64,000 nt of DNA, from assembly GCA_907163375.1 (NCBI GenBank), contig CAJQUW010003459.1, positions 15,001 to 79,000 on the forward strand, read 5' to 3'. Positions 1-64,000 of the stretch are shown one piece after another. The stretch is from Prostheceraeus crozeri. Its lineage: Eukaryota; Platyhelminthes; Polycladida; Euryleptidae. The notes below the pieces were generated by a model. The model ran no database searches and had not been told where the DNA came from. It saw nothing but the letters and a program-made list of their open reading frames with translations. The position numbers and the translations under genes were made by a program. Position 1 is the stretch's first letter; the number at the start of each line of letters is the position of its first letter.

Positions 1-167
1 GATGAATGGCTGCATGGGAAACCGCACGCTAAGATTTTTGTCAACAGACCGACCCACCTGTGACAATAGACAGGAACAATCATCGCCCCTCACCGCGGTT
101 GCTGACCGCTCATCACAGGAGGCGGGGGAAAATATCCAACGGTGATGTAACTTGACACCCTGCCGGA

Positions 168-1210
168 TTGATGGCATCAGAGAATCTTCCTAATTGTGAA
201 GTGACAATCTTTCTTATAAAAGCTCTTGTTATTCATGCCTTCATCAAATGTGAGAGTCTGACGAAGATTAAATCGAAAATTTACTCAACAGAGTATTTTT
301 ATTTTATACCCGCAAGGCTATTAGCACAAATCAACTCCATTATTCAAACTCGGGTATGGCCAACGTATTTAGAAATTTATTGAACAGTCTATTTGGTAAG
401 ACGATGGAGGATGTTAGAAAGCGCGTAAACTACAAACTAGTTAATGATGATCAAAAGTATCACAAATTGACCTCATCACCTCTATTCATCGATAGAGACA
501 TAATCGATGAGGATCTTGTAGGTATTAAAATGATAAAATCTGAAGTTGAGTTGTGCAAACCCATCTATATTGGTCAAGCTGTTCTAGATTACTCCAAGCT
601 TGAAATGTATCAACTCTTCTATAAAATACTAAAACCGTGTCCTCTCGTAAAAGAGGTTCGTTTGTTGGGTGGTGATACAGATAGTTTCTTTTTAGGTATT
701 ACCACTCAAAAAGATTTAAATTTCAATGAAGTAGGAAAATCTTTAGAAAGATATTTTGATACATCAAATTATCCTGCTGATCATCCACTCTACTCCATCA
801 AAAATAAGGCAAAACTTGGCTGCTTTAAGGATGAGACAGCAGGGAAGGAAATAGATGAAATGATTCTCCTCCGTCCAAAAATGTATTCTATGAAATTAAA
901 GGATAGCGACGATAGTATTAAGCGTGCTAAAGGCATATCAAGATCATTGGTCTCTAACATGAAACATAAGAATTTCAGGAAAGCCTATAGAAATAAAAAT
1001 ATAACGTTTGTCAATATGACAATCTTAAAATCTAAGTCGCATGAGATCAAAACTCATACTTTTAGGAAACGGGCGCTTTCAGCATGGGAGGATAAGAGGT
1101 GCTGGTTAGAACACAACATATCTCTTCCACATGGACATCCTGACACAAACATACCACCACCCAAAAGAATTAAACTCACACTACCACATTCAGGAGACGT
1201 CTTAGCATAA
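168..1210 (+). pseudogene. POLB: Polinton DNA polymerase B, C-terminal fragment with a frameshift
   Basis: Protein-primed type B DNA polymerase that would replicate the element. The main reading frame (356-1210, 284 aa) starts at polymerase motif B (NLLNSLFGKT, residues 7-16) and contains motif C as GGDTDS (residues 105-110), followed by the thumb region and a basic C-terminal tail. Lines similar to PIYIGQAVLDYSKL just before motif C are typical of Polinton polymerases. Sequence in a different frame (168 to about 352) reads plausibly as the stretch just upstream of motif B, so a one-base indel in the G run near 351-354 probably separates them. Exonuclease motifs, terminal protein region and palm motif A are missing; a full Polinton PolB exceeds 1000 aa. 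Positions 1-167 do not look like polymerase, so the gene is truncated rather than merely cut by the window edge. It runs convergently towards the minus-strand structural genes. Confidence 0.82.
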
Positions 1211-1421
1211 TCATCCTTAACTTAGTATTTTGATGTTGATTTCTGTAGATAAACATTGTTGTTTTATGTATCGCATGAGATTGTTTTTTTTTTTTCCTTG
1301 TGAATATGTGTCCACATCTGTACATTCCCCATGTGATGACTTTTCCACTGAAAGACATTTTTCCTATCCCTGTATATTTCCACCCTTCACGAAGTAAAAA
1401 GACTTTTTGTATATAACAATG

Positions 1422-1506
1422 TTTATTGAAGTGCGCTCATGTATATATTTTCAGTGGATGTTGTATAAAGTCTATTCCTTCACATTCATGTACATATTTC
1501 AATAAA
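1422..1506. terminator. Convergent polyadenylation signals between PolB and structural gene
   Basis: An AATAAA hexamer lies on the plus strand at 1501-1506, downstream of the polymerase fragment. Another lies on the minus strand at 1422-1427, downstream of the structural gene ending at 1522. The two transcripts would overlap tail to tail. Seen as hexamers only; use is inferred. Confidence 0.45.
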
Positions 1507-1521
1507 CATATCACAATGACT

Positions 1522-3072
1522 TCACTTTGTTTTCCGAAACACTAACGTTATGAGGGATTTAGTATCTTTCACATGGATGCACTCTTGTAAACCATTGGTA
1601 ATTTTGATAGCAATAGAGGGTATAGTTTGTTTGACGACGGGATGATAGAAAATAGATTCAAACATCTTCTCGACTATTCCATATGAAGCGTCTTTATCAT
1701 GAATGAAATCACGTAAAATGTATTCTTTTTTCTCACCAACAGAAATAGGTAGAATCAAATCACTTTGAATGTAAAGGTGCTGTTCATGTTTATCAAGTGT
1801 CATTGGTGTTTCTATACCAATCGTATGCGCAGCAGCAAACACAGTTTGTAGCATTGAAAAACCAAAGAGTTTTTTCAAATTTTTACTCAATTGACATTGA
1901 ATGTCATCACCCAGTTTCAGAACAACGCGTTGATTTTCAATTGAAAACGAAATGTGGTGTGTCTTTACATCATATTTACTTTTCATCACATGCTTCAACT
2001 TCTGTTGTATATAAGGATTTACTACATGAATGAAGCTTTCAACTGTATGATATAGACGCGGCATTATATTGATAGCAACTTTAGATTCTTCATAAGACTG
2101 GTAAATTTTCTTGATGCGATCGCCATAGATGTCCACCCACCATTCATCATTAACTGAATCAGCTTTAGTGTGATATTCATGAGAAGCATACACCACACCG
2201 CTTCCAATAATAGGTGTATAATGTCTTACAAAATGACGCAAGGTTGGAGAGAAATAAACTGTAAGTTTGTCATTATATTTCTGAATAACCAACTTATTTT
2301 TGTCCGCCATAATTTTCTCTCCATACTTCTTACCCACAGTCTCATTCCATCGTTTTACTAACTCAATAAGTGATAAAGGTTGAACACCACGCTTTTTCAA
2401 AATGATGCGTTCTTCGCATTCTACAACATCTTCATCAAATATTTTAAATCTATAATGAAATTTGTTGATTCGATTTGAATAAACTTTTCTAACATTTGCA
2501 GTAGCAATTGACGTTAGATGTAGTCCATGACCAAAACCGAGATGCGGATAGAATTCACTATCCAACCTCAGCGTAAGACCTTTAGTAAAAGAATGAAAGC
2601 GGAGGAACTGTCTCCCACTCCAATGATAGATAGTAAACTCATAAGCTTTCTGATTTTTATTCTTCATGATGGAAGTATTACCACTGTTGAATGCCTTAAT
2701 AATTTTCTCATTCCCAAATGGCTCATAAGAATCTGATTTTATCTGAATCCATTCATAGTTCCACTTTCCATCTGATGTTAAATTGTATGGGAACTGAAAT
2801 GCATTATTCATCGTTATTCCATCATGGGTGCGAGGAGTCAATATCATTTCTTCCAAATCATTCACATTCTGAATATTGCTATCATAGCAAATACTAGAAA
2901 CGCCAACCTCCCATTCACCTTCTAAATGCAGTGGGCGATTTAATTCTACTCGATAGTCTGATGGTTTATTTTTGGGAAATTTATTCATAGAAGCATTACT
3001 GGGCAAGTAGATTAGAAACGAGTCCTTATTTTCACTTTCCATATTATTCACATTGGAAAAATATATTAGCAT
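1522..3072 (-). CDS. Polinton structural-type protein A (LPSN/GEWEVG family)
   Basis: Protein of 516 aa, or 506 aa if translation starts at the second Met (codon at 3042), which aligns better with its neighbour. The N-terminus has LIYLPSNASMNKFPKNKP followed by LEGEWEVGVSSICY, a signature I know from uncharacterised proteins of invertebrate Polintons. The adjacent gene at 3083-4501 has the same layout, so the two are tandem paralogues with an 11-base gap. Their size, position beside capsid genes and beta-rich composition suggest a virion component such as a vertex, spike or fibre protein; that is inference. No signal peptide or membrane segment is obvious. The reading frame is intact. Confidence 0.7.
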   Translation of the reverse strand: MLIYFSNVNNMESENKDSFLIYLPSNASMNKFPKNKPSDYRVELNRPLHLEGEWEVGVSSICYDSNIQNVNDLEEMILTPRTHDGITMNNAFQFPYNLTSDGKWNYEWIQIKSDSYEPFGNEKIIKAFNSGNTSIMKNKNQKAYEFTIYHWSGRQFLRFHSFTKGLTLRLDSEFYPHLGFGHGLHLTSIATANVRKVYSNRINKFHYRFKIFDEDVVECEERIILKKRGVQPLSLIELVKRWNETVGKKYGEKIMADKNKLVIQKYNDKLTVYFSPTLRHFVRHYTPIIGSGVVYASHEYHTKADSVNDEWWVDIYGDRIKKIYQSYEESKVAINIMPRLYHTVESFIHVVNPYIQQKLKHVMKSKYDVKTHHISFSIENQRVVLKLGDDIQCQLSKNLKKLFGFSMLQTVFAAAHTIGIETPMTLDKHEQHLYIQSDLILPISVGEKKEYILRDFIHDKDASYGIVEKMFESIFYHPVVKQTIPSIAIKITNGLQECIHVKDTKSLITLVFRKTK

Positions 3073-3082
3073 ACGTTTTGCA

Positions 3083-4501
3083 TTAACTCTTCATTCGGAA
3101 ATGGAGTGTGATACTTGTCACAGCATCTTTATGAAAAGGAATCAACGCACCAGCATCGTCATAAATGGCAATATCAATTTGTGGGATGTAGTTTGATTTC
3201 AGCTTTGTATAATGCACTTTCTTGAAAGTATGCTCAGATAAAATACTGCAGCTCTTTGGCTGGTATGGTATCATTGCTAGCAATGGAGCTTCAACATCTC
3301 CCACACGTACATCTTCACCAATATTGGAATATATCTGAAAATAGTTAATACGACGCGATAGCGACATGTCTGCGCTAGCTTTGGTTACAGTACCACTTTT
3401 AAAGATATTTTGGTCAAAACCCAAAATGTCCATTAGAGTTTTATCCATAATTAGTTCAATACCTTTTCCACTTATAGTGAGAGACAAAGTACCTTCTTTT
3501 TCAGAAAATGAAATATGTTGCTCATTAATCACTTCATTTAAATAATCTACAACCAATTTAACCGAAGTAATAATGCGAGGCATCAACACTCTTGTTTCAT
3601 GTAAGAAACCACCAAAAGGCTCTACACACTTTCTGTATAAAGATACGGCCCATTCTGTATCAAATTGATTTGGCCTTTCACATGGTAAATGTTGCATATC
3701 AGATTTTCCATGAACAGCTGCAGAACGATGTCGTAAGAACTGATGAAAATCTTTTGAACAAACTAATACTAGATCATCATCATTTAATTTGCTTATTGCA
3801 ATATGATTAGATGATTTGATATAAGTCAATGTTGCCACTTGTTTACCATCAACTCGAAGGAGATAATTAAATTTCTTCAATAATGTTTCAGGAGTCATGT
3901 TTGTCTTTCTTGGCTTAATCACAATCTTCTTCACCAACGTCTTCTCATTTCTTGGAATAAGATCTACATAATAAGCTTCCTCTCGATATATTAACTGTTT
4001 ATGACCACTTATGTGGTAATTAACGTTAAAATTATCATAGCTTGTTAAGGCGCTAGCGAGGTAGCCTAAATCATTTCTTAAACTTGGACTTAAACCAACA
4101 ATCCAATCTTTCTCAACTACATGATGTACATAATTATAATCATCATTGTGCGGAGTAAATTGGACAATATGTTTACACGCTTTATTCAAGAAATCATATA
4201 TAAACTTTTTACATGATAAGAGATCTTTCTTTGACCACTGTGGAATGTATACTCGGCACCCCTTTTCACATTGATAAGCAGCTGTACGCCTCATATTAAT
4301 AGTCATCACCTCATGATCAAAAGTATAGACACAGTTGCTATAAACAAGTTGAGTGACACCCACTTCCCAATTCCCATTTAGCTGTTGTGCATGATCAATG
4401 GGAGTAGAAAAGAGTGCGGCTCGATTACTAGTAAATCTCTTTGTAGCCGCATTGCTAAGCAAAATATGATAAAACGACATTTTTATATTGCTAATCTGCA
4501 A
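3083..4501 (-). CDS. Polinton structural-type protein B, paralogue of protein A
   Basis: Protein of 472 aa; the Met at codon 4480 (sequence MSFYHILLSNAATKRF) is the likelier start because it matches the start of the neighbouring paralogue. It shares the N-terminal block with LNGNWEVGVTQLVY. Both proteins also carry a later similar block (KDFHQFLRH here, SPTLRHFVRH in protein A), so homology appears to run along the whole length. Function is unknown; a virion surface role is inferred from context. The start codon lies only 14 to 35 bases from the plus-strand PC4-like gene at 4516, so both must be driven from a very compact bidirectional region. Confidence 0.7.
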   Translation of the reverse strand: MQISNIKMSFYHILLSNAATKRFTSNRAALFSTPIDHAQQLNGNWEVGVTQLVYSNCVYTFDHEVMTINMRRTAAYQCEKGCRVYIPQWSKKDLLSCKKFIYDFLNKACKHIVQFTPHNDDYNYVHHVVEKDWIVGLSPSLRNDLGYLASALTSYDNFNVNYHISGHKQLIYREEAYYVDLIPRNEKTLVKKIVIKPRKTNMTPETLLKKFNYLLRVDGKQVATLTYIKSSNHIAISKLNDDDLVLVCSKDFHQFLRHRSAAVHGKSDMQHLPCERPNQFDTEWAVSLYRKCVEPFGGFLHETRVLMPRIITSVKLVVDYLNEVINEQHISFSEKEGTLSLTISGKGIELIMDKTLMDILGFDQNIFKSGTVTKASADMSLSRRINYFQIYSNIGEDVRVGDVEAPLLAMIPYQPKSCSILSEHTFKKVHYTKLKSNYIPQIDIAIYDDAGALIPFHKDAVTSITLHFRMKS

Positions 4502-4515
4502 CTTTGCATAACATC

Positions 4516-4865
4516 ATGAAGACTTGGATTTTGGACTCTCTACAATATATCAGAGTTGATCGTGATGGAAACGTACATTTCAAAAATTCTCATGGTCATA
4601 CATCAAGAGGTATTACATTAACATGGCGACAATTTGTCAACCTCAATGATATCATGAGGAATATTTTGAAACATTAAGATTCATCTCCTTGGGTGATCAA
4701 GTTTGGCTTCAACATTACAGAAATGAAATTCAAATCTACCATTCTCATTCCGCAAACTGTTTCTCATTTCGCAAATACAATTGGGAGAAGTATAGAAGAT
4801 ACATACATCGCTCCATCATGACATTTATTCGTCGTGAGTTCATCGCCCTACTATGCAAATCTTAA
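4516..4865 (+). pseudogene. PC4-like protein, copy 1, frameshifted
   Basis: Starts at an ATG at 4516 and reads 53 codons to a stop at 4675-4677. The homologous second half continues in another frame to a stop at 4863-4865. The intact tandem paralogue at 4888 shows that these are two halves of one gene (matching blocks LDSLQ, RDGNVHFK, then VWLQHYRNEIQIYH and NWEKYRR). The pattern of a beta strand pair with a GNVHFK-type turn followed by ITLTWRQFVNL resembles the PC4/Sub1 single-strand DNA binding fold, and the second half looks like a degenerate second repeat of it. A single indel near 4670 broke the gene, or is a sequence error. Confidence 0.55.
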
Positions 4866-4887
4866 TCAGATATGATTACCACGCACC

Positions 4888-5538
4888 ATGAGTTGGAAAT
4901 TAGATTCCCTACAACGTATTGAAACGGATCATGATCGAAACGTCTATTTCAAAGATTCAACTGGAAATGTGAGAAGAGAGTTTGCTTTATCTTATCGTCA
5001 TTTTCAATCTCTACATCATATCATGAAGGACTTGAAATACTTCTATATGAAAAGACATTCACGTATTGGAAATCGCATCTGGCTGCGCGTCAACAATCGG
5101 CGAATTCAACTCTATCATTCCCAACTTCATACTAACTTCACATTTCATCAAGGTAGTTGGGAAAAGTATAAAAGGAAGGTACATCGCTCAATTTACTCAT
5201 TCTTTCATCATGAAGCGCCATCGCTACACCATCGTCAACATTCTCCGTCGCTTCAGACTCTACACCAAAATCGATCTCACAACATTACGCCAACAGCTTC
5301 CAAACAGCAAGTATTACCCGGGCCGTCCTCAAATGTTAGTGGTGAAGATGAACAATTCACGGAATCTTCAACTCTTCCCAAATGGGACTGTACAGATTCT
5401 CGGCGCCCTTTCTCATTCATCGGCGCAGTCAATGCGCTTAGAGCTACAAAGACTACTACGTCGGATATGGAAGAGGGAGAGGTGTGTGATGTCGAATCTG
5501 ACTGTGGACAATATGGTGATCTCTACTCAATTGAGTGA
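4888..5538 (+). CDS. PC4-like protein, copy 2
   Basis: Protein of 216 aa. Residues 1-105 match the broken upstream copy and contain two apparent PC4-like repeats: one around NVYFKDSTGN and the FALSYRHFQSL helix, a second around IWLRVNNRRIQLYHS and GSWEKYKRKVHRSI. Known PC4/Sub1 family members bind single-stranded or melted DNA and act as transcription or replication cofactors; assignment here rests on pattern similarity only. The last ~110 residues overlap the TBP-like gene in another frame, are Ser/His/Gln-rich and have no counterpart in copy 1, so the C-terminus may be an overprinted tail. It sits 22 bases after copy 1 on the same strand. Confidence 0.55.
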   Translation: MSWKLDSLQRIETDHDRNVYFKDSTGNVRREFALSYRHFQSLHHIMKDLKYFYMKRHSRIGNRIWLRVNNRRIQLYHSQLHTNFTFHQGSWEKYKRKVHRSIYSFFHHEAPSLHHRQHSPSLQTLHQNRSHNITPTASKQQVLPGPSSNVSGEDEQFTESSTLPKWDCTDSRRPFSFIGAVNALRATKTTTSDMEEGEVCDVESDCGQYGDLYSIE

Positions 5539-5755
5539 CAGTCTATCATTTTTGAAGATTCGTACCAGCAGTTACAGTTTGTGTTATGAACCCGAACTTT
5601 TTCCTGCAGCTCTCATTAGTTGTTGGTTGCCTGTGCATGTGGCAATCTTTCATAATAGTAAAGTGATCATTACTGGACTAAAATCTCATGAACAAGCAAA
5701 TATGATCCTAGACTATCTCATTGAGTATGTACGTACCCAGCGGATTGTAAAATAA
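5210..5755 (+). CDS. TATA-binding-protein-like protein with two TBP repeats
   Basis: The frame is open from 5066, but the Met at 5210 is the probable start because similarity to TBP begins directly after it (181 aa). Repeat 1 (about residues 8-87) has IVNIL, YYPGRP and LFPNGTVQILGALS. Repeat 2 (about 97-176) has VDNMVIS, YEPELFPA (126-133), VAIFHNS and KVIITG (151-156). These follow the saddle-fold TBP pattern, and YEPELFP is nearly identical to the cellular motif. Of the four DNA-kinking phenylalanine positions, three are kept (F56, F131, F147); the first in repeat 1 is replaced by Pro. The expected role is binding promoter TATA elements for viral transcription, which is inference. It overlaps the PC4-like gene by 329 bases and its stop codon overlaps an AATAAA signal. 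A host TBP would be far more conserved and would carry introns. Confidence 0.75.
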   Translation: MKRHRYTIVNILRRFRLYTKIDLTTLRQQLPNSKYYPGRPQMLVVKMNNSRNLQLFPNGTVQILGALSHSSAQSMRLELQRLLRRIWKRERCVMSNLTVDNMVISTQLSDSLSFLKIRTSSYSLCYEPELFPAALISCWLPVHVAIFHNSKVIITGLKSHEQANMILDYLIEYVRTQRIVK

Positions 5756-5787
5756 AAAACAATTTTTTCCAACATGATGTTTTTATT
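5751..5787. terminator. Tail-to-tail polyadenylation signals overlapping stop codons
   Basis: AATAAA on the plus strand at 5751-5756 overlaps the TAA of the TBP-like gene. AATAAA on the minus strand at 5782-5787 overlaps the TAA of the protease gene. The two converging genes are separated by only 27 bases. Confidence 0.55.
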
Positions 5788-6243
5788 TCAAATCATGATA
5801 GAACTTACAAATCATTTTTTCATTAGAGGATGGATTACATGAAAAGTTTTGAATAATAGATGCAAATCGAGATACATGTAAACGTTTTAAGATGAAGTAC
5901 AGTACAAAAGCACCACACGTTGATGAAAGTGGATGTTGTAGTATGCGTTCATTCGCTGATATTGACGCGTATGTTTTCTCAACCACTGCTGTGTTGGTAT
6001 ATTTGGAGGTTGAGCAAGAGAGTCAAATAGTTCACCACGTCGGTCTTCTCCAATAAAGATCGCTTTCCAATGCTCACCGCCTAAATTCTGTGAATGAGTG
6101 TTTAGCACAATAAAGATGGGATAGTGATTTACTGCAGGTGGTAAGGTATCGAGTGAATAGACATTATCGAAAGCTTTCAACGTCGCTTCGTCTGCATTAC
6201 GCTGCACTTTAGTCTTAATATCGTCAGCAGTCAACCAACTCAT
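5783..6243 (-). pseudogene. PRO: Adenovirus-type cysteine protease (adenain-like), frameshifted
   Basis: Maturation protease of Polintons and adenoviruses, which cleaves virion precursors. The first part (6243-5887) contains the catalytic His in GGEHWKAIF (H58) and the acidic residue in FDSLAQPP (D74). The catalytic Cys lies in a second frame (5986-5783) in QHPLSSTCGAFVLYF, the expected Q...S..CG pattern. An indel between about 5940 and 5985 joins the frames. Apart from that the gene has normal length (about 150 aa) and all catalytic residues. Its ATG overlaps the stop codon of the capsid gene (TAATG), so the two are probably co-transcribed. Frameshift, assembly error or programmed shift cannot be told apart here; the first two are likelier. 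Confidence 0.8.
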
Positions 6244-7520
6244 TAACGATTATACTGAAGAATCACGTCACGATACTTTGTAATTTCAATATTTGAATCG
6301 AAGACTGCATAAATTAATACATTGATCGTCTCAGGTAGTGTTCTTTTGAACGTCAAATCCAAACGAATATTATGAGGCACGTTCGCTTGACGATAGGGTG
6401 CACTAATATCGCTGTCAGCAGTTAAATCAAATGCATAAATAGTATATCCACTCTTAAACTCTTTCATAGTAAGTCCGTTGGTGTCATCCGTATTGTAAAA
6501 GCCAAAGACATCCATAAAATCAACATAACTGCGCATAAATTGATCTGAAGCAAAATCTGGTTTGTAGGGTGGACCAGGATGACTCACACCATTTACACGT
6601 AAAGCAATTTCACTTAACTGATTGTGTTTAAAATTGAAAGGATTCTTCTTTATATTACCATTAAATGCATCATTTTCAACCATTGCCACCATGAGGAGCT
6701 TCGGTGCTTCCGATGGAAAGAGGCCATCTTTCATGAAACTCTTTTGATCTTTCGGAATTGTAAAGGTGAGAAGCTTTGTATGCTGAATGGGGTAAATGGC
6801 ATTTTGGCGGTTAAGGCCTTCAGCATGCCCTCTAATGACACTTGGATTCGGTACTACTCGACGAATGTAAAGTGCAATATCTTCCACATGAATTCTAAAA
6901 TTGTCAACTTTAGCAAATGCATTCAGCGCAAATTCAGGCTTATTCAATGTCAGCTTGAGTCGCATGCTGGTATTACACAGTAAAAACTTTGACTGTCTAA
7001 AGAAGTCTAAATTCAGCGGACCATATAGCTGACATACTCTACTATCTTTAATCATAGCAGATCGCTTTACAAAGCCACTGTTTGTTTCAACATCAAATTT
7101 TCCTGCTTCATCTCTGTACCATCCCATGGCTTCCATATGACTTTTTTGTGCTGCTGGATGAAACTGTGATACATGATTGAAATATGATTTATAGGGATAA
7201 TCGCTTTGACCACCTTCCACTTGCTGCTCTCCAATCGTTAGAGAAACATCACGAAGTAATGTAGTCAATGGTAAATTGTTCAGTCCAACTTTATGTGCAT
7301 CGTCAATAGCAGTTCCATCTGCTTGCTGAATTCTAAACCTCAAATCAAGCATCGCATAACTCAAATCTATGTAGTCATCACTACCACCAGGAATAACAAA
7401 TTCAATGGGGCCAGCATTCTCAGCTGTTCGAGGATGATAATCTACAATACTTGAACTAAGAATATCTGTCTGTATGGCTTGTTGATCGAACAAACAAAAA
7501 CCGGAAGTTTTACACTCCAT
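6243..7520 (-). CDS. MCP: Polinton capsid protein (F54H12.2-like, probable double jelly-roll major capsid protein)
   Basis: Intact 425-aa frame. It has the order of blocks seen in the widespread uncharacterised protein F54H12.2-like family: GPIEFVIPGG then DYIDLSYAMLDLRFRI near the N-terminus, YPYKSYFNHV with a following Ala-rich WYRDEAG block in the middle, ALYIRRVVPNPSVI, KNPFNFKHNQLSEIALRVNG, and a C-terminal SGYTIYAFDLTAD and LPETINVLIYAVFDS. This family is encoded by Polintons and adintoviruses and forms icosahedral capsids. Length fits a double jelly-roll capsid protein, though I cannot fully exclude the minor (penton) protein. Flanked by the protease and a basic virion protein, a standard Polinton arrangement. 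Confidence 0.75.
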   Translation of the reverse strand: MECKTSGFCLFDQQAIQTDILSSSIVDYHPRTAENAGPIEFVIPGGSDDYIDLSYAMLDLRFRIQQADGTAIDDAHKVGLNNLPLTTLLRDVSLTIGEQQVEGGQSDYPYKSYFNHVSQFHPAAQKSHMEAMGWYRDEAGKFDVETNSGFVKRSAMIKDSRVCQLYGPLNLDFFRQSKFLLCNTSMRLKLTLNKPEFALNAFAKVDNFRIHVEDIALYIRRVVPNPSVIRGHAEGLNRQNAIYPIQHTKLLTFTIPKDQKSFMKDGLFPSEAPKLLMVAMVENDAFNGNIKKNPFNFKHNQLSEIALRVNGVSHPGPPYKPDFASDQFMRSYVDFMDVFGFYNTDDTNGLTMKEFKSGYTIYAFDLTADSDISAPYRQANVPHNIRLDLTFKRTLPETINVLIYAVFDSNIEITKYRDVILQYNR

Positions 7521-7522
7521 GA

Positions 7523-7978
7523 TTAGAAGTTATAGCAGCGTCGTCGTTTAGCGCCTGATGAATGATTAGAGCCTCTGCGACGTTTGCGTGAATGCCTTTT
7601 GACTGAAGATCGCACCTTACCAGCTCCGCGATGTTTCCTCCTTCCTTTATTCATTCGTTTAGGTGATTTCTTTCCTTGAGTAACACCAGCAATGGTCTGC
7701 TTCAATGTTTTTAAACCGCGTTCCTTCCCACGATTCAACAAACTGCTCTTGAAACTTCTACCTCTGGAAAGATCACTAGCAACATCACCAGCAAAGCCAA
7801 CGGCATTACTTAAAACATTTCGTTTTAAAGATCTACCGACATTGGATATGAGAGGTGCTACAACAGATTTCAGTGCACCAAGTATGCTACCTCCACGTTG
7901 GCGGCGAGCACCGATGTAAATTTGTCCTCCGCCACTTACATAGGAGGGTCGTGAATAAAATGAGGCAGTTGGATTCAT
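7523..7978 (-). CDS. Small basic virion protein precursor (adenovirus pVI/pX-like)
   Basis: Protein of 151 aa. The N-terminal third is Gly-rich with an amphipathic hydrophobic segment (ILGALKSVVAPLISNVG, about residues 32-48). The C-terminus is extremely basic (RKHRGAGK, HSRKRRRG, GAKRRRC). RQRGGSI and SGGGQI resemble the GG-type cleavage sites used by adenain-like proteases. Composition and placement two bases upstream of the capsid gene suggest a capsid-interior, membrane-lytic or DNA-condensing peptide precursor. Functional label is inference from composition and context. Confidence 0.6.
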   Translation of the reverse strand: MNPTASFYSRPSYVSGGGQIYIGARRQRGGSILGALKSVVAPLISNVGRSLKRNVLSNAVGFAGDVASDLSRGRSFKSSLLNRGKERGLKTLKQTIAGVTQGKKSPKRMNKGRRKHRGAGKVRSSVKRHSRKRRRGSNHSSGAKRRRCYNF

Positions 7979-8019
7979 AGCTCAAACCCTAAACATTGTT
8001 AGTTACAACTTTGCATGAA

Positions 8020-9240
8020 TCACTGTCGATCACTTAGATGAAAGATGTCGGCACGACGCATCCAAGAGTTCATACTTGAAGGATAACCAGCCCATTTAAC
8101 AAGACACCATTCTTCACCTTGCCGTTTTTTACATCGAATGATTTTCTCTACCAAATATGTTTCACTTTCAGTGACTACCTCAATCTCATCGCGGTAAAAG
8201 CTACCCTCAATTTCTTCATTATCGTAATCTTTCAACTTGTAGGTGGTCGGAGAGTCTTTTTGATTAATCCTTGATACTGTAAATACCTCCTCTGTCCAAT
8301 TCGGAAGGTACCCTTTAGCAAAAACACTTTTCACTTTTGAGATACGAACTTTATCGCCAATTTTCACATCACTTTTCACATGAGTGCGTTTACGTTGGAA
8401 TGATTCGCGCACTTTATCTACATTGTCAGCATTTACATCTACTGGTCTGAGTCCAATAGAACGATGGATAGAGTGATTGTAGGCATGGAGTGTATCTTGT
8501 AGAACCTTTGTCCAATTTTGTGTCAAGTTGGCAGTAAAATGTCGCCACAAGCGATTTTTTAATGTGCGATTAAAACGTTCAACGAGTGCAGCTTTATAAG
8601 CGCTCTTTACACTAAACAACTCAATGTCATGCCTCTCAAATAATCTTGTCACATGCTGATTTTCAAACTCTTTTCCTTGATCACTCTGAATTCTTTTTGG
8701 AATGCGACCTTCTCGAAAAATTGTTTGGAATGCTTTTGCTACTCCTTTCCCTTCTTTAGTTTTTAAAGGTTGAGCCCACGCATAACGCGAGAAAATATCA
8801 ATGACGGTTAAAATAAAATTATTGCCCGAGTTATGTTTTGAAATGGAGGCAACATCGCACAAATCTGCTTGCCACTGTTCATCGATGTCATGAACAATAT
8901 AATGGCGGGTGCGGTACTTCTTTTTCGCTTGTTTGTGGAGTGTATAGGTAGCCTGACCCTTTAACCATCGTTTCACTTGTGATTGTGGAAGACCACTCGC
9001 TTTTGATAATTTCTTGATAGATGCAAATCCTGCCGGATGTTTTACATCATAATAGATTGACTTCAAACGTTCAGTCGATGACGGCTGACTCTTTTTCCTC
9101 CTTCTCATCTTTTTTCTTTCTTGCCTTTCTACATTTACAACAACTGCAGCATTTAGCTTTAGCGGTTTTGCGATCGTGTTCACATTGCTTAGGGGTTTCA
9201 TTATGAGAGCTGGCGCAGCAAGTGCAAGTGACAACGACAT
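8020..9240 (-). CDS. INT: Retroviral-type integrase with C-terminal chromodomain
   Basis: Integrase that would join Polinton ends to the host genome. The catalytic triad is visible as D126 (WQADLCDV), D187 (QSDQGKEF) and E221 (LVERFNR), with 33 residues between the last two. An N-terminal block (IYYDVKHPAGF, LHKQAKKKYR) is typical of Polinton integrases, as is the SH3-like IGDKVRISK block around residue 315. Residues about 349-400 form a chromodomain (YLVEKIIRCKK, WCLVKWAGYPSSMNSW), expected to read histone marks for target choice. The first ~44 residues are in the frame overlapping the Cys-rich gene and look non-integrase, so the Met at codon 9108 is a better start. The frame is intact. Confidence 0.9.
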   Translation of the reverse strand: MSLSLALAAPALIMKPLSNVNTIAKPLKLNAAVVVNVERQERKKMRRRKKSQPSSTERLKSIYYDVKHPAGFASIKKLSKASGLPQSQVKRWLKGQATYTLHKQAKKKYRTRHYIVHDIDEQWQADLCDVASISKHNSGNNFILTVIDIFSRYAWAQPLKTKEGKGVAKAFQTIFREGRIPKRIQSDQGKEFENQHVTRLFERHDIELFSVKSAYKAALVERFNRTLKNRLWRHFTANLTQNWTKVLQDTLHAYNHSIHRSIGLRPVDVNADNVDKVRESFQRKRTHVKSDVKIGDKVRISKVKSVFAKGYLPNWTEEVFTVSRINQKDSPTTYKLKDYDNEEIEGSFYRDEIEVVTESETYLVEKIIRCKKRQGEEWCLVKWAGYPSSMNSWMRRADIFHLSDRQ

Positions 9241-9286
9241 TCACCTCTGGCGGCTCATTACATGGCAAGCAACACATCTGCTTCAT
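9071..9286 (-). CDS. Small Cys-rich protein overlapping the integrase start
   Basis: Protein of 71 aa starting 1 base after the upstream gene stops. It contains clustered cysteines (CCLPC, CTCC, CCSCCKC) and a Lys/Glu-rich C-terminal tail. It overlaps the first part of the integrase frame; if integrase starts at 9108 the overlap shrinks to about 38 bases. Cysteine spacing suggests a small metal-binding protein, but no family is recognised. It could also be a chance frame; tight packing against its neighbour favours a real gene. Confidence 0.45.
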   Translation of the reverse strand: MKQMCCLPCNEPPEVNVVVTCTCCASSHNETPKQCEHDRKTAKAKCCSCCKCRKARKKKDEKEEKESAVID

Positions 9287-9287
9287 A

Positions 9288-9980
9288 TTAATAGTCTGAG
9301 AACATGTATTTCCTAGGAGGAGCTGTTTTACGTTTTCCTTTTACCAGTTTTAGTGGCGATGTAGATCTACGTCGAGTTCTTCCTCTTGTTTGCTTAGTGA
9401 GTGTGGGAGGGGATGTAGCAGGTGACGTCTTAAACCAATTTGTTGGCATTTTCATCGCCTGAAGCATTGGAGTAGTAGCCACTGTTGAATCAAGTTCTTT
9501 CAATGTCTCATTATTTAAAGCAAATTTTGGCACATTATGCTTTTTCAATAGTTTAAGAAAGTATGACCAACCAGGTGGAACATAGCCCTGACGGCGCTTT
9601 CTACGTGTCGCATACTGAATCAAGTCTTCATAACGTGAAGCATCAATCACTTTATTTTCATCTGTAATGATTTCTCCTCTATCATTTACATTGAGATGGG
9701 GTTCAATACTGTTGAAAAGAGATATGGCATGTGCGCGAGATGCTAAAGGTGTAGCAGTCGATACAGAGTCACGCATCTTATTCTTCAAGTTTTTCAATTG
9801 CTCAACAGTTTCCGATTGTAATAATACAGCACGATGTGGATCTTTGATGTGAACATTTTGCTGATAATCTATTTCTTTCCTATACATTTGATTTGCAAGA
9901 GGTTGCTTTACTTGCTGCATGGCAGTCAATTGTACATATTCATCCTGAGGAATAACAATCATGCGAGAATAAGAACTCAT
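9288..9980 (-). CDS. Polinton protein of unknown function
   Basis: Protein of 230 aa. Not recognised with certainty. It starts with a hydrophobic MIVIPQDEYVQL block, then a charged helical region (about 50-75) likely to form a coiled coil, a central region with YVPPGWSYFLKLLKKHNVP, and a basic Ser/Thr/Pro-rich tail (TRGRTRRRST, KGKRKTAPPRKY). Similar proteins with an opening MxxVP...Y block are common in invertebrate Polintons. Its ATG overlaps the stop codon of the ATPase gene by four bases (ATGA), suggesting coupled expression. A virion core or packaging role is possible. Confidence 0.6.
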   Translation of the reverse strand: MSSYSRMIVIPQDEYVQLTAMQQVKQPLANQMYRKEIDYQQNVHIKDPHRAVLLQSETVEQLKNLKNKMRDSVSTATPLASRAHAISLFNSIEPHLNVNDRGEIITDENKVIDASRYEDLIQYATRRKRRQGYVPPGWSYFLKLLKKHNVPKFALNNETLKELDSTVATTPMLQAMKMPTNWFKTSPATSPPTLTKQTRGRTRRRSTSPLKLVKGKRKTAPPRKYMFSDY

Positions 9981-10642
9981 AGTTTGTAGATAATCATGGG
10001 AGTTTTCAAAATATCACTTCGAAATCTAAATTCTTCCGGACACTCTTGCGTAAAGTCAATGAATAAGTAACCGTATGGTTTTTCAGTAGCTGCTTGAAAA
10101 ATTTCAATTAAGGCTTTTGATCCTCTGGGTGCAACTTGTCGCGCTAAAATTTCAAATTGACTTTTATCTCGCGGATTCTTGAAAATAGCATAATAGTGTG
10201 TATTCAGGTTTCGTGTACGAGCTTCTTTTCCATCAGGAAACAAATTTTGTGTAATATAGATGATAAAACACCTTTTATGGTGTGCTGCGCGAGTGAACAT
10301 ATCTGTAACATCTTTTGAATTCTTACTTTCTTTTAATAAATCATCCAATACAACAACATCATTAGACTGAAGTTTATCCACTGGAATAATTCCTTCATGT
10401 CGAATAAAGTTGCGACTTTGCAATTCCTGAAACAGCGACGGTTGATAAATACCATAACACCAAATCACTCGATTGATAGGTTCCTTAAACAACTCCCTTC
10501 TTTTATCCAATAAATTCAGCGTGAAAACAGTTTTACCTGCATGAGATGGACCTGATACAGTCAGAACTTTATCACATTGAAGTCTGAAATCCATTTTATT
10601 ACTTTGAGACTCAACATTTGCATAATTAACGCTTAGAGCCAA
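9977..10642 (-). CDS. ATP: FtsK/HerA-type genome packaging ATPase
   Basis: P-loop ATPase that would pump the genome into the capsid. Walker A is GPSHAGKT (residues 31-38); Walker B is VVVLDD (96-101); a downstream TQN motif (IYITQNLFPDG) fits the sensor region of the A32-like packaging ATPases. Length (221 aa) is normal for Polintons and the frame is intact. It overlaps the small basic gene upstream by 17 bases and the following gene by four. Confidence 0.88.
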   Translation of the reverse strand: MALSVNYANVESQSNKMDFRLQCDKVLTVSGPSHAGKTVFTLNLLDKRRELFKEPINRVIWCYGIYQPSLFQELQSRNFIRHEGIIPVDKLQSNDVVVLDDLLKESKNSKDVTDMFTRAAHHKRCFIIYITQNLFPDGKEARTRNLNTHYYAIFKNPRDKSQFEILARQVAPRGSKALIEIFQAATEKPYGYLFIDFTQECPEEFRFRSDILKTPMIIYKL

Positions 10643-10982
10643 AGATATTTCCCAATAGGTTGCCCACGGCAGGAGCTATCATTGGAAGTATTGCTGAAAG
10701 GAAACCGCCCTTTTGTGTTAGAGTTTTCCTCTTTCTTTGAAGGGCGACTTTAGGATTGGAGATGAAACGCAATTTCGTAGCATATCGCTTAAGTAACTTT
10801 CGTTGTTTTGGTGCTAATTTCTTCGTCCTCAACTTCCTCACATGAGAAATAATTTCACAAATGAATTTATCGTTAGCATGTCGTATAGCATTGTATCGCT
10901 GATTTGCTTTCATTCGTCGGAGAGCTTGAATGGCTGAAGAAAACTTTTGACTTTTACGTTTCGTCATTTTACGTTTCGCCAT
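10626..10982 (-). CDS. Small basic protein with hydrophobic C-terminal peptide (virion precursor)
   Basis: Protein of 118 aa. The first 85 residues are strongly basic and helical. After LTQKGGF (about residues 89-95) follows a hydrophobic Gly/Ala/Pro-rich tail (LSAILPMIAPAVGNLLG). The QKGG-F site looks like an adenain-type cleavage site, and the tail like a membrane-active or core peptide. Genes of this type sit next to the packaging ATPase in many Polintons. The reading is from composition plus context. Confidence 0.6.
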   Translation of the reverse strand: MAKRKMTKRKSQKFSSAIQALRRMKANQRYNAIRHANDKFICEIISHVRKLRTKKLAPKQRKLLKRYATKLRFISNPKVALQRKRKTLTQKGGFLSAILPMIAPAVGNLLGNIFGSKR

Positions 10983-11033
10983 TTTCCGTGTTAGTCTTTG
11001 CTAAAACCTATCTTTACCACATTTGCATAGGTA

Positions 11034-11363
11034 CTAACTATTGCGACATAAGTGACACTCGAAATGAGCAATGTCACAGTGGTTACATTGGCAAAGTTGA
11101 ATGCAATTACGTATGAAACAGCGTTGACAAAAAGCATGCTTACATCTCTTGAAGATGCGCTTTTCATTTCCATCCTTTCGCTTACATACATCGCAACACA
11201 TAGTTTCACCGTTACTGATGTCTATAGCAAGTCTTTTTGAAGATATGAATTTGCTAGCCTTTTCTAAATAATAGACGCATGTACAGAAGGAATATACTTC
11301 GAGAGTGAGCAGACATAGCTCGAAAACCAGTTGTGCTACAATCAAGTACCACTGCATTTTCAA
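11034..11363 (-). CDS. Membrane-anchored RING-type zinc finger protein
   Basis: Protein of 109 aa. Residues about 5-32 are hydrophobic and could anchor it in a membrane. A RING-like pattern follows: C57-x2-C60-x13-C74-x-H76-x2-C79-x2-C82-x10-C93-x2-C96, with a further Cys pair at 103 and 106. RING proteins usually act as E3 ubiquitin ligases; viral ones often target host defence factors, but here that is inference. The start codon overlaps the stop of the preceding gene (ATGA). A shorter RING-like protein with the same first-half spacing is encoded at 12441-12689. Confidence 0.6.
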   Translation of the reverse strand: MKMQWYLIVAQLVFELCLLTLEVYSFCTCVYYLEKASKFISSKRLAIDISNGETMCCDVCKRKDGNEKRIFKRCKHAFCQRCFIRNCIQLCQCNHCDIAHFECHLCRNS

Positions 11364-11770
11364 TTTTTCTTTATGGAAAGTTGAATGTGAATATCTGAAA
11401 TCGCTTCAATCACTAGACTGCTACCATGATGGTTAAATGCGTTAAGACGTTCAGCAATTTTTATCATATGTCTTTTAAAAAATTCTTCGGGGTGATCTAC
11501 CACTTCCATTGAATAAGAAGCAAAATGGAAAGAGCGACTTTCCACCTCTTCCTTTCCAAAATGACTAAACTTAATTTTCGCAACTAATCGCGCCATGACA
11601 ATGCTATCAGAGAATGTATTCATTAACTCTAGAAATAGAGTGCTAGCATCATCTACCACTGCTTCGATGTCGGTCTCATCTTTATGAAAATTTATCACAT
11701 AATCTTGAACAGCTCCTTTTAAACTTTGCCTATGAAAACGTAATGTTCCGCAGTCGTTTGAGAAAGACAT
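11360..11770 (-). CDS. Polinton protein of unknown function (LKGAVQDY family)
   Basis: Protein of 136 aa. The block LKGAVQDYVINFHKDETD followed by a helix and an Ile/Leu-rich beta segment (MARLVAKIKFSHF), ending with EAISDIHIQLS, resembles a domain I associate with N-terminal regions of replication-related proteins in arthropod Polintons. The resemblance is from memory of the family pattern and is weak. No catalytic motif is evident. It overlaps the RING gene by four bases. Confidence 0.5.
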   Translation of the reverse strand: MSFSNDCGTLRFHRQSLKGAVQDYVINFHKDETDIEAVVDDASTLFLELMNTFSDSIVMARLVAKIKFSHFGKEEVESRSFHFASYSMEVVDHPEEFFKRHMIKIAERLNAFNHHGSSLVIEAISDIHIQLSIKKN

Positions 11771-12048
11771 GATCGCCCTTTAACTAACCCATCCATTGCA
11801 TGAAAACAACAACTCTTCTCATAGTAACATTTATTGAATAACGGTAACAAGCATGCATTATAAATCAATGGTTTGAAAGAGATAAAATAGATACAGCTGA
11901 TAACTATCATACAGCGAGCAATGATAACCATACAGGACTTTGGCAGTGTTGAGGTAAGGAGGAAAGAAGCATTGGTTATGAACGTAGCTACTACAACGAA
12001 CAGACAAAATAGGAACACACAAATCCTTAAAACGTTTCGTGACTTCAT
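11719..12048 (-). CDS. Possible small two-pass membrane protein, alternative frame
   Basis: A 109-aa frame with two hydrophobic segments (ICVFLFCLFVVVATFI at about residues 9-24 and MVIIARCMIVISCIYFI at about 40-56). It overlaps the 3' end of the 12388-11858 frame and the start of the next gene, so it may be a chance frame. Its N-terminal hydrophobic segment is reminiscent of the neighbouring membrane RING protein. Confidence 0.25.
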   Translation of the reverse strand: MKSRNVLRICVFLFCLFVVVATFITNASFLLTSTLPKSCMVIIARCMIVISCIYFISFKPLIYNACLLPLFNKCYYEKSCCFHAMDGLVKGRSCLSQTTAEHYVFIGKV

Positions 12049-12388
12049 GATAATGTTGATTCACTCTACTATCCCAAGGCGGGAGCAAAATATCATCAAT
12101 GATTAGATTGGGAAATACTTTCCTCTCCTTACCAGGATTATTACAAAAGATGCGTATAACATTGAAAGCAGCTAACCATCGTTTAAAGTCAATAAGAAGA
12201 GCACTCTCACAAGAAAAGCCATAGTCTTGCAAATATTTCAGATTAAGTCCATGAATGTGTTTTCTCGCCCATTGATCAACATTGGGATCACAGTTGGCAT
12301 GTTGATGATAGACACTAACAATCTGATATGTCCAATTGTTCATAGCAATAGCACTGAGCTCCTGTACAGGTTCACCCTCACAATCCAT
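11858..12388 (-). CDS. Polinton protein of unknown function, possibly DnaQ-like
   Basis: Protein of 176 aa opening with MDCEGEPVQELSAIAM. A D-x-E pair in a first beta strand is how DEDD exonucleases begin, and Polinton proteins of this layout exist, but the remaining acidic residues of that family are not clearly visible. The C-terminal ~50 residues overlap a hydrophobic alternative frame and may not be native. Function left open. Confidence 0.4.
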   Translation of the reverse strand: MDCEGEPVQELSAIAMNNWTYQIVSVYHQHANCDPNVDQWARKHIHGLNLKYLQDYGFSCESALLIDFKRWLAAFNVIRIFCNNPGKERKVFPNLIIDDILLPPWDSRVNQHYHEVTKRFKDLCVPILSVRCSSYVHNQCFFPPYLNTAKVLYGYHCSLYDSYQLYLFYLFQTIDL

Positions 12389-12440
12389 AAAAATGATGAT
12401 AGAAGCCTAAAACGGAAATTTACACATCTAAGGAAGCGTT

Positions 12441-12689
12441 CTATAACATATTACAAAATGAAGAATTACATCGATGCTTTTCACGACAAAATACACAAAT
12501 GATATGATGGCAACGAAGAAGTAAAATGTATCTAATAAGACCACGTCTACGACACTCAAAGCACATAAGCGAATTGTCATAGGGTAGAGTTAGGAAAGGA
12601 CTAGTAATTCTCCTTCTTTGATTTGCGTTTTGATGTAGCATTCTTCTCCGACTTGCGCTTCGTACCACTGCTGTTAAGGATTTGATCAA
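12441..12689 (-). CDS. Short RING-like zinc finger protein
   Basis: An 82-aa frame; only the C-terminal ~41 residues (from a Met codon at 12566) carry the signal: C43-x2-C46-x13-C60-x-H62-x2-C65-x2-C68-x5-C74-x4-C79. The spacing of the first six ligands is identical to the membrane RING protein at 11034-11363, so the two are probably related. The N-terminal part overlaps the basic tail of the gene ending at 12601, making a start at 12566 attractive; a spliced start is another option. Confidence 0.45.
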   Translation of the reverse strand: MIKSLTAVVRSASRRRMLHQNANQRRRITSPFLTLPYDNSLMCFECRRRGLIRYILLLRCHHIICVFCREKHRCNSSFCNML

Positions 12690-13376
12690 TTATGTCGTCC
12701 ACGTTGGGTGGTTTCGGAATATATAAAATGGATTCCATATGCATGGAGAGAGAGGCTATTTTATTATCCTTGTGTCGACCATAATATAGCCCATTCACTT
12801 TGAAAAGGATATCCCAAGTACCTTCTCCGAGCTCATCACATCTGATGGGTATTGAATGATCTCCATCCTTCTTATAGTAAGTACACCAATGTGATACCGG
12901 TAGGCAAATGTGATTACCATCCCAAATCTTTCTATAGGGAGTATCCTTGTCATCTCTCGCCTTCCACTCTTGAGCAAGAGGAGTAGGAATGTCCATATTT
13001 AATGTCACGTACTCCTCAATAATATCAAGTTGGTGGCGAATGTACGGACTCACGGGGATCAGTATGTAGTCCCCATACTGATTGTGCATTATCTTGACAT
13101 CCGTGGAAGGGAGCATTCCCGTTTGGAGTACTACGCTATGATCATCATAACGCAAGGCTTGTTTAAATTTACGCTGTAGCGGTGTAGGATTATGTACCTT
13201 GGATGTTTCTTCCACTGGCCTCAGTTGTAGATGATCTGACCGTAGCGAACCTTGTAACGTTTGACCGCCATTTTGTCCTACTAGTGCAGCAGATGGAGTA
13301 GATGCCTGAAAATGAAAAAAGATTGTATTAAGTTTACGTTCAAGGGAGGAGAGGGAGGGAAGTAGCGACTTACCAT
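12601..13376 (-). CDS. Spliced Polinton gene of unknown function with an ATG-only first coding exon
   Basis: The long frame (204 aa counted from a GTG at 13215) has no suitable ATG but stays open upstream to 13305, where a splice acceptor lies (polypyrimidine run ending in TTTTCAG). A 68-base intron (13306-13373) separates it from ATG at 13374-13376, directly followed by the donor GTAAGT. Splicing gives an in-frame protein of about 235 aa. The protein has no recognised domain; it contains GDYILIPVSPYIRHQL and PYRKIWDGNHICLPVSHW blocks and a basic tail (KRKSEKN, KRKSKKE) likely to act as a nuclear localisation signal. A TATA box lies about 100 bases upstream. Position at the element end suggests an early regulatory gene; that is inference. 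Confidence 0.6.
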
Positions 13377-13475
13377 TTTAGTTGGGTAATAGAACAGGGA
13401 ACTAGAGAGAGAGAAAATGTGCGTCCGTCACTCGTGTGATTCAACGATGGAATGATTCTCACTGTGGAAGGCTCG

Positions 13476-13484
13476 CTATTTATA
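13476..13484 (-). promoter_or_regulatory. TATA box of the rightmost Polinton gene
   Basis: The minus strand reads TATAAATAG here. Initiation about 30 bases downstream (near 13450) would give a leader of roughly 75 bases before the ATG at 13376. A TATA-driven promoter is notable because the element encodes a TBP-like protein. Confidence 0.5.
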
Positions 13485-13540
13485 AAGAAATGCTTGATTC
13501 TCATTGGATGATGATCCTCATTGGACAATAACATCAAGCT

Positions 13541-14398
13541 GATTCCAAATCTGGTCTCTGTTTTCCAATCCGATGCTTCGTTTTGAAGCTAGAGTCCAAA
13601 ACGTCCCAAATTCTAACTCTGTCGTTTTTCGCCAATGTCCCAAAATCTTAAATGGCGTCTCACATCTAAACGAAGACAGATAGGAACAAGCCGATTCTTT
13701 CACTGAATTTGTCTCACTCTTAGCTTTCAAACGAGCTATCGCACGACAAAATCCGTCCACTGGAAGCCAAAATCGAAGCAAGCTGTCCAGAGGGGGGGGG
13801 GACGTCAGTGAAAATTTTTTCTCTCCGATTTCGCTGGAAACATCCTTCCTAACCCAAAATTTCACGTAGATTCCGAATCTGGCCTCCGTTTTCTCATCCG
13901 ATGCTTCGTTTGGGCGCTACACACCAAAACATCCCAAATTCTAACTCTGTCGTTTTTTCGAAAAATGTTGAAAATTTTTTCTCTCCGATTGACTTGAAAC
14001 TCACTATACAGATAAAGAATTTCACGCTGATTCCAAATCTGAAATCCGTTTTCCAATCCGATGCTTCGTTTTGAAGCTACAGCCCAAAACGTCCCAAATT
14101 CTAACTCTGTCGTTTTTCACCAATGTCCCAAAATCTTAAATGGCGTCTCACATCTAAACGAAGACAGATAGGAACAAGCCGATTCTTTCACTGAATTTGT
14201 CTCACTCTTAGCTTTCAAACGAGCTATCGCACGACAAAATCCGTCCACTAGAAGCCAAAATCGAAGCAAGCTGTGTAGGGGGGGGGGGGACGTCAGCCGA
14301 AAATTTTTTCTCTCCGATTTCGCTGGAAACATCCTTCCTAACCCAAAATTTCACGTAGATTCCGAATCTGGACTCCGTTTTCTCATCCGAACACTCCT
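13541..14398. repeat. Tandem ~329-bp repeats with a short intervening unit
   Basis: Unit 1 (13541-13868) and unit 3 (14029-14357) are nearly identical over ~329 bases. Unit 2 (13869-14028, 160 bases) is an internally deleted version, and a fourth partial unit begins at 14358. Each full unit contains a run of nine to eleven G followed by ACGTCAG. The repeats lie just outside the last Polinton gene and may belong to its terminal region; the matching left terminus is not in the window, so this is unproven. Open frames across this region are repeat artefacts. Confidence 0.8.
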
Positions 14399-14915
14399 TC
14401 CACTCGAAACAACCCATTTACAACCCAACATTCAGCAGATTGCACCAAAAACATCACACACTATAGCCTCAACACTAATCCTGGCGGTCGCCCAAGTCCA
14501 CCACGACACTCTATCGTTCCAGAGGGGGGGGGGACTCAGACCCGAAGCACCACGGCGGCCGACCACGACACTCTGCCGTTCCAGGGGGGGGCGCCGGTCG
14601 AGTGTTTGTCATTTGCTTACTACTATCACACACCTCTCATAAACACCAACCTTCAATCTGAATATTTATATTTTGTTTGAACGCATAAATTGTTAATGAA
14701 ATTTGTCAGATTGTACTTTCCCTTGTTTATATTCCTTATTGCATTTGTCACTTGTCAGTTGCCATTGACGATGGCACGTCATTCGTACTGAAACGCGTTG
14801 GACAATAAACTCAGTTCAACTGAATAATCTCTCTCATCGCCCAGACCATGATGCAGATTTTACACAATCTTGATGAATTTGTTGACTACAAGGGATGAAA
14901 ATGAATGATATTCAC
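14399..14915. other. Non-coding stretch with G-run repeats
   Basis: Two further copies of a short GC-rich module (CACGACACTCT, then CGTTCCAG and 7-9 G) occur near 14502-14531 and 14559-14591. Near 14771-14809 there is a GAAACGCGTTGGACAATAAA stretch of the kind often found beside Penelope elements. No coding exon is seen; the last HDHD2 exon was looked for and not found. Confidence 0.5.
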
Positions 14916-14979
14916 CTGTCCTCACAAGGATTGCTTTCATTCCGGCGTCAATAGCTCCAACAACGTCCGCTTCGACATC
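14916..14979 (-). CDS. HDHD2: HDHD2-like exon 5
   Basis: 64 bases. Acceptor TTTCTTTCCAG precedes it; donor GTGAAT follows. It completes motif IV with its first Asp and carries GAIDAGMKAILVRTG, the conserved strand after the cap domain. It starts in phase 0 and ends one base into a codon. Confidence 0.9.
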
Positions 14980-17900
14980 CTGGAAAGAAAATATCCGCAG
15001 TGTGAAGGGTCATCTTAAATCACTCAAGAATTAGGCTGTGAATTCATCATGCTTTAAAACAAGACAAATCTATAGCATTTCAAGTTCCAATATTTCGCAT
15101 TTTTATGAACCTATTAAAACCTGTTGGCCTGTCGAATAAACCCAGCGTTGCCACCGGGCCTCGCGACCCCATCCGCGCAGGCAGTGTATCGATGCAGGGC
15201 AGTATAAATGAAGGTCTAAACTCAAACCTATGATATACTAGGAAATTGTATCCGTGAGCACTTACTTTTGGGAACATATTCGCTGTTCCTGGAAGCTATC
15301 CACTAAGCAGTGGTAATTTGTTTCATGGAAAATGTTTACAAAAGGAAAGTTTTTGCTGCTTGAAACTTGTTTTTAGCTTGGTCTTGGTTTTATGAATATC
15401 AGTATTCTTGACCGTGCTAAAATACAGGGTGGCGCACGTAAACCGCCGGATTTTAAACTTTTGTTACTCCTCAAATATTCATCCGATCGTCATGAAATTT
15501 CGACTCATACTAGTTTGAAGTATAGGATTTATGATGATTATACCTGCTGTACTGAGAATTGTCAGAAAATTCTGATTCTATTGACCGAATGACATGTAGT
15601 AAAATTGACATACCAACAATGTATCTTAACATGTAAAATTAAATGATAAACTTTAGTAAACTGTAGTAAAATTGACATACCAACAATGTGTCTTAACATG
15701 TAAAATTAAATGATAAACTTTTCCCTATATTTCCCCCACATCTTTATCAATAATGACCAAAACGAATTAAGGTAAATGTCATAAAAAACATTTATTAAAT
15801 GAAAAACATAAGAAAAAAGTGTTAGTAGTCATCGAACTTCAACGTGTCCTCCTCCATTCTCGAGGACGGATTCGAGTCGCTTTTGGTAGGCCAGAGCAGT
15901 TCCTCGACACATCTCAGTTGTCACTTCTTGAAATGCTTGTATGATGCGGTCCTTCAGGTCTTGCATGGATGTTGGCCGTGTATGGTAAACCTTGGACTTG
16001 ACAAAACCCCACAACAAGAAATCGCAAGGCGTCAGGTCAGGTGAACGCGGTGGCCAGGGCATGTTAGGAGATCCACGTCCCATCTATCTGTTAGGCATCT
16101 TCTTGTTCAACCACTCACGCACAGGAAGTCCCCAGTGTGGAGGTGCACCATCCTGCATGAATATGATGCTCCTGCCTCTTCTGTCCGGCTGCACCGCTGG
16201 CCAAAATTCCTCCTGTAGCATCTTGAGATACAGATCCTTGTTGACGGAGGTGTCGAAGAAGAACGGTCCGTAGATACCTGATTGGCTGATTGCCGCCCAG
16301 ACGGTGGTGCGTGGCGAGTGCATAGACTCTTGCTTGATCCAGTGAGGGTTCTGGTTGGCCCAATAACGACAATTGTGGCGATTCACACCACCATCCAGAT
16401 GGAAGTGAGCTTCATCGGACCAGGTTAGTTCCACTAAATGGCTCGGGTTGGCTTGGATGCGCTGTAGCTCCTGTTCTGCGAACTCCATTCGATTTTCCAG
16501 ATCTTCTTCGTGTAATCGCTGCACCACCTGGACCTTGTACGGATGCCATCCATAGTCATGGAGGATGCAGTGGATAGTGCGGCGACTCACTTGAAGAGCA
16601 TTAGATGCACAACGGGTCGATGTGTTTGGGTCCTCCTCGAAGTGCTACACAACTCGTTCCAAATTCTGCTCCGTTCGTTCAGAAGATGACCGGTCACGCT
16701 TGACAGTCACCACACTATCACACTGGTCACCAGGTTTGTGTGCCACCGCTTTATGGTACGGGCATCCAGTGCTCTCGCGTTCTTGCCATACTCTGAATGA
16801 TAAAGCCTTTGTACCTCCACTAAACTCTTGAGCCATTCGTACCAAGCCGCGCATTTTGCTCGTTCTGCAACCGATTAATCATCCATTCTTCTATGTCTAT
16901 TCTTTTCAGACAGTGATTTAATCGTCGAATTGTATTTTATATGACATGGAAGCAACTGAACAATATTCACTTCAATACTGCGCACAATTCGTTGTGCAGA
17001 ATACGATTCATGTTAAGTTAATTAACTTGATCTAGATTTTCGATGTCAACAAAATGAGTACATGTCATTCGGTCAATAGAATCAGAATTTTCTGACAATT
17101 CTCAGTACAACAGGTATAATCATCATAAATCCTATACTCCAAACTAGTATGAGTCGAAATTTCATGACGATCGGATGAATATTTGAGGAGTAATAAAAGT
17201 TTAAAATCCTGCGGTTTACGTGCGCCACCCTGTATATCGTATAATTGTGAGCGAATTTAATGACATTTACGATTTTTATTTCTTTGTAAAGATTTGATTT
17301 TTAAATCGGACTTCAATGAAGGATTGGACGCCCTGGATACACTGACAATGAGTTTTGTGCTATATTATCATTCGACTTCTCTCTTCAAAAAAATGAAAGG
17401 CTTCGTCCCTGAAACAAAATTGGCTAGTTGACTTCCGCACACGTGAGCCAATTTAGAAAGAATAATCTAATAATAATCTTGTTTATTGATAATGGAAATC
17501 ATACATACTATTCAATACGCACATCGAATACAACTGAAATTTTGAAAGAACAAAGATAGTGATAATAAGCAATTCGAGAAAGTTAGTCAGACGTTTGTGA
17601 AGTAAAATACATTTTATCGAACAGTCTAGTGCAGTAAGGAAAGAAAGTTGATGATCGACGCATGGAATGAGACAAGGGTATCTCAAAATGACCGCTTACA
17701 GGTAACCTTCGGGGAGCCAAGTGATGGATGAAGTTATTCGGTTTCAAGATATCTGAAAACGTTCGAAGAGCGATTTTATCTGCACGCTCGATGAATGAAG
17801 GTAATAACCGGCAATTGCTGTAGTCACCGCAATCACAAATGATGTAATGGCAGCGTTTCCTTACTCTTTCAATTTTCCGAATTGACTTTTGAGTCATGTT

Positions 17901-20900
17901 AATGAACACAGGGCAATTCTACTCTAATATAGGCCTACTTGCAATATATGATTGTATACACTCAGTACTAACTCCGCGTATTCTTTTCAGTTTTTTCAGA
18001 AGAAATATACGCTGTGATGCTTTCTTTGTCACGTTATCGATATGGGAATCCCATTTCAAATTTTGTTGGAATGCTAAACCAAGAATTTTAAGTTCAGATA
18101 CAACTGTCAACCCAGTCGGTAGATTCAGTGGACATACTGACTTTCCGAACACCATAAGGCGTGTTTTATCCCTTTTGAGCACTGGATGGAGCACCAATCT
18201 TCGATGTTTTTGATTTCAACGTGGATGCTGTCATTTATATTTGAGTCTTTACTCGATGGAATCAATAAGCAAATGTCGTCAGCATACTTGAAGATTTTTG
18301 TGTCGATAGATTTTGATGACGAAGAACCCATAAAAGAAGCAAAAAAAATGGCGAGATAATGGAACCTTGAGGTCCACCCGAGGAAGTAGCTTTTTCAGTT
18401 GATGACAAACCGCATAGTATTACCTCTTGCCGCCTTTCGTAGTAATAATGAGAACACCAACAAATAAAGTCAGGTGGTAATTTATTTTCTGTCAAAGATT
18501 GCAGCAATTTGTCATAAGGTAACCGATCAAAAGCCATGCTGAGATCAAATGCTAACAGGAAAACACTGTTGATATCAGGAGAGTCCAAATGCCGGCTTAT
18601 TGTGTCGACTATAGCTATATGTGCGTATAACGTTGAGCACCCAGGACGGAAGCCATATTGGTCATCACCGTATGTATTTATCAACTCTTCCTTGACTGAC
18701 TCAAGGACCAGGCGTTCGAGGCATTTTGCCAAAACCGGTATCATTGAAAGAGGTCGAGGATCGCTGATGGATTTGCTTTGGCGTTTAGGTACTGGCATGA
18801 TAACAGAGGATTTCCATTGTATAGGGACTCTTACGGATGAGACGGAAAGAGAAAAGAGATGAGTGATTGGCTCTGCAAGTATATCTGCATTATCACGAAG
18901 TAGGCGAGGTGATAAAATATCATTACCACCGCATTTTTTAACGTCCATGTTTTTCAGTAACTCGTAAACGTCGGCAACAGTTATAGCAATATTCGATCTA
19001 TTTGTTTCACAGTACGTTAATTTGTCTTCGATATCATGCCAATCCGGGGGGGGGGCAGAGAAAGACTTCATGAATTCACCATTCATAGCTTCAGCTGCAG
19101 AACTTATTGATGGGAAGGTAGAAATTAGTGAACTCAAAACACCATAATCTTTTTTTGAATTGTTAACACTTTTCGTCATCTTCCATAAGTAATTGGGCTT
19201 TTTCTTCAGTCTCTCCAGCCAATCCCTCTTTGCTTGAGGAATTAGGGTCTTCAGTTGTTCCTTGTATTGTTGGTAACGGGAAAAATCTTTAACTCGGAAG
19301 GCTTGATGTTTCATGTTAATTAAATGTTTCAATGTAGGTGTTATCCATTCTTTATCTGAGGATTTCATTTCAACGAAGGCATAAGGAATATTATTTTGAA
19401 GAGCATTTTGGATAAATTCATAAAAGATGTCACATTTGTCTTGTAGACTACAGTCCAATCTGTAAAATACATGCCACGGGATGGATTGAATTTCATCTCG
19501 GAATTTGATCATGTGTTTGAAGCGAAAGTCAAGGACCTTGCGAATTTCAACAGTTTCAGAGCATGCAGATTCGGATTTTGGGTCTAAATGAATGGAGTGA
19601 TCGACCTAAAAATGAAAATGAAATAGATCGACCTACTCGCTTCTTTTGAGTTCATTGACATAAATAACCATTTTAGCTCAACCACATCGATAACAGGCTT
19701 CGCGCTAATGTGTTTTGAGCTTAAACTAAATTGTTATTATTACAATCATAAGTAAAGGAAAGCACGTCATCATAGCCTTAACAAAACATTCCAATCGATA
19801 TAACTCACAAATACTAGTTAGAAAATTCGGACATCAAATCAAAGTTACTTTCGGATATAGGCCTACATAAACTACATATCAATCGATGGTCTAATAGTTG
19901 AATAATGTTAAATAAAGTGAAAATAGTAGTTCTACATGTAGTAGAAAAAATATTTTATTGTGCACTTACAAGAAATAAGCTAACGGTACTTCAAAAAACA
20001 CATCTCTTCTGGCCAAATAAAAGAATATATTTCTGAGACCTTCATCCGCGCAGGTTCAGGTTCATATGCGCAGGTTGCGCGCACGCGCAGCTCAAACCCA
20101 TCATCCGCGCAGCTGCGCGGAACCGCGCAGCGGTGCAACGCTGAATAAACCTGATTGACTGACAAACAATTTAATATGCTGATATTTCACGACATTCACA
20201 TTGGCTTGCATGATACATGCCGTCTTCGTATTTCGTTGCACCTGTATTTGTATCTATGTAGCTTCTTAGTAAATCAAAATCATCTTCACTGACATTCCAA
20301 GAGACTTTCTATTCGCATGTCATAGAAGCGGTCACTGAAAAGAAATCAACAGGACTAAGTGATATGCGCACATAAACCTCTGCTTGTTCTTGCCACAATT
20401 ATGAATTTAGTGCTCCCTTAGGCTACAGTCACACTGTCGCGCTCGGTCTTCTGCAACAGAGGCAACGAGGGGCCCCGATCATACCCCAATAATAGCCCCG
20501 ATTAACCCCGATATTTTCATTGCTATGAACTAAAAATGTGTGAAAATTATGACGATAGAGCACGATACGCCCCGATCAGCCCCGATCGTTCCCGACCGCG
20601 CGCGACTCAGCGCCACCACGATAGCACCCCCGACTCACCGCGATGCGCCGCGATGGGCCTCGATAAAGGCGCGATGAAACCACGGTGCGTCCCGACGCGC
20701 CCCGATGAACCCCAACTCACCGCGATGCCATCACTGCGGTGAAGGAGGGAAATATGACGAAAATGACGTACTTCCTATTTTTAGAAACTGGCGTAATAAT
20801 GCAGACATGAAATTTTATTCATACCGAGCGCTCGTCACAACGCAAGCTTTTAGCGCCAAACTAATCATTTGATTGGATATGCTTGCAGAGAAACTACACT

Positions 20901-23900
20901 GAAACGTCAATCGAATCGCGTTTTGAATGAAGAGGGACTAGTGAGTCATCAGTCTCATCATTCACTGACAAAACTTCGAAGCAGCAACACCTGTCCAAGA
21001 CTCCGAGACCACACAACTCATCATGGCCAAGACCAAGAAGATTTGCAAGCATCAAGGCAGCGAGCAGGGCAAGCACCAAGCACCGCCTATCCTCCTGACA
21101 GCACGACCGCCGACAAGGGAAGAGGAGGAGGAAGCAGCGGAAGGAGACCACAACGGCGGCGACGAATTCGCAGAGGGACCACGGGATGCAGCAGCAGAAG
21201 CGCCACCATCATCACCATCACGCCAAAGAAGCCCTGCCGCGAAGGCCCCACCGAAGAAATTGAGAAAGGCTGTCAACTTCCCAAAAGATAAAGAAGACGA
21301 GGCCATAGACTGGTATAAAGAACACATGTGCCTGTACGACGGACAGGACAAAGACTGGAAAAACGTCATCAAGAAGGAGGAGCTGTGGCAAGGCATGGCG
21401 AGGTACCTCAACGTAGAAAGAGACACTCTGTTCAACTTTCTACACCACCAGCGCGACATCTACGTGAAGGAGCGCAAGCCCAAACCCTCCGGCTCAGCCT
21501 ACAAGCAACCTACTCTTCGCGTCCAGTGGGTCCTCGAAAGGTTCAACTTCCTGGAGGGCCACATCCACGAACAGCCCACACGTCAGGCCGCGCACATAAA
21601 GAAAAAGCTGGGCCTCCCTGCAGCTGCGAGCGGCGCCACCTCCAAGACTACACCCTCCACAGACAGCACAACTACGGCGACGACCGACACCGAGCAAGAA
21701 GCTGCTGAAGATCCGTTGAGCGTCGCAGCAATAAGGAAGAAGCTCCTGCGCTCCGAGAACGCATGCGTCAAGTACCATGTCCAGCTGTATGAGAATACCC
21801 TCTTGCAGTTACAAGGCGACGACCAACTCTTCCGAGACTTTACGCAGCACGTCGCCAACGAAGGCCTCAGGTACGTCGGCCGCCTCCATGAACACCAGCG
21901 GAATCAGGAGCGGCAACCGGTTGACGCGTTCCAGCCACCGCCGCCACTGCAGAGATCGATGTACTGGCCGCCGGCGCTGTCATCATCGGGCAGTATGTTC
22001 GGGCAAGCTCCTCCAAATATAGAACATCTCAGGTACCAGGAGCAGTTCGGCAACTGAGTTTACTGGGGAACACACGCGTCTCCACAGCACCACTACCACA
22101 GCGCGCACAACCCGCCGCAAAGCAGCTTCACGGCTCCGCCGCCACCGCCTCCACCCATGATGTCAACACCGACGAAGCCAACCACGCCGGTCAGAAGTGT
22201 GACGGCCACGACGGTCTCTCAGGGACAACCAACCAGCCGGGGGTCCGAACAGTTGGACGCACCACAGACGCCCTTCTCGCCGAACTCCAGAACACCAGCT
22301 TTAACATTGATCAATTAGTTGCCGACGACAGCATCCTCCAGTCCATCTCAACGACTCCCTCCTCGAACAACTAGACAACACCAGTCCAAACAGCCCTTCT
22401 CTGTGCTAAAAACTCACGGTTAGTTGGTTATGATTATTTTGTAAGAAAACTTTGAAAAGTGCAATTCGATTTTGAAATAAGAAATTTCATTATCTTATAT
22501 TTTTAAGAATATTGTGAAAAAAGAATTAAAACTGATTATGATTAATTTATTTTTGAAAAAACTTCGAAAATAAAATGTAATTCAACATATTCTTATTTTT
22601 ATTTTATTACACAAGGCAAGTTGCGTATTCATTCTTTTTAGAGTTTGAGGTCCTGAAAAGGACAGGGTTTTAGCATTTAAAAGACTGTACAGTGTACAGA
22701 TGTACGGGTATGTATGTAATGTATACACAAACTTCATTAGAATGGCGTTTCGTTAAAAACTTCAAGGCCACTTTACATTAAAAAGAAGTCAATAAAAATA
22801 AAAGTAATATAATTTATTATTCAATAAATAATAATATAGTCATAAGTTCTATATCATGTCCAACTGCCAGTCCACTGCACCAACATCGGAATAGAGGTAC
22901 TTGGTGAGCGTTTCTCTCTGTTTCCGTCACAGTCGCTCACGATTACCAGCCCAGCCGCCGGCATCAAAAGATGTGAATTGCAAGCCTTCTCTCCATTTTC
23001 CTGGGATAATTTCGTGGGTCTGTTCGTCTTCACTGTCGGCCAGTCGGGCGTGCGCCTGGGGGTAGCGTATCCGCATCAGGTCTTCCGGCTTCTACGTCAT
23101 ATGATTCAGGAGACAACGAAACTTGGTTGCTAGCATTCCAAAGGCATTCTCTAAGACCCGTCTTGCGCGTGACAATCTGTAATTGAAGACGCGATGCTGA
23201 ATATCCAGGTCAAGTCTGCTGTACGGCTTCAGGCACCATGTTCGCAGCGGGAACGCATCGTCGCCTACAGTAAGGCATTGGTTCCGCATCTCCAGACAGC
23301 GGTTCAGGGTCAGGGAGGTTTAGAGTTCCTTCTCTCAAACATTCTCGAAGCTCAAATCGCATAAAAATGCCGGCATAATTGTTACTTCCGCTCGTGCCAA
23401 TATGCGTCCACAGAAACTTGTAGTCCGCGTCAACTAGCGCCATCAGAATGATCGAAAAGAAGTCCTTGTAGTTGTAGAATTCTGACCCGCCATGAGGAGG
23501 ATTTCGTATTCTGATGTGCTTGCCATCGATTGCTCCAACCGTATGAGGAAACTGCCAACGTTCCATGTATGCATCAGCGACTGATTGCCACTCGGCCTGG
23601 GTTGTTGGCGGGCTCATGACTTCTTCTGCGAAGAAGTCGATGATGGCTTGGCAGACTTCTGGTACAATGCCGGAAATGGTGTTGTGTGGCACACGGAAGA
23701 GATACATTAATGAATGGTAGCTGTCTCCTGTTGCGAGGTACCGCAGTGTTATGGCTACCTTTAAGTCTGCCTTCAGCACCCGTCGCCAGAGGGTGTCTTT
23801 CTTCTCGATCATGGGCGCTAACCGCTGCGTTACTTCCTCCACCAATTCCTTGGGCAATCGCATGAAATTGAAGAAGACGTTCGGGTCTTCGGCGCCAAGC

Positions 23901-26900
23901 TCTGGAATCAGGTGCGACATAACCCCCGACGCATCTCGACGTTGGATCCACTCTCTCACCCAGACAGAACGTCGCTTTCTCTGACGTCTTCGTTGCCGGG
24001 CTTGTTACAGCTTTCTCTCTTCCTCTTCTCTCTCCAGGGCGTCTAGATACTGGTGCAGCAATCTCTTCTGATTTGGCGTTAGCCTCTTGAGCTCGGCGTC
24101 GGTGGTCTCTTCCTTGTTGTCAAGCTTGTGCAGCAGGCTCTCCATCGTGTTAGCGAATGAAGACACAAACCACCTCTCCCCTTCTTATATAATCCCACTT
24201 GAAAGGCACTACCACATCGTGCTTTATTGGAATTTATCGGGGCTCAGTGGGGCTATTCGGGGTTCATCGGGCTATTATCGGGGCTACTTGTCATAAATCG
24301 TATCATATCGCCGCAAAATTCGGGGTTTGTCGGGTGAACATCGGGGTTACATCGCGTTAGGTCGTGGCTGACATCGGGCCTTGTCGGGGATGCAGATATC
24401 CCCGATCTAACCCCAAAAAGCCCCGTTCTTAACCCCGATCATTTCCGATCTGAGCCCCGATGATTCCCGAATAGCCCCGATGAGGTGTTACTCGCCGTCC
24501 AACTAGTTTCCCAAACTACCGCTACGGCGATGCCAGCCCTCTCCCCGATATTTAGGACGATAAGACGGCGATCTGACCACGATAGACCCCGATCATAAAC
24601 CCGATTGACCCCGATCGTCACGATGACCTCCGATGACTCCTTATCGTGGTCCATCCCCGACAGTGTGACTGTAGCCTTAGCCTTGTTGATTGTCGTGCGG
24701 TATGACTGAGTTCGATTCCCAGATGGCAAGTCAGTTCTAATCAAATTCACAATCTCCTCTATAGGAATTAGAAATATTCTTGCACTGTATATAGCCCTGA
24801 TTAGAAGCAAGAAACAGGACCGATGAAAGTCAGCCAATTAAACATTCTAGTTTATCAAGGACTGGCGCACGAGTAGACCGGAAATTGCTGATGTCAGCGG
24901 AGTTAAGTGGTCATATTTCATCTTGATGAATTAATGCTACAGGGTGTCACGATTTTTAAGGTCAAACTTCCTCGAAATTCACCATTTTCAAGGTCAAACA
25001 TCATGATCTACAAAGTCAAACTTCCTTAAATTCCATCATACTGATTTACAAGGTCAAATTTCCTCGAAATTCACCTATCGATCACTTACATCCATAGTGA
25101 CCACCGCAAATTTTGAAAAAAGCATCGCAGGTCCAAAAAAATAGCGCAGCAACAAAATTTCTTCAATTTTGGTCTTAAAGTAAAGCGAAACAATGATGCA
25201 GGTTGCGGCATAAAACTGTGACTAAATTTTAAAGTAGCATAACTTTCTAATAATCTAGCAGAAATTAACAAATAAGGTCTCATTTTGAAGCCAATGTACA
25301 TATTTATTACGATAATCAACATTGCAATTACTGCATTTGAGGATGAGAGTGTAAGGTTCATGTAAAGCAAAAAGAAATCGAAAGCCAGAAAATTAGCTGA
25401 AAGGAACAACGATTGAATGAAAAGCAAGCCTACTTCCAGTTCTTCACTTAAACGATGATCATCATGGCGAAGTCTTGCTGCAGATGATCTCACAACATCA
25501 ATTGAGTGATGACTGGATCAACTTTCAGCTATCACGCTATGTAGCAGAACGGCAAAAATTTCGTATTTTCCTATTTTATTTCGTCCAAAGTCTCCACGTC
25601 TTTTCCAAGTTACGCTTGGGACACTTCCACAAAGTAATTTTACAATGGATTGTTTGGCCTCACATCGAACGCAGACATGATACAAAGGGTTTTATGGTAA
25701 TATATACCATTCATGCGCTACATTCATTCACTTCTATTGCGTCAGTCGAAGCTGTAGCGAACCTTGCGCAGCAAATTGTTAGGAATGCTTTAATGCACTT
25801 TCGGTCAAGAAAATTGATTTTCTAACTTATGCTTAAACCAATCCTCCATACATCGTATTTATTTGTTGCAATTCAGCCTAGTACAGTATGATATGTGTCT
25901 CAACTCATTACAAATTTCGCTATGCTCGGGACACTGAAGTATGGAAAGTGAAGTTCATAGTAAGCAGTATAAAATGCAAATTTCTGCTATGTCAAGATAT
26001 CTTTAGAAAGCTTATTTCACATGCGTTCATACTTCAAGTACACCTGTGCTCGGTTATACAATTACATTTTTTGCATCGCTATTAGTGTGGTGTATTTTTT
26101 AAGCAAAACCTCACGCTCGGGACATTAAGCAATTTTGAACTGACTTCTTTTCTTCCTGATGAGACGAGTCTGAATTTCGTATATTTCGTAGTCCCAATTT
26201 TGTGCATAAATCGACCAAACATCTTTCATTTATTAGGAATTAATATGCGCATTGAAATGCTCTAGAAGCACTCAATTACAAAGTAAGTCATTTCGCTCTC
26301 CCTCAGTATTATGAAATTGATTAATGACATGACATTTAATATCTTTTTAATTCCCATGGCATATTATGAATGCAGTAAGGGAAAAAGTGAAATTCTTAAA
26401 GCTGCATTTGAAAGTCAATTCGACGGCTATATTAAATATGATGCTATAGGGTTGAAGATGCCAAATGGATTTAAGATGCTGACACATGCTATTTGAATTA
26501 CTTCTATAACAGTCCACAGACAGTTCTTATACAACCAAACTTATAACCATCTACAGAACACGTCTTTGTCAGTAAGTCCTGTGAACAAGTACTTGTACTA
26601 GAATTGGAGCTAGCGCGGATTTCACGGTCGGCGTGGTCTGCTTTTGCATAATATTGCCTTAAACCTGTCAAAAAGGATTATATATAATTTTTAGTTCAAA
26701 TAAATCAAACAACTGCGGAGATACTTCGCTCATCAATTTGTGTGTGATTGGATCTGTCAAATAGCGTCTACACTAGGTAATTGATGCAATGAGTAAGTTG
26801 CTGAAGCCTGATTAGATAATTGTTGATGCATCACTTGGCCCTGCGAATCAAGAGTTAAAGACATTTCAGCAACCGGTATAACTAACATGTCGGACCTCTT

Positions 26901-29900
26901 CCAGGTCTGTGCGGCACTACGATGAAGCATGATTGAAAGTATCTGTGAAAAGCGCACTACAGCCTAATTCACGAATAGTTCATATTCCTGTATAATAAAG
27001 GCTGCATTTCCATTTCCATTCTAGGCGCAATATTGAATTGTATGTGTATTACAAGGTCTGCAATATGTTGTGACATATCCTTGTAACATAAAGTCTTCTG
27101 CTCGATGGAAGATGAATTTATCAATTAGCATGAAACAACCCTTGATGAACGATATAATCGACGTGCGTAAATGCAGAGATGCAACAGGTGCGAAATATTC
27201 CAGATAGACTGATCGTACAGGCAAGTGCCTAAAATCATATAAGAGGTTAATAATTTTATGTGCTCAGTAAGAATGACATGTCGTACATGTCGTACAGCCT
27301 GTGGAAATTAAATTTTTAATTAAATCTCTGGCTTATATGTAATTTATTAATGTAATTCGAGAATATGTTATTAACAACAATGAAATTAAATAAACGATGG
27401 ATCAAATTGCCATGCAAAAGATGTGCGGCTGTTAGGATTCGAACCTACGACCAAGGTTTACCAGACCAGTGCTCTAACCAACTGAGCTACGAGCCACTGG
27501 TGCCACTTATGCATATCGTGTTGTAAACTTGTCTGATTGAAGCTTCGATCAAATCAGCGGTTGATCAAAAAATGTTATATTTATGTAATCTTTGACTTAA
27601 AGAACTATTGAGTTAACTAGAACCACTATGAACTCAAATTTAGATCGATGCAGCTCTAAAATTTTAAAGGATGGTTATTAACATAGAGATTGAAATGTAG
27701 GCCGAGTAGGTAATCATCCATTGGTTTACCTGCGTGTGATTGTACACCGTACACATGTTGTACCTTGCGTTTATAACCTTCATAAGGCTGATTGATACAT
27801 CTACACTACATGAATACATTGCATCGGCTTGCTATGTAAACCACTTGCTTTGACGTAGTAACAATAGTGAGTCTATACGTTCAGCATCTTTTTCACACTC
27901 ACAATCTATAGTCACCTCCGAATCGTGCTAGTTTTAGGAATATGTCAATAACAGTAAATTACATCACATAAATTACAATAAAAGTATGAACACAAAACTT
28001 TCACAATTAACGGTTTAAGTTGTTTGAAAAAAGATGTCCTCTTGGTTACTTGAAAAATAAATATGCTACAAATAATTTCTTCATTACAATTTCCACAAGA
28101 TCTTTCGTCCAGTTCTCATCATGGTGGATGCAATGGAAGTGAACAGGAGCCTCTGGCACACACTGCTATTGACTGTCAACACGATATACAAATATACATA
28201 CGTAATTTGTATAGCAGCGGTGTTTTAACGAACTACTAAAACCTAAATCACAATTCATTTGACACTTCCTCGCTTTTCCACCAATTCGTTTTGTCCTACT
28301 ACAAAGGCTTGGGATGTTGCCCTAGCCTGCAAACACTCAGATGACAAAGCCAGGAGATAGCCTTCACAGCCAAATTTGAGTTGAATAAGCATGCTCGTAT
28401 TTTGCACACATGCGGTGCCAACCGGATCAGTAATCGATCAGTTTGTGCTGAATGGCAACGAGTTCATAGCTCCATGTGCGCAACTGTCATTGTGTAGTCA
28501 GTATTATTATTCTTCAATACAAATTTAAAGCATTTCATTTTGATTTTCAGAAGCTTCTCCATATGTACCCCTCCAGTAGAATGTGACTTTGTATCGAAGC
28601 ACAGAAATTTTTAGAGGATAAAGGAAATAAGAGACGCTCAGTTTTCCACTGAACCAGTGCTACCCAATGCGACTAATACCGGTCTATCGGCGATGATTCA
28701 AATATCTCGCAGGTGTCATCGGGATACATGAAATGTGACACTCAAGATAATCGTAAAATAGAATAGCAAAATAGCCGAGTTACTATGTCATGAATTCACA
28801 ATATTTCCAACACCAAGACTATCTCAGTTTCGGAAAGCCACAACCAACGACCGGCATCTTTTCCTAACTGGCCGATGATCATCAACAAAACAGTGGTAAT
28901 TAATTATGTTGAGACATCAACCGAATGACTTGGCTGAGATTGTAAATAGAATTGCTGAATTTTTCAAATCTCCTTAAGCTGGACCACATGTTAATTCCCG
29001 AGCGAAACGGAAATTTAACATTTAGATAGATTTTTCTAAGCGAAAATGTTGCTGTATAATGATACTTCGTGAAAGTGGAAACTGGGAAGTGCCTATCGAT
29101 GCATTCATCAAAAATATTAGCTTCGTTTTTCGCATGATAGTCTATACAAATTGTCCGTTGCGCTCGGGACAATTATGTTGACCTACATCTCGCTTCCAAT
29201 TTGACCATAATACTTGCTCTCATGCATTATAGCTATGATGCGATGATGATTTATCTTGACATGTGCAGGATGTTTAAGTTGGAAGTGCAGGATGTTTGGA
29301 ATTGGATAACATAGCGATTCTAATATCTTGGATTTTGTTCAGATGCAGAAGCCTGAGGATAGAAGCCTGCCCACTCCATTCGATACACAGATCGGTAATA
29401 CCGATCTATCGGAAATACCGAATTATGAAAAAAAGTTTGTCTTCTTTTGATTCACATCTAGAAATACTGTGATATAAGACTAATTCGTTGCAGTCTAGAA
29501 AAAATAGCGCAGAAACCCCGGAAAGGCAAAATATCAGCGCAATTAGCGCAGTTCAGCAAAAATAGCCCAGCGGTGGTCACTATGCTTACATCTCCTATCA
29601 TCACTGCTTCATTGACTGATAATCCAAGCTTCTGAACAGCTCCTTCAAAGAATCTACTTGATGGTTTCCCTATCACCTCGGCGGTTCTTCTCGTGGCGTA
29701 TTCCAATCCGGCGATGAATGGACCGGGCCCAAGATGCAGCTTCGCATCCGGCCGACGAACATATCGAGCCTTATGGATGGCGATGAAAGGTCCTCCTTCC
29801 ATCAAGATTCTGAAGTCAATGAGACAGAGAGATATTATGACGGAAGAAGACGCGAGTTAGAGGAAGATCTCACCTGAAAGCCGTGTTGATGTTGTCATAA

Positions 29901-32900
29901 GTAAACTTATGAGGCGACCATCCAATGACTACACCGGTGGGGTCCGCTGTATCGATCTCTGTGGAGAAGAGACCTCATTTACAGTTATAGGAAACTGTCT
30001 TTCAATACTTGATACTAACGCTTAATGTAGTATTAAGCTTTATGTTTACAGTCACTCTCATTATACATCCGGAAGGTCCCCTTTGCTGGTGGTAGCAAAA
30101 CTCAAAATTCTCTTTGGCGCGAACGCTTTCGAGGTCCATCGGACATCATAGTCATGCGCTTAATGATTTATTGCGAAATTCACATGAAGCAATGAAAAGT
30201 GTTCATAAGATCTATGACAACAGTCTCTTTACGAAATGAGTCAATGATTATATAATACTGATTTAAGATTAGAGTAACATATCAACAAAGGCAAAAACAC
30301 ATGAAGAAAAAAGTTACATGCGATAAAGAATTTGTTAAAAAGTATAAAATTTTGATAAAAGTGATAAAAGTTTGGCATAAATTCAAAATCCAACGTGTCC
30401 TTTGAATAACAATCTGCAATTCGTGCTTTACGAAGTAATAATGATTTAATCATTTTACCGGCAGATAAGGGCCGCATGGTCGTCGTGATGGACAGACAGG
30501 AACATAATGCCAAACTTATGGATGTGATTCAAACGGGGCCATATGAAGCTGTTTCTACTAACCCTGGTAATAAATACCGAAAATTGCTCCATACTCAGCT
30601 GCGCAAAGTTGAAAACGAAAGTCGAATAACCAAGCAGTTCCTCCTGAATATTTGCCCAACGCATTTCCAGACACCTCACATCTTTGGCCTTCCCAAAGTT
30701 CATAAATCTGGTGTGCCACTGAGGCCAATTGTTAGTCAAGTTGACTCATTATTCTCGGGTGCCACTCGTTATGTGTCAGGTGTTTTGAAACCGTACCTTT
30801 CGATGGGTGACTCTTACATCGCAAACTCATTTGATCTGAAAGCGAAGTTACGTCAAAGTCCCAATTTCCGAGATGGTATTTTCGTCAGCTTCGATGTTGA
30901 ATCGCTATTCACAAATGTGCCGATTGACGGTGCAATTACTGCATTTCGGCGAGCTCTGACCAACGATTCCTCATTCTCATCAAGATGTAATTTTACAATA
31001 GATGAAATTCTGGATCTGGCGGATTTTATTCTGCGCCACTGCTATTTTGAATTTAATGGACGAATTTATATCCAGAAAGATGGCGTGAGCATGGGCAGCA
31101 GCGTAGGCCCAATAGCTGCTTGTTTGTACATGGATTATTTTGAGGAATCCACTTTTCAACTTGCAAGACAGCTGAATATTTCTATTCCGTCGATGTGGTT
31201 CAGATACATTGATGATGTTCTCGCATTTTGGAAGTTTTCTGAAGATGAATTCGATGTTTTCCTGCGCTTCCTGAATTCACGTGATAGCAGCATCTATTTT
31301 ACGTGTGAGAAAGAGAAGGATGGTATATTGCCTTTCCTGGATTTGCTCATTGATCGATCGTGCGAAGATTTGCAGTTTTCCATCTATCGCAAGTCCACTC
31401 AACCTGATTCATACCTTAATAGGCATTCCTGTCATCCAAAGAACGCTTTTAAATCCACTGTTCGTTCTTTACATGTAAGAGCTGACCGTCTGTGTTCAAG
31501 ACCATCCTTGGCGGAGAAGAGACAACATCTGCGTCGTGTTTTCATGGAGAATGGCTACAGTGAACAAGACATCTGCTTCTGGTCTGGTGTTAACACTGCT
31601 ATTCAACGTGAATATGAACCTCCGAAAGCAACCATTCCTTACTATCCAGGAATTGGAGAGAAAATAAGGTCTGTACTTTCTGATCCCAACATAAGCATTG
31701 CTCTGAGGCCTTCAAGTACTCTCCAGTCGATGCTCGTAAGAAAGCGGCCCTCTCCTGCCATTCAGTTGGGATCAGTGTACCATATCCCTTGCTCAGAAGA
31801 CTCCTGCTCTTTCTCTTACGTCGGTGAGACATCCAGGCCTCTTAAGGAGCGCAAAAAGGAGCACAAAAAGGAGCACCTAAGAGCAGTAAAGGACATGGAC
31901 GTTTACAGGTCGGAGATCGCGAAGCATGTAACTGAGACTGGTCACATGATGTCTTTTGACGACATGCGTAGGGTTGATGGGGCGAAACAATGGCGGCAAC
32001 GAATCACCAAAGAAGCCATCTGGACAAAGAAGCTAGGCTCGGGCAACAAGACTAAGGTTGACTTAGGATCTTACGATGCAGTATTATAATTCTTTATCGC
32101 ATGTAACTTTTTTCTTCATGTGTTTTTGGCTTTGTTGATATGTTACTCTAATCTTAAATCAGTATTATATAATCATTGACTCATTTCGTAAAGAGACTTG
32201 TCATAGATCTCATGAACACTTTTCATTGCTTCATGTGAATATCGCAATAAATCATTAAGCGCATGACTATGATGTCCGATGGACCTCGAAAGCGTTCGCG
32301 CCAAAGAGAATTTTGAGTTTTGCTACCACCAGCAAAGGGGACCTTCCGGATGTATAATGCAGCCTGTCCCTCACTCTTCAGTGAAGTCACTCTCATGAAA
32401 CAAAGAATACTTCAAAACATGTTTTAACACAAGTGGAAATGAATTTTATTATTTTCTTCTCATACTGAATATCAAAACTATGATGAAGAGCCTCCCATAC
32501 CAGCACAAACTGATGTTCACGAGGAACTATCGGTAATGAAATGCTATTTAAAGGACCAGCTACTTTGGCACTTCAGGACCTACTGAACGAATCATAAATT
32601 GTGATTATCAAATTTCTTGGATACATTGCTTGATGACGAAATGACAAGGAAAATCATTTCTTAGATGTCTAAAAGTTCTGTTTCATAATGCAGGCGTCTG
32701 TCACGAGCACTTCATAGTCTTCATATCGAAGCTGGATGATGAAATATGGATCTGAGATCTACAGAAATGACACCTCACTCACTGCCAAGGTCAGGAATCG
32801 CTTCGTCATCGAGAAGAACAAGCGGTCGGAAATTCCGCTCTCTGATGGCTTGTCCTGCTGCTATTAGAGATGTATAGATCTCTCCCTCTTCGATATCAAG

Positions 32901-33141
32901 TCCACAATTCTCCAATTGTGCATGCAGATTCCGACGAGAATCCTTTGTCGTATTGGTGACGAAGAGCAAGGATAATCCACTTGCTCTAAGTCTGCAAGTG
33001 GAAGTCACACATGAAGTACATGACATTTAAAACATATTTCACTTACTTGTCCAAAGCATATCTGGCGTGCTCCACTAAATGATCATCAATATGGATTGTT
33101 CCACTGAGATCCATCAGCACTGCCTTGATATTCCTGAACAT
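14916..33141 (-). CDS. HDHD2: HDHD2-like HAD-family phosphatase, five of probably six coding exons
   Basis: Cytosolic haloacid-dehalogenase-like hydrolase of the HDHD2/LHPP group. Coding exons: 33047-33141, 32783-32991, 29874-29958, 29590-29809, 14916-14979. Every junction has GT...AG ends and the phases agree (total 673 coding bases, ~224 aa). HAD motif I is DLSGTIHID (nucleophile Asp in the first exon; the third position is Ser as in vertebrate HDHD2), motif II FVTNTTK, motif III Lys in VIGKPSS, motif IV MIGD plus D across the exon 4/5 junction. Human HDHD2 is ~259 aa, so about 35 C-terminal residues (after LVRTG, phase 1) must lie left of the window or be lost. The gene spans over 18 kb because its introns hold a Penelope, a hAT, a Harbinger, a CR1-like copy and a mariner. 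No disabling change is seen in the exons. Confidence 0.92.
15595..15725. repeat. 67-bp tandem duplication inside the mariner element
   Basis: The segment starting TGTAGTAAAATTGACATACC at 15595 is repeated at 15662 with a single visible change (GTATC to GTGTC). It lies just inside the left inverted repeat. Confidence 0.85.
15829..16836 (-). pseudogene. mariner-like transposase with two nonsense codons
   Basis: One continuous frame of about 335 codons interrupted by TAG near 16642 (after ERVV) and TAG near 16084 (within the usual NRWIG block). DDE/D catalytic residues are visible: SDEAHFHLDG, QDGAPPHWG and SPDLTPCDF. The N-terminal helix-turn-helix contains VSRRTIHCILHDYGW. The WPPRSPDLTPxDF signature is standard for a mariner subgroup common in invertebrates. 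The two stops make this copy non-autonomous. Confidence 0.9.
17462..19570 (-). mobile_element. 5'-truncated CR1-like non-LTR retrotransposon
   Basis: The minus strand carries a reverse transcriptase without the upstream endonuclease, and ends at the left with an ATT-rich tail (AATAATCTAATAATAATC on the plus strand), as CR1-like elements do. The exact 5' break is near 19.57 kb and no target duplication was identified. It lies in HDHD2 intron 4. Confidence 0.75.
17583..19512 (-). pseudogene. CR1-like reverse transcriptase, frameshifted
   Basis: The first frame (19512-18262) holds the pre-RT linker, DPRPLSMIPVLAK, QYGFRPGCST, FDLSMAFDRLPYDK and the GGPQGSIISP block. Then frames change: the catalytic KYADDICLL lies in 18331-18125, LKILGLAFQQNLKWDSHI in 18197-17919 and the C-terminal basic region in 17909-17583. 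At least three frame changes make it inactive. Its domain order matches the other CR1-like copies at 48-56 kb. Confidence 0.85.
19571..20420. other. Intronic spacer with a GCGCAG-rich patch
   Basis: No gene seen. Between about 20044 and 20150 GCGCAG or its complement recurs several times (for example CTGCGCGG next to CCGCGCAG), with partial similarity to 15130-15190. It may be a remnant of a hAT-type terminus, which often carries such subterminal repeats; unproven. Confidence 0.4.
20462..20712. repeat. Left subterminal CCCCGAT motif array of the Harbinger
   Basis: CCCCGAT occurs at least six times, with many one-base variants (TCCCGAC, CACGATA). Candidate binding sites for the element's own Myb-like protein or transposase. 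The same motif is clustered at the other end. Confidence 0.7.
21023..22318 (+). pseudogene. Harbinger Myb/SANT-like DNA-binding protein with an in-frame TGA
   Basis: Frame of 344 aa from 21023 to a TGA at 22055-22057, then open in the same frame to TAG at 22316-22318. The continuation is Pro/Gln/Ser-rich (PPPPPPPMM), consistent with the acidic or Pro-rich tails of these proteins, so the TGA is probably a nonsense mutation. The trihelix/MADF-like domain lies at about residues 83-165 (DWYKEHMCLYDGQDKDWKN, FNFLHHQRDIYVKE). An acidic low-complexity N-terminus precedes it. Such proteins assist nuclear import and terminus binding of Harbinger transposases. Confidence 0.75.
23092..24145 (-). pseudogene. 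Harbinger DDE transposase, nonsense and frameshift
   Basis: Starts at ATG 24145 with a Leu/Glu-rich helix, meets an in-frame TAA at 24005-24007, then runs 23959-23210 with FNFMRLPKELVEEV, LRYLATGDSYHSL and the catalytic block VGAIDGKHIRIRNP (first Asp) and SIILMALVDADYKFL. A frame change near 23230-23290 leads to VGDDAFPL (second Asp) and RARRVLENAFGMLA (catalytic Glu). All three DDE residues remain but the gene is broken at least twice. Confidence 0.88.
24235..24625. repeat. Right subterminal CCCCGAT/ATCGGGG motif array of the Harbinger
   Basis: Ten exact copies of the 7-mer: three as ATCGGGG towards the centre (24235-24350) and seven as CCCCGAT towards the end (24395-24620), plus many near matches. 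The orientation switch inside the array is not mirrored on the left. Confidence 0.7.
24958..25080. repeat. Degenerate tandem repeat with AAGGTCAAA cores
   Basis: Four units, starting near 24958, 24990, 25012 and 25049, share AAGGTCAAACTTCCTCGAAA or variants. The core contains the nuclear-receptor half-site AGGTCA, but the array looks like a simple degenerate minisatellite in the intron between the Harbinger and the hAT. Confidence 0.6.
25093..29584. mobile_element. hAT-family element (hAT-C) inserted at the HDHD2 exon-4 splice donor
   Basis: Inverted ends CATAGTGACCACCGC / GCGGTGGTCACTATG, flanked by perfect 8-bp target duplications CTTACATC (25085-25092 and 29585-29592), the hAT hallmark. 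Subterminal ATAGCGCAGC/TAGCGCAG copies occur near both ends. I see no hAT transposase inside, so it is non-autonomous or degraded. The interior is AT-rich with several short frames that I cannot assign (for example 25475-25825 on plus and 28900-29172 on minus), and a tRNA-like sequence at 27425-27496. Confidence 0.92.
27425..27496 (-). pseudogene. tRNA-Thr-like pseudogene (anticodon GGT)
   Basis: On the minus strand: box A region TAGCTCAGTTGGTTAGAGC, an anticodon loop CTGGTAA with anticodon GGT, and box B GGTTCGAATCC. The D and T loops are intact but the acceptor stem does not pair properly and two of five anticodon-stem pairs are lost. Either a tRNA pseudogene or a SINE head; functional decoding is unlikely. 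Confidence 0.65.
29590..29809 (-). CDS. HDHD2: HDHD2-like exon 4
   Basis: 220 bases. It holds FIAIHKARY, LGPGPFIAGLEYAT and EVIGKPSSRFF (motif III Lys), and ends with VMIGD. Acceptor TGACTTCAG; donor GAT|GTAAG. The donor lies inside the 8-bp target duplication of the adjacent hAT element, so base +6 of the donor is the first base contributed by the element (GTAAGC instead of the original GTAAGT). Confidence 0.93.
29874..29958 (-). CDS. HDHD2: HDHD2-like exon 3
   Basis: 85 bases, acceptor TCTCCACAG, donor GTGAGA. Encodes the DPTGVVIGWSPHKFTYDNI block, matching the SDPNAVVMG region of vertebrate HDHD2. Phases at both ends agree with exons 2 and 4. Confidence 0.92.
30062..32384 (+). mobile_element. 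Penelope-like element with long inverted arms
   Basis: A 12-bp target duplication AGTCACTCTCAT flanks it (30050-30061 and 32385-32396). The left arm (30062-30332) is the near-perfect inverted copy of the right arm (32088-32356), about 270 bases. The right arm is followed by 28 unmatched bases before the target repeat. Between the arms lies a GIY-YIG reverse transcriptase gene. Inverted terminal pLTR copies are a known Penelope configuration. It occupies HDHD2 intron 2, antisense to the host gene. Confidence 0.93.
30476..32089 (+). CDS. Penelope reverse transcriptase with GIY-YIG endonuclease
   Basis: Open frame of 537 aa, and open further upstream to a stop near 30411. The block LIILPADKGRMVVVMD lies partly before the first ATG, so the coding start is probably upstream or lost. 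RT motifs: FGLPKVHKSGVPLRPIV, FVSFDVESLFTNVP, GVSMGSSVGP, FRYIDDVLAFW (catalytic YIDD) and LPFLDLLIDR. The C-terminal GIY-YIG domain has FSYVGETSRPLKER and KHVTETGHMM. The frame is unbroken, unusual in this window, so this insertion may be comparatively young. Confidence 0.92.
   Translation: MVVVMDRQEHNAKLMDVIQTGPYEAVSTNPGNKYRKLLHTQLRKVENESRITKQFLLNICPTHFQTPHIFGLPKVHKSGVPLRPIVSQVDSLFSGATRYVSGVLKPYLSMGDSYIANSFDLKAKLRQSPNFRDGIFVSFDVESLFTNVPIDGAITAFRRALTNDSSFSSRCNFTIDEILDLADFILRHCYFEFNGRIYIQKDGVSMGSSVGPIAACLYMDYFEESTFQLARQLNISIPSMWFRYIDDVLAFWKFSEDEFDVFLRFLNSRDSSIYFTCEKEKDGILPFLDLLIDRSCEDLQFSIYRKSTQPDSYLNRHSCHPKNAFKSTVRSLHVRADRLCSRPSLAEKRQHLRRVFMENGYSEQDICFWSGVNTAIQREYEPPKATIPYYPGIGEKIRSVLSDPNISIALRPSSTLQSMLVRKRPSPAIQLGSVYHIPCSEDSCSFSYVGETSRPLKERKKEHKKEHLRAVKDMDVYRSEIAKHVTETGHMMSFDDMRRVDGAKQWRQRITKEAIWTKKLGSGNKTKVDLGSYDAVL
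32783..32991 (-). CDS. HDHD2: HDHD2-like exon 2
   Basis: 209 bases, acceptor CCACTTGCAG, donor GTGAGT. Encodes motif II (FVTNTTKDSRR), EIYTSLIAAG and the LVLLDDEAIPD strand. The reading frame enters with one base completing a Lys codon from exon 1. Confidence 0.93.
33047..33141 (-). CDS. HDHD2: HDHD2-like exon 1 (first coding exon)
   Basis: 95 bases from the ATG at 33139-33141 to donor GTAAGT. Encodes motif I (AVLMDLSGTIHIDD) with the catalytic Asp at residue 11. TGTATTTGTAG directly precedes the ATG and looks like a splice acceptor, so a non-coding 5' exon may lie further right. Confidence 0.88.
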
Positions 33142-35150
33142 CTACAAATACAACAGACATTTCTTAAGAACATTCAATACACGAGAAATACACGGCATGA
33201 ATTGCTTCTTTATAGCATTCCACGAGTTGAATATCTTAAATGCCCGATCCCGTGGGGTGAGGGCCAGTTAAATCTAACGAGTTCGAATAGTATGATGAGC
33301 AGGGAACGAGGTGATTGCAGAGCGGGAATCGAGTAGCTTTTTTCGGTCCGTACCCGGCCGTACCGTGCCCTCAGCTCGGGCCCGCATCAACTCAAAAATA
33401 TTAGGCCCGCACCCGGATAAATTTTGTATCTGGGCCCCGGTGAGAAATTTTATTGTTTTACATCCTTAACCATCTTAAATGAAAAAATTAATTACGTTTG
33501 TTGAGTGTAATCGCCTTAAGAATCATTCTAAAAATCTAATTGCTGATTACATGATCGAGTGGTTTAGGGCGTATGTCTCTGTAATTAAATTGCAAGTAAA
33601 TTGTAGTGTATTGTAGTGACTGTAAATAAATAAATTGGTATCTTTTGAGCAGTAGGATGAATTCTTGATAATTTAACACAGTGAATTTTAATTTGTTTTA
33701 AATGTTGTAGGTACATGTATGATGCTAATAAATAGGATCTTACTTGATGTGCCGATACCTATATATATATAGACTGATATTTAAGTTTATTGAAGCGTGG
33801 AAACGAATTGCACTGATGACATCAAGTCTATTTGAAAAAGCGAAGTCATTAAGTCATAGTTGAACTAAGTATTCAATCGACTCTTTTGACCAAAATTCCA
33901 GAGAAATGTTGCCTCCTAATAGCCCATCGACTTTTGCTTCCGGTTGAGAAAGCATACCAATGACAGTTCCGTCCTATGCTGGTATTTATTTCATATTATT
34001 GCTTAGGAACCATGTTGATAAGCCAACATATGAAAATGATTCCGGGCATGGGCATTTAAGTCATCAAATCAGGAAGATTTTTCTAATTTCAGACATATTA
34101 AATATCGCCCCTGTTCTAGATATTTCATGCCCGAGCACGGCCCTTTAAGATTGTAAAGTGACTTTTTTAGTTGATGAAAGGGCCCTCAAGGAGTGTGAAG
34201 GGGCCCTTTTAAAAATATTGCTTAGCATTCCCTAATTAATTTGATAAAATCAGAAAAATGTCAAATTCACTCCCGGTATGATTTTCTTCGAATTTCTCGT
34301 GTATAAGAAAATAATTTATAGACATTGTTTTATTGACAAAAATTGTAATCTTCTCGTCCATTGCATGAATGGATTCGTCAATCTCCTTTCTCAAACGTAC
34401 ATGGCCTGCCCAACAACTGAAATGAATCTTGAGGTAGGCAGACAGTCGGTAAATAAACTGATATCGTAGCATCATATTTATCTGAACTTCACAAGTGCAC
34501 AATCTAATATGACAATGCAATACCGCTGTTCATCTTTCACTTCAAACAAACTACTCTTGTTGTGCAATCGGCTGATTAGATCAGTATAAAAGCTTCTACT
34601 TCAACGGCTGACTGACGGCTGGCTTAGCCTCGTGGTTACTTCGTTTGTCTAAACAATTTCGTTTCCTGAAATCGGTGAAAACCAATTCTATAACCATGGG
34701 CGCTGTCCAGCTTTTTCCTTCTGTTACATACAATTCAGTTTTCTGCCTATGATTACCTTGTCTTACTCAGATAGAGAATTCAACGTCCGATTAAGAGCCT
34801 CAAGGTGTGCAGTTCGAATCATACACGTGTCGACTTCACGTCTGACATCAGTAGTTCATCAAAAAACCTATGCGAGGTTTATTTAGGTTCTTTTATTCTG
34901 GGTTTCATTGATAAGTCGAAGTAAAACATATCTTAGCATGAAAGCTATATTATTTAAAATCAAAAAATATTCACCGTATGCTCCATATATGGTGCACCAT
35001 GTACATACCATGCGCAAGAATATGCACCTTTCAGACAGAAATTATCCAATAAACATGCAAATGTGGTCGAATCTATTATAGCGCTCTCTTCTTCTTGACA
35101 CCATCAAAAAATGACAGTTTCCAGTTTATGATCAGGAACAGGAGAGTGCT

Positions 35151-35356
35151 TCTGAGAGACATAGTTGAAGAACAACGATAGGTTTCACTCCTTTGTATTT
35201 TATTGACCAAAGTAAAAATAATTTTAAAAAGCGTTCTAGAACGGCCGGCGCTTCGTGCCACAGACACTTCAAGGGCCAATTACTGAAACGGCAGTATGAT
35301 GAGGTGCGTTAAATAGATGGCAAACCTAACGTTGTTCTTCAACTACGTCTCTCTGA
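35151..35356. repeat. 35-bp inverted repeat pair
   Basis: Arms at 35151-35185 and 35322-35356 are reverse complements with three mismatches (shared core TAGTTGAAGAACAACG). The 136-base interval could belong to a small MITE-like remnant or hairpin. Confidence 0.65.
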
Positions 35357-37778
35357 AAAATGACAGCACTCAAAAAAAGTGGTTGAAATTTCATAAAATC
35401 ATTAATTTTTGAAATGTCATTTTCTCCGCTAGCAAAATATCTAGCTTCAAAATCTTTTTTGATTCTTATGAAGAATACTCGAGAGCTCAATATGTTGATA
35501 TGTTTTCAACCTGAATCCTTACCTGTCATTCTTGCAACTGATGATTTATAGCAAAAATACTAATTATGAAGCGCTGAACAGAATGTTCATTCCATGTGAA
35601 AATCTACGTGCGGCTGAGGTGGAACTTTTATTGCTAGTCCATAGAGGAGCGAATGGACAATCTGTAGGAATCATTATTTTGCTCCAGAAAAGAACTTAGA
35701 ACTCTGTGAAATTCCGAGAAAGATTTAGTTCAAAAATGTATGCATGTAGACAACTTTCTCTTTGACCTCATTTGAATAAGATAATCCGGGAACAGTAAAG
35801 CAAAAGATGTTCATGCAAACAACTGATATTCAACTTTCACCTGAAACCATGATGTGAGGTTCAAAAAATGAAATGACTACATAGCGAGACAGATGGACAA
35901 ATTTTCATTCCATATAAACTATGTTTGTAAAAACTTCCTTCCTCAGGTGTACTTGACCTATCTGCCAACGAGACAATGTCACAGCGGTGTTGCGATTCTT
36001 GAGGTAGGACAACAAAACACGCGCACACATATTTAATTACTGATGCACCGTAATAGGAATTACGACCATCAATATTTCAGCGAAGACGGGGATTTCCAGC
36101 AACGCTTCCGACTATATCAGAATGCAGTCAGCTACCTCAAAGAGATTTGATCAGTGTTTTGATTCCTTACATAGGACAAAAAATACGCGAACAAATTTAT
36201 CAATTCCTGATACAGGATATCAAGGATTTTCATAAGCTGGTATTTTCTGCGATATTTTGGGACGAATTCAACATAGCTAGTGCTTCAATGATGCTATACT
36301 GATCACTAATTTCCTGTAAAATCTTAAACCCAACGTTATAAACGTCAATGAATGTTTTCGTAAAATTATTCGTATTTCTGCTATAGCTTCAGCATCATGA
36401 ATTACATGTAGATAGTTATATAGTAATACCAGCATATGCTTGGATGTTGCCAACAGTTTTACAAAGTTGGGCCGGATTAAACCATCCCGCGGGCTATATG
36501 TTTCACATATGGTATCTGGGAAGATTCTGGGCACATGAAAATAATCATGATGCTGTAAATTATGTGGACAATCTGTTGCTTGGTCAAGAAATTCTTTTAC
36601 AGAGAACTTCAAGTAAAATTGAATCTGAGATATCAATCTTTGGCATCATTTGAAAGTTATGGAATTCCAATGTCCAACAGTGCTATTTAAGATACGTTGT
36701 ATGATGCAGCTCGCCAATACATTGTGCTCTGCATAGTAAGCGAAAGCTCTGGGGTTCATTGGACGAGCAAAGGTGTCATCAGTTCAAAAACAAAAATTCT
36801 CATCTGGGAAAATGCCACATTGACTTCGTTATGGTTGCGAAGTCCAACCGAATTTGGCCGCAACATCGCAAAATGGATATTTACAAGCTATAATTATGAC
36901 GAATAAGCCCCCGAAAAGAATTATTCAATCTGCGAAATTCAAGTGTCAAAAAGAAAGGTGTTGGACTTCGATGCTCTTGTCACAAACCAAATGTTCGATG
37001 TTCAAGTCTATGTGAATTTCAGGTGAATCCCCAAACGTGCTCTCAAATGGCAGATGGTTTGGAGCCGATTGAGCTTGATCATCTCCTCTAGATATTCATT
37101 GTCTACTCGAAGCATTTCTATAGTTTGTCAACCGTCTGACATACCAGTGTTATTATACTTAGTTCCCCCTATCTTTAATTTTCCGGGAGGAAACATAGAC
37201 TCGAGTTTTGTGTGTGATGCATTTACTCCCAGAAACAGAATATCTTGACATAATCAGCATCCCTGCGTAAAAAAATGCATCGGTCCATTAATGGCCAATT
37301 GCCGTCGCATTGGGTGAGTGCCGATGGTGGACGTCGCTGCCGGCTGACAGATGGAAAGGTGATGGTAAAATTTTCTCTCTCCCTCTCCACATTTTCCACA
37401 TACTTTGATTTACCCTTCGCTCCGTACGTGGAACAATGACAACAAAGGCTATAAATCATCCAAAGATTCATTCTCTGTCTCCGAATGCTAAACTTCGGAA
37501 ACAATTTGGAACGCGACTCGTCAAAATAATAGAATTAATGATTATATTAATTATCTATATAATATAATATTATTTATTGGTTTTGAAGGGGGAAACCGTA
37601 TAACAGGGGAGGATGACACACAGTAAAATTGTTAAACAAGGAAGTTTGCAGATTAAAAAAGGGAAATTGAATACCACGGGAATTAAGAGTGAGCTTCCGA
37701 AAACCGCGACTGTTTCTCTCTAAGTCAAAGCTACATTACATTTTCCCCTCGGAAAGTAAGAGCAGGGTAAGTAAGAAG

Positions 37779-37817
37779 AGTAACACCGGTACTTCTTTCC
37801 AGATTACCGGTGTTACT
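37779..37817. repeat. Perfect 13-bp hairpin
   Basis: AGTAACACCGGTA at 37779-37791 and its exact complement TACCGGTGTTACT at 37805-37817, separated by a 13-base loop. No attached gene. Confidence 0.7.
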
Positions 37818-39654
37818 TTCACTTCGCATTTCTAGCATGTGTTGTATTTCTTCAATACTTACAGTGATTTTGCAGTGTACTGAGCATTTGACAATATTTA
37901 TCACCTATTCTAAATATTTCTATGTTGCCATAAGTTTCCTTATAATTTCTTCTACATTGCCGATCAATACTGTTTCCTAGATTTAACAGATAAGCATTCT
38001 TACAGATTTTAGATTTGCGTCCTCAAAAACTGACCCATGCAAGCTACTCAAGGATGACAATAGTTGCGTTCAATTTGGACCACTAGTGCAAAGAAGTCAG
38101 CTTGACCTTGACCTTTTGACCAATAGCTTTGCACATATTGACCGCTTTGTCAATCTACGAGTGTCAAAGTATTTCTCTGTGTATGAGCTTCAAAATGGCA
38201 TATCGTATGTGTACATTTGAATATTTATTGATGGAGATATTATTCAGTTTAGTTTCTGTACTCCAGTGCATTTTTTAGTAAAATTTTACTGGTGGGCCCA
38301 TTTTAATTTCAGGGCACTTAAACGCAATTACCGCATTTCTTCTAATATAAGCACCTCCGTCTTTGTAAAATTTGACTTCATTTTCGATCTTGTTGCTTAG
38401 ATAGAATCGTTGCTTATGATAGAGACTTGGAAAAAACTACCGGTACTCTATTTTTATTTTACTGCGGTATTATGTTTTAATGCTAACCCTTTGTATTTTA
38501 CTAAAAAATCACAAGCAATGCATTACAATTGTATATTAGTGCATGTTCCGTTAATTATAGGAACTTATGCTCATAAAGCTTTAAGATGGACTTCAAATTC
38601 ATGAGCTTCCATGATGACTTCTTCTCCGTCATCGGTCATTCTGCTTTCTAAAGAGTCCTGATTATCTTGTCGGCCTTGAGTCAGAGCATGTCTACCTGTG
38701 AATAGGCCTACCTGTTCATTTTCTTTAAGCAATGAATTAGATGGTCTTTTCAGCCATCTCCTGTGTTGGTGATTCCACAGGCCTTCATGGACCTGAGAGT
38801 CAGATCTCGAGGGATCGATTCCCAAGCCTCGAAAATCCACTGAATTAGTTGTTCCTCTCATGGAACCCCGATTTCCTTTAGCTGTAGATGTGTAACGCAG
38901 CTTAATTCGGTCATTTAGAGGTTTGTTGAAAGTTCATCTGAACGTAACCGTTGCACCCTCCGGGAATAACCTCTTACCTAACAACTCCTTAATCGGGTTT
39001 TTCTCAAATAAAAAAGAGTTGCTTATAATTGAGGTATTGCCTATATTAGAGACAACACCAGGAATTTTAAAGCCGTTGCTTATATTAGAGGAAATACGGT
39101 ATGTTAATGTCATGGTACGAATTATAGGACTACGTTCATGTGAACCAAATTTTTGGGTACACATTGGCATATAGCTAAAAATCGTAATGGTTGTTCTTAT
39201 ATTTCATATATTTTCTGTTCCTTTCTACCCGCATGAATATAGAGTCTACATCATTAACACATAATTATCTAGTCGGAAATCGCATTTGCTTTCATTTATC
39301 ATGCTTTTTCTGTTATTTTGCAAGCGTGTACTAATTTTAATAATTCCAATGTCTCTATTGGGTGTCATAGAGGCTATTTTGATCACTGTAATTATCGTTA
39401 AAACTATTTTGATAATTCCACATTTAAGCTAATTTAAATGTGCTTTACAACAAGAAAGGTTTAAGTTTCATGAGCAAAACTGCGCAATGTGCTCACACGT
39501 GCAGTTCTTCAATTTGCCCAATGTTCTAAAAGTAATTACGAAAACTCATTCGATATTCTGAAATAAAGTTTTCTCACTCTTTCTCTGTATATGTGAGTGA
39601 CTACCTATTTGGACGTGTCCGCAATCTCCTTGACCCCTCCCTTCATGAAGCTTT

Positions 39655-39845
39655 TTTTACGTCACTACTCCCCATACTTGGGGCTTGGACGGTGCTGACA
39701 TTGTCAGACTTACGGAGCGTTGTAGTACGTTTAGTCCGGATGCCCTTCCTGCCGACTTCCAATGACACCTTCGGGGCTCGACCTCTGGACCAAAAGATCG
39801 CTAGGCCAAGAACTGGACCACTGTGCCATGGAGACCATCCTTCAT
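39655..39845 (-). repeat. tRNA-derived SINE-like sequence
   Basis: The minus strand begins with a tRNA-like head: box A region CATGGCACAGTGGTCCAG and box B AGGTCGAGCCCC about 35 bases later. A body follows with GGCAGGAAGGGCATCCGG, a block seen in several invertebrate SINE families. The 3' limit is uncertain. Confidence 0.5.
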
Positions 39846-40884
39846 GAACACCCGTAAATGTCTGCACTTGGCAACCCTCGTTCCCCAAGCGGATGTTCTT
39901 TATCAACGGCCCATGAACTTTTTCAATTGAAAATAAACGATGAAAATGTTGGAATGAAAAACAATGCAACAAAAAGAATCCGAAAAGCAAAATACATGTT
40001 TGTTTCAAAGGACTTCAAAAAAACATATTTTTAAACCTTGCATGTGAAAACTCATGGGCCACACAGATCTGGTATATTTTGTTTAGTCTGTTGAAGCACA
40101 TATATATATATATCTGTCGCAGTACATGTATATCCGAATTATTCAAAATATATCTGAATTATTCAAAGGTGATCAAATCCGCAGATTTTAGTTTTTGCAA
40201 TATCATACGTTCATTAGCGGAGCTCTTCGGCATTCCCACTAAAGAGAAACGTCCGGACAGAAGTTCAGGCCGAGGCTTCTCACATCGAAGTTAATTGTAC
40301 CTGCTACAAAGTAAGGTTAACAACGCAGCAAGCTGACTCTAGTGCTGCTGTGGGAGTAACCCATACCATGTTGAAACACCGACCTTGAGCATGAATGAAT
40401 GTCATTAAAAATATCAATTACCATCTAGAATCAAATCAGAAAGGAATTATTACATAGGACAGTGTTTCTCAACCCCCGGTCCGCGGACTAAAATTTGTCA
40501 GTGGGACAGGTCAGCTTGGTCCGCGAAGCTAATGTGAAATAAAGATCGCTTTTAGTATAAAACGCTTAGTCAATGGCGGATTTGGTCAAAAGACGTCTTC
40601 AACTGTCTTTGATTTGGTTTATTAATACGATGACGCTGTCCAGGGATGAGAACGCCGTCTCACAAAAAATCCGGAGGATCTCTTCTAGGGGGGGCCCATT
40701 TTCAGTTTTGATATCATAACAAGAAATCAAAGAGTCAATTTTAAATAGCTATGAATCTTTATGCGCCTACACACTATAGACCCTATAGCTGCGACTAAAA
40801 ATACATTGATTGTACTAAGGCCACAGATAATAATTAATTGTAGCTCAACCATATTAGGGCAAAGTACCGGGGACAAAATCTCTC

Positions 40885-40925
40885 TTTTGGGAGTGTAACT
40901 AGTAGAATATGATGTTTTGTAAAAC
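40885..40925. repeat. Single copy of the 64-bp minisatellite motif
   Basis: TTTTGGGAGTGTAACTAGTA followed by GAATATGATGTTTTGTAA matches the core of the tandem array at 56077-56296, 15 kb away. Confidence 0.6.
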
Positions 40926-41212
40926 ACTACTTTATAAACACTACTCTTGTCCTGTGTTCGAACCCAGGTGATAACTTATTTTGCTAATTCAGGGCAGGGC
41001 TCCCACTCCATAATTTGCGAAAATTTGCGCAGGCTGCTAAAATTTGCGCAGCTTTTGATTTCAGGGATAAAATTCGAAATTCTTGTGCCTAGACCCCCTG
41101 TGTCGCCATCTTTGTGTTTGTGATTTATTTAATTGCTTCAAGTTATTATCTTATTGCATTTCTAAAATATCAATGTAGACCAAAGTTTGAGCTATATTGG
41201 TAACACCATGTA

Positions 41213-42721
41213 CAGTCTGTTTAATAAAAAGTGGATCATCCTAAAATTTGATGAAGTAAAACATAAGTATGATACAGAAAGCATTTTTCATGTTATTTCA
41301 TGTCCCTGATATATTTAAATGTCCTTATATAATCTGATAAGCTATGATACAGTAACGGTTCTTAAGAAGCTAATATTTTGTGGCCCTACCCTTATTGTCA
41401 ATGACATTACCAATTCGTCTAGGCATTGATTCGATGATATCGTTGATTTTTGACTGATCTAACTTTCTCCACTCTCTTTTTAACAGTGACGTAAGTTGTG
41501 ATACGCCATCTGTAGGTAGCAGTGAACGACGAACGTTACGTTTTAGAATACTCCATACATTTTCTATGGGATTCAGATCAGAAGAACGAGCTGACCAAGA
41601 TAATGTCCTAAGCCCTAATTGAGACTTGCATAAGTTCACTCTACTACTCCTGTGACACGTAGCATTATCATCCATAGATAACCAAATCGATGGATCACCA
41701 AGTCGATCTGTTATTTGGCCAATGTTCATTCGTAAAACATTCACATAGCGTTCAGAATTCATGGTTCCTTGCTGTATGTGAAGTTCAGAGCGGCCATTGG
41801 TCCAAACGCCAGCCCAAATCAGTAGAGTCGCACCACCTTGTACCCGGGGACGATGTAAATGTCTCGGAATTTCCTGATCAGATTTTATCCATAATCTCAA
41901 TCGACCATCACTATCCTTCAGACGGACTGATGCCTCATCAGACCAGACAACCCGATCCCATTGATTTCGCCAGTGACAATGACTCATTGCCCATCTGAGA
42001 CGTCTATTTGTATGCTGATCTGATAATTCGATCTGAGAGGGCCTCTTACAGCTCTTGAAATTCGACTCAATAAGTCTTCTACGAATAGTGGACTTAGAAA
42101 TAGACGAGTCTAGTGCAGCCATCTCAGTTAACGAGAGACTTGGATCAACTTTAACAAATCTCAAAATTAGGCAGTCTCTACGTTTGGATGTTATTGTTGG
42201 ATCTCGTTATTGTTCATTTGTGCTTTGTATTGTTTTCAACCGGTAAGAGACAGATTTCTAGCTGAAAGCAATCAGGAGTGCTGCCAACACCACCGCAACG
42301 AAGTCAGGAAGCTATAGAACATGAAGTCCAGTTAATCACATGTAGCAGTTACATTATTGTTGATGAATAATGGTGCTATACTGGCTCTGATTGACCGATT
42401 TTCTTTATTTTTGTTTTGCTTGATAGCTTTTGGCTTGTAGAACAACATATTACATAACAAAGGAAACAAATGTAATTTTATAAGAGTGAGGTATGATTTT
42501 GTGTAATATTGATAAATGAAGATCAAATTATCTACTACTTTTTTTATCTATAACAGGAAAACAACTCAATATTCATGCTTGAAATTTCCAACAATGATAT
42601 TAGTAAGCACAACTGACATATCTTCCAAATTTCAGAGAAATTCGCCCAAGTTTGGCGGAGTTAGACAAAGTTGAAGTTAAGGCGATGTTTAAGGGTGATC
42701 CATTTTTTATGAAACAATCTG
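41213..42721 (-). mobile_element. Tc1-like transposon, copy 1
   Basis: Ends CAGTCTGTTTAATAAAAAGT and ATGAAACAATCTG are inverted relatives, flanked by TA (41211-41212, 42722-42723). Nearly identical to copy 2 at 52036-53691 but 147 bases shorter owing to an internal deletion near 42190. Confidence 0.92.
41370..42164 (-). pseudogene. Tc1-like transposase, N-terminally deleted
   Basis: 264 aa with the DD34E catalytic residues visible: VVWSDEASVRL, LSMDDNATCHRS and SSDLNPIENVW. The N-terminal helix-turn-helix that binds the inverted repeats is mostly removed by the 147-base deletion, which is a multiple of three (49 codons). The catalytic domain is unbroken. Probably inactive as a stand-alone transposase. 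Confidence 0.9.
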
Positions 42722-43079
42722 TATATGCATAAGCTGAACAAAACTTGGCATGATTCAAATTTCTATTAAAACTTTATAACCGTAGGCTACTATGCAAATT
42801 AATGTGGTTCCACGTACATGACCACATTATAATCAATCGCCCTTATAGAAAAGAGACTATACACGAAAATATATTTCTATGGCGATGTGTGGAAAAGATA
42901 TGATTCGCGTGAGGAATGCGGCGCAAATAATAAAAATCAGCATTCTGTTGATTCTTATATTGCCACGAGGCCTTTCGTCGACTCTCTTCTGGTGGCTACA
43001 GTCGATACATTAGAAACAAATGAAAATGACACAATGATATATATACAAGAGAGAATGAATAGCAATGAGTGATAGTTCG

Positions 43080-43745
43080 CTAGCGCCAAGGGAGAGACAA
43101 AGTCACTGTTGTGTCTTTCTGAACGCACAATGGAGGTCGCAGTGACGTAATGTGCGTTGCCTCGAGATATGGTAATAAGCGAGGTCTTTGCGTCCGAACG
43201 ATGACGTCGAAGAACTTGATTCTTTGGCTTGCATTATCGAACAAGCGGCACTCACTCGCGTGTCTCGTCACCGCGCTAGCAGGTTCGGCGCTGCTTCTTG
43301 GTCGTCGGTTGTGTCCGTCCATTAACCAGGCCGGCAGGTGCTCCTTCATTCTGGTCCCCAACCACCGTTCTGTGCGTCCGATGTAACTGCTACCACAGTT
43401 GCACTGAAATCGATAAACGACATCGGACACACATTCGGGCGGCAGGGGATCCTTGAGAGAGCGCACCGGCAGACACTGGGTGGTGCAGAGGATCCTCGGC
43501 TCGACAGCAGGAAACGCCAGTCTCGTCACCCGACGTACTCGGGCCCTCACATCACTGAGGAATGTATCCCCTTGGAATGGCACCGTCAGGTAAGCGATCT
43601 TTCTCTCCGGACCAATCGTTGCTTCACGTTGTGACGGATTGCTGCTGTGCTTCTGGATAAAAGAAGCGGGGTAGCCGTTTGACTTTAGCGTGTTCAGCAG
43701 CAAGCGACATTCATCTTCGAGCTTGCCTTGAGTGCAGATTCTATA
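43080..43745 (-). pseudogene. Penelope GIY-YIG fragment
   Basis: 207-aa frame 43703-43080, open a little further upstream. It contains DVVYRFQCNCGSSYIGRTER and a following KEHLPAWL block: a GIY-YIG endonuclease with its preceding Cys-containing linker, as at the C-terminus of Penelope proteins. The reverse transcriptase part is absent because another element abuts at about 43.75 kb. Confidence 0.8.
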
Positions 43746-43779
43746 TGAAAAGATATATATATATTCTATAGTGAAAAGA

Positions 43780-44243
43780 TATGAATCACTCCCGCTGTGT
43801 GAAGGACCTCGGAGTTCTCATGCCGAAAGACCTGAAATTCTCTCGGCACATTCTGACTTGTGTTCAGAGAGCTAACCGAATTGTGTCTACCATCCTCAGG
43901 TCATTTGTCTCTCGGGACGCCGATTGCTTGTCCATCTTTCCAATACATTGATTCGCCCCCAACTCGAATATGCTATCCAAGTCTGGAGTTAAGACATTCT
44001 AGCTATCAAACGTGTACAACGACGACTCACGATGACTGGAACCGCCTCCCCGATAACATTGTTAATAGTGATACTGTGAAACAATTTTAAGCGACAGCTT
44101 ATCATGATTTACTGTACCTCCTGATGTATTTTCCTTTGCTGCCTAGGTGCTCATTGTACTTATAGGTGCCAAATATAATTTAATATATTGATATAGTATT
44201 CCGATTTTGTCTCCCCCTGTAATACTAAATAAATAAATAAATA
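43780..44243 (+). pseudogene. 3' fragment of a non-LTR reverse transcriptase with AAAT tail
   Basis: Plus-strand translation gives VKDLGVLMPKDLKFSRHI, RANRIVSTILRSFVS and later DWNRLPDNIVNSDTVKQF, the C-terminal RT region of jockey/CR1-type elements. Several frame changes. It ends in a short (AAAT)n tail at 44226-44243. Confidence 0.7.
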
Positions 44244-44249
44244 AGGAAA

Positions 44250-44310
44250 AACTTACTATTTCTCGACTTTTCGGGTCAACACCCTTCTTCAAAGAAACTT
44301 CCAGAAGGTA
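44250..44310 (-). repeat. Penelope terminal remnant
   Basis: Minus strand reads CTTTGAAGAAGGGTGTTGAC followed by CCGAAAAGTCGAGAAA, the kind of block found at Penelope termini. Together with 43080-43745 it suggests one Penelope copy interrupted by the AAAT-tailed fragment. Confidence 0.5.
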
Positions 44311-45219
44311 GTTATTATTTTTCTTTCTTTAATTAATAATTGTGGGCATATACAGAGAGACAAAATCTGAAGATCAACATCTTCCATGCAGACTATATTT
44401 CTTTTAAAAGTTTTATCAGGTAGGCCCACGACCTTATAAATTAACCGTTATTGCTCTTTAAGTAATAACGTTTCATTGAATGTTGTTGAAAGTTCTAAAC
44501 TTATCAATTGGATGATAATTACGAGTAGATACAGCTTAAATAGGGAAATATCAAAAAATTACATACCAGACGACAAGCGAGTAGAGCGACTATGAGATTG
44601 AAAATGAATATAAACTCGTATGGTATATCAGTAACAATATTAAATTTGGTTGATTCTACGAAAAGTTATAAATTTCAAATTAAGGAAAATAGATTTGACA
44701 GTAGGCTATAATATAACAGTGATTGAATACAACTTGAATGAAACAGCTGAATTAAATGTTTCCAAAGGATGCCCTTACAAACTTACATATCTTAAGACGT
44801 AAATTTTTTAGATTTGTATCTGATTTGTCATTGGTATAATGTGTCTGCAGCTAAAGCGAAATAATTAAGTTGATGTAGTCCCTACATTAAGTTAGATTTT
44901 CTCGTCTTCCTATCTGAATGATCATTATACGGGATGTTTACTTCTGTTTAAGTCTCGGGAAAGACGCAATAATAATAATCCAGAAAAAGTAAAAGAAAAG
45001 CATGCTTAGAAAAAATATATTCGATGAATTCGTCCCATTCACATCCATATAATTAGCATGAAAAGGAAAATATATTTTCAACGGTAGCAACTTCATGGAT
45101 ACCATGTCGATATTAATTTAACAATTTTACAACAAATTGTCAAATTTGCGCAGAAAATTGGAATTTCCTAAAAAGTTGCGCATTTGCGCAAAATTTGCGC
45201 AGGAGTGGGAGCCCTGATT

Positions 45220-47944
45220 CAGGGTGTATAACGGTTTCGGATTTTCATTTCCCTGACTTTTCCAGGTAACTCAAAAAAAATTCCAGGTCGCCTTTTGGGT
45301 TTGATCGAGTCTCAATTCAAGGTAGTTTCCATGTTATGATGCCTAGATATATTCATTTCTGTGTGATTGATGGAAAGAAATCAGTATGGAAACAGATAAT
45401 AGCCATGTAGTTCTCCTAGTAATGAACGGTGCATGAAAAGATAGAACATAAAATAAAATAATGTTTAACACAGTAGGTCGTATATTGATAACAATCATCA
45501 TGATTGTGTGATACAAAACCGGTCATTAAAAACAGCCCGTAAAAATGATTTAAACTGAATAACAAAGTAGTACTGACTAGTAAAAATTACAGACCTTTTG
45601 GTATGCAGCTCTGGGAAGCAGAAAACAAGATGGCAAAAAAAGACTACCCTGTTAACGAAGTATAATAATGCAAGAGCGGATATTACACTGCAAAGGTTCG
45701 ATTTGTTACTCTCATATTAGCCTCTGTGATAAAAATTGATTAAGGTACGGTATTCAACATTTAAACTTATCAATTATCGTCCAATGTTCAAGAGGATTTG
45801 AAAAATGATATCCTGTGATTATTGACACATTGTGTGTGTGTAGGTGTGTGTGATTTTAACCACTGGTTTTAGTTGGCAAAAAATCGACCCTGTGTGTAAA
45901 GCAACCTGATTAAAACAAAATAAACAAAAATAATTGCGCTAAGACATGTCAGAGTGATTACTTTTTCAATAAGTTTATATCTTCATCGATTTGGTCAATT
46001 TCAAGCAAAAGTTTCTTTTTCATCTCTTATTTTTCTTTGATTTCTATCATCTTCCGTTTTCGTTCATGGTTTTCTTTCGAACACGATGCAGAATTTTTCG
46101 CTTCCTCCTTTCTCGCTTCTCGATAGAGAGCAGCCGCGTTTCTAGCTGACAGGATCATCCTCTTTGTGACCTCAAACTTTCGCCCATCTCCACCGTAAAT
46201 TGCTCTCGTATGATCTTGGATGATCCTTTGGGAAACGAGGGACAATTCTTTCTGATTTTCTACTATAGTATCTTTGTTAACAGAAAAACCTCGCTCAAAG
46301 GAGGCTTGGCCATGAGACAGACACAAGATGATGCGTATGAAATTCAAAAGATGCGAAAATTGCGGGGAACCGTTGGAATCATCATGCAGGCATTGCAACA
46401 GGAAGGTGTCGAGTCGATCAGCACTTTCATTGAACGATCGAAGAAGGGTCACTTTCTGTTCTTTTGTTGTCACTGTTTCGTACTGACGCTTCACTTGATC
46501 AGCATCAAGTCCCGAAATCCATTTGCTAGCAACCAACTCATTCAGTGCATGATCCAAAAGAACGACTTTCCGCGCACTTTCCGAGGCCATGATCAATGGA
46601 TCCAGACATGCAGAACCTTGCACTAGAGGACACTTCAACGGGCACCTTTTCTGCAGCTTCAGAAAGATTCCCTTGAGAAATTCTCTGGAAGCCTTCAAGA
46701 AATCGATTATTTGCTCGTCAGAGATGCGCGAGCCACACGCTCGAATCGCGGATTTCGCAGCAAATCCAATGTCAATGTCCTTCAAGTCCTTGAAGCTATC
46801 TTGAGTTATCGGAATACTCAATTTCTGAACTGTGGATCGATTGTTCATGACACTAGGCTTCACGAAACGCTTCAAGAGAGTATCTATGATGATTTCAAAA
46901 GCTTCAAACAAGAACGGTACCATCGGCTTGTCTGCTTGGAATCTGACAAGAAAAATTTCCGAGTCTTTGGCGACCGTAACAAAGATGCACAATCTTGCCT
47001 TCAGTAGAGGATCTTTCAACATTTCCTTCATCGTTTTGTACGAGTTCGAATCAGGTTCCTTCTTGAATTTCGTGACATTTCCGACGTAAGCCTCCAGATT
47101 TGGGATTTCCTCGATAACGTTTTCAGCGACAGCTACATTTTCAATCCAACGAGTGGCACAATATTTTTGGCGGAACTTTAGGACTTTTTGTCACCGATTA
47201 GTGCAGGTAATCTGCCCGTCGTGACGGAAGATTTTTGAAAACTTCCCAGCAGCTACGCAAGAACTTCATGATGTTGATACTTTTGTTTCCAGTGCGTAAA
47301 GCTCCATCAAAAATGTGCATAGAACAAGTTCCCATCTCAAGGAAATCAGTTTCGTGCTCTCGACCCTCTTTCATTAAGCGAAGTGTCGCTTGATTAACAT
47401 TTGGTCCATCCATGGCAATCTGCAACAGTTTTGAGGTGTCAAGGCGTTTCAATGACTCATTCAGGGCATTGAACAGCTGGGATGACGAGGCATGTCCAAG
47501 AAACTGAGAAGTGAGATATCTTGTCATCACTCGATCATCTAGCCAAAGACGCACATGGACATGCATCTGCCCCTTGTGGGAAACTTTGTTGAGTGATTCG
47601 TCAAATGAGCATACAAAATATGGGGACTTTGAAACATCATCAAGCAATAATTCCTTGAGGTGAGGAGCAATACCGTAGTTTATTGTATAGCCAATTTTGT
47701 CTTTACCGAGTTGAAATGACTGGACGAAGGATTCCTCGGGCAAACATAGAGCAAATATAAATATTTGATTTATGAGTGGCAACGATTTTCGATGTTCATT
47801 ATTCTGGTTCAAAGCTGACAATTTCATTGACAAAAATTCACCAAGACGAAAAAAGTCAGCTTTATTCCACGCTTACAATCAAACCTGGAAATTTCCAGGT
47901 CGAAATGCAAATTTCCCTGACTTTTCCAGTCGTTATACACCCTG
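45220..47944 (-). mobile_element. hAT-family element (hAT-B)
   Basis: Ends CAGGGTGTATAACGG and CGTTATACACCCTG, each followed inward by TTTCCCTGACTTTTCCAG or its complement. The original left flank, now at 40985-40989 because of the hAT-A insertion, reads TAATT, and the right flank at 47945-47949 also reads TAATT, suggesting a 5-bp target duplication. It carries its own degraded transposase. Confidence 0.82.
46027..47833 (-). pseudogene. hAT transposase, frameshifted
   Basis: Two frames, 47833-47198 and 47031-46027, joined by a segment near 47165-47195 with a frame change and a TGA. The first contains SPYFVCSFDESLNK (first catalytic Asp region) and AMDGPNVNQ. The second ends with the hAT dimerisation block CLSHGQASFERGFSVNKDT. 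A BED zinc finger is not seen at the N-terminus. Inactive as it stands. Confidence 0.82.
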
Positions 47945-48054
47945 TAATTGGTTCTCGCTACATTGTTTTTTGCGTATTCATTGTGATCGATCTATTGCAT
48001 CTCACCGTTTCAATTATATTATGTCAACAACGCCAGTTGAAGCTTCCAAGAACA

Positions 48055-48729
48055 ATGTTAGAGAGACCAAGAGATCTGGTAAGAAAAGACAGAGGTGGAG
48101 TGCTCGTGTATGGAGAATGTTCAGGTGTTGATAACAATCTAGAGATTCGAATGACTGAGAGGATGGATGCTGTCCTACAGAGAGTTGATGCTCTATCAAC
48201 AAAGTTGGAATATGTTGAAACGTCTTTGGCATCATTAGAAGAAACTCAAAAGCAGCATAAAATTGAGATCAATAATATTTACAAATCTCTATCTGTGACA
48301 TCTGACCGAAGTAATTTGGTTTTGGAAGAGGTTGAAGCACGTGAATTTTGAAGACCAAACCTTATAATCAGTGGCATAGTTGAGAAGGATCATGGGACGC
48401 TGGAACGGAAATTGTATGATGCTAACACAATAAATAATATGATTGAGAATTTAGAACTTCAAAATGTATCAATTTCCCATATTCTACGTATTGGAAAATC
48501 CAGTTCAGTCCGGCCACGTTTACTGAAAGTGATTTGTGCTGACCAAGTCTCAAAGCATAAATTACTGGGGGCTGGAAAAAGGTTGAGAGAGATGAACAAT
48601 TACAAGACGGTATTCATTAATCCGGATCTCACGCCTCTTCTGCAAGAACATCAAAAATTTCTAAGATATGAAGTGAAAAGGAGAAATGAAGGTGAACAAA
48701 TAATAATAATAAACGTTTTTATTTCATAA
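48055..48729 (+). pseudogene. CR1-like ORF1 protein with an in-frame TGA
   Basis: Frame from ATG 48055 with TGA at 48349-48351, then open in the same frame to 48729; the last codons already belong to the nested copy. It has a coiled-coil region (ERMDAVLQRVDALSTKLEYV) followed by an RRM-like part (ISHILRIGKSS, RPRLLKVICAD, KTVFINPDLTPLLQEH). This is the nucleic-acid chaperone layout of non-LTR ORF1 proteins. Confidence 0.7.
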
Positions 48730-50000
48730 TGAAAATCACATCGTTACAAGTCACAGGTTGCGAATAATTTCAAGTTACAGGTAAGTAGCATCAGTCACTA
48801 AAAATACACATGAGTTTACACCGAACACGATCGAGTAGGTAGCGCTTATGCAGAGTTTGAAAGACTTATACAGCCGGGGATGAAAGAAGCATGTCTACGT
48901 TTAGTCTTCATAAGTGGAACACAAAGTTTTCTAGAGAAAAGGAGCCGTGTGGGAAACAGTTCATGGAGAAAATGGGAAGGATGTTCCATACGATGAAAAA
49001 ACTTAAGTGCCTGATTCTGCCGGCGCAAAGATAGCAAAGGTAAACATTCGTCCTTGCATTCTTTTCCACAAATAATGCGATGACACTGCCGTTGGATCTT
49101 TTCGATTTTTTCGCAGTTCTGCTTACTAAGTCCTATGAAAATTGGATTACAATATTCAAGGATACTAACAATGAATGCCTGATATAAAGTAATCAAGTCG
49201 CGTTTTGTTAAAAACATTTTCAGTCGTCTGAGTACAAAAATATTCATAGACGCTTTCTTACAAATATATGTCACATGTGCATCCCATGACATTGAGGGTT
49301 CATAAATAACACCAAGAATTTTTACAGATGGTTCTAAGGGATACGAACAGCTAATATAGACAGACTGTTTCCTGAAGGCAATAACTTTAGTTTTATCAGA
49401 ATTCAAAAGTAACCCATTCCTGGTACACCACTCACTGATATGTACAATTTCATCATTGATTATATGGTCAACACCCGCAGTCTTGTCTTTGGATAATGGG
49501 AGAACAGTCATGACATCATCGGCATATTTAATAATCTTAGCAAATGAAGCGTGAGGTAACAATGAGCTGACATGAAGGCAGAAAATATACGGGGACAACA
49601 CGGAGCCTTGTGGGACGCCCGATGTAATCCTTTTAGTCGAGCTTACACAACCATTATCAAGGCGGACACATTGGGTACGATTCTGTAAAAAGTTTGCGCA
49701 CCATGCGATGAAACGGGGTGGGAGATTTGACCGTTGGAGCGACTTGAGAAGGGATTCGTGGTGTAAAGAATCGAAGGCTTTCCTCATGTCAAACGACATA
49801 AGTAAAACAGCCGAATTATCGTCCGATTCTAGCCACTCCGTGATGAATTCTTGCAAAAATACATGTGCATGAATAGTGGAGCAATTTGGTCGAAAGCCAA
49901 ATTGAGATTGTCCATACGATTCCACCAAAACATCTTTAATGCTGCCTAGCACACATCGCTCGAGAATCTTAGAAAATGAAGATATATCGCGGGAAAATTG
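48701..50000 (-). mobile_element. 5'-truncated CR1-like copy nested in the plus-strand element
   Basis: Its 3' tail is AATAATAATAATAAACG (plus strand) at 48702-48718; its RT gene runs to about 49.99 kb, where similarity to RT stops and plus-strand endonuclease coding resumes near 50.06 kb. No convincing target duplication was found. Confidence 0.7.
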
Positions 50001-50204
50001 TAAATATGGCTTCAAGTCAACAGAATTTTCGTTAGAGTTTTTAGATGGAGGACGATACGATTTGCCTTCAATTTGGTTAGCGAACGTTCGTTCTATTTCT
50101 CCGAAAATCGACGAAATCCGTACAACGATTCTCTTGAAAAATGTTAATATCTTTGTTTGTTGTGGGACTTGGCTACATCCCAACATAGATAATGAGTCAA
50201 TCAA
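48846..50204 (-). CDS. CR1-like reverse transcriptase fragment
   Basis: 452-aa frame without stops. Genuine RT begins near residue 75 (FSKILERCVLG); the preceding residues are antisense to the endonuclease of the host element. Motifs: QSQFGFRPNCST, LLMSFDMRKAFDSLHH, TSGVPQGSVLSPYIF, IKYADDVMTVLP (catalytic YADD), LLLNSDKTKVIAF and SVKILGVIYEPSMSWDAHV. The C-terminus is complete. It lacks the endonuclease and ORF1, so it is a dead-on-arrival copy whose frame happens to be intact. Confidence 0.85.
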   Translation of the reverse strand: MIDSLSMLGCSQVPQQTKILTFFKRIVVRISSIFGEIERTFANQIEGKSYRPPSKNSNENSVDLKPYLQFSRDISSFSKILERCVLGSIKDVLVESYGQSQFGFRPNCSTIHAHVFLQEFITEWLESDDNSAVLLMSFDMRKAFDSLHHESLLKSLQRSNLPPRFIAWCANFLQNRTQCVRLDNGCVSSTKRITSGVPQGSVLSPYIFCLHVSSLLPHASFAKIIKYADDVMTVLPLSKDKTAGVDHIINDEIVHISEWCTRNGLLLNSDKTKVIAFRKQSVYISCSYPLEPSVKILGVIYEPSMSWDAHVTYICKKASMNIFVLRRLKMFLTKRDLITLYQAFIVSILEYCNPIFIGLSKQNCEKIEKIQRQCHRIICGKECKDECLPLLSLRRQNQALKFFHRMEHPSHFLHELFPTRLLFSRKLCVPLMKTKRRHASFIPGCISLSNSA

Positions 50205-50782
50205 AGTTCAAGCGTTTTCTTGTATTCGAACTGACAGAATAAACGGCATTGGAGGTGGAGTGGTGGTATGGATTCGTGACTGTTCCACGTAGAAAGGTAG
50301 AGGTCACTTCCATGTTGGAGTTTGAGTTTGTTTTTCTGCTGCTTTCGACGAAGATAATTTTTCTTGTCGCTTATATCCCTCCAGTTTTAGCTATTCGTGA
50401 TCGTGAATATTTGAATTATTTCACCATCAGTGAAATTGATAAATTGTTGAGCAAGCACTACGATTTTGATGTTGTTATCTGTGGAGATTTGAATCGTTTC
50501 GATGTGACTGCCATCTCACAGCATTTAACCTTGATAAATTTGAATTGCAAAGTCACATACGGAAGTGCTGAATTAGACTACATTTTGCTCTCTGAAAATT
50601 TGTCGAATCATTATACTGTAGAAAATTGTGCACCCATTGATGTATCTAAGGTACCCCACTCGTCCCTCATGGCAAGACCGAATAATGTAAATAGTAATAC
50701 AACTTTTTATACATTTCGAAAGGTTTATGATTTGCGTCTGTCATTCATGTGTAACTTCATGTCCTCCTTAAAAAAAGATTGA
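50055..50782 (+). pseudogene. CR1-like apurinic/apyrimidinic-type endonuclease
   Basis: Two frames: the first (to 50292) has IWLANVRSISPKIDEI, CCGTWLHPNID and NGIGGGVVVWIRD. The second (50249-50782) has VVICGDLNRFDV and AELDYILLSENL. The blocks match the EEP endonuclease of non-LTR elements; the usual ETWL is CGTWL here. A frame change occurs near 50270-50290. Confidence 0.8.
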
Positions 50783-52035
50783 CTCGTCTTTTGTGCATGA
50801 TTGATCCATAACTCTTGACATGAAATGTTGTCATTTTCACAAAATTTTACATTATTTTTAGAATAGAATAGAATAATGTATATATTTACCAAATGAAAAT
50901 CAAAAATTTCAAGCGTCAAGATCAGATACAGGTCATGAAGGAACATAATAACAAAAAGTTGCTGACATAATAACAAAACAATTTTGTCTCAAAGATGTTC
51001 GACAAAATTGAACTTTTAGTCTTTTAGAGTCATAACACGGTACAATGGAGTATAAAGGGTGATTCTCAGCTTGACGTTTGTAAAACAATGATCGGAAGGT
51101 CGCCAAACGTTCAAATAGGCGATCGATGAAATTTAAAGATTCAGTGTCTAATATGCCGAATGTACAATACATCTGAACACTTTGAATAACACCTTTGAAT
51201 ACAAACCATAGATCGTAACGATAGCGATCACTCAAATATGAAAAGAGCCATTTCACGAAACCACAAGGATAATTTGAATCACAAAGCTTTTCAATCAAAA
51301 TCTTATGACAAATACTATCGAAAGCTTTCGAAAAATCATAATTCAATAACATACAGCAGCCGATTTCAGAGCGATCTAGAATTCCAGTAACAGCATTGTG
51401 CATGTTTATCAGGCAACATGTATTATCAGAGCCTTTTTTTATATGCAAATTGAAAATTAGGACAATCTTCCTGAAAGCGTTCTCTCATGTGATTCAGGAC
51501 GTGGGACTCTAAAAACTTAGCTGGTGTACATAACAAAGTGATCGGACGTAGTTGGTCAATAGAAGCAGGCGTAGATTTCGGAACCGGTGAAACAATACAT
51601 TTTTTTGAAAACTGACGGCACTTTACGTTGGGCGATTGAACAATTGATTAAATGACATAGTGGCTCTGATATAAAAGGAGATGCAATCTTATAAAATATG
51701 TTAGGTATGCCATCAAAGCCAGTGGCTTTAATAGCTGACAAGCTTTCTAAGAAATTAAACGCATCCTGAGGATCTGACAGAGGACACCAGTCATCATCGT
51801 CTAGTTCTAACAAAAAATCATTGCGTGTAAATGAATTTGCAAAAGTCTCATTTACAGCATTTGCAGCAGCTGCAACACTTTGAAAATTTGATATGATACT
51901 TGACAATGGATCATTGACTGAATTCCCTTTAATTTCATTCACAACATTCCATACTTTATTTCTTGATTTCATAGAAGACTGCACCCATTTATTTTTGCAA
52001 TTGATTGTTTCCAGTTTACACTTTTCCTTGTAATA

Positions 52036-53691
52036 CAGTCCGTTTCATAAAAAGTGGATCATCCTAAAATTTGACTAAATAAAACATAAGTATGATACAG
52101 AAAGCATTTTTCATGTTATTTCATGTCCCTGATATATTTAAATGTCCTTATATAATCTGATAAGCTATGATACAGTAACGGTTCTTAAGAAGCTAATATT
52201 TTGTGGCCCTACCCTTATTGTCAATGACATTACCAATTCGTCTAGGCACTGATTCGATGATATCGTTGATTTTTGACTGATCTAACTTTCTCCACTCTCT
52301 TTTTAACAGTGACGTAAGTTGTGATACGCCATCTGTAGGTAGCAGTGAACGACGAACGTTACGTTTTAGAATACTCCATACATTTTCTATGGGATTCAGA
52401 TCAGAAGAACGAGCTAGCCAAGATAATGTCCTAAGCCCTAATTGAGACTTGCATAAGTTCACTCTACTACTCCTGTGACACGTAGCATTATCATCCATAG
52501 ATAACCAAGTCGATGGATCACCAAGTTGATCTGTTATTTGGCCAATGTTCATTCGTAAAATATTCACATAGCGTTCAGAATTCATGGTTCCTTGCTGTAT
52601 GTGAAGTTCAGAGCGGCCATTGGTCCAAACGCCAGCCCAAATCAGTAGAGTCGCACCACCTTGTACCCGGGGACGATGTAAATGTCTCGGAATTTCCTGA
52701 TCAGATTTTATCCATAATCTCAATCGACCATCACTATCCTTCAGACGGACTGATGCCTCATCAGACCAGACAACCCGATCCCATTAATTTCGCCAGTGAC
52801 AATGACTCATTGCCCATCTGAGACGTCTTTTTGTATGCTGATCTGATAATTCGATCTGAGAGGGCCTCTTACAGCTCTTGAAATTCGACTCAATAAGTCT
52901 TCTACGAATAGTAGACTTAGAAATAGACGAGTCTGGTGCAGCCATCTCAGTTAACGAGAGACTTGGATCAACTTTAACAAATCTCAAAATTAGGCGGTCT
53001 CTACTTTTGGATGTTTTGCGTGGACGGCCAGAGCCCTCTTTACGACAGAGTCGAAAATCATCATTATGCCATCGATGCACATTTGTGTAAGGGACATTTA
53101 GTCGCTTGCTTGTAGCTCGCAAAGAAAACCCTAGTTTTAGCAAGGCTGACACTTTGCCTTTTGTGAATGCGATCTCGTTATTGTTCATTTGTGCTTTGTA
53201 TTGTTTTCAACCGGTAAGAGATAGATTTCTAGCTGAAAGCAATCAGGAGTGCTGCCAACACCGCCGCAACGAAGTCAGGAAGCTATAGAACATGAAGTCC
53301 AGTTAATCACATGTAGCAGTTACATTATTGTTGATGAATAATGGTGCTATACTGGCTCTGATTGACCGATTTTCTTTATTTTTGTTTTGCTTGATAGCTT
53401 TTGGCTTGTAGAACAACATATTACATAACAAAGGAAACAAATGTAATTTTATAAGAGTGAGGTAAGATTTTGTGTAACATTGATAAATGAAGATCAAATT
53501 ATCTACTACTTTTTTATCTATAACAGGAAAACAACTCAATATTCATGCTTGAAATTTCCAACAATGATATTAGTAAGCACAACTGACATATCTTCCAAAT
53601 TTCAGAGAAATTCGCCCAAGTTTGGCGGAGTTAGACAAAGTTGAAGTTAAGGCGATGTTTAAGGGTGATCCATTTTTTATGAAACAATCTG
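52036..53691 (-). mobile_element. Tc1-like transposon, copy 2
   Basis: Ends CAGTCCGTTTCATAAAAAGT and TTATGAAACAATCTG, inverted relatives, with TA on each side (52034-52035, 53692-53693). 1656 bases, nearly identical to copy 1 apart from the 147-base deletion in that copy. Confidence 0.93.
52193..53188 (-). pseudogene. Tc1-like transposase with one nonsense codon
   Basis: One frame of about 331 codons interrupted only by TAA where copy 1 has a Gln codon (after HWRN, near 52784). The N-terminus has the helix-turn-helix (KGKVSALLKLGFSLRATSKR) and a GRPRK basic hook; the catalytic residues are in WSDEASV, MDDNATCH and LNPIENVW (DD34E). Full-length except for the stop. Confidence 0.93.
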
Positions 53692-54130
53692 TAGTTGTAG
53701 AGCTGAAAATTCCTTTCACGGAAGGCAAGCCATCTCTTATTGATCATGTCTTTAAGATACGGAGTCATCCATGGTTTGTCTCGTGAAGTGATGGTATCAA
53801 CATGGCATGGAATAACAGATAAGCATTCAAAAAACTTACAGTAGAGTAAAATAGTTCTGTTTTCTTGTCGATATCTTCTTCAAAGTAAACATCATGAAAG
53901 GAACATTCATCAAGTTCAGACAAAAAGTCAAAAATATATCGATTTCTTCTATCAAAAACTAGGTGATCCTTCTTCAAACCAGGCAATGAATCATTACAGG
54001 ATGAACGTAACAAAACTTGACAACGTGATCCACGTCGATTAAGGCATAATGGTGGTCCTATCTCAGGATTTGGATAATTCACATCAATTGAACTACTGAC
54101 CAAAATTTTATCAAATTGGTTATTTTATTG

Positions 54131-55915
54131 TTTATTTAATTGGTTATCAATTTGTTGACAGATGAGTGTATACCAACAACCTTAGTAAAACAATCGCCCA
54201 AGGATAAGCCTTGGATGAATTCTATAGTTAAATCCTTTATCAACAAAAGGTGGGATGCTTTTCGTTGGGTGATTTCGCTGTATATAAACATTTAAAGTTG
54301 AAAGTCCGATCGGAAATCCAAAAAGTCAAATATTTGTGCACTCAGAAAAGTATTCGTGAATATGTATGGACAGCAGTTAAAACTAACTATTGGAACACGT
54401 GATCACAATCCCATCGACAAGATGCTATCGAATACATCAATCGATCCTTGGCCTCGTATTTTCAAAAATGCTTGCGATTTGAGGTAGATGCTGGACCTTC
54501 TTAAACTTTCTGCGTCGGTGAAAGGACAGTGTTCTTCCTACTTGATAAACTCAAGGGAAACAGGTCGTCTTATGATATTCCAAATGTGCTGTATAAGATA
54601 GCGGCCCCTCTCATTGCTAAGCCATTGTCTCATCTCCACAATTTATCATTTGATGAAAGTGGTGTTTCTCTCGTTTGGAAATGTTGTGCAGTGACTCCCA
54701 TACCCAAAGTCTGCAATCCTCCCCTGACTGATATACGACCAATTAGCATTTTACCTACTCCTGCCAAGCTTTTAGAGCAAGTCGTACTTTGCTCCTTGAA
54801 AGAGCGATTCGCAAGCAATATTGGATCAAATCAGTTTGGTTTCAAACCAGGCTCCTCGACAACCTGCGCCTTGCTCTCTATTCAGGACAGCATTTCGAGG
54901 TATTTGGACAATCAATCAACTTGTGGCGCGTGTATAATTTCATATGATTTATCACGAGCATTCGACAAATTACCGCATCATCAAATTCTCCGTAGGCTAC
55001 AAGAATGCAATTTCCCGGGTAATTTTGTCTCTTGGCTTAAATCATATCTTTCGGACAAAAAACAGTTTGTTCGCATTGGCAACCATTCAAGCTCTAAGGC
55101 GTCGGTCACTTCCGGGATTCCACAAGGATCTATTCTTGGTCCATTCTTATTTTCTGTTGCTACGGGTTTCTGCCGAAGTCACTCTCCTGAGTATTCAGCA
55201 GTGAGATATGCTGATGATACGACTTTTTGTTTTCCTCTTCTGAAAGACTCGTTTGACAATAGTTCCAAACTAATAATTTCAGAACATCAGCGCATGATTG
55301 CTTGGTCTATTTCCATCGGTCTAGCACTAAGTGAGAATAAGTGCAAGTATCTCATCATCAAAAAGAGCAATTATTGCATACCTGATATTCGAATGACAAA
55401 TTTAAATTGCGTTGATCATCTAAAAGTTCTGGGGATGACATTTAATTCAAAATGGAATTTGTCAGCCCTCATCGATAGTGTCATAAGCAGTGCATCTCGC
55501 AAACTTAACGCTTTCAGACTGTTAAAATCATCTTTTCCAAGAAATCTCTATATTTCTATGTATAACTCACTCGTTCGATCTATAATTGATTACTGTGCGC
55601 CCCTTTTTGTGGACATTTCTTCAAATGATTCGACTCGTCTTGAGCGAACACAGTCAAGATTTCATCGCTTGATTTGTGGAAAGCACTGTTTTAATGAATG
55701 CCTTGCTTCTTTAGTCTTTAGAGGAAAGACGTAAGGTGCTTGTTCTACGATTTCTCGGCAAAGTGATGTCACCGAATCACATATTGTACGATCGTCTACC
55801 GCCGCTGTCAGAAACGGGATGATTCATTCTTCCATCACACAGAACAAAACGTCGGGAGTCATCATTCTTTGTAAAGGCGTGTTCACTATATAATGTCAAT
55901 ATAAAGCGGTAAGTA
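54131..55915 (+). pseudogene. CR1-like reverse transcriptase, last part of the plus-strand element
   Basis: The linker begins at about 54160 (KPWMNSIVKSFINKRW) with frame changes; the main frame 54529-55734 holds TDIRPISILPTPAKLLEQVV, NQFGFKPGSST, ISYDLSRAFDKLPHHQ, TSGIPQGSILGPFLFS and VRYADDTTFC (YADD), then HLKVLGMTFNSKWNL. The C-terminus continues after a frame change from 55735 to about 55915. Confidence 0.85.
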
Positions 55916-56076
55916 TTGTTTCAATTTTGAACACTTTGGTGTGAGGCAACTATTGCGATATCTCATTTGAAGGTAGTGTCCTTCTTTTGTAACTTGTGTA
56001 ACTTGAATTGTCATGTGCTGTTATTCGATTTTCATTTTTGAAATATAGATACTTATTATTATTATTACAATTAATA

Positions 56077-56296
56077 GAATTTTGATGTTTTATAAAGTGC
56101 CGCAGGTGGAACCTCCAGCATTTTGGGAGTACAACTAGTAGAATTTTGATGCTTTGTAATGCGCCGAAGGCGAAACCTCCAGCATTTTGGGAGTGCAACT
56201 AGTAGAATTTTGCTGTTTTATAATGCGCCGCAGGCGAAACCTCCAGCATTTTGGGAGTGCAACTAGTAGAATTTATGCTTTTTAATGCGCCTAGAA
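56077..56296. repeat. 64-bp tandem repeat, three full units and a partial
   Basis: Units start at 56077, 56141, 56205 and 56269, exactly 64 bases apart, each with GCCGnAGGnGnAACCTCCAG and TTTTGGGAGTnCAACTAGTA. It follows directly after the ATT tail of the CR1-like element. Confidence 0.92.
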
Positions 56297-56589
56297 TGTA
56301 TAAAGCATTTTCTCGGCAATTATATCACGCAAGAATTACAACTTTTCGGAGCTCAATGTTATTTCAAAATGATATGATATGAGGGAGGTTTTGTGAATCA
56401 AAATTTCCTGACGTGTATGATGAGTTTCATAATGTACGAGTAATAATATATCCCGCGCACAGTAGAACAAGTGGAATTGTTTACTTCAAATGTACGGTGT
56501 CGGAGAGGGGACCTGCTAAAGAGTCAAAAAACGTAGCAAGGAAACATAAATCACGTAGCGGGTAAACAACATAAAAAGTAACCCACTGA

Positions 56590-56795
56590 TCACTAGAAGG
56601 GGCCCACTCATCGTCAGAGGGGCCTGCTCAACGTCAGAGGGGTCCTTTTGAACGTCAGAGGGCCCATTGATCATCCGAGGGGCCCACTGATCACTAGAGG
56701 GGCCACTCATCGTCAGGGGGGGCATTGATCGTCAGAGGGGCCCACTGATCATCAGCTCAGAGGGGCCCATTTATCAACAGATGGGGCCGCCCACT
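56590..56795. repeat. Degenerate ~21-bp GGGGCCC minisatellite
   Basis: About nine units resembling GAGGGGCCCACTGATCATCA. Units vary in length by a few bases. The frames seen across it are repeat artefacts. Confidence 0.85.
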
Positions 56796-57700
56796 GATAA
56801 AATGGATAAATATGGATAATATCAATTGTAATAACTTGTGATCAGCGGGGTCTTATATGCAACGCATCATGAAGATGCTGTCTTAAGAAGGGGTCATGCG
56901 TTGCTTCATGAAGATGTCATTCCATCTTAGGGGCCCACGTACCTTACCCCCCAACCTCTCCAATTTCATTGCATTTTCTGGTGAATCTCAGAAATGACCC
57001 AGATGGCCGTAAAAAAATCCGGAATTCCGGATAAATCCGAAAGATTCTCTTCCCTGCGCTGTCTCAGAATCGAAGAGCATGTTGCGAAACAAAGTGCGTG
57101 TTGTTGGTGTTAAGTCACTTTTTTCTAAACACTTTTTCATGCACCCCAACCATTAAATGATAGTTGCATATCCGTAATCTATTAAGCTAAATCTTATCTT
57201 CAATTGAATCTTCTAGTGAATGTTTAAATACCAAAATCTGGTAACAGAATGTAATTGCCATTCTATTACCGGATGGATAGTGTAGAAAACGCTATCCAAG
57301 TCCCCTAAATGACTAGCAAATTCGAGTTTTAACGTAAATTAGACTTTTAAAGGGACAGATTATATTTGAAAATCAACATTTTCAATCAAGCTGTTCGAAA
57401 GTTAATGTTCATCATAATGCGAATTTTTGGTGAAAGCAAATTATACATGTATCAACTTAGGAGCTCTCACTTCAGTAAATTAATTTATGAAACAGTAATT
57501 ATACCATTCGACATGCATCTTCGTCAGACTAGTCAACCCTCATTCTTTAAAACGCTTAACTGGCTTCATCTTCTTGTTCATTCCTGCAATGTTACAACAT
57601 CTAAACTTTCATTTAAATATTAAAAGTAGATGTAAGACTTCCCACCAGCATGACGAATTATTATTGTACTAAACTCAAATAAATTTTTAATTCTTGAACT
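56796..57700. other. Spacer without recognisable gene
   Basis: Non-coding AT-rich sequence between the minisatellite and the R4-like element. A short frame at 57366-57623 (plus) shows no known motif. Confidence 0.5.
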
Positions 57701-57719
57701 TGCAATTTGCATTTTAGTC

Positions 57720-60700
57720 ACGACCTCACACAATGATGGTCGGTGTATACATCTCAGGATCTCGGAGTCCTACCAGGACTCAGGGAGATCAAGAGTGCGC
57801 CTAAGAATGTAGACACTGCCAAGTAGAGCAGCCTTCAGTAACTGAGGTACCCGGTGTCGACCGGGGATTTCTTTCAGGTATGTGGCTAACTTGTCTGTGT
57901 GGGCTCCTAAGGCTCCAACAACTATTGGCACCACTTTGACATGAATCTTCCACAGTTTTTGTAGTTCAATTTTCAAGTCTTGATGCTTAGTGATCTTCTC
58001 TTGTTCTTTGCTTCTTATGTTCCTGTCCTCTGGTACCGCTATGTCAATTATGAATCCCATCTTTTTCTCCTTATTGACAACTACGACATCTGGCCTCCTT
58101 GCTGTGATTCTCTTGTCTGTTCTTATTTCGAAGTCCCATAATATCTTCACTGAATCCGTTTAAATAACTGGTTGTGGGCCGTGTTTCCATGGTTCTGTCG
58201 GTACGTTGATGTTATACTGTAGGCAGATATCCCTATGAATTTGTTTGGCAACCTCATTGTGACGGTTCAGATATTCGCTTGGTGCCAACTTAGAGCATCC
58301 TGTAAGTATGTGAGATACTGTCTCATCTGCTGACATGCACATTCTGCATCTAGCATCATTGCTTATTTTTAGTATGTAAGTGGAATGTGCTTTCGTCTTT
58401 ATCGCTTGGTCCTGTGCTGCTGTTAGTAACGCCTCAGTTGTCATCTTCAGATTGACAGATTTCAGCCAACCGTAGCAAGCTTTCCTTGACGTTACTTCTT
58501 CCATTTGTCTTGCGTATTGACCATGCATTACTTTATCCTTCCATCTTCGGTACCGATCTTCTATCACCTTCCTCTTCCTTTCTTCGGAGGTTTCTTGCCG
58601 TTGCCCGTACAGATCGCCTGATTTAGCCACCGCCAGCAGTGGGTCGTCTTCTTTATCATTGATGTATTCTGCTAGGCTCCGGTCTTCTTGTTCTATAACC
58701 TCCCTTAGGTCTTTCCTTCATCCTTTATACATTGTTAGTATTTTGCGGGTCTTTCGGTTTAATTCATTGAGCTCTTGCACTGTCCATTTCAGCACACCAC
58801 CAGTGTACCTAATCACAGGGACAGCATATACATTTATGGCCTCAATTATATTCTTCGCATACAATTTTGATTTCAGTATTTTCTTCAATCTCTTCTTGTA
58901 CTCCTTGACTGCCCTTGTCTTTGTTGCTTTATCAAGGTTCGTATGATGTTGAAGGATTCCGAGATATTCATATCCTTCTTCGGTAACATCCTTTATATGA
59001 ACTTCTTCGGCTTGATATCCTTCTGTTTGTATGACTTCTCCTCGATGGATGATTAGTCGCGCACATTTTTCGATTCCGAATCTCATATTGATGTCATCGC
59101 TGTATGTTTTCACGGTGTTGATTAGGCAGTTGATGTCGCTTTCTGTTTTCCCGTACAGTTTCAAATCGTCCATATATAGTAGACGGTTGATCTTCTGTCC
59201 CTTTGCGAGCTTATATGATCTATCTATGTCGTGCAGGACCTCACTGAGAGGGTTCATTGCAAGGCAGAACATGAGTGGTGACAGCGAGTCCCCTTGGAAG
59301 ATCCCTCTTTTGATCTTTATGTGTCCAATATCTTCATTTCCATGTGTCAAATTTGTCTCCCACTTTTTCATTGATGCTGTAATTACTTTTTGTATGACTT
59401 TGTTAACTTTGTACATGTCAAGGCATTTGATAATCCAAGAATGCGGAATGGAATCGAAAGCCTTGCGATAATCGATCCATGCCATTGACAAGTTCTTCCT
59501 TCGCTTTCTGCTTTCACTGGTGATCGTTCTGTCTATGGCAAGTTGTTCTTTAGTACCTCTACATCTTGGAAGGCACCCTTTTTGTTCCTTATGCATTATG
59601 TTCTTTGATTTGATGTGTTCATTGATCTTGTTTGCAATTATTTCGGTGAATAGCTTCCATAGTGTCGGGAGACATGTTATGGGCCTGAAGTTGTCCGGAG
59701 TCGGCGGCTTGTTTTCGGCTTGTTTCTTATTAGTACCGTCCTGCCATTGACCAGTCATTTCGGCATCATATCTGGATTTCTAAGAAGCTCATCGTAGTAC
59801 TTCGCAAGCCTATCATGTAATTTCCTCATCTTTTTAATCCAGAAAGCTTGTACTTTATCAGGGCCTGCTGCTTTCCAATTTGCCATGCTAGCTAGTTTGT
59901 ATTTTGTGTCTTCCTCAGATATTGTGACGTTATCTTGATAAGTTAGCGCAATTTCTCTCAATTTTCGGTAGCCATTCAGCCTGTGCATTGTACAGTATTG
60001 CTTTTTGGTTTCCCATATCCCTTTCCAGTACTCCATCATGTCGTCTTTGTTTTCGACTCGGCTATTGTTTGCTGTTTCTTGGCCTCTTATTTGTCTATAT
60101 GCTTTCTTTGGGTTTTGGTGAAACAACTTGTTTATTCGCATTTGTTCATTTCTATCTTCATATCTCTTCAGTCGATGACTTATAGCTATAAGTCGTTGTT
60201 TCGCATCTTCATACACTGCTTCAATGCATCTATTGTTCATATTGTATTTTCTTATCATGTAGGGAGGCAGTCTTCCATTACACTCCATAGCTGCCCTAAT
60301 CTGATTAGTTTCTTTTCTAAGGTTCTTAATTTGATTTTATAGACGCTGCTTCCAAGGAGGCAGGTGCTTCGCACGTCTCGTATCATCCATGACAATTTCT
60401 TCTGTAACTTTTGCTGCAGAGTAAATCAGTGTATTCACCTCTGTTATGCTGCTTGTTGGAATATGTTCAGTTATATTGTTTATCTTTTCAATCAACCGAC
60501 TAGTGTTGTTGTTATTAACTCTTATTTTTCTTATGCCAGTTCGGCTTTCTGCATTCATATAAGTCTCCATATATTGGATTATCTTTTCTTTGAGACATTG
60601 CTCTTCTTCAGTAAGCTGCTGAGTTGGTACTGTGTCACTATTTGTTTGTTGTTCATCAACAAGTGCATGAGCAACTGTATTGTTATCTGCTGGATCGTAC

Positions 60701-61176
60701 GTGGTCGGGTCTGTTGTTTCGTCATCAGCTGTATTAGTCTGAAGGCTTTTTGTTCCACTAACTCTGTCGGCAATTGCTTCAATTTCGAGATTTGTCAATA
60801 GGCCATTCTTCACGATTGGTCGCTTTTGATTAAGCAAGCCTTGTTCACTTATTGTCGTTTGCGGATACTTCTGTTTCCATATCTCATACATGCGTTTTCG
60901 AAATCCTCTCTCATTCGGTCGGCTCCTATAGTAGCTATCAATGACGCTGTCATTATCGGCATGTGTCCACTTTCCTCTATGACGTTGATGTTCATTTGTT
61001 CCAGTAGCCCGTCCGCTTGAACACCCTGGTTCCTCAATATTCAACGCAGGCCTTGATAACCCGGGCGACGCCTGTTCCGGTATAGATATTATATTATTCC
61101 TACTCTCCATATGTGTATGGGTGTTGGGCGAGGACGAGATTAAGGAAGGAACCACTTCTCCTCCCCGAGTATGCAC
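57720..61176 (-). mobile_element. R4/Dong-like non-LTR retrotransposon
   Basis: Single long coding unit on the minus strand with N-terminal Myb-like domain, reverse transcriptase, CCHC-like finger and restriction-like endonuclease, the layout of site-specific R2/R4-type elements. The 3' end is near 57.7 kb. Two imperfect ~57-bp direct repeats (61226-61281 and 61328-61385) lie upstream and may be part of its 5' region. Confidence 0.82.
57770..61176 (-). pseudogene. R4-like polyprotein: Myb-like, RT, zinc finger, restriction-like endonuclease
   Basis: Segments: 61176-60337 with GKWTHADNDSVIDSYY (Myb-like); 60288-59755 with MANWKAAGPDKVQAFWIKKM; 59758-58718 with DNFRPITCLPTLWKL, AWIDYRKAFDSIPHSWI, FQGDSLSPLMFCLA and RLLYMDDLKLYG (catalytic MDD); 58630-58160 with CRMCMSADETVSHILTGC (zinc finger); 58150-57770 with ITARRPDVVVV and FIIDIAVPEDRN (PD...D endonuclease). 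In-frame stops separate several segments and one frame change lies near 59.75 kb, so it is inactive. Confidence 0.85.
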
Positions 61177-61225
61177 TTATGTGATTCGAGCGTCTGCAGT
61201 CTGGTTAATAGTCAGCCAATGTCTG

Positions 61226-61385
61226 ATCCACTTGCGACCTCCACGTAGCTGGATTACAGGTGTTAGCCACACACCCGGTCGGTTGTAAGGATATAGATGA
61301 TATTAGAATATTGTTATTAAGGTTCTAATCCACTTTAATGACCTCCAAGTAGCTGGATTACAGGTGCTTGCCAAACACCCGGTCG
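61226..61385. repeat. Pair of ~57-bp direct repeats
   Basis: Copies at 61226-61281 and 61328-61385 share GTAGCTGGATTACAGGTG and CACCCGGTCG, with about six differences. Confidence 0.8.
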
Positions 61386-61404
61386 AAAGCATTATTAATA
61401 AGGT

Positions 61405-61484
61405 TCACTGCGCAAGGAGTCGAACCTGGGCCATCCAGACCACAGACAGACACTTAAACCACTGTGCCACTCGCTCGCCCTTAT
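61405..61484 (-). repeat. tRNA-like SINE head
   Basis: Minus strand: box A region GTGGCACAGTGGTTTAAGTG and box B GGTTCGACTCC about 40 bases apart. The acceptor stem does not form well. The box A region shares GGCACAGTGGT with the SINE at 39655-39845. Confidence 0.55.
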
Positions 61485-61489
61485 AATAT

Positions 61490-63426
61490 ATCATCAAAAA
61501 AAGTAGGACTAAAAACCAAAAGGACGAATAACAAGCGCAAATTGGGTAAATGGAAAAAAATGCTTGCATGCGCAAATCATGAAAAACACGCATAAAAACG
61601 CGCGAATCGCAGCACTGTGTCACAGTTCATTAATTATTGACAAAAGTTTTTACTAAAATGCTTCATACTTTCATATCAATCAAATAAATTGGATATTAAA
61701 TAGATTAGTTTTTGATGTTCCGTAGGTAGAGATGATTGCCCAAGCACAGTATATCAATATTTAAATGACGTGGACAAAGTTCATGGATATACCGGTAAAT
61801 ATGTAGCGGTATAATGAATTATCTAGCTCTCACTTGTAGCATCAAAATGGATTCATTATTAATGATTCAACTAAGTGAATTTCGTAACAATTTTGCTGTA
61901 TTTAATAGAAGCGCATAATTATTTATGTGTATACATATTTGCCTTGATTTCTACGAGACACTATCATTGTTTATTGAAAACATGGGATTATTAGAATGCT
62001 AATGTAAGTACTAATGCACGAGTTATATTGCTTGAGTTGAATCTCAGTATGACAATGGTCATAATAGCATTTACTGAGTTCATTTTCAAAAGTTCACTTT
62101 TTCAGCATCGAATCATAAAAATACGAGCATTCTCCATGAATGTAGAATGTTGTGAATGCAGAAAGACTTCAAATATTGTAGCAGGATATTCAGAAAATAA
62201 AACAGAAATTGCAACAATTTACGATAGTGAAATACCTCTTTTCATGCATCTTGCCATCGTAGAACTGCTATATGGAAGCACTTTTCTCTATGATACAAAT
62301 TTGCAGCGTGACTACAAATCATAATGGTTTCTTTAGATATCACATATTTTCTACATGCATCATACACGCGCCAAATCACACCAAAAAATAACCTAATCCT
62401 AAATTCAGTTTTGAACAAAACAACAAAGCGTGCATTTTACAATTTTTTCACAATGAAAAATTGAGCGTAAAATACTTTCAAAACTGTGCAATAAAATGAC
62501 CGTTATTTGAAAAATCGATCGAAAGATGCAGGGTCAAGCATGCACAATTGAAGTTATGCGAGGGAAAAGTTAACACACCAAGACAATGTTTAGAAAGTGA
62601 CCAACCAACAAAATTAGATACGGAGGAACTAATCATGTCTGCACATCGGTGAATATTGTTTTCTATTTTTCGTCAGTAGTTTTTTTATAAGGAGATATGC
62701 AATCCAAATAGGCACCGAAGCTATGATCACGATGTTCATCTCTGACGGTTCTCTAGAGTTATCCGCATTACAAACGAGAGGTAATTTGGTCTCTCAGACA
62801 ACAGAATATTCGGAACCAACTGAAGAATAATGATGATACGATTTTGCAATGGAACAATAAAGTACTGTAGATTCTCAGTCACATTTCTCCAAGCTTTCTA
62901 TGTTACAAAATGTTCCTGGCTAAAACTGCCATAACGCGCGGAAAGAAAGTACTACAAAATTGCTGGAAACTCAATCATATGTATGCTCCATGACTTCCAT
63001 GATTTAATAATACAAATGTGACGTTTCTTATGAGTTTTGTGAAGTGATACAATTATTTTTTGTCTTCTACAGACACACGTGTTGGGAATTGTCATGCTTC
63101 ACACATTTTCGAAGTCATTTTGCGACACTACGCTGTGCAATATTTCATTTGCAACATCGATAGAGGAACACTCATTTTCCTAGTCAGTGGGACCAACCTT
63201 TGTGTATTGACGCAAGGAAAAACAGCAATTCGTGTCAATAAGAAGGTGCTCTCTTCTCAATAGAACATGCTTATGTCATACTTGATGTGATATGAGTTTC
63301 AGCTTTATTCACAGCTAATGGTCAATAGTGACGTCACATGCAGTTAGCACGGGAAGAGGGAAAGTCGCGATTAGATAATCACACACAGACTTCCAATATG
63401 CGAACGGAACGGCAACGCACAACAGC
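61490..63426. other. AT-rich spacer without recognisable gene
   Basis: Only short frames. The longest (62028-62324, plus, 98 aa) contains CCECRKTS but no complete zinc-binding pattern and no family I recognise. Confidence 0.5.
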
Positions 63427-64000
63427 TCAAACTCCCACACGCCCCCCAGGTCGACAGACCTCACACGCACACCACATCACTAAGTCACCGAATCTATCCG
63501 GCGGCTTCCTCTCGCGAATGCTACGACGTAAAATACTGGCCTCATTATCCTCATCATCTTCACCGCTTAAACCGCTTTCATCACTGTTTGAGTATGTAGG
63601 AAACGTATCTAACGTACACTCCTCACCAGGGACTAGCCTTAGGTGTGAAACGTGGCGTGCAACGCCATCTTCATTCAGAATAACACTTACGCTAGAACAG
63701 ATGCTAGTTATCCGATGGGGACCCGACCAAGTACTATCGCACCTCCCCGAAACACTCTTCAGGTAAACTCTGTCGCCAATACTGAAGGGATTTCTATCTA
63801 AATCCTCATACTTTGAACTTTCTTCCAAGTCAACCTGCTCAGGGCCTACCCGCTGGATGTGTTTACGCTCAGTAGTCACTCCTGGCTTCTTAGAGGTGGC
63901 TGCAAACATTAACTCGTAGGGGCTTTGCCGCTCACCGTCTCTACTATTATTTACCCAGAACGTTGCTTCTTCGATATCTCGGTTCGCTCGCTTGGCACAT
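63427..64000 (-). CDS. LTR retroelement pol, integrase C-terminal part (continues beyond the window)
   Basis: Open on the minus strand from the right window edge to 63427. It has FWVNNSRDGERQSPYELMF (end of the integrase core), then IGDRVYLKSVSGRCDSTWSGPHRIT and a VSHLRLVPG block, the SH3-like C-terminal integrase domain of Ty3/gypsy or related elements. The end is acidic then basic (SILRRSIRERKPPDRFGDLV), as in many gypsy-type polyproteins. Core DDE residues lie outside the window. No stop codon interrupts the visible part. The ATG at 63909 is internal, not a true start. Confidence 0.8.
   Translation of the reverse strand, partial: CAKRANRDIEEATFWVNNSRDGERQSPYELMFAATSKKPGVTTERKHIQRVGPEQVDLEESSKYEDLDRNPFSIGDRVYLKSVSGRCDSTWSGPHRITSICSSVSVILNEDGVARHVSHLRLVPGEECTLDTFPTYSNSDESGLSGEDDEDNEASILRRSIRERKPPDRFGDLVMWCACEVCRPGGRVGV

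Follow-up and report, generated by a model that had tools for sequence, protein, structure and literature searches.

A TATA-binding protein homolog carried by Polinton-type elements in the genome of the polyclad flatworm Prostheceraeus crozeri

In archaea and eukaryotes, the TATA-binding protein (TBP) marks where genes start, and in animals a divergent TBP paralog, TLF/TRF2, is also found. Polintons are small elements, with a typical size of perhaps 15-20 kb, that are frequently put close to the base of many eukaryotic DNA viruses. TBPs have been described in giant viruses and asfar-like viruses (PMC7221094) and in mirusviruses (PMC10132985). In the former source, most giant- and asfar-like-virus TBPs are reported to vary at the TFIIB contacts, with the first TFIIB-contact glutamate about 40% conserved, and to be accompanied by a viral TFIIB, which is present beside almost every one (PMC7221094). 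In addition, ORF24 of KSHV is described as a herpesvirus late-gene TBP mimic that acts at viral Pol II promoters with noncanonical DNA binding (PMC12529657). A search for TATA and TBP terms in a set of papers on Polintons or adintoviruses found TBP unmentioned, and in two papers that treat Polintons and the TATA-binding protein together, the TBP belongs to mirusviruses or mirusvirus-type elements. The first-pass annotation of the locus described here was aware of no described TBP in Polintons or adintoviruses, which agrees with the literature searched: no report was found there, most subscription journals lying outside it.

The window, i.e., the complete stretch of 64,000 nucleotides analyzed here, is part of P. 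crozeri contig CAJQUW010003459.1 (positions 15,001 to 79,000). It contains a TBP-like gene within an element whose features are given below; lineages I to III are groups of copies in the same genome.

356..1210, plus strand: C-terminal part of a gene taken to be DNA polymerase B by its GGDTDSFF motif; relatives in 18 of the 20 other loci fetched
1522..3072, minus strand: paralogous ORF 1, 516 aa, which may encode a minor capsid or penton protein
3083..4480, minus strand: paralogous ORF 2, 465 aa from its ATG, which may likewise encode a minor capsid or penton protein
4516..4865, plus strand: tandem copy with a broken frame, similar by eye to the first (N-terminal) half of ORF A and directly upstream of it
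4888..5538, plus strand: ORF A, 216 aa, of no known family, conserved in three lineages
5210..5755, plus strand: TBP-like gene, 181 aa, two TBP repeats (Pfam, PDB phmmer, family profile, model)
5887..6243, minus strand: protease candidate; the lineage II ortholog matches Pfam Peptidase_C48 (Ulp1)
6243..7520, minus strand: major capsid protein candidate; two of 39 aligned family members match Pfam DJR-like_dom
7523..7978, minus strand: basic Lys/Arg-rich ORF, 151 aa
8020..9240, minus strand: retroviral-type integrase with chromodomain (rve 1.2e-10, Chromo 1.3e-6, both above cut-off)
9288..9980, minus strand: ORF of 230 aa with no assignment, adjoining the ATPase candidate
9977..10594, minus strand: packaging ATPase candidate (Pox_A32 E=0.022, under cut-off; start at an internal ATG)
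10626..10982, minus strand: protein with a weak Adeno_PX match (E=0.0024, under cut-off)
13534..14531, no strand: repeat-rich right end of the element, border approximate; related units also in loci of other lineages

Like Polinton/Maverick elements and adintoviruses, this element family has a chromodomain integrase, an Ulp1-type protease (in lineage II) and a weak double-jelly-roll match among its capsid candidates; it differs from them in carrying a TBP, as the papers searched on those elements name none. Regarding the criteria for a Polinton, a retroviral-type integrase is found in the window and in lineage II (rve 1.4e-13), and an Ulp1/adenain-type protease in the lineage II ortholog (Peptidase_C48, 7.1e-5, 23.2 bits against a cut-off of 20.7); the window copy of the protease candidate gave no Peptidase_C48 match in Pfam. 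The DJR-like_dom matches in the capsid-candidate family are weak (best 5e-4), and the capsid candidate of the window matched neither DJR-like_dom nor any PDB entry. An 87% relative of this candidate, P0063, occurs in a record labelled as a Pseudomonadota genome bin, perhaps through animal contamination. The polymerase piece had no Pfam or PDB match. Paralogous ORFs 1 and 2 lie in tandem beside the TBP gene, and both lineage I and lineage II retain them. On the minus strand, at 12563 and 11195, the element has two small Cys/His motifs of RING-like type, and a relative of the first is found in locus L024 (7792-8064). The window copy of the element is probably not intact, since its polymerase frame is split to the left of the window by foreign sequence, with MANVFRNLL on both sides (L009). 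The break in the polymerase gene, with this repeated peptide at L009 and at window position 356, resembles the outcome of an insertion.

The first-pass annotation had placed at 5210..5755 a protein with two TBP-type repeats, the motifs YEPELFPA, KVIITG and LFPNGTVQILG, and three of the four DNA-intercalating phenylalanines. The frame indeed runs uninterrupted from an ATG at 5210 to a stop ending at 5755 (181 aa) and contains all three motifs, while F56, F131 and F147 are present and the first position is P40, a pattern that holds across the family. The profile search and structure prediction that had been suggested both came out for TBP. Pfam PF00352 matches the enclosing open frame (5066-5755) over two stretches with E=2e-20 (72.8 bits, cut-off 22.9) and the shorter piece 5276-5755 with E=8.2e-16. 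The best PDB match is the TBP of M. jannaschii (phmmer, E=2.8e-14), a profile of 34 TBP-family members gives E=3.6e-25, and NCBIfam TBP models give E-values down to 1.7e-19, under the curated cut-offs of those models. The predicted structure is a confident two-lobe saddle, i.e., the two-repeat TBP fold, with 19-27% identity to TBP chains in structural alignments (VIA-align 2), and its best named viral fold matches are giant-virus TBPs. By its sequence and its predicted fold, the element protein is thus a TBP homolog. Having three instead of the four Phe of canonical TBP, with Pro at the first position, weakens the label 'canonical TBP' but not the label 'TBP homolog'. No match for the protein was found in PHROGs, and searches of IMG/VR and GTDB contigs with the TBP, capsid, polymerase and integrase as queries gave no relatives.

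Our main reading, to which we give a probability of about 0.7, is that the element encodes a genuine, long-established TBP that would act at element promoters together with host TFIIB. It is called genuine and long-established because of the homology, the two-lobe model, the presence in three lineages and in 60 database proteins that belong to the same family, and the kept DNA- and TFIIB-contact residues. Residues were counted in 81 family proteins, namely the 60 database relatives, the window protein and 20 further copies from this genome, and the columns were matched to yeast and human TBP residue numbers by what we assume to be the correct correspondence. Phe2 and Phe4 are Phe in all 81 proteins and Phe3 in 80 (one Cys), while the Phe1 position is Pro in 77 of the 78 proteins that cover it, Gln in one and Phe in none. 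Both Asn columns, which have a minor-groove role in TBP, are invariant (N10 in 68/68 covering proteins, N101 in 81/81). Each of the two TFIIB-contact glutamates (C.L3.2 and C.L3.4) is Glu in 80/81 proteins, with Asp in the remaining one; these contact roles are taken from PMC7221094. Cellular TBPs (PF00352; eukaryotes and archaea) and the element protein therefore have in common the saddle, three of the four Phe, the Asn columns and both TFIIB-contact Glu, and the element protein differs in its low identity, in the Pro at Phe1, in being encoded by a mobile element and in being partly overlapped by another gene. Giant-virus, asfar-like-virus and mirusvirus TBPs resemble it in that a virus-type element encodes a TBP. 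In contrast to most of the giant- and asfar-like-virus proteins in PMC7221094, the family keeps the host-type TFIIB contacts. Among the ORFs searched with Pfam, none matched TFIIB, with part of the element, where such a gene could still lie, extending beyond the window. With both contact glutamates kept, the family has the look of a partner of host TFIIB, contrary to what PMC7221094 reports for viral TBPs.

Kept TFIIB contacts together with a diverged N-lobe would also suit a decoy or inhibitor that titrates host TFIIB or occupies host promoters, depressing host transcription rather than driving element genes. For a pure TFIIB decoy, however, the three intercalating Phe and both Asn columns would be needless, and we consider this explanation improbable.

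TBP genes were also searched for in the assembly (2.05 Gb). From a first look of 10,983, 150 candidates were scored with the Pfam TBP model, and all 150 match TBP; four rows fall within TBP and TLF-like genes that belong to the host (L001, L002) and that point to an animal. Only the best-scoring candidates were scored, so that the sample leans to intact copies, and among these the matched repeat is stop-free in 138 of the 146 non-host rows. Twenty of the 146 loci were fetched (the 21 best-scoring less one), and at all 20, other element genes were found by tblastn within ~5 kb of the TBP, a polymerase piece being the only one at L025 and L028. Lineage I comprises eight copies, with TBPs 93-97% identical to that of the window. 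In lineage II (L010, L011 and L013), the TBP is 42% and the capsid candidate 52-54% identical to the window. Lineage I and these three loci have the same neighborhood as far as genes are present, in the order polymerase, two paralogous ORFs, TBP, protease, capsid, basic ORF, integrase and then the ATPase-side genes; tblastn detected ORF A in lineage I and otherwise just in L011, at 30%. L015, which was grouped with lineage II, has diverged further (TBP 40%, capsid candidate 53%), and its two paralogous ORFs are turned. Lineage III consists of eight copies (L012, L014, L019, L023, L024, L025, L027 and L028) with 41-45% TBP identity, in which the TBP lies near a polymerase piece and, in six of the eight, at least one of three accessory ORFs is present. 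As to gene position, the TBP of the diverged lineage II occupies the site that it has in the window, and that of lineage III lies elsewhere. The proposed TBP homolog within a Polinton-type element thus stands on a strong profile match, a two-repeat saddle model and recurrence in other lineages. The finding is also wider than first proposed, since this animal genome has a family of such TBP genes, spread over several Polinton-type lineages.

Capsid, protease, integrase and ATPase genes were not found in the eight lineage III loci or in two further flanks (L030, L031). These genes are either absent, farther off or too divergent for detection, and lineage III could be a capsid-less derivative. 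A TBP near the polymerase, with those four genes not seen in the fetched DNA, is what might be expected of an architectural protein that bends DNA when the element ends are replicated, integrated or packaged and is no transcription factor. DNA bending alone would leave the almost invariant TFIIB-contact glutamates unexplained, and this explanation also appears unlikely to us.

Stops are present in six of the 21 TBP copies (L029 is without ATG), and pN/pS among copies within lineages is 0.44-0.55, mildly below 1, as might be seen if a host TBP gene had been inserted by chance, or a pseudogene were decaying, without a role in the element; these figures also weigh against the main reading. Against an insertion or pseudogene, 15 of the 21 copies are stop-free, and lineages I and II share the position of the gene despite ~42% protein identity. 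A quick maximum-likelihood tree took in 66 family proteins, of which 10 come from this genome and 56 are database relatives, the four of the 60 that are shorter than 150 aa having been left out. A long branch (2.36 changes per column, SH-aLRT 100) separates the family in this tree from five cellular sequences, namely the TBP and TLF of the host, both as partial rows, and three further cellular TBPs. We therefore regard such an insertion or pseudogene as highly improbable. Recent capture of the TBP from this host does not fit the same branch, with partial host rows, and was rejected. Given the incomplete host rows, the long branches of three rows and the few cellular sequences, the tree does not name a donor of the gene. 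TLF/TRF2 and the element family are both divergent TBP-type proteins in animals, and an origin from the former was considered and rejected: the host TLF-like L002, a single partial row, carries Trp, His and Tyr at positions of conserved Phe in the family, and the family groups apart from it.

The Polinton setting of the family is seen for the copies in this genome and not for the 60 database relatives. Compared by eye with the 120 listed of 268 capsid relatives, none of the 60 TBP relatives is on a contig of matching length, so linkage in other genomes is unsupported; a TBP gene can be left uncalled, as P0182 illustrates. This database protein (JGI) is identical to ORF A, and no protein identical to the window TBP is among the database relatives listed. 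The overlap with ORF A could account for the TBP gene being passed over in gene calling. The two genes overlap by 329 nt in different frames, and the TBP frame continues for 217 nt past ORF A. When TBP codons were shuffled synonymously, ORF A stayed open that far in 1 of 20,000 shuffles (5e-5). In 18 of 21 cases (the window plus 20 copies), the overlap measures 308-341 nt, with P <= 0.001 for every one of them in 4,000 shuffles, and it is shorter, at 140-185 nt, in L013, L014 and L015 (P 0.009, 0.075 and 0.021); copies within a lineage are not independent, which makes these statistics worth about three independent cases. ORF A of lineages II and III has 23-28% identity to that of the window, and six aligned ORF A sequences have FSFxxA(V/M)xxL and, near the end, SIE in common. 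In the three lineages (L015 left out), synonymous change in TBP is lower inside than outside the overlap (0.029 vs 0.051, 0.029 vs 0.059 and 0.071 vs 0.088), which is weak support for dual coding because nonsynonymous change is also lower there (0.014 vs 0.023, 0.016 vs 0.033 and 0.033 vs 0.035). N-terminal extensions were seen by eye in nine of 12 TBP relatives inspected, and in seven of the nine, I-K stands 11-12 residues before the Met. Reading the end of the window ORF A in the other frame likewise gives I-K 11-12 residues before the TBP Met, and on this match the pairing of ORF A and TBP is probably present in distant relatives as well. Neither Pfam nor PDB gave a relative of ORF A, and its model is too poor for use (pLDDT 37.8). 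An impression of beta-beta-alpha repeats similar to those of PC4 had no profile backing, and a PC4/p15 coactivator was rejected as its identity, with no PC4 in Pfam matches up to E=5 in six of six members scanned. That ORF A would be the only true gene and the TBP frame a side effect of their overlap, as if a gene caller had chosen ORF A in P0182, can practically be dismissed in view of the TBP homology and fold, the extent of the TBP frame beyond ORF A and the conservation of both frames.

The first-pass annotation also saw a TATAAATAG promoter in the element, and this claim did not hold up. The sequence occurs once in window positions 1-13500, at 13484 on the minus strand, and was therefore rejected as a general element promoter. 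This single copy lies near the repeat-rich right end and ~270 nt ahead of where the last ORF starts, and it could serve that ORF. An open count of hexamers was made in the 70 nt before each ATG-started ORF of at least 90 aa from a mechanical ORF list, with random segments that were not matched to intergenic composition. ATGCAA precedes seven of 17 window ORFs at 11-46 nt from the ATG, which was equalled in 0 of 1000 random segment sets; ATGCAA(A) lies upstream of the ORFs starting at 3072, 4480, 4888, 7978, 10594, 10982 and 11770. In L011 (lineage II), AAGCAA precedes six of 12 ORFs (3 of 1000 random sets did as well), with four of the seven hits falling within an upstream ORF. No significant upstream hexamer was found in L010, L013, L016 and L022 (347, 630, 415 and 89 of 1000), and a plain count in L024, made without random sets, showed no such motif. 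The upstream motif differs between lineages and is a lead, not a promoter; this difference, the four copies without significance and the L011 hits inside an ORF weigh against the main reading. A more far-reaching reading is a private core-promoter system, in which a TBP with Pro for Phe would read boxes instead of TATA (ATGCAAA in one lineage, AAGCAA in another) and work with host TFIIB and a dual-coded ORF A partner. This is a tentative idea that we think has somewhat poor odds; if true, these would be, to our knowledge, the smallest DNA elements with their own TBP.

Under the main reading of a genuine element TBP, the protein would bind core promoters of the element itself through the minor groove during an active phase, and the three remaining Phe would bend the promoter DNA, which Pro in place of Phe1 could weaken. 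The glutamate pair of the C-lobe would recruit host TFIIB and hence host RNA polymerase II. The diverged N-lobe, with Pro for Phe1 and other changes, may alter the sequence accepted at one end and loosen control by host factors that grip this lobe, and ORF A would be a likely partner produced from the same locus. Promoter use and TFIIB recruitment are what we infer from the conserved residues; promoter recognition by the element's own TBP is plausible, and the kept TFIIB-contact residues strengthen it. The proposal is similar to that for KSHV ORF24, where a viral-type protein replaces TBP with host Pol II, and differs in that the element protein is a sequence-level homolog of full TBP whereas ORF24 is a mimic.

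TBPs were known from giant viruses and mirusviruses, and their presence in Polinton-type elements is new as far as the literature searched is concerned. The finding suggests that the element could set up its own promoters and not rely solely on those of its host. If this is true, a transposon of perhaps 15-20 kb with its own promoter-recognition factor and a host TFIIB interface would be a natural orthogonal promoter system in animals, and it would become testable how far a TBP can diverge and yet nucleate transcription, and whether Polintons have a switchable late or lytic phase.
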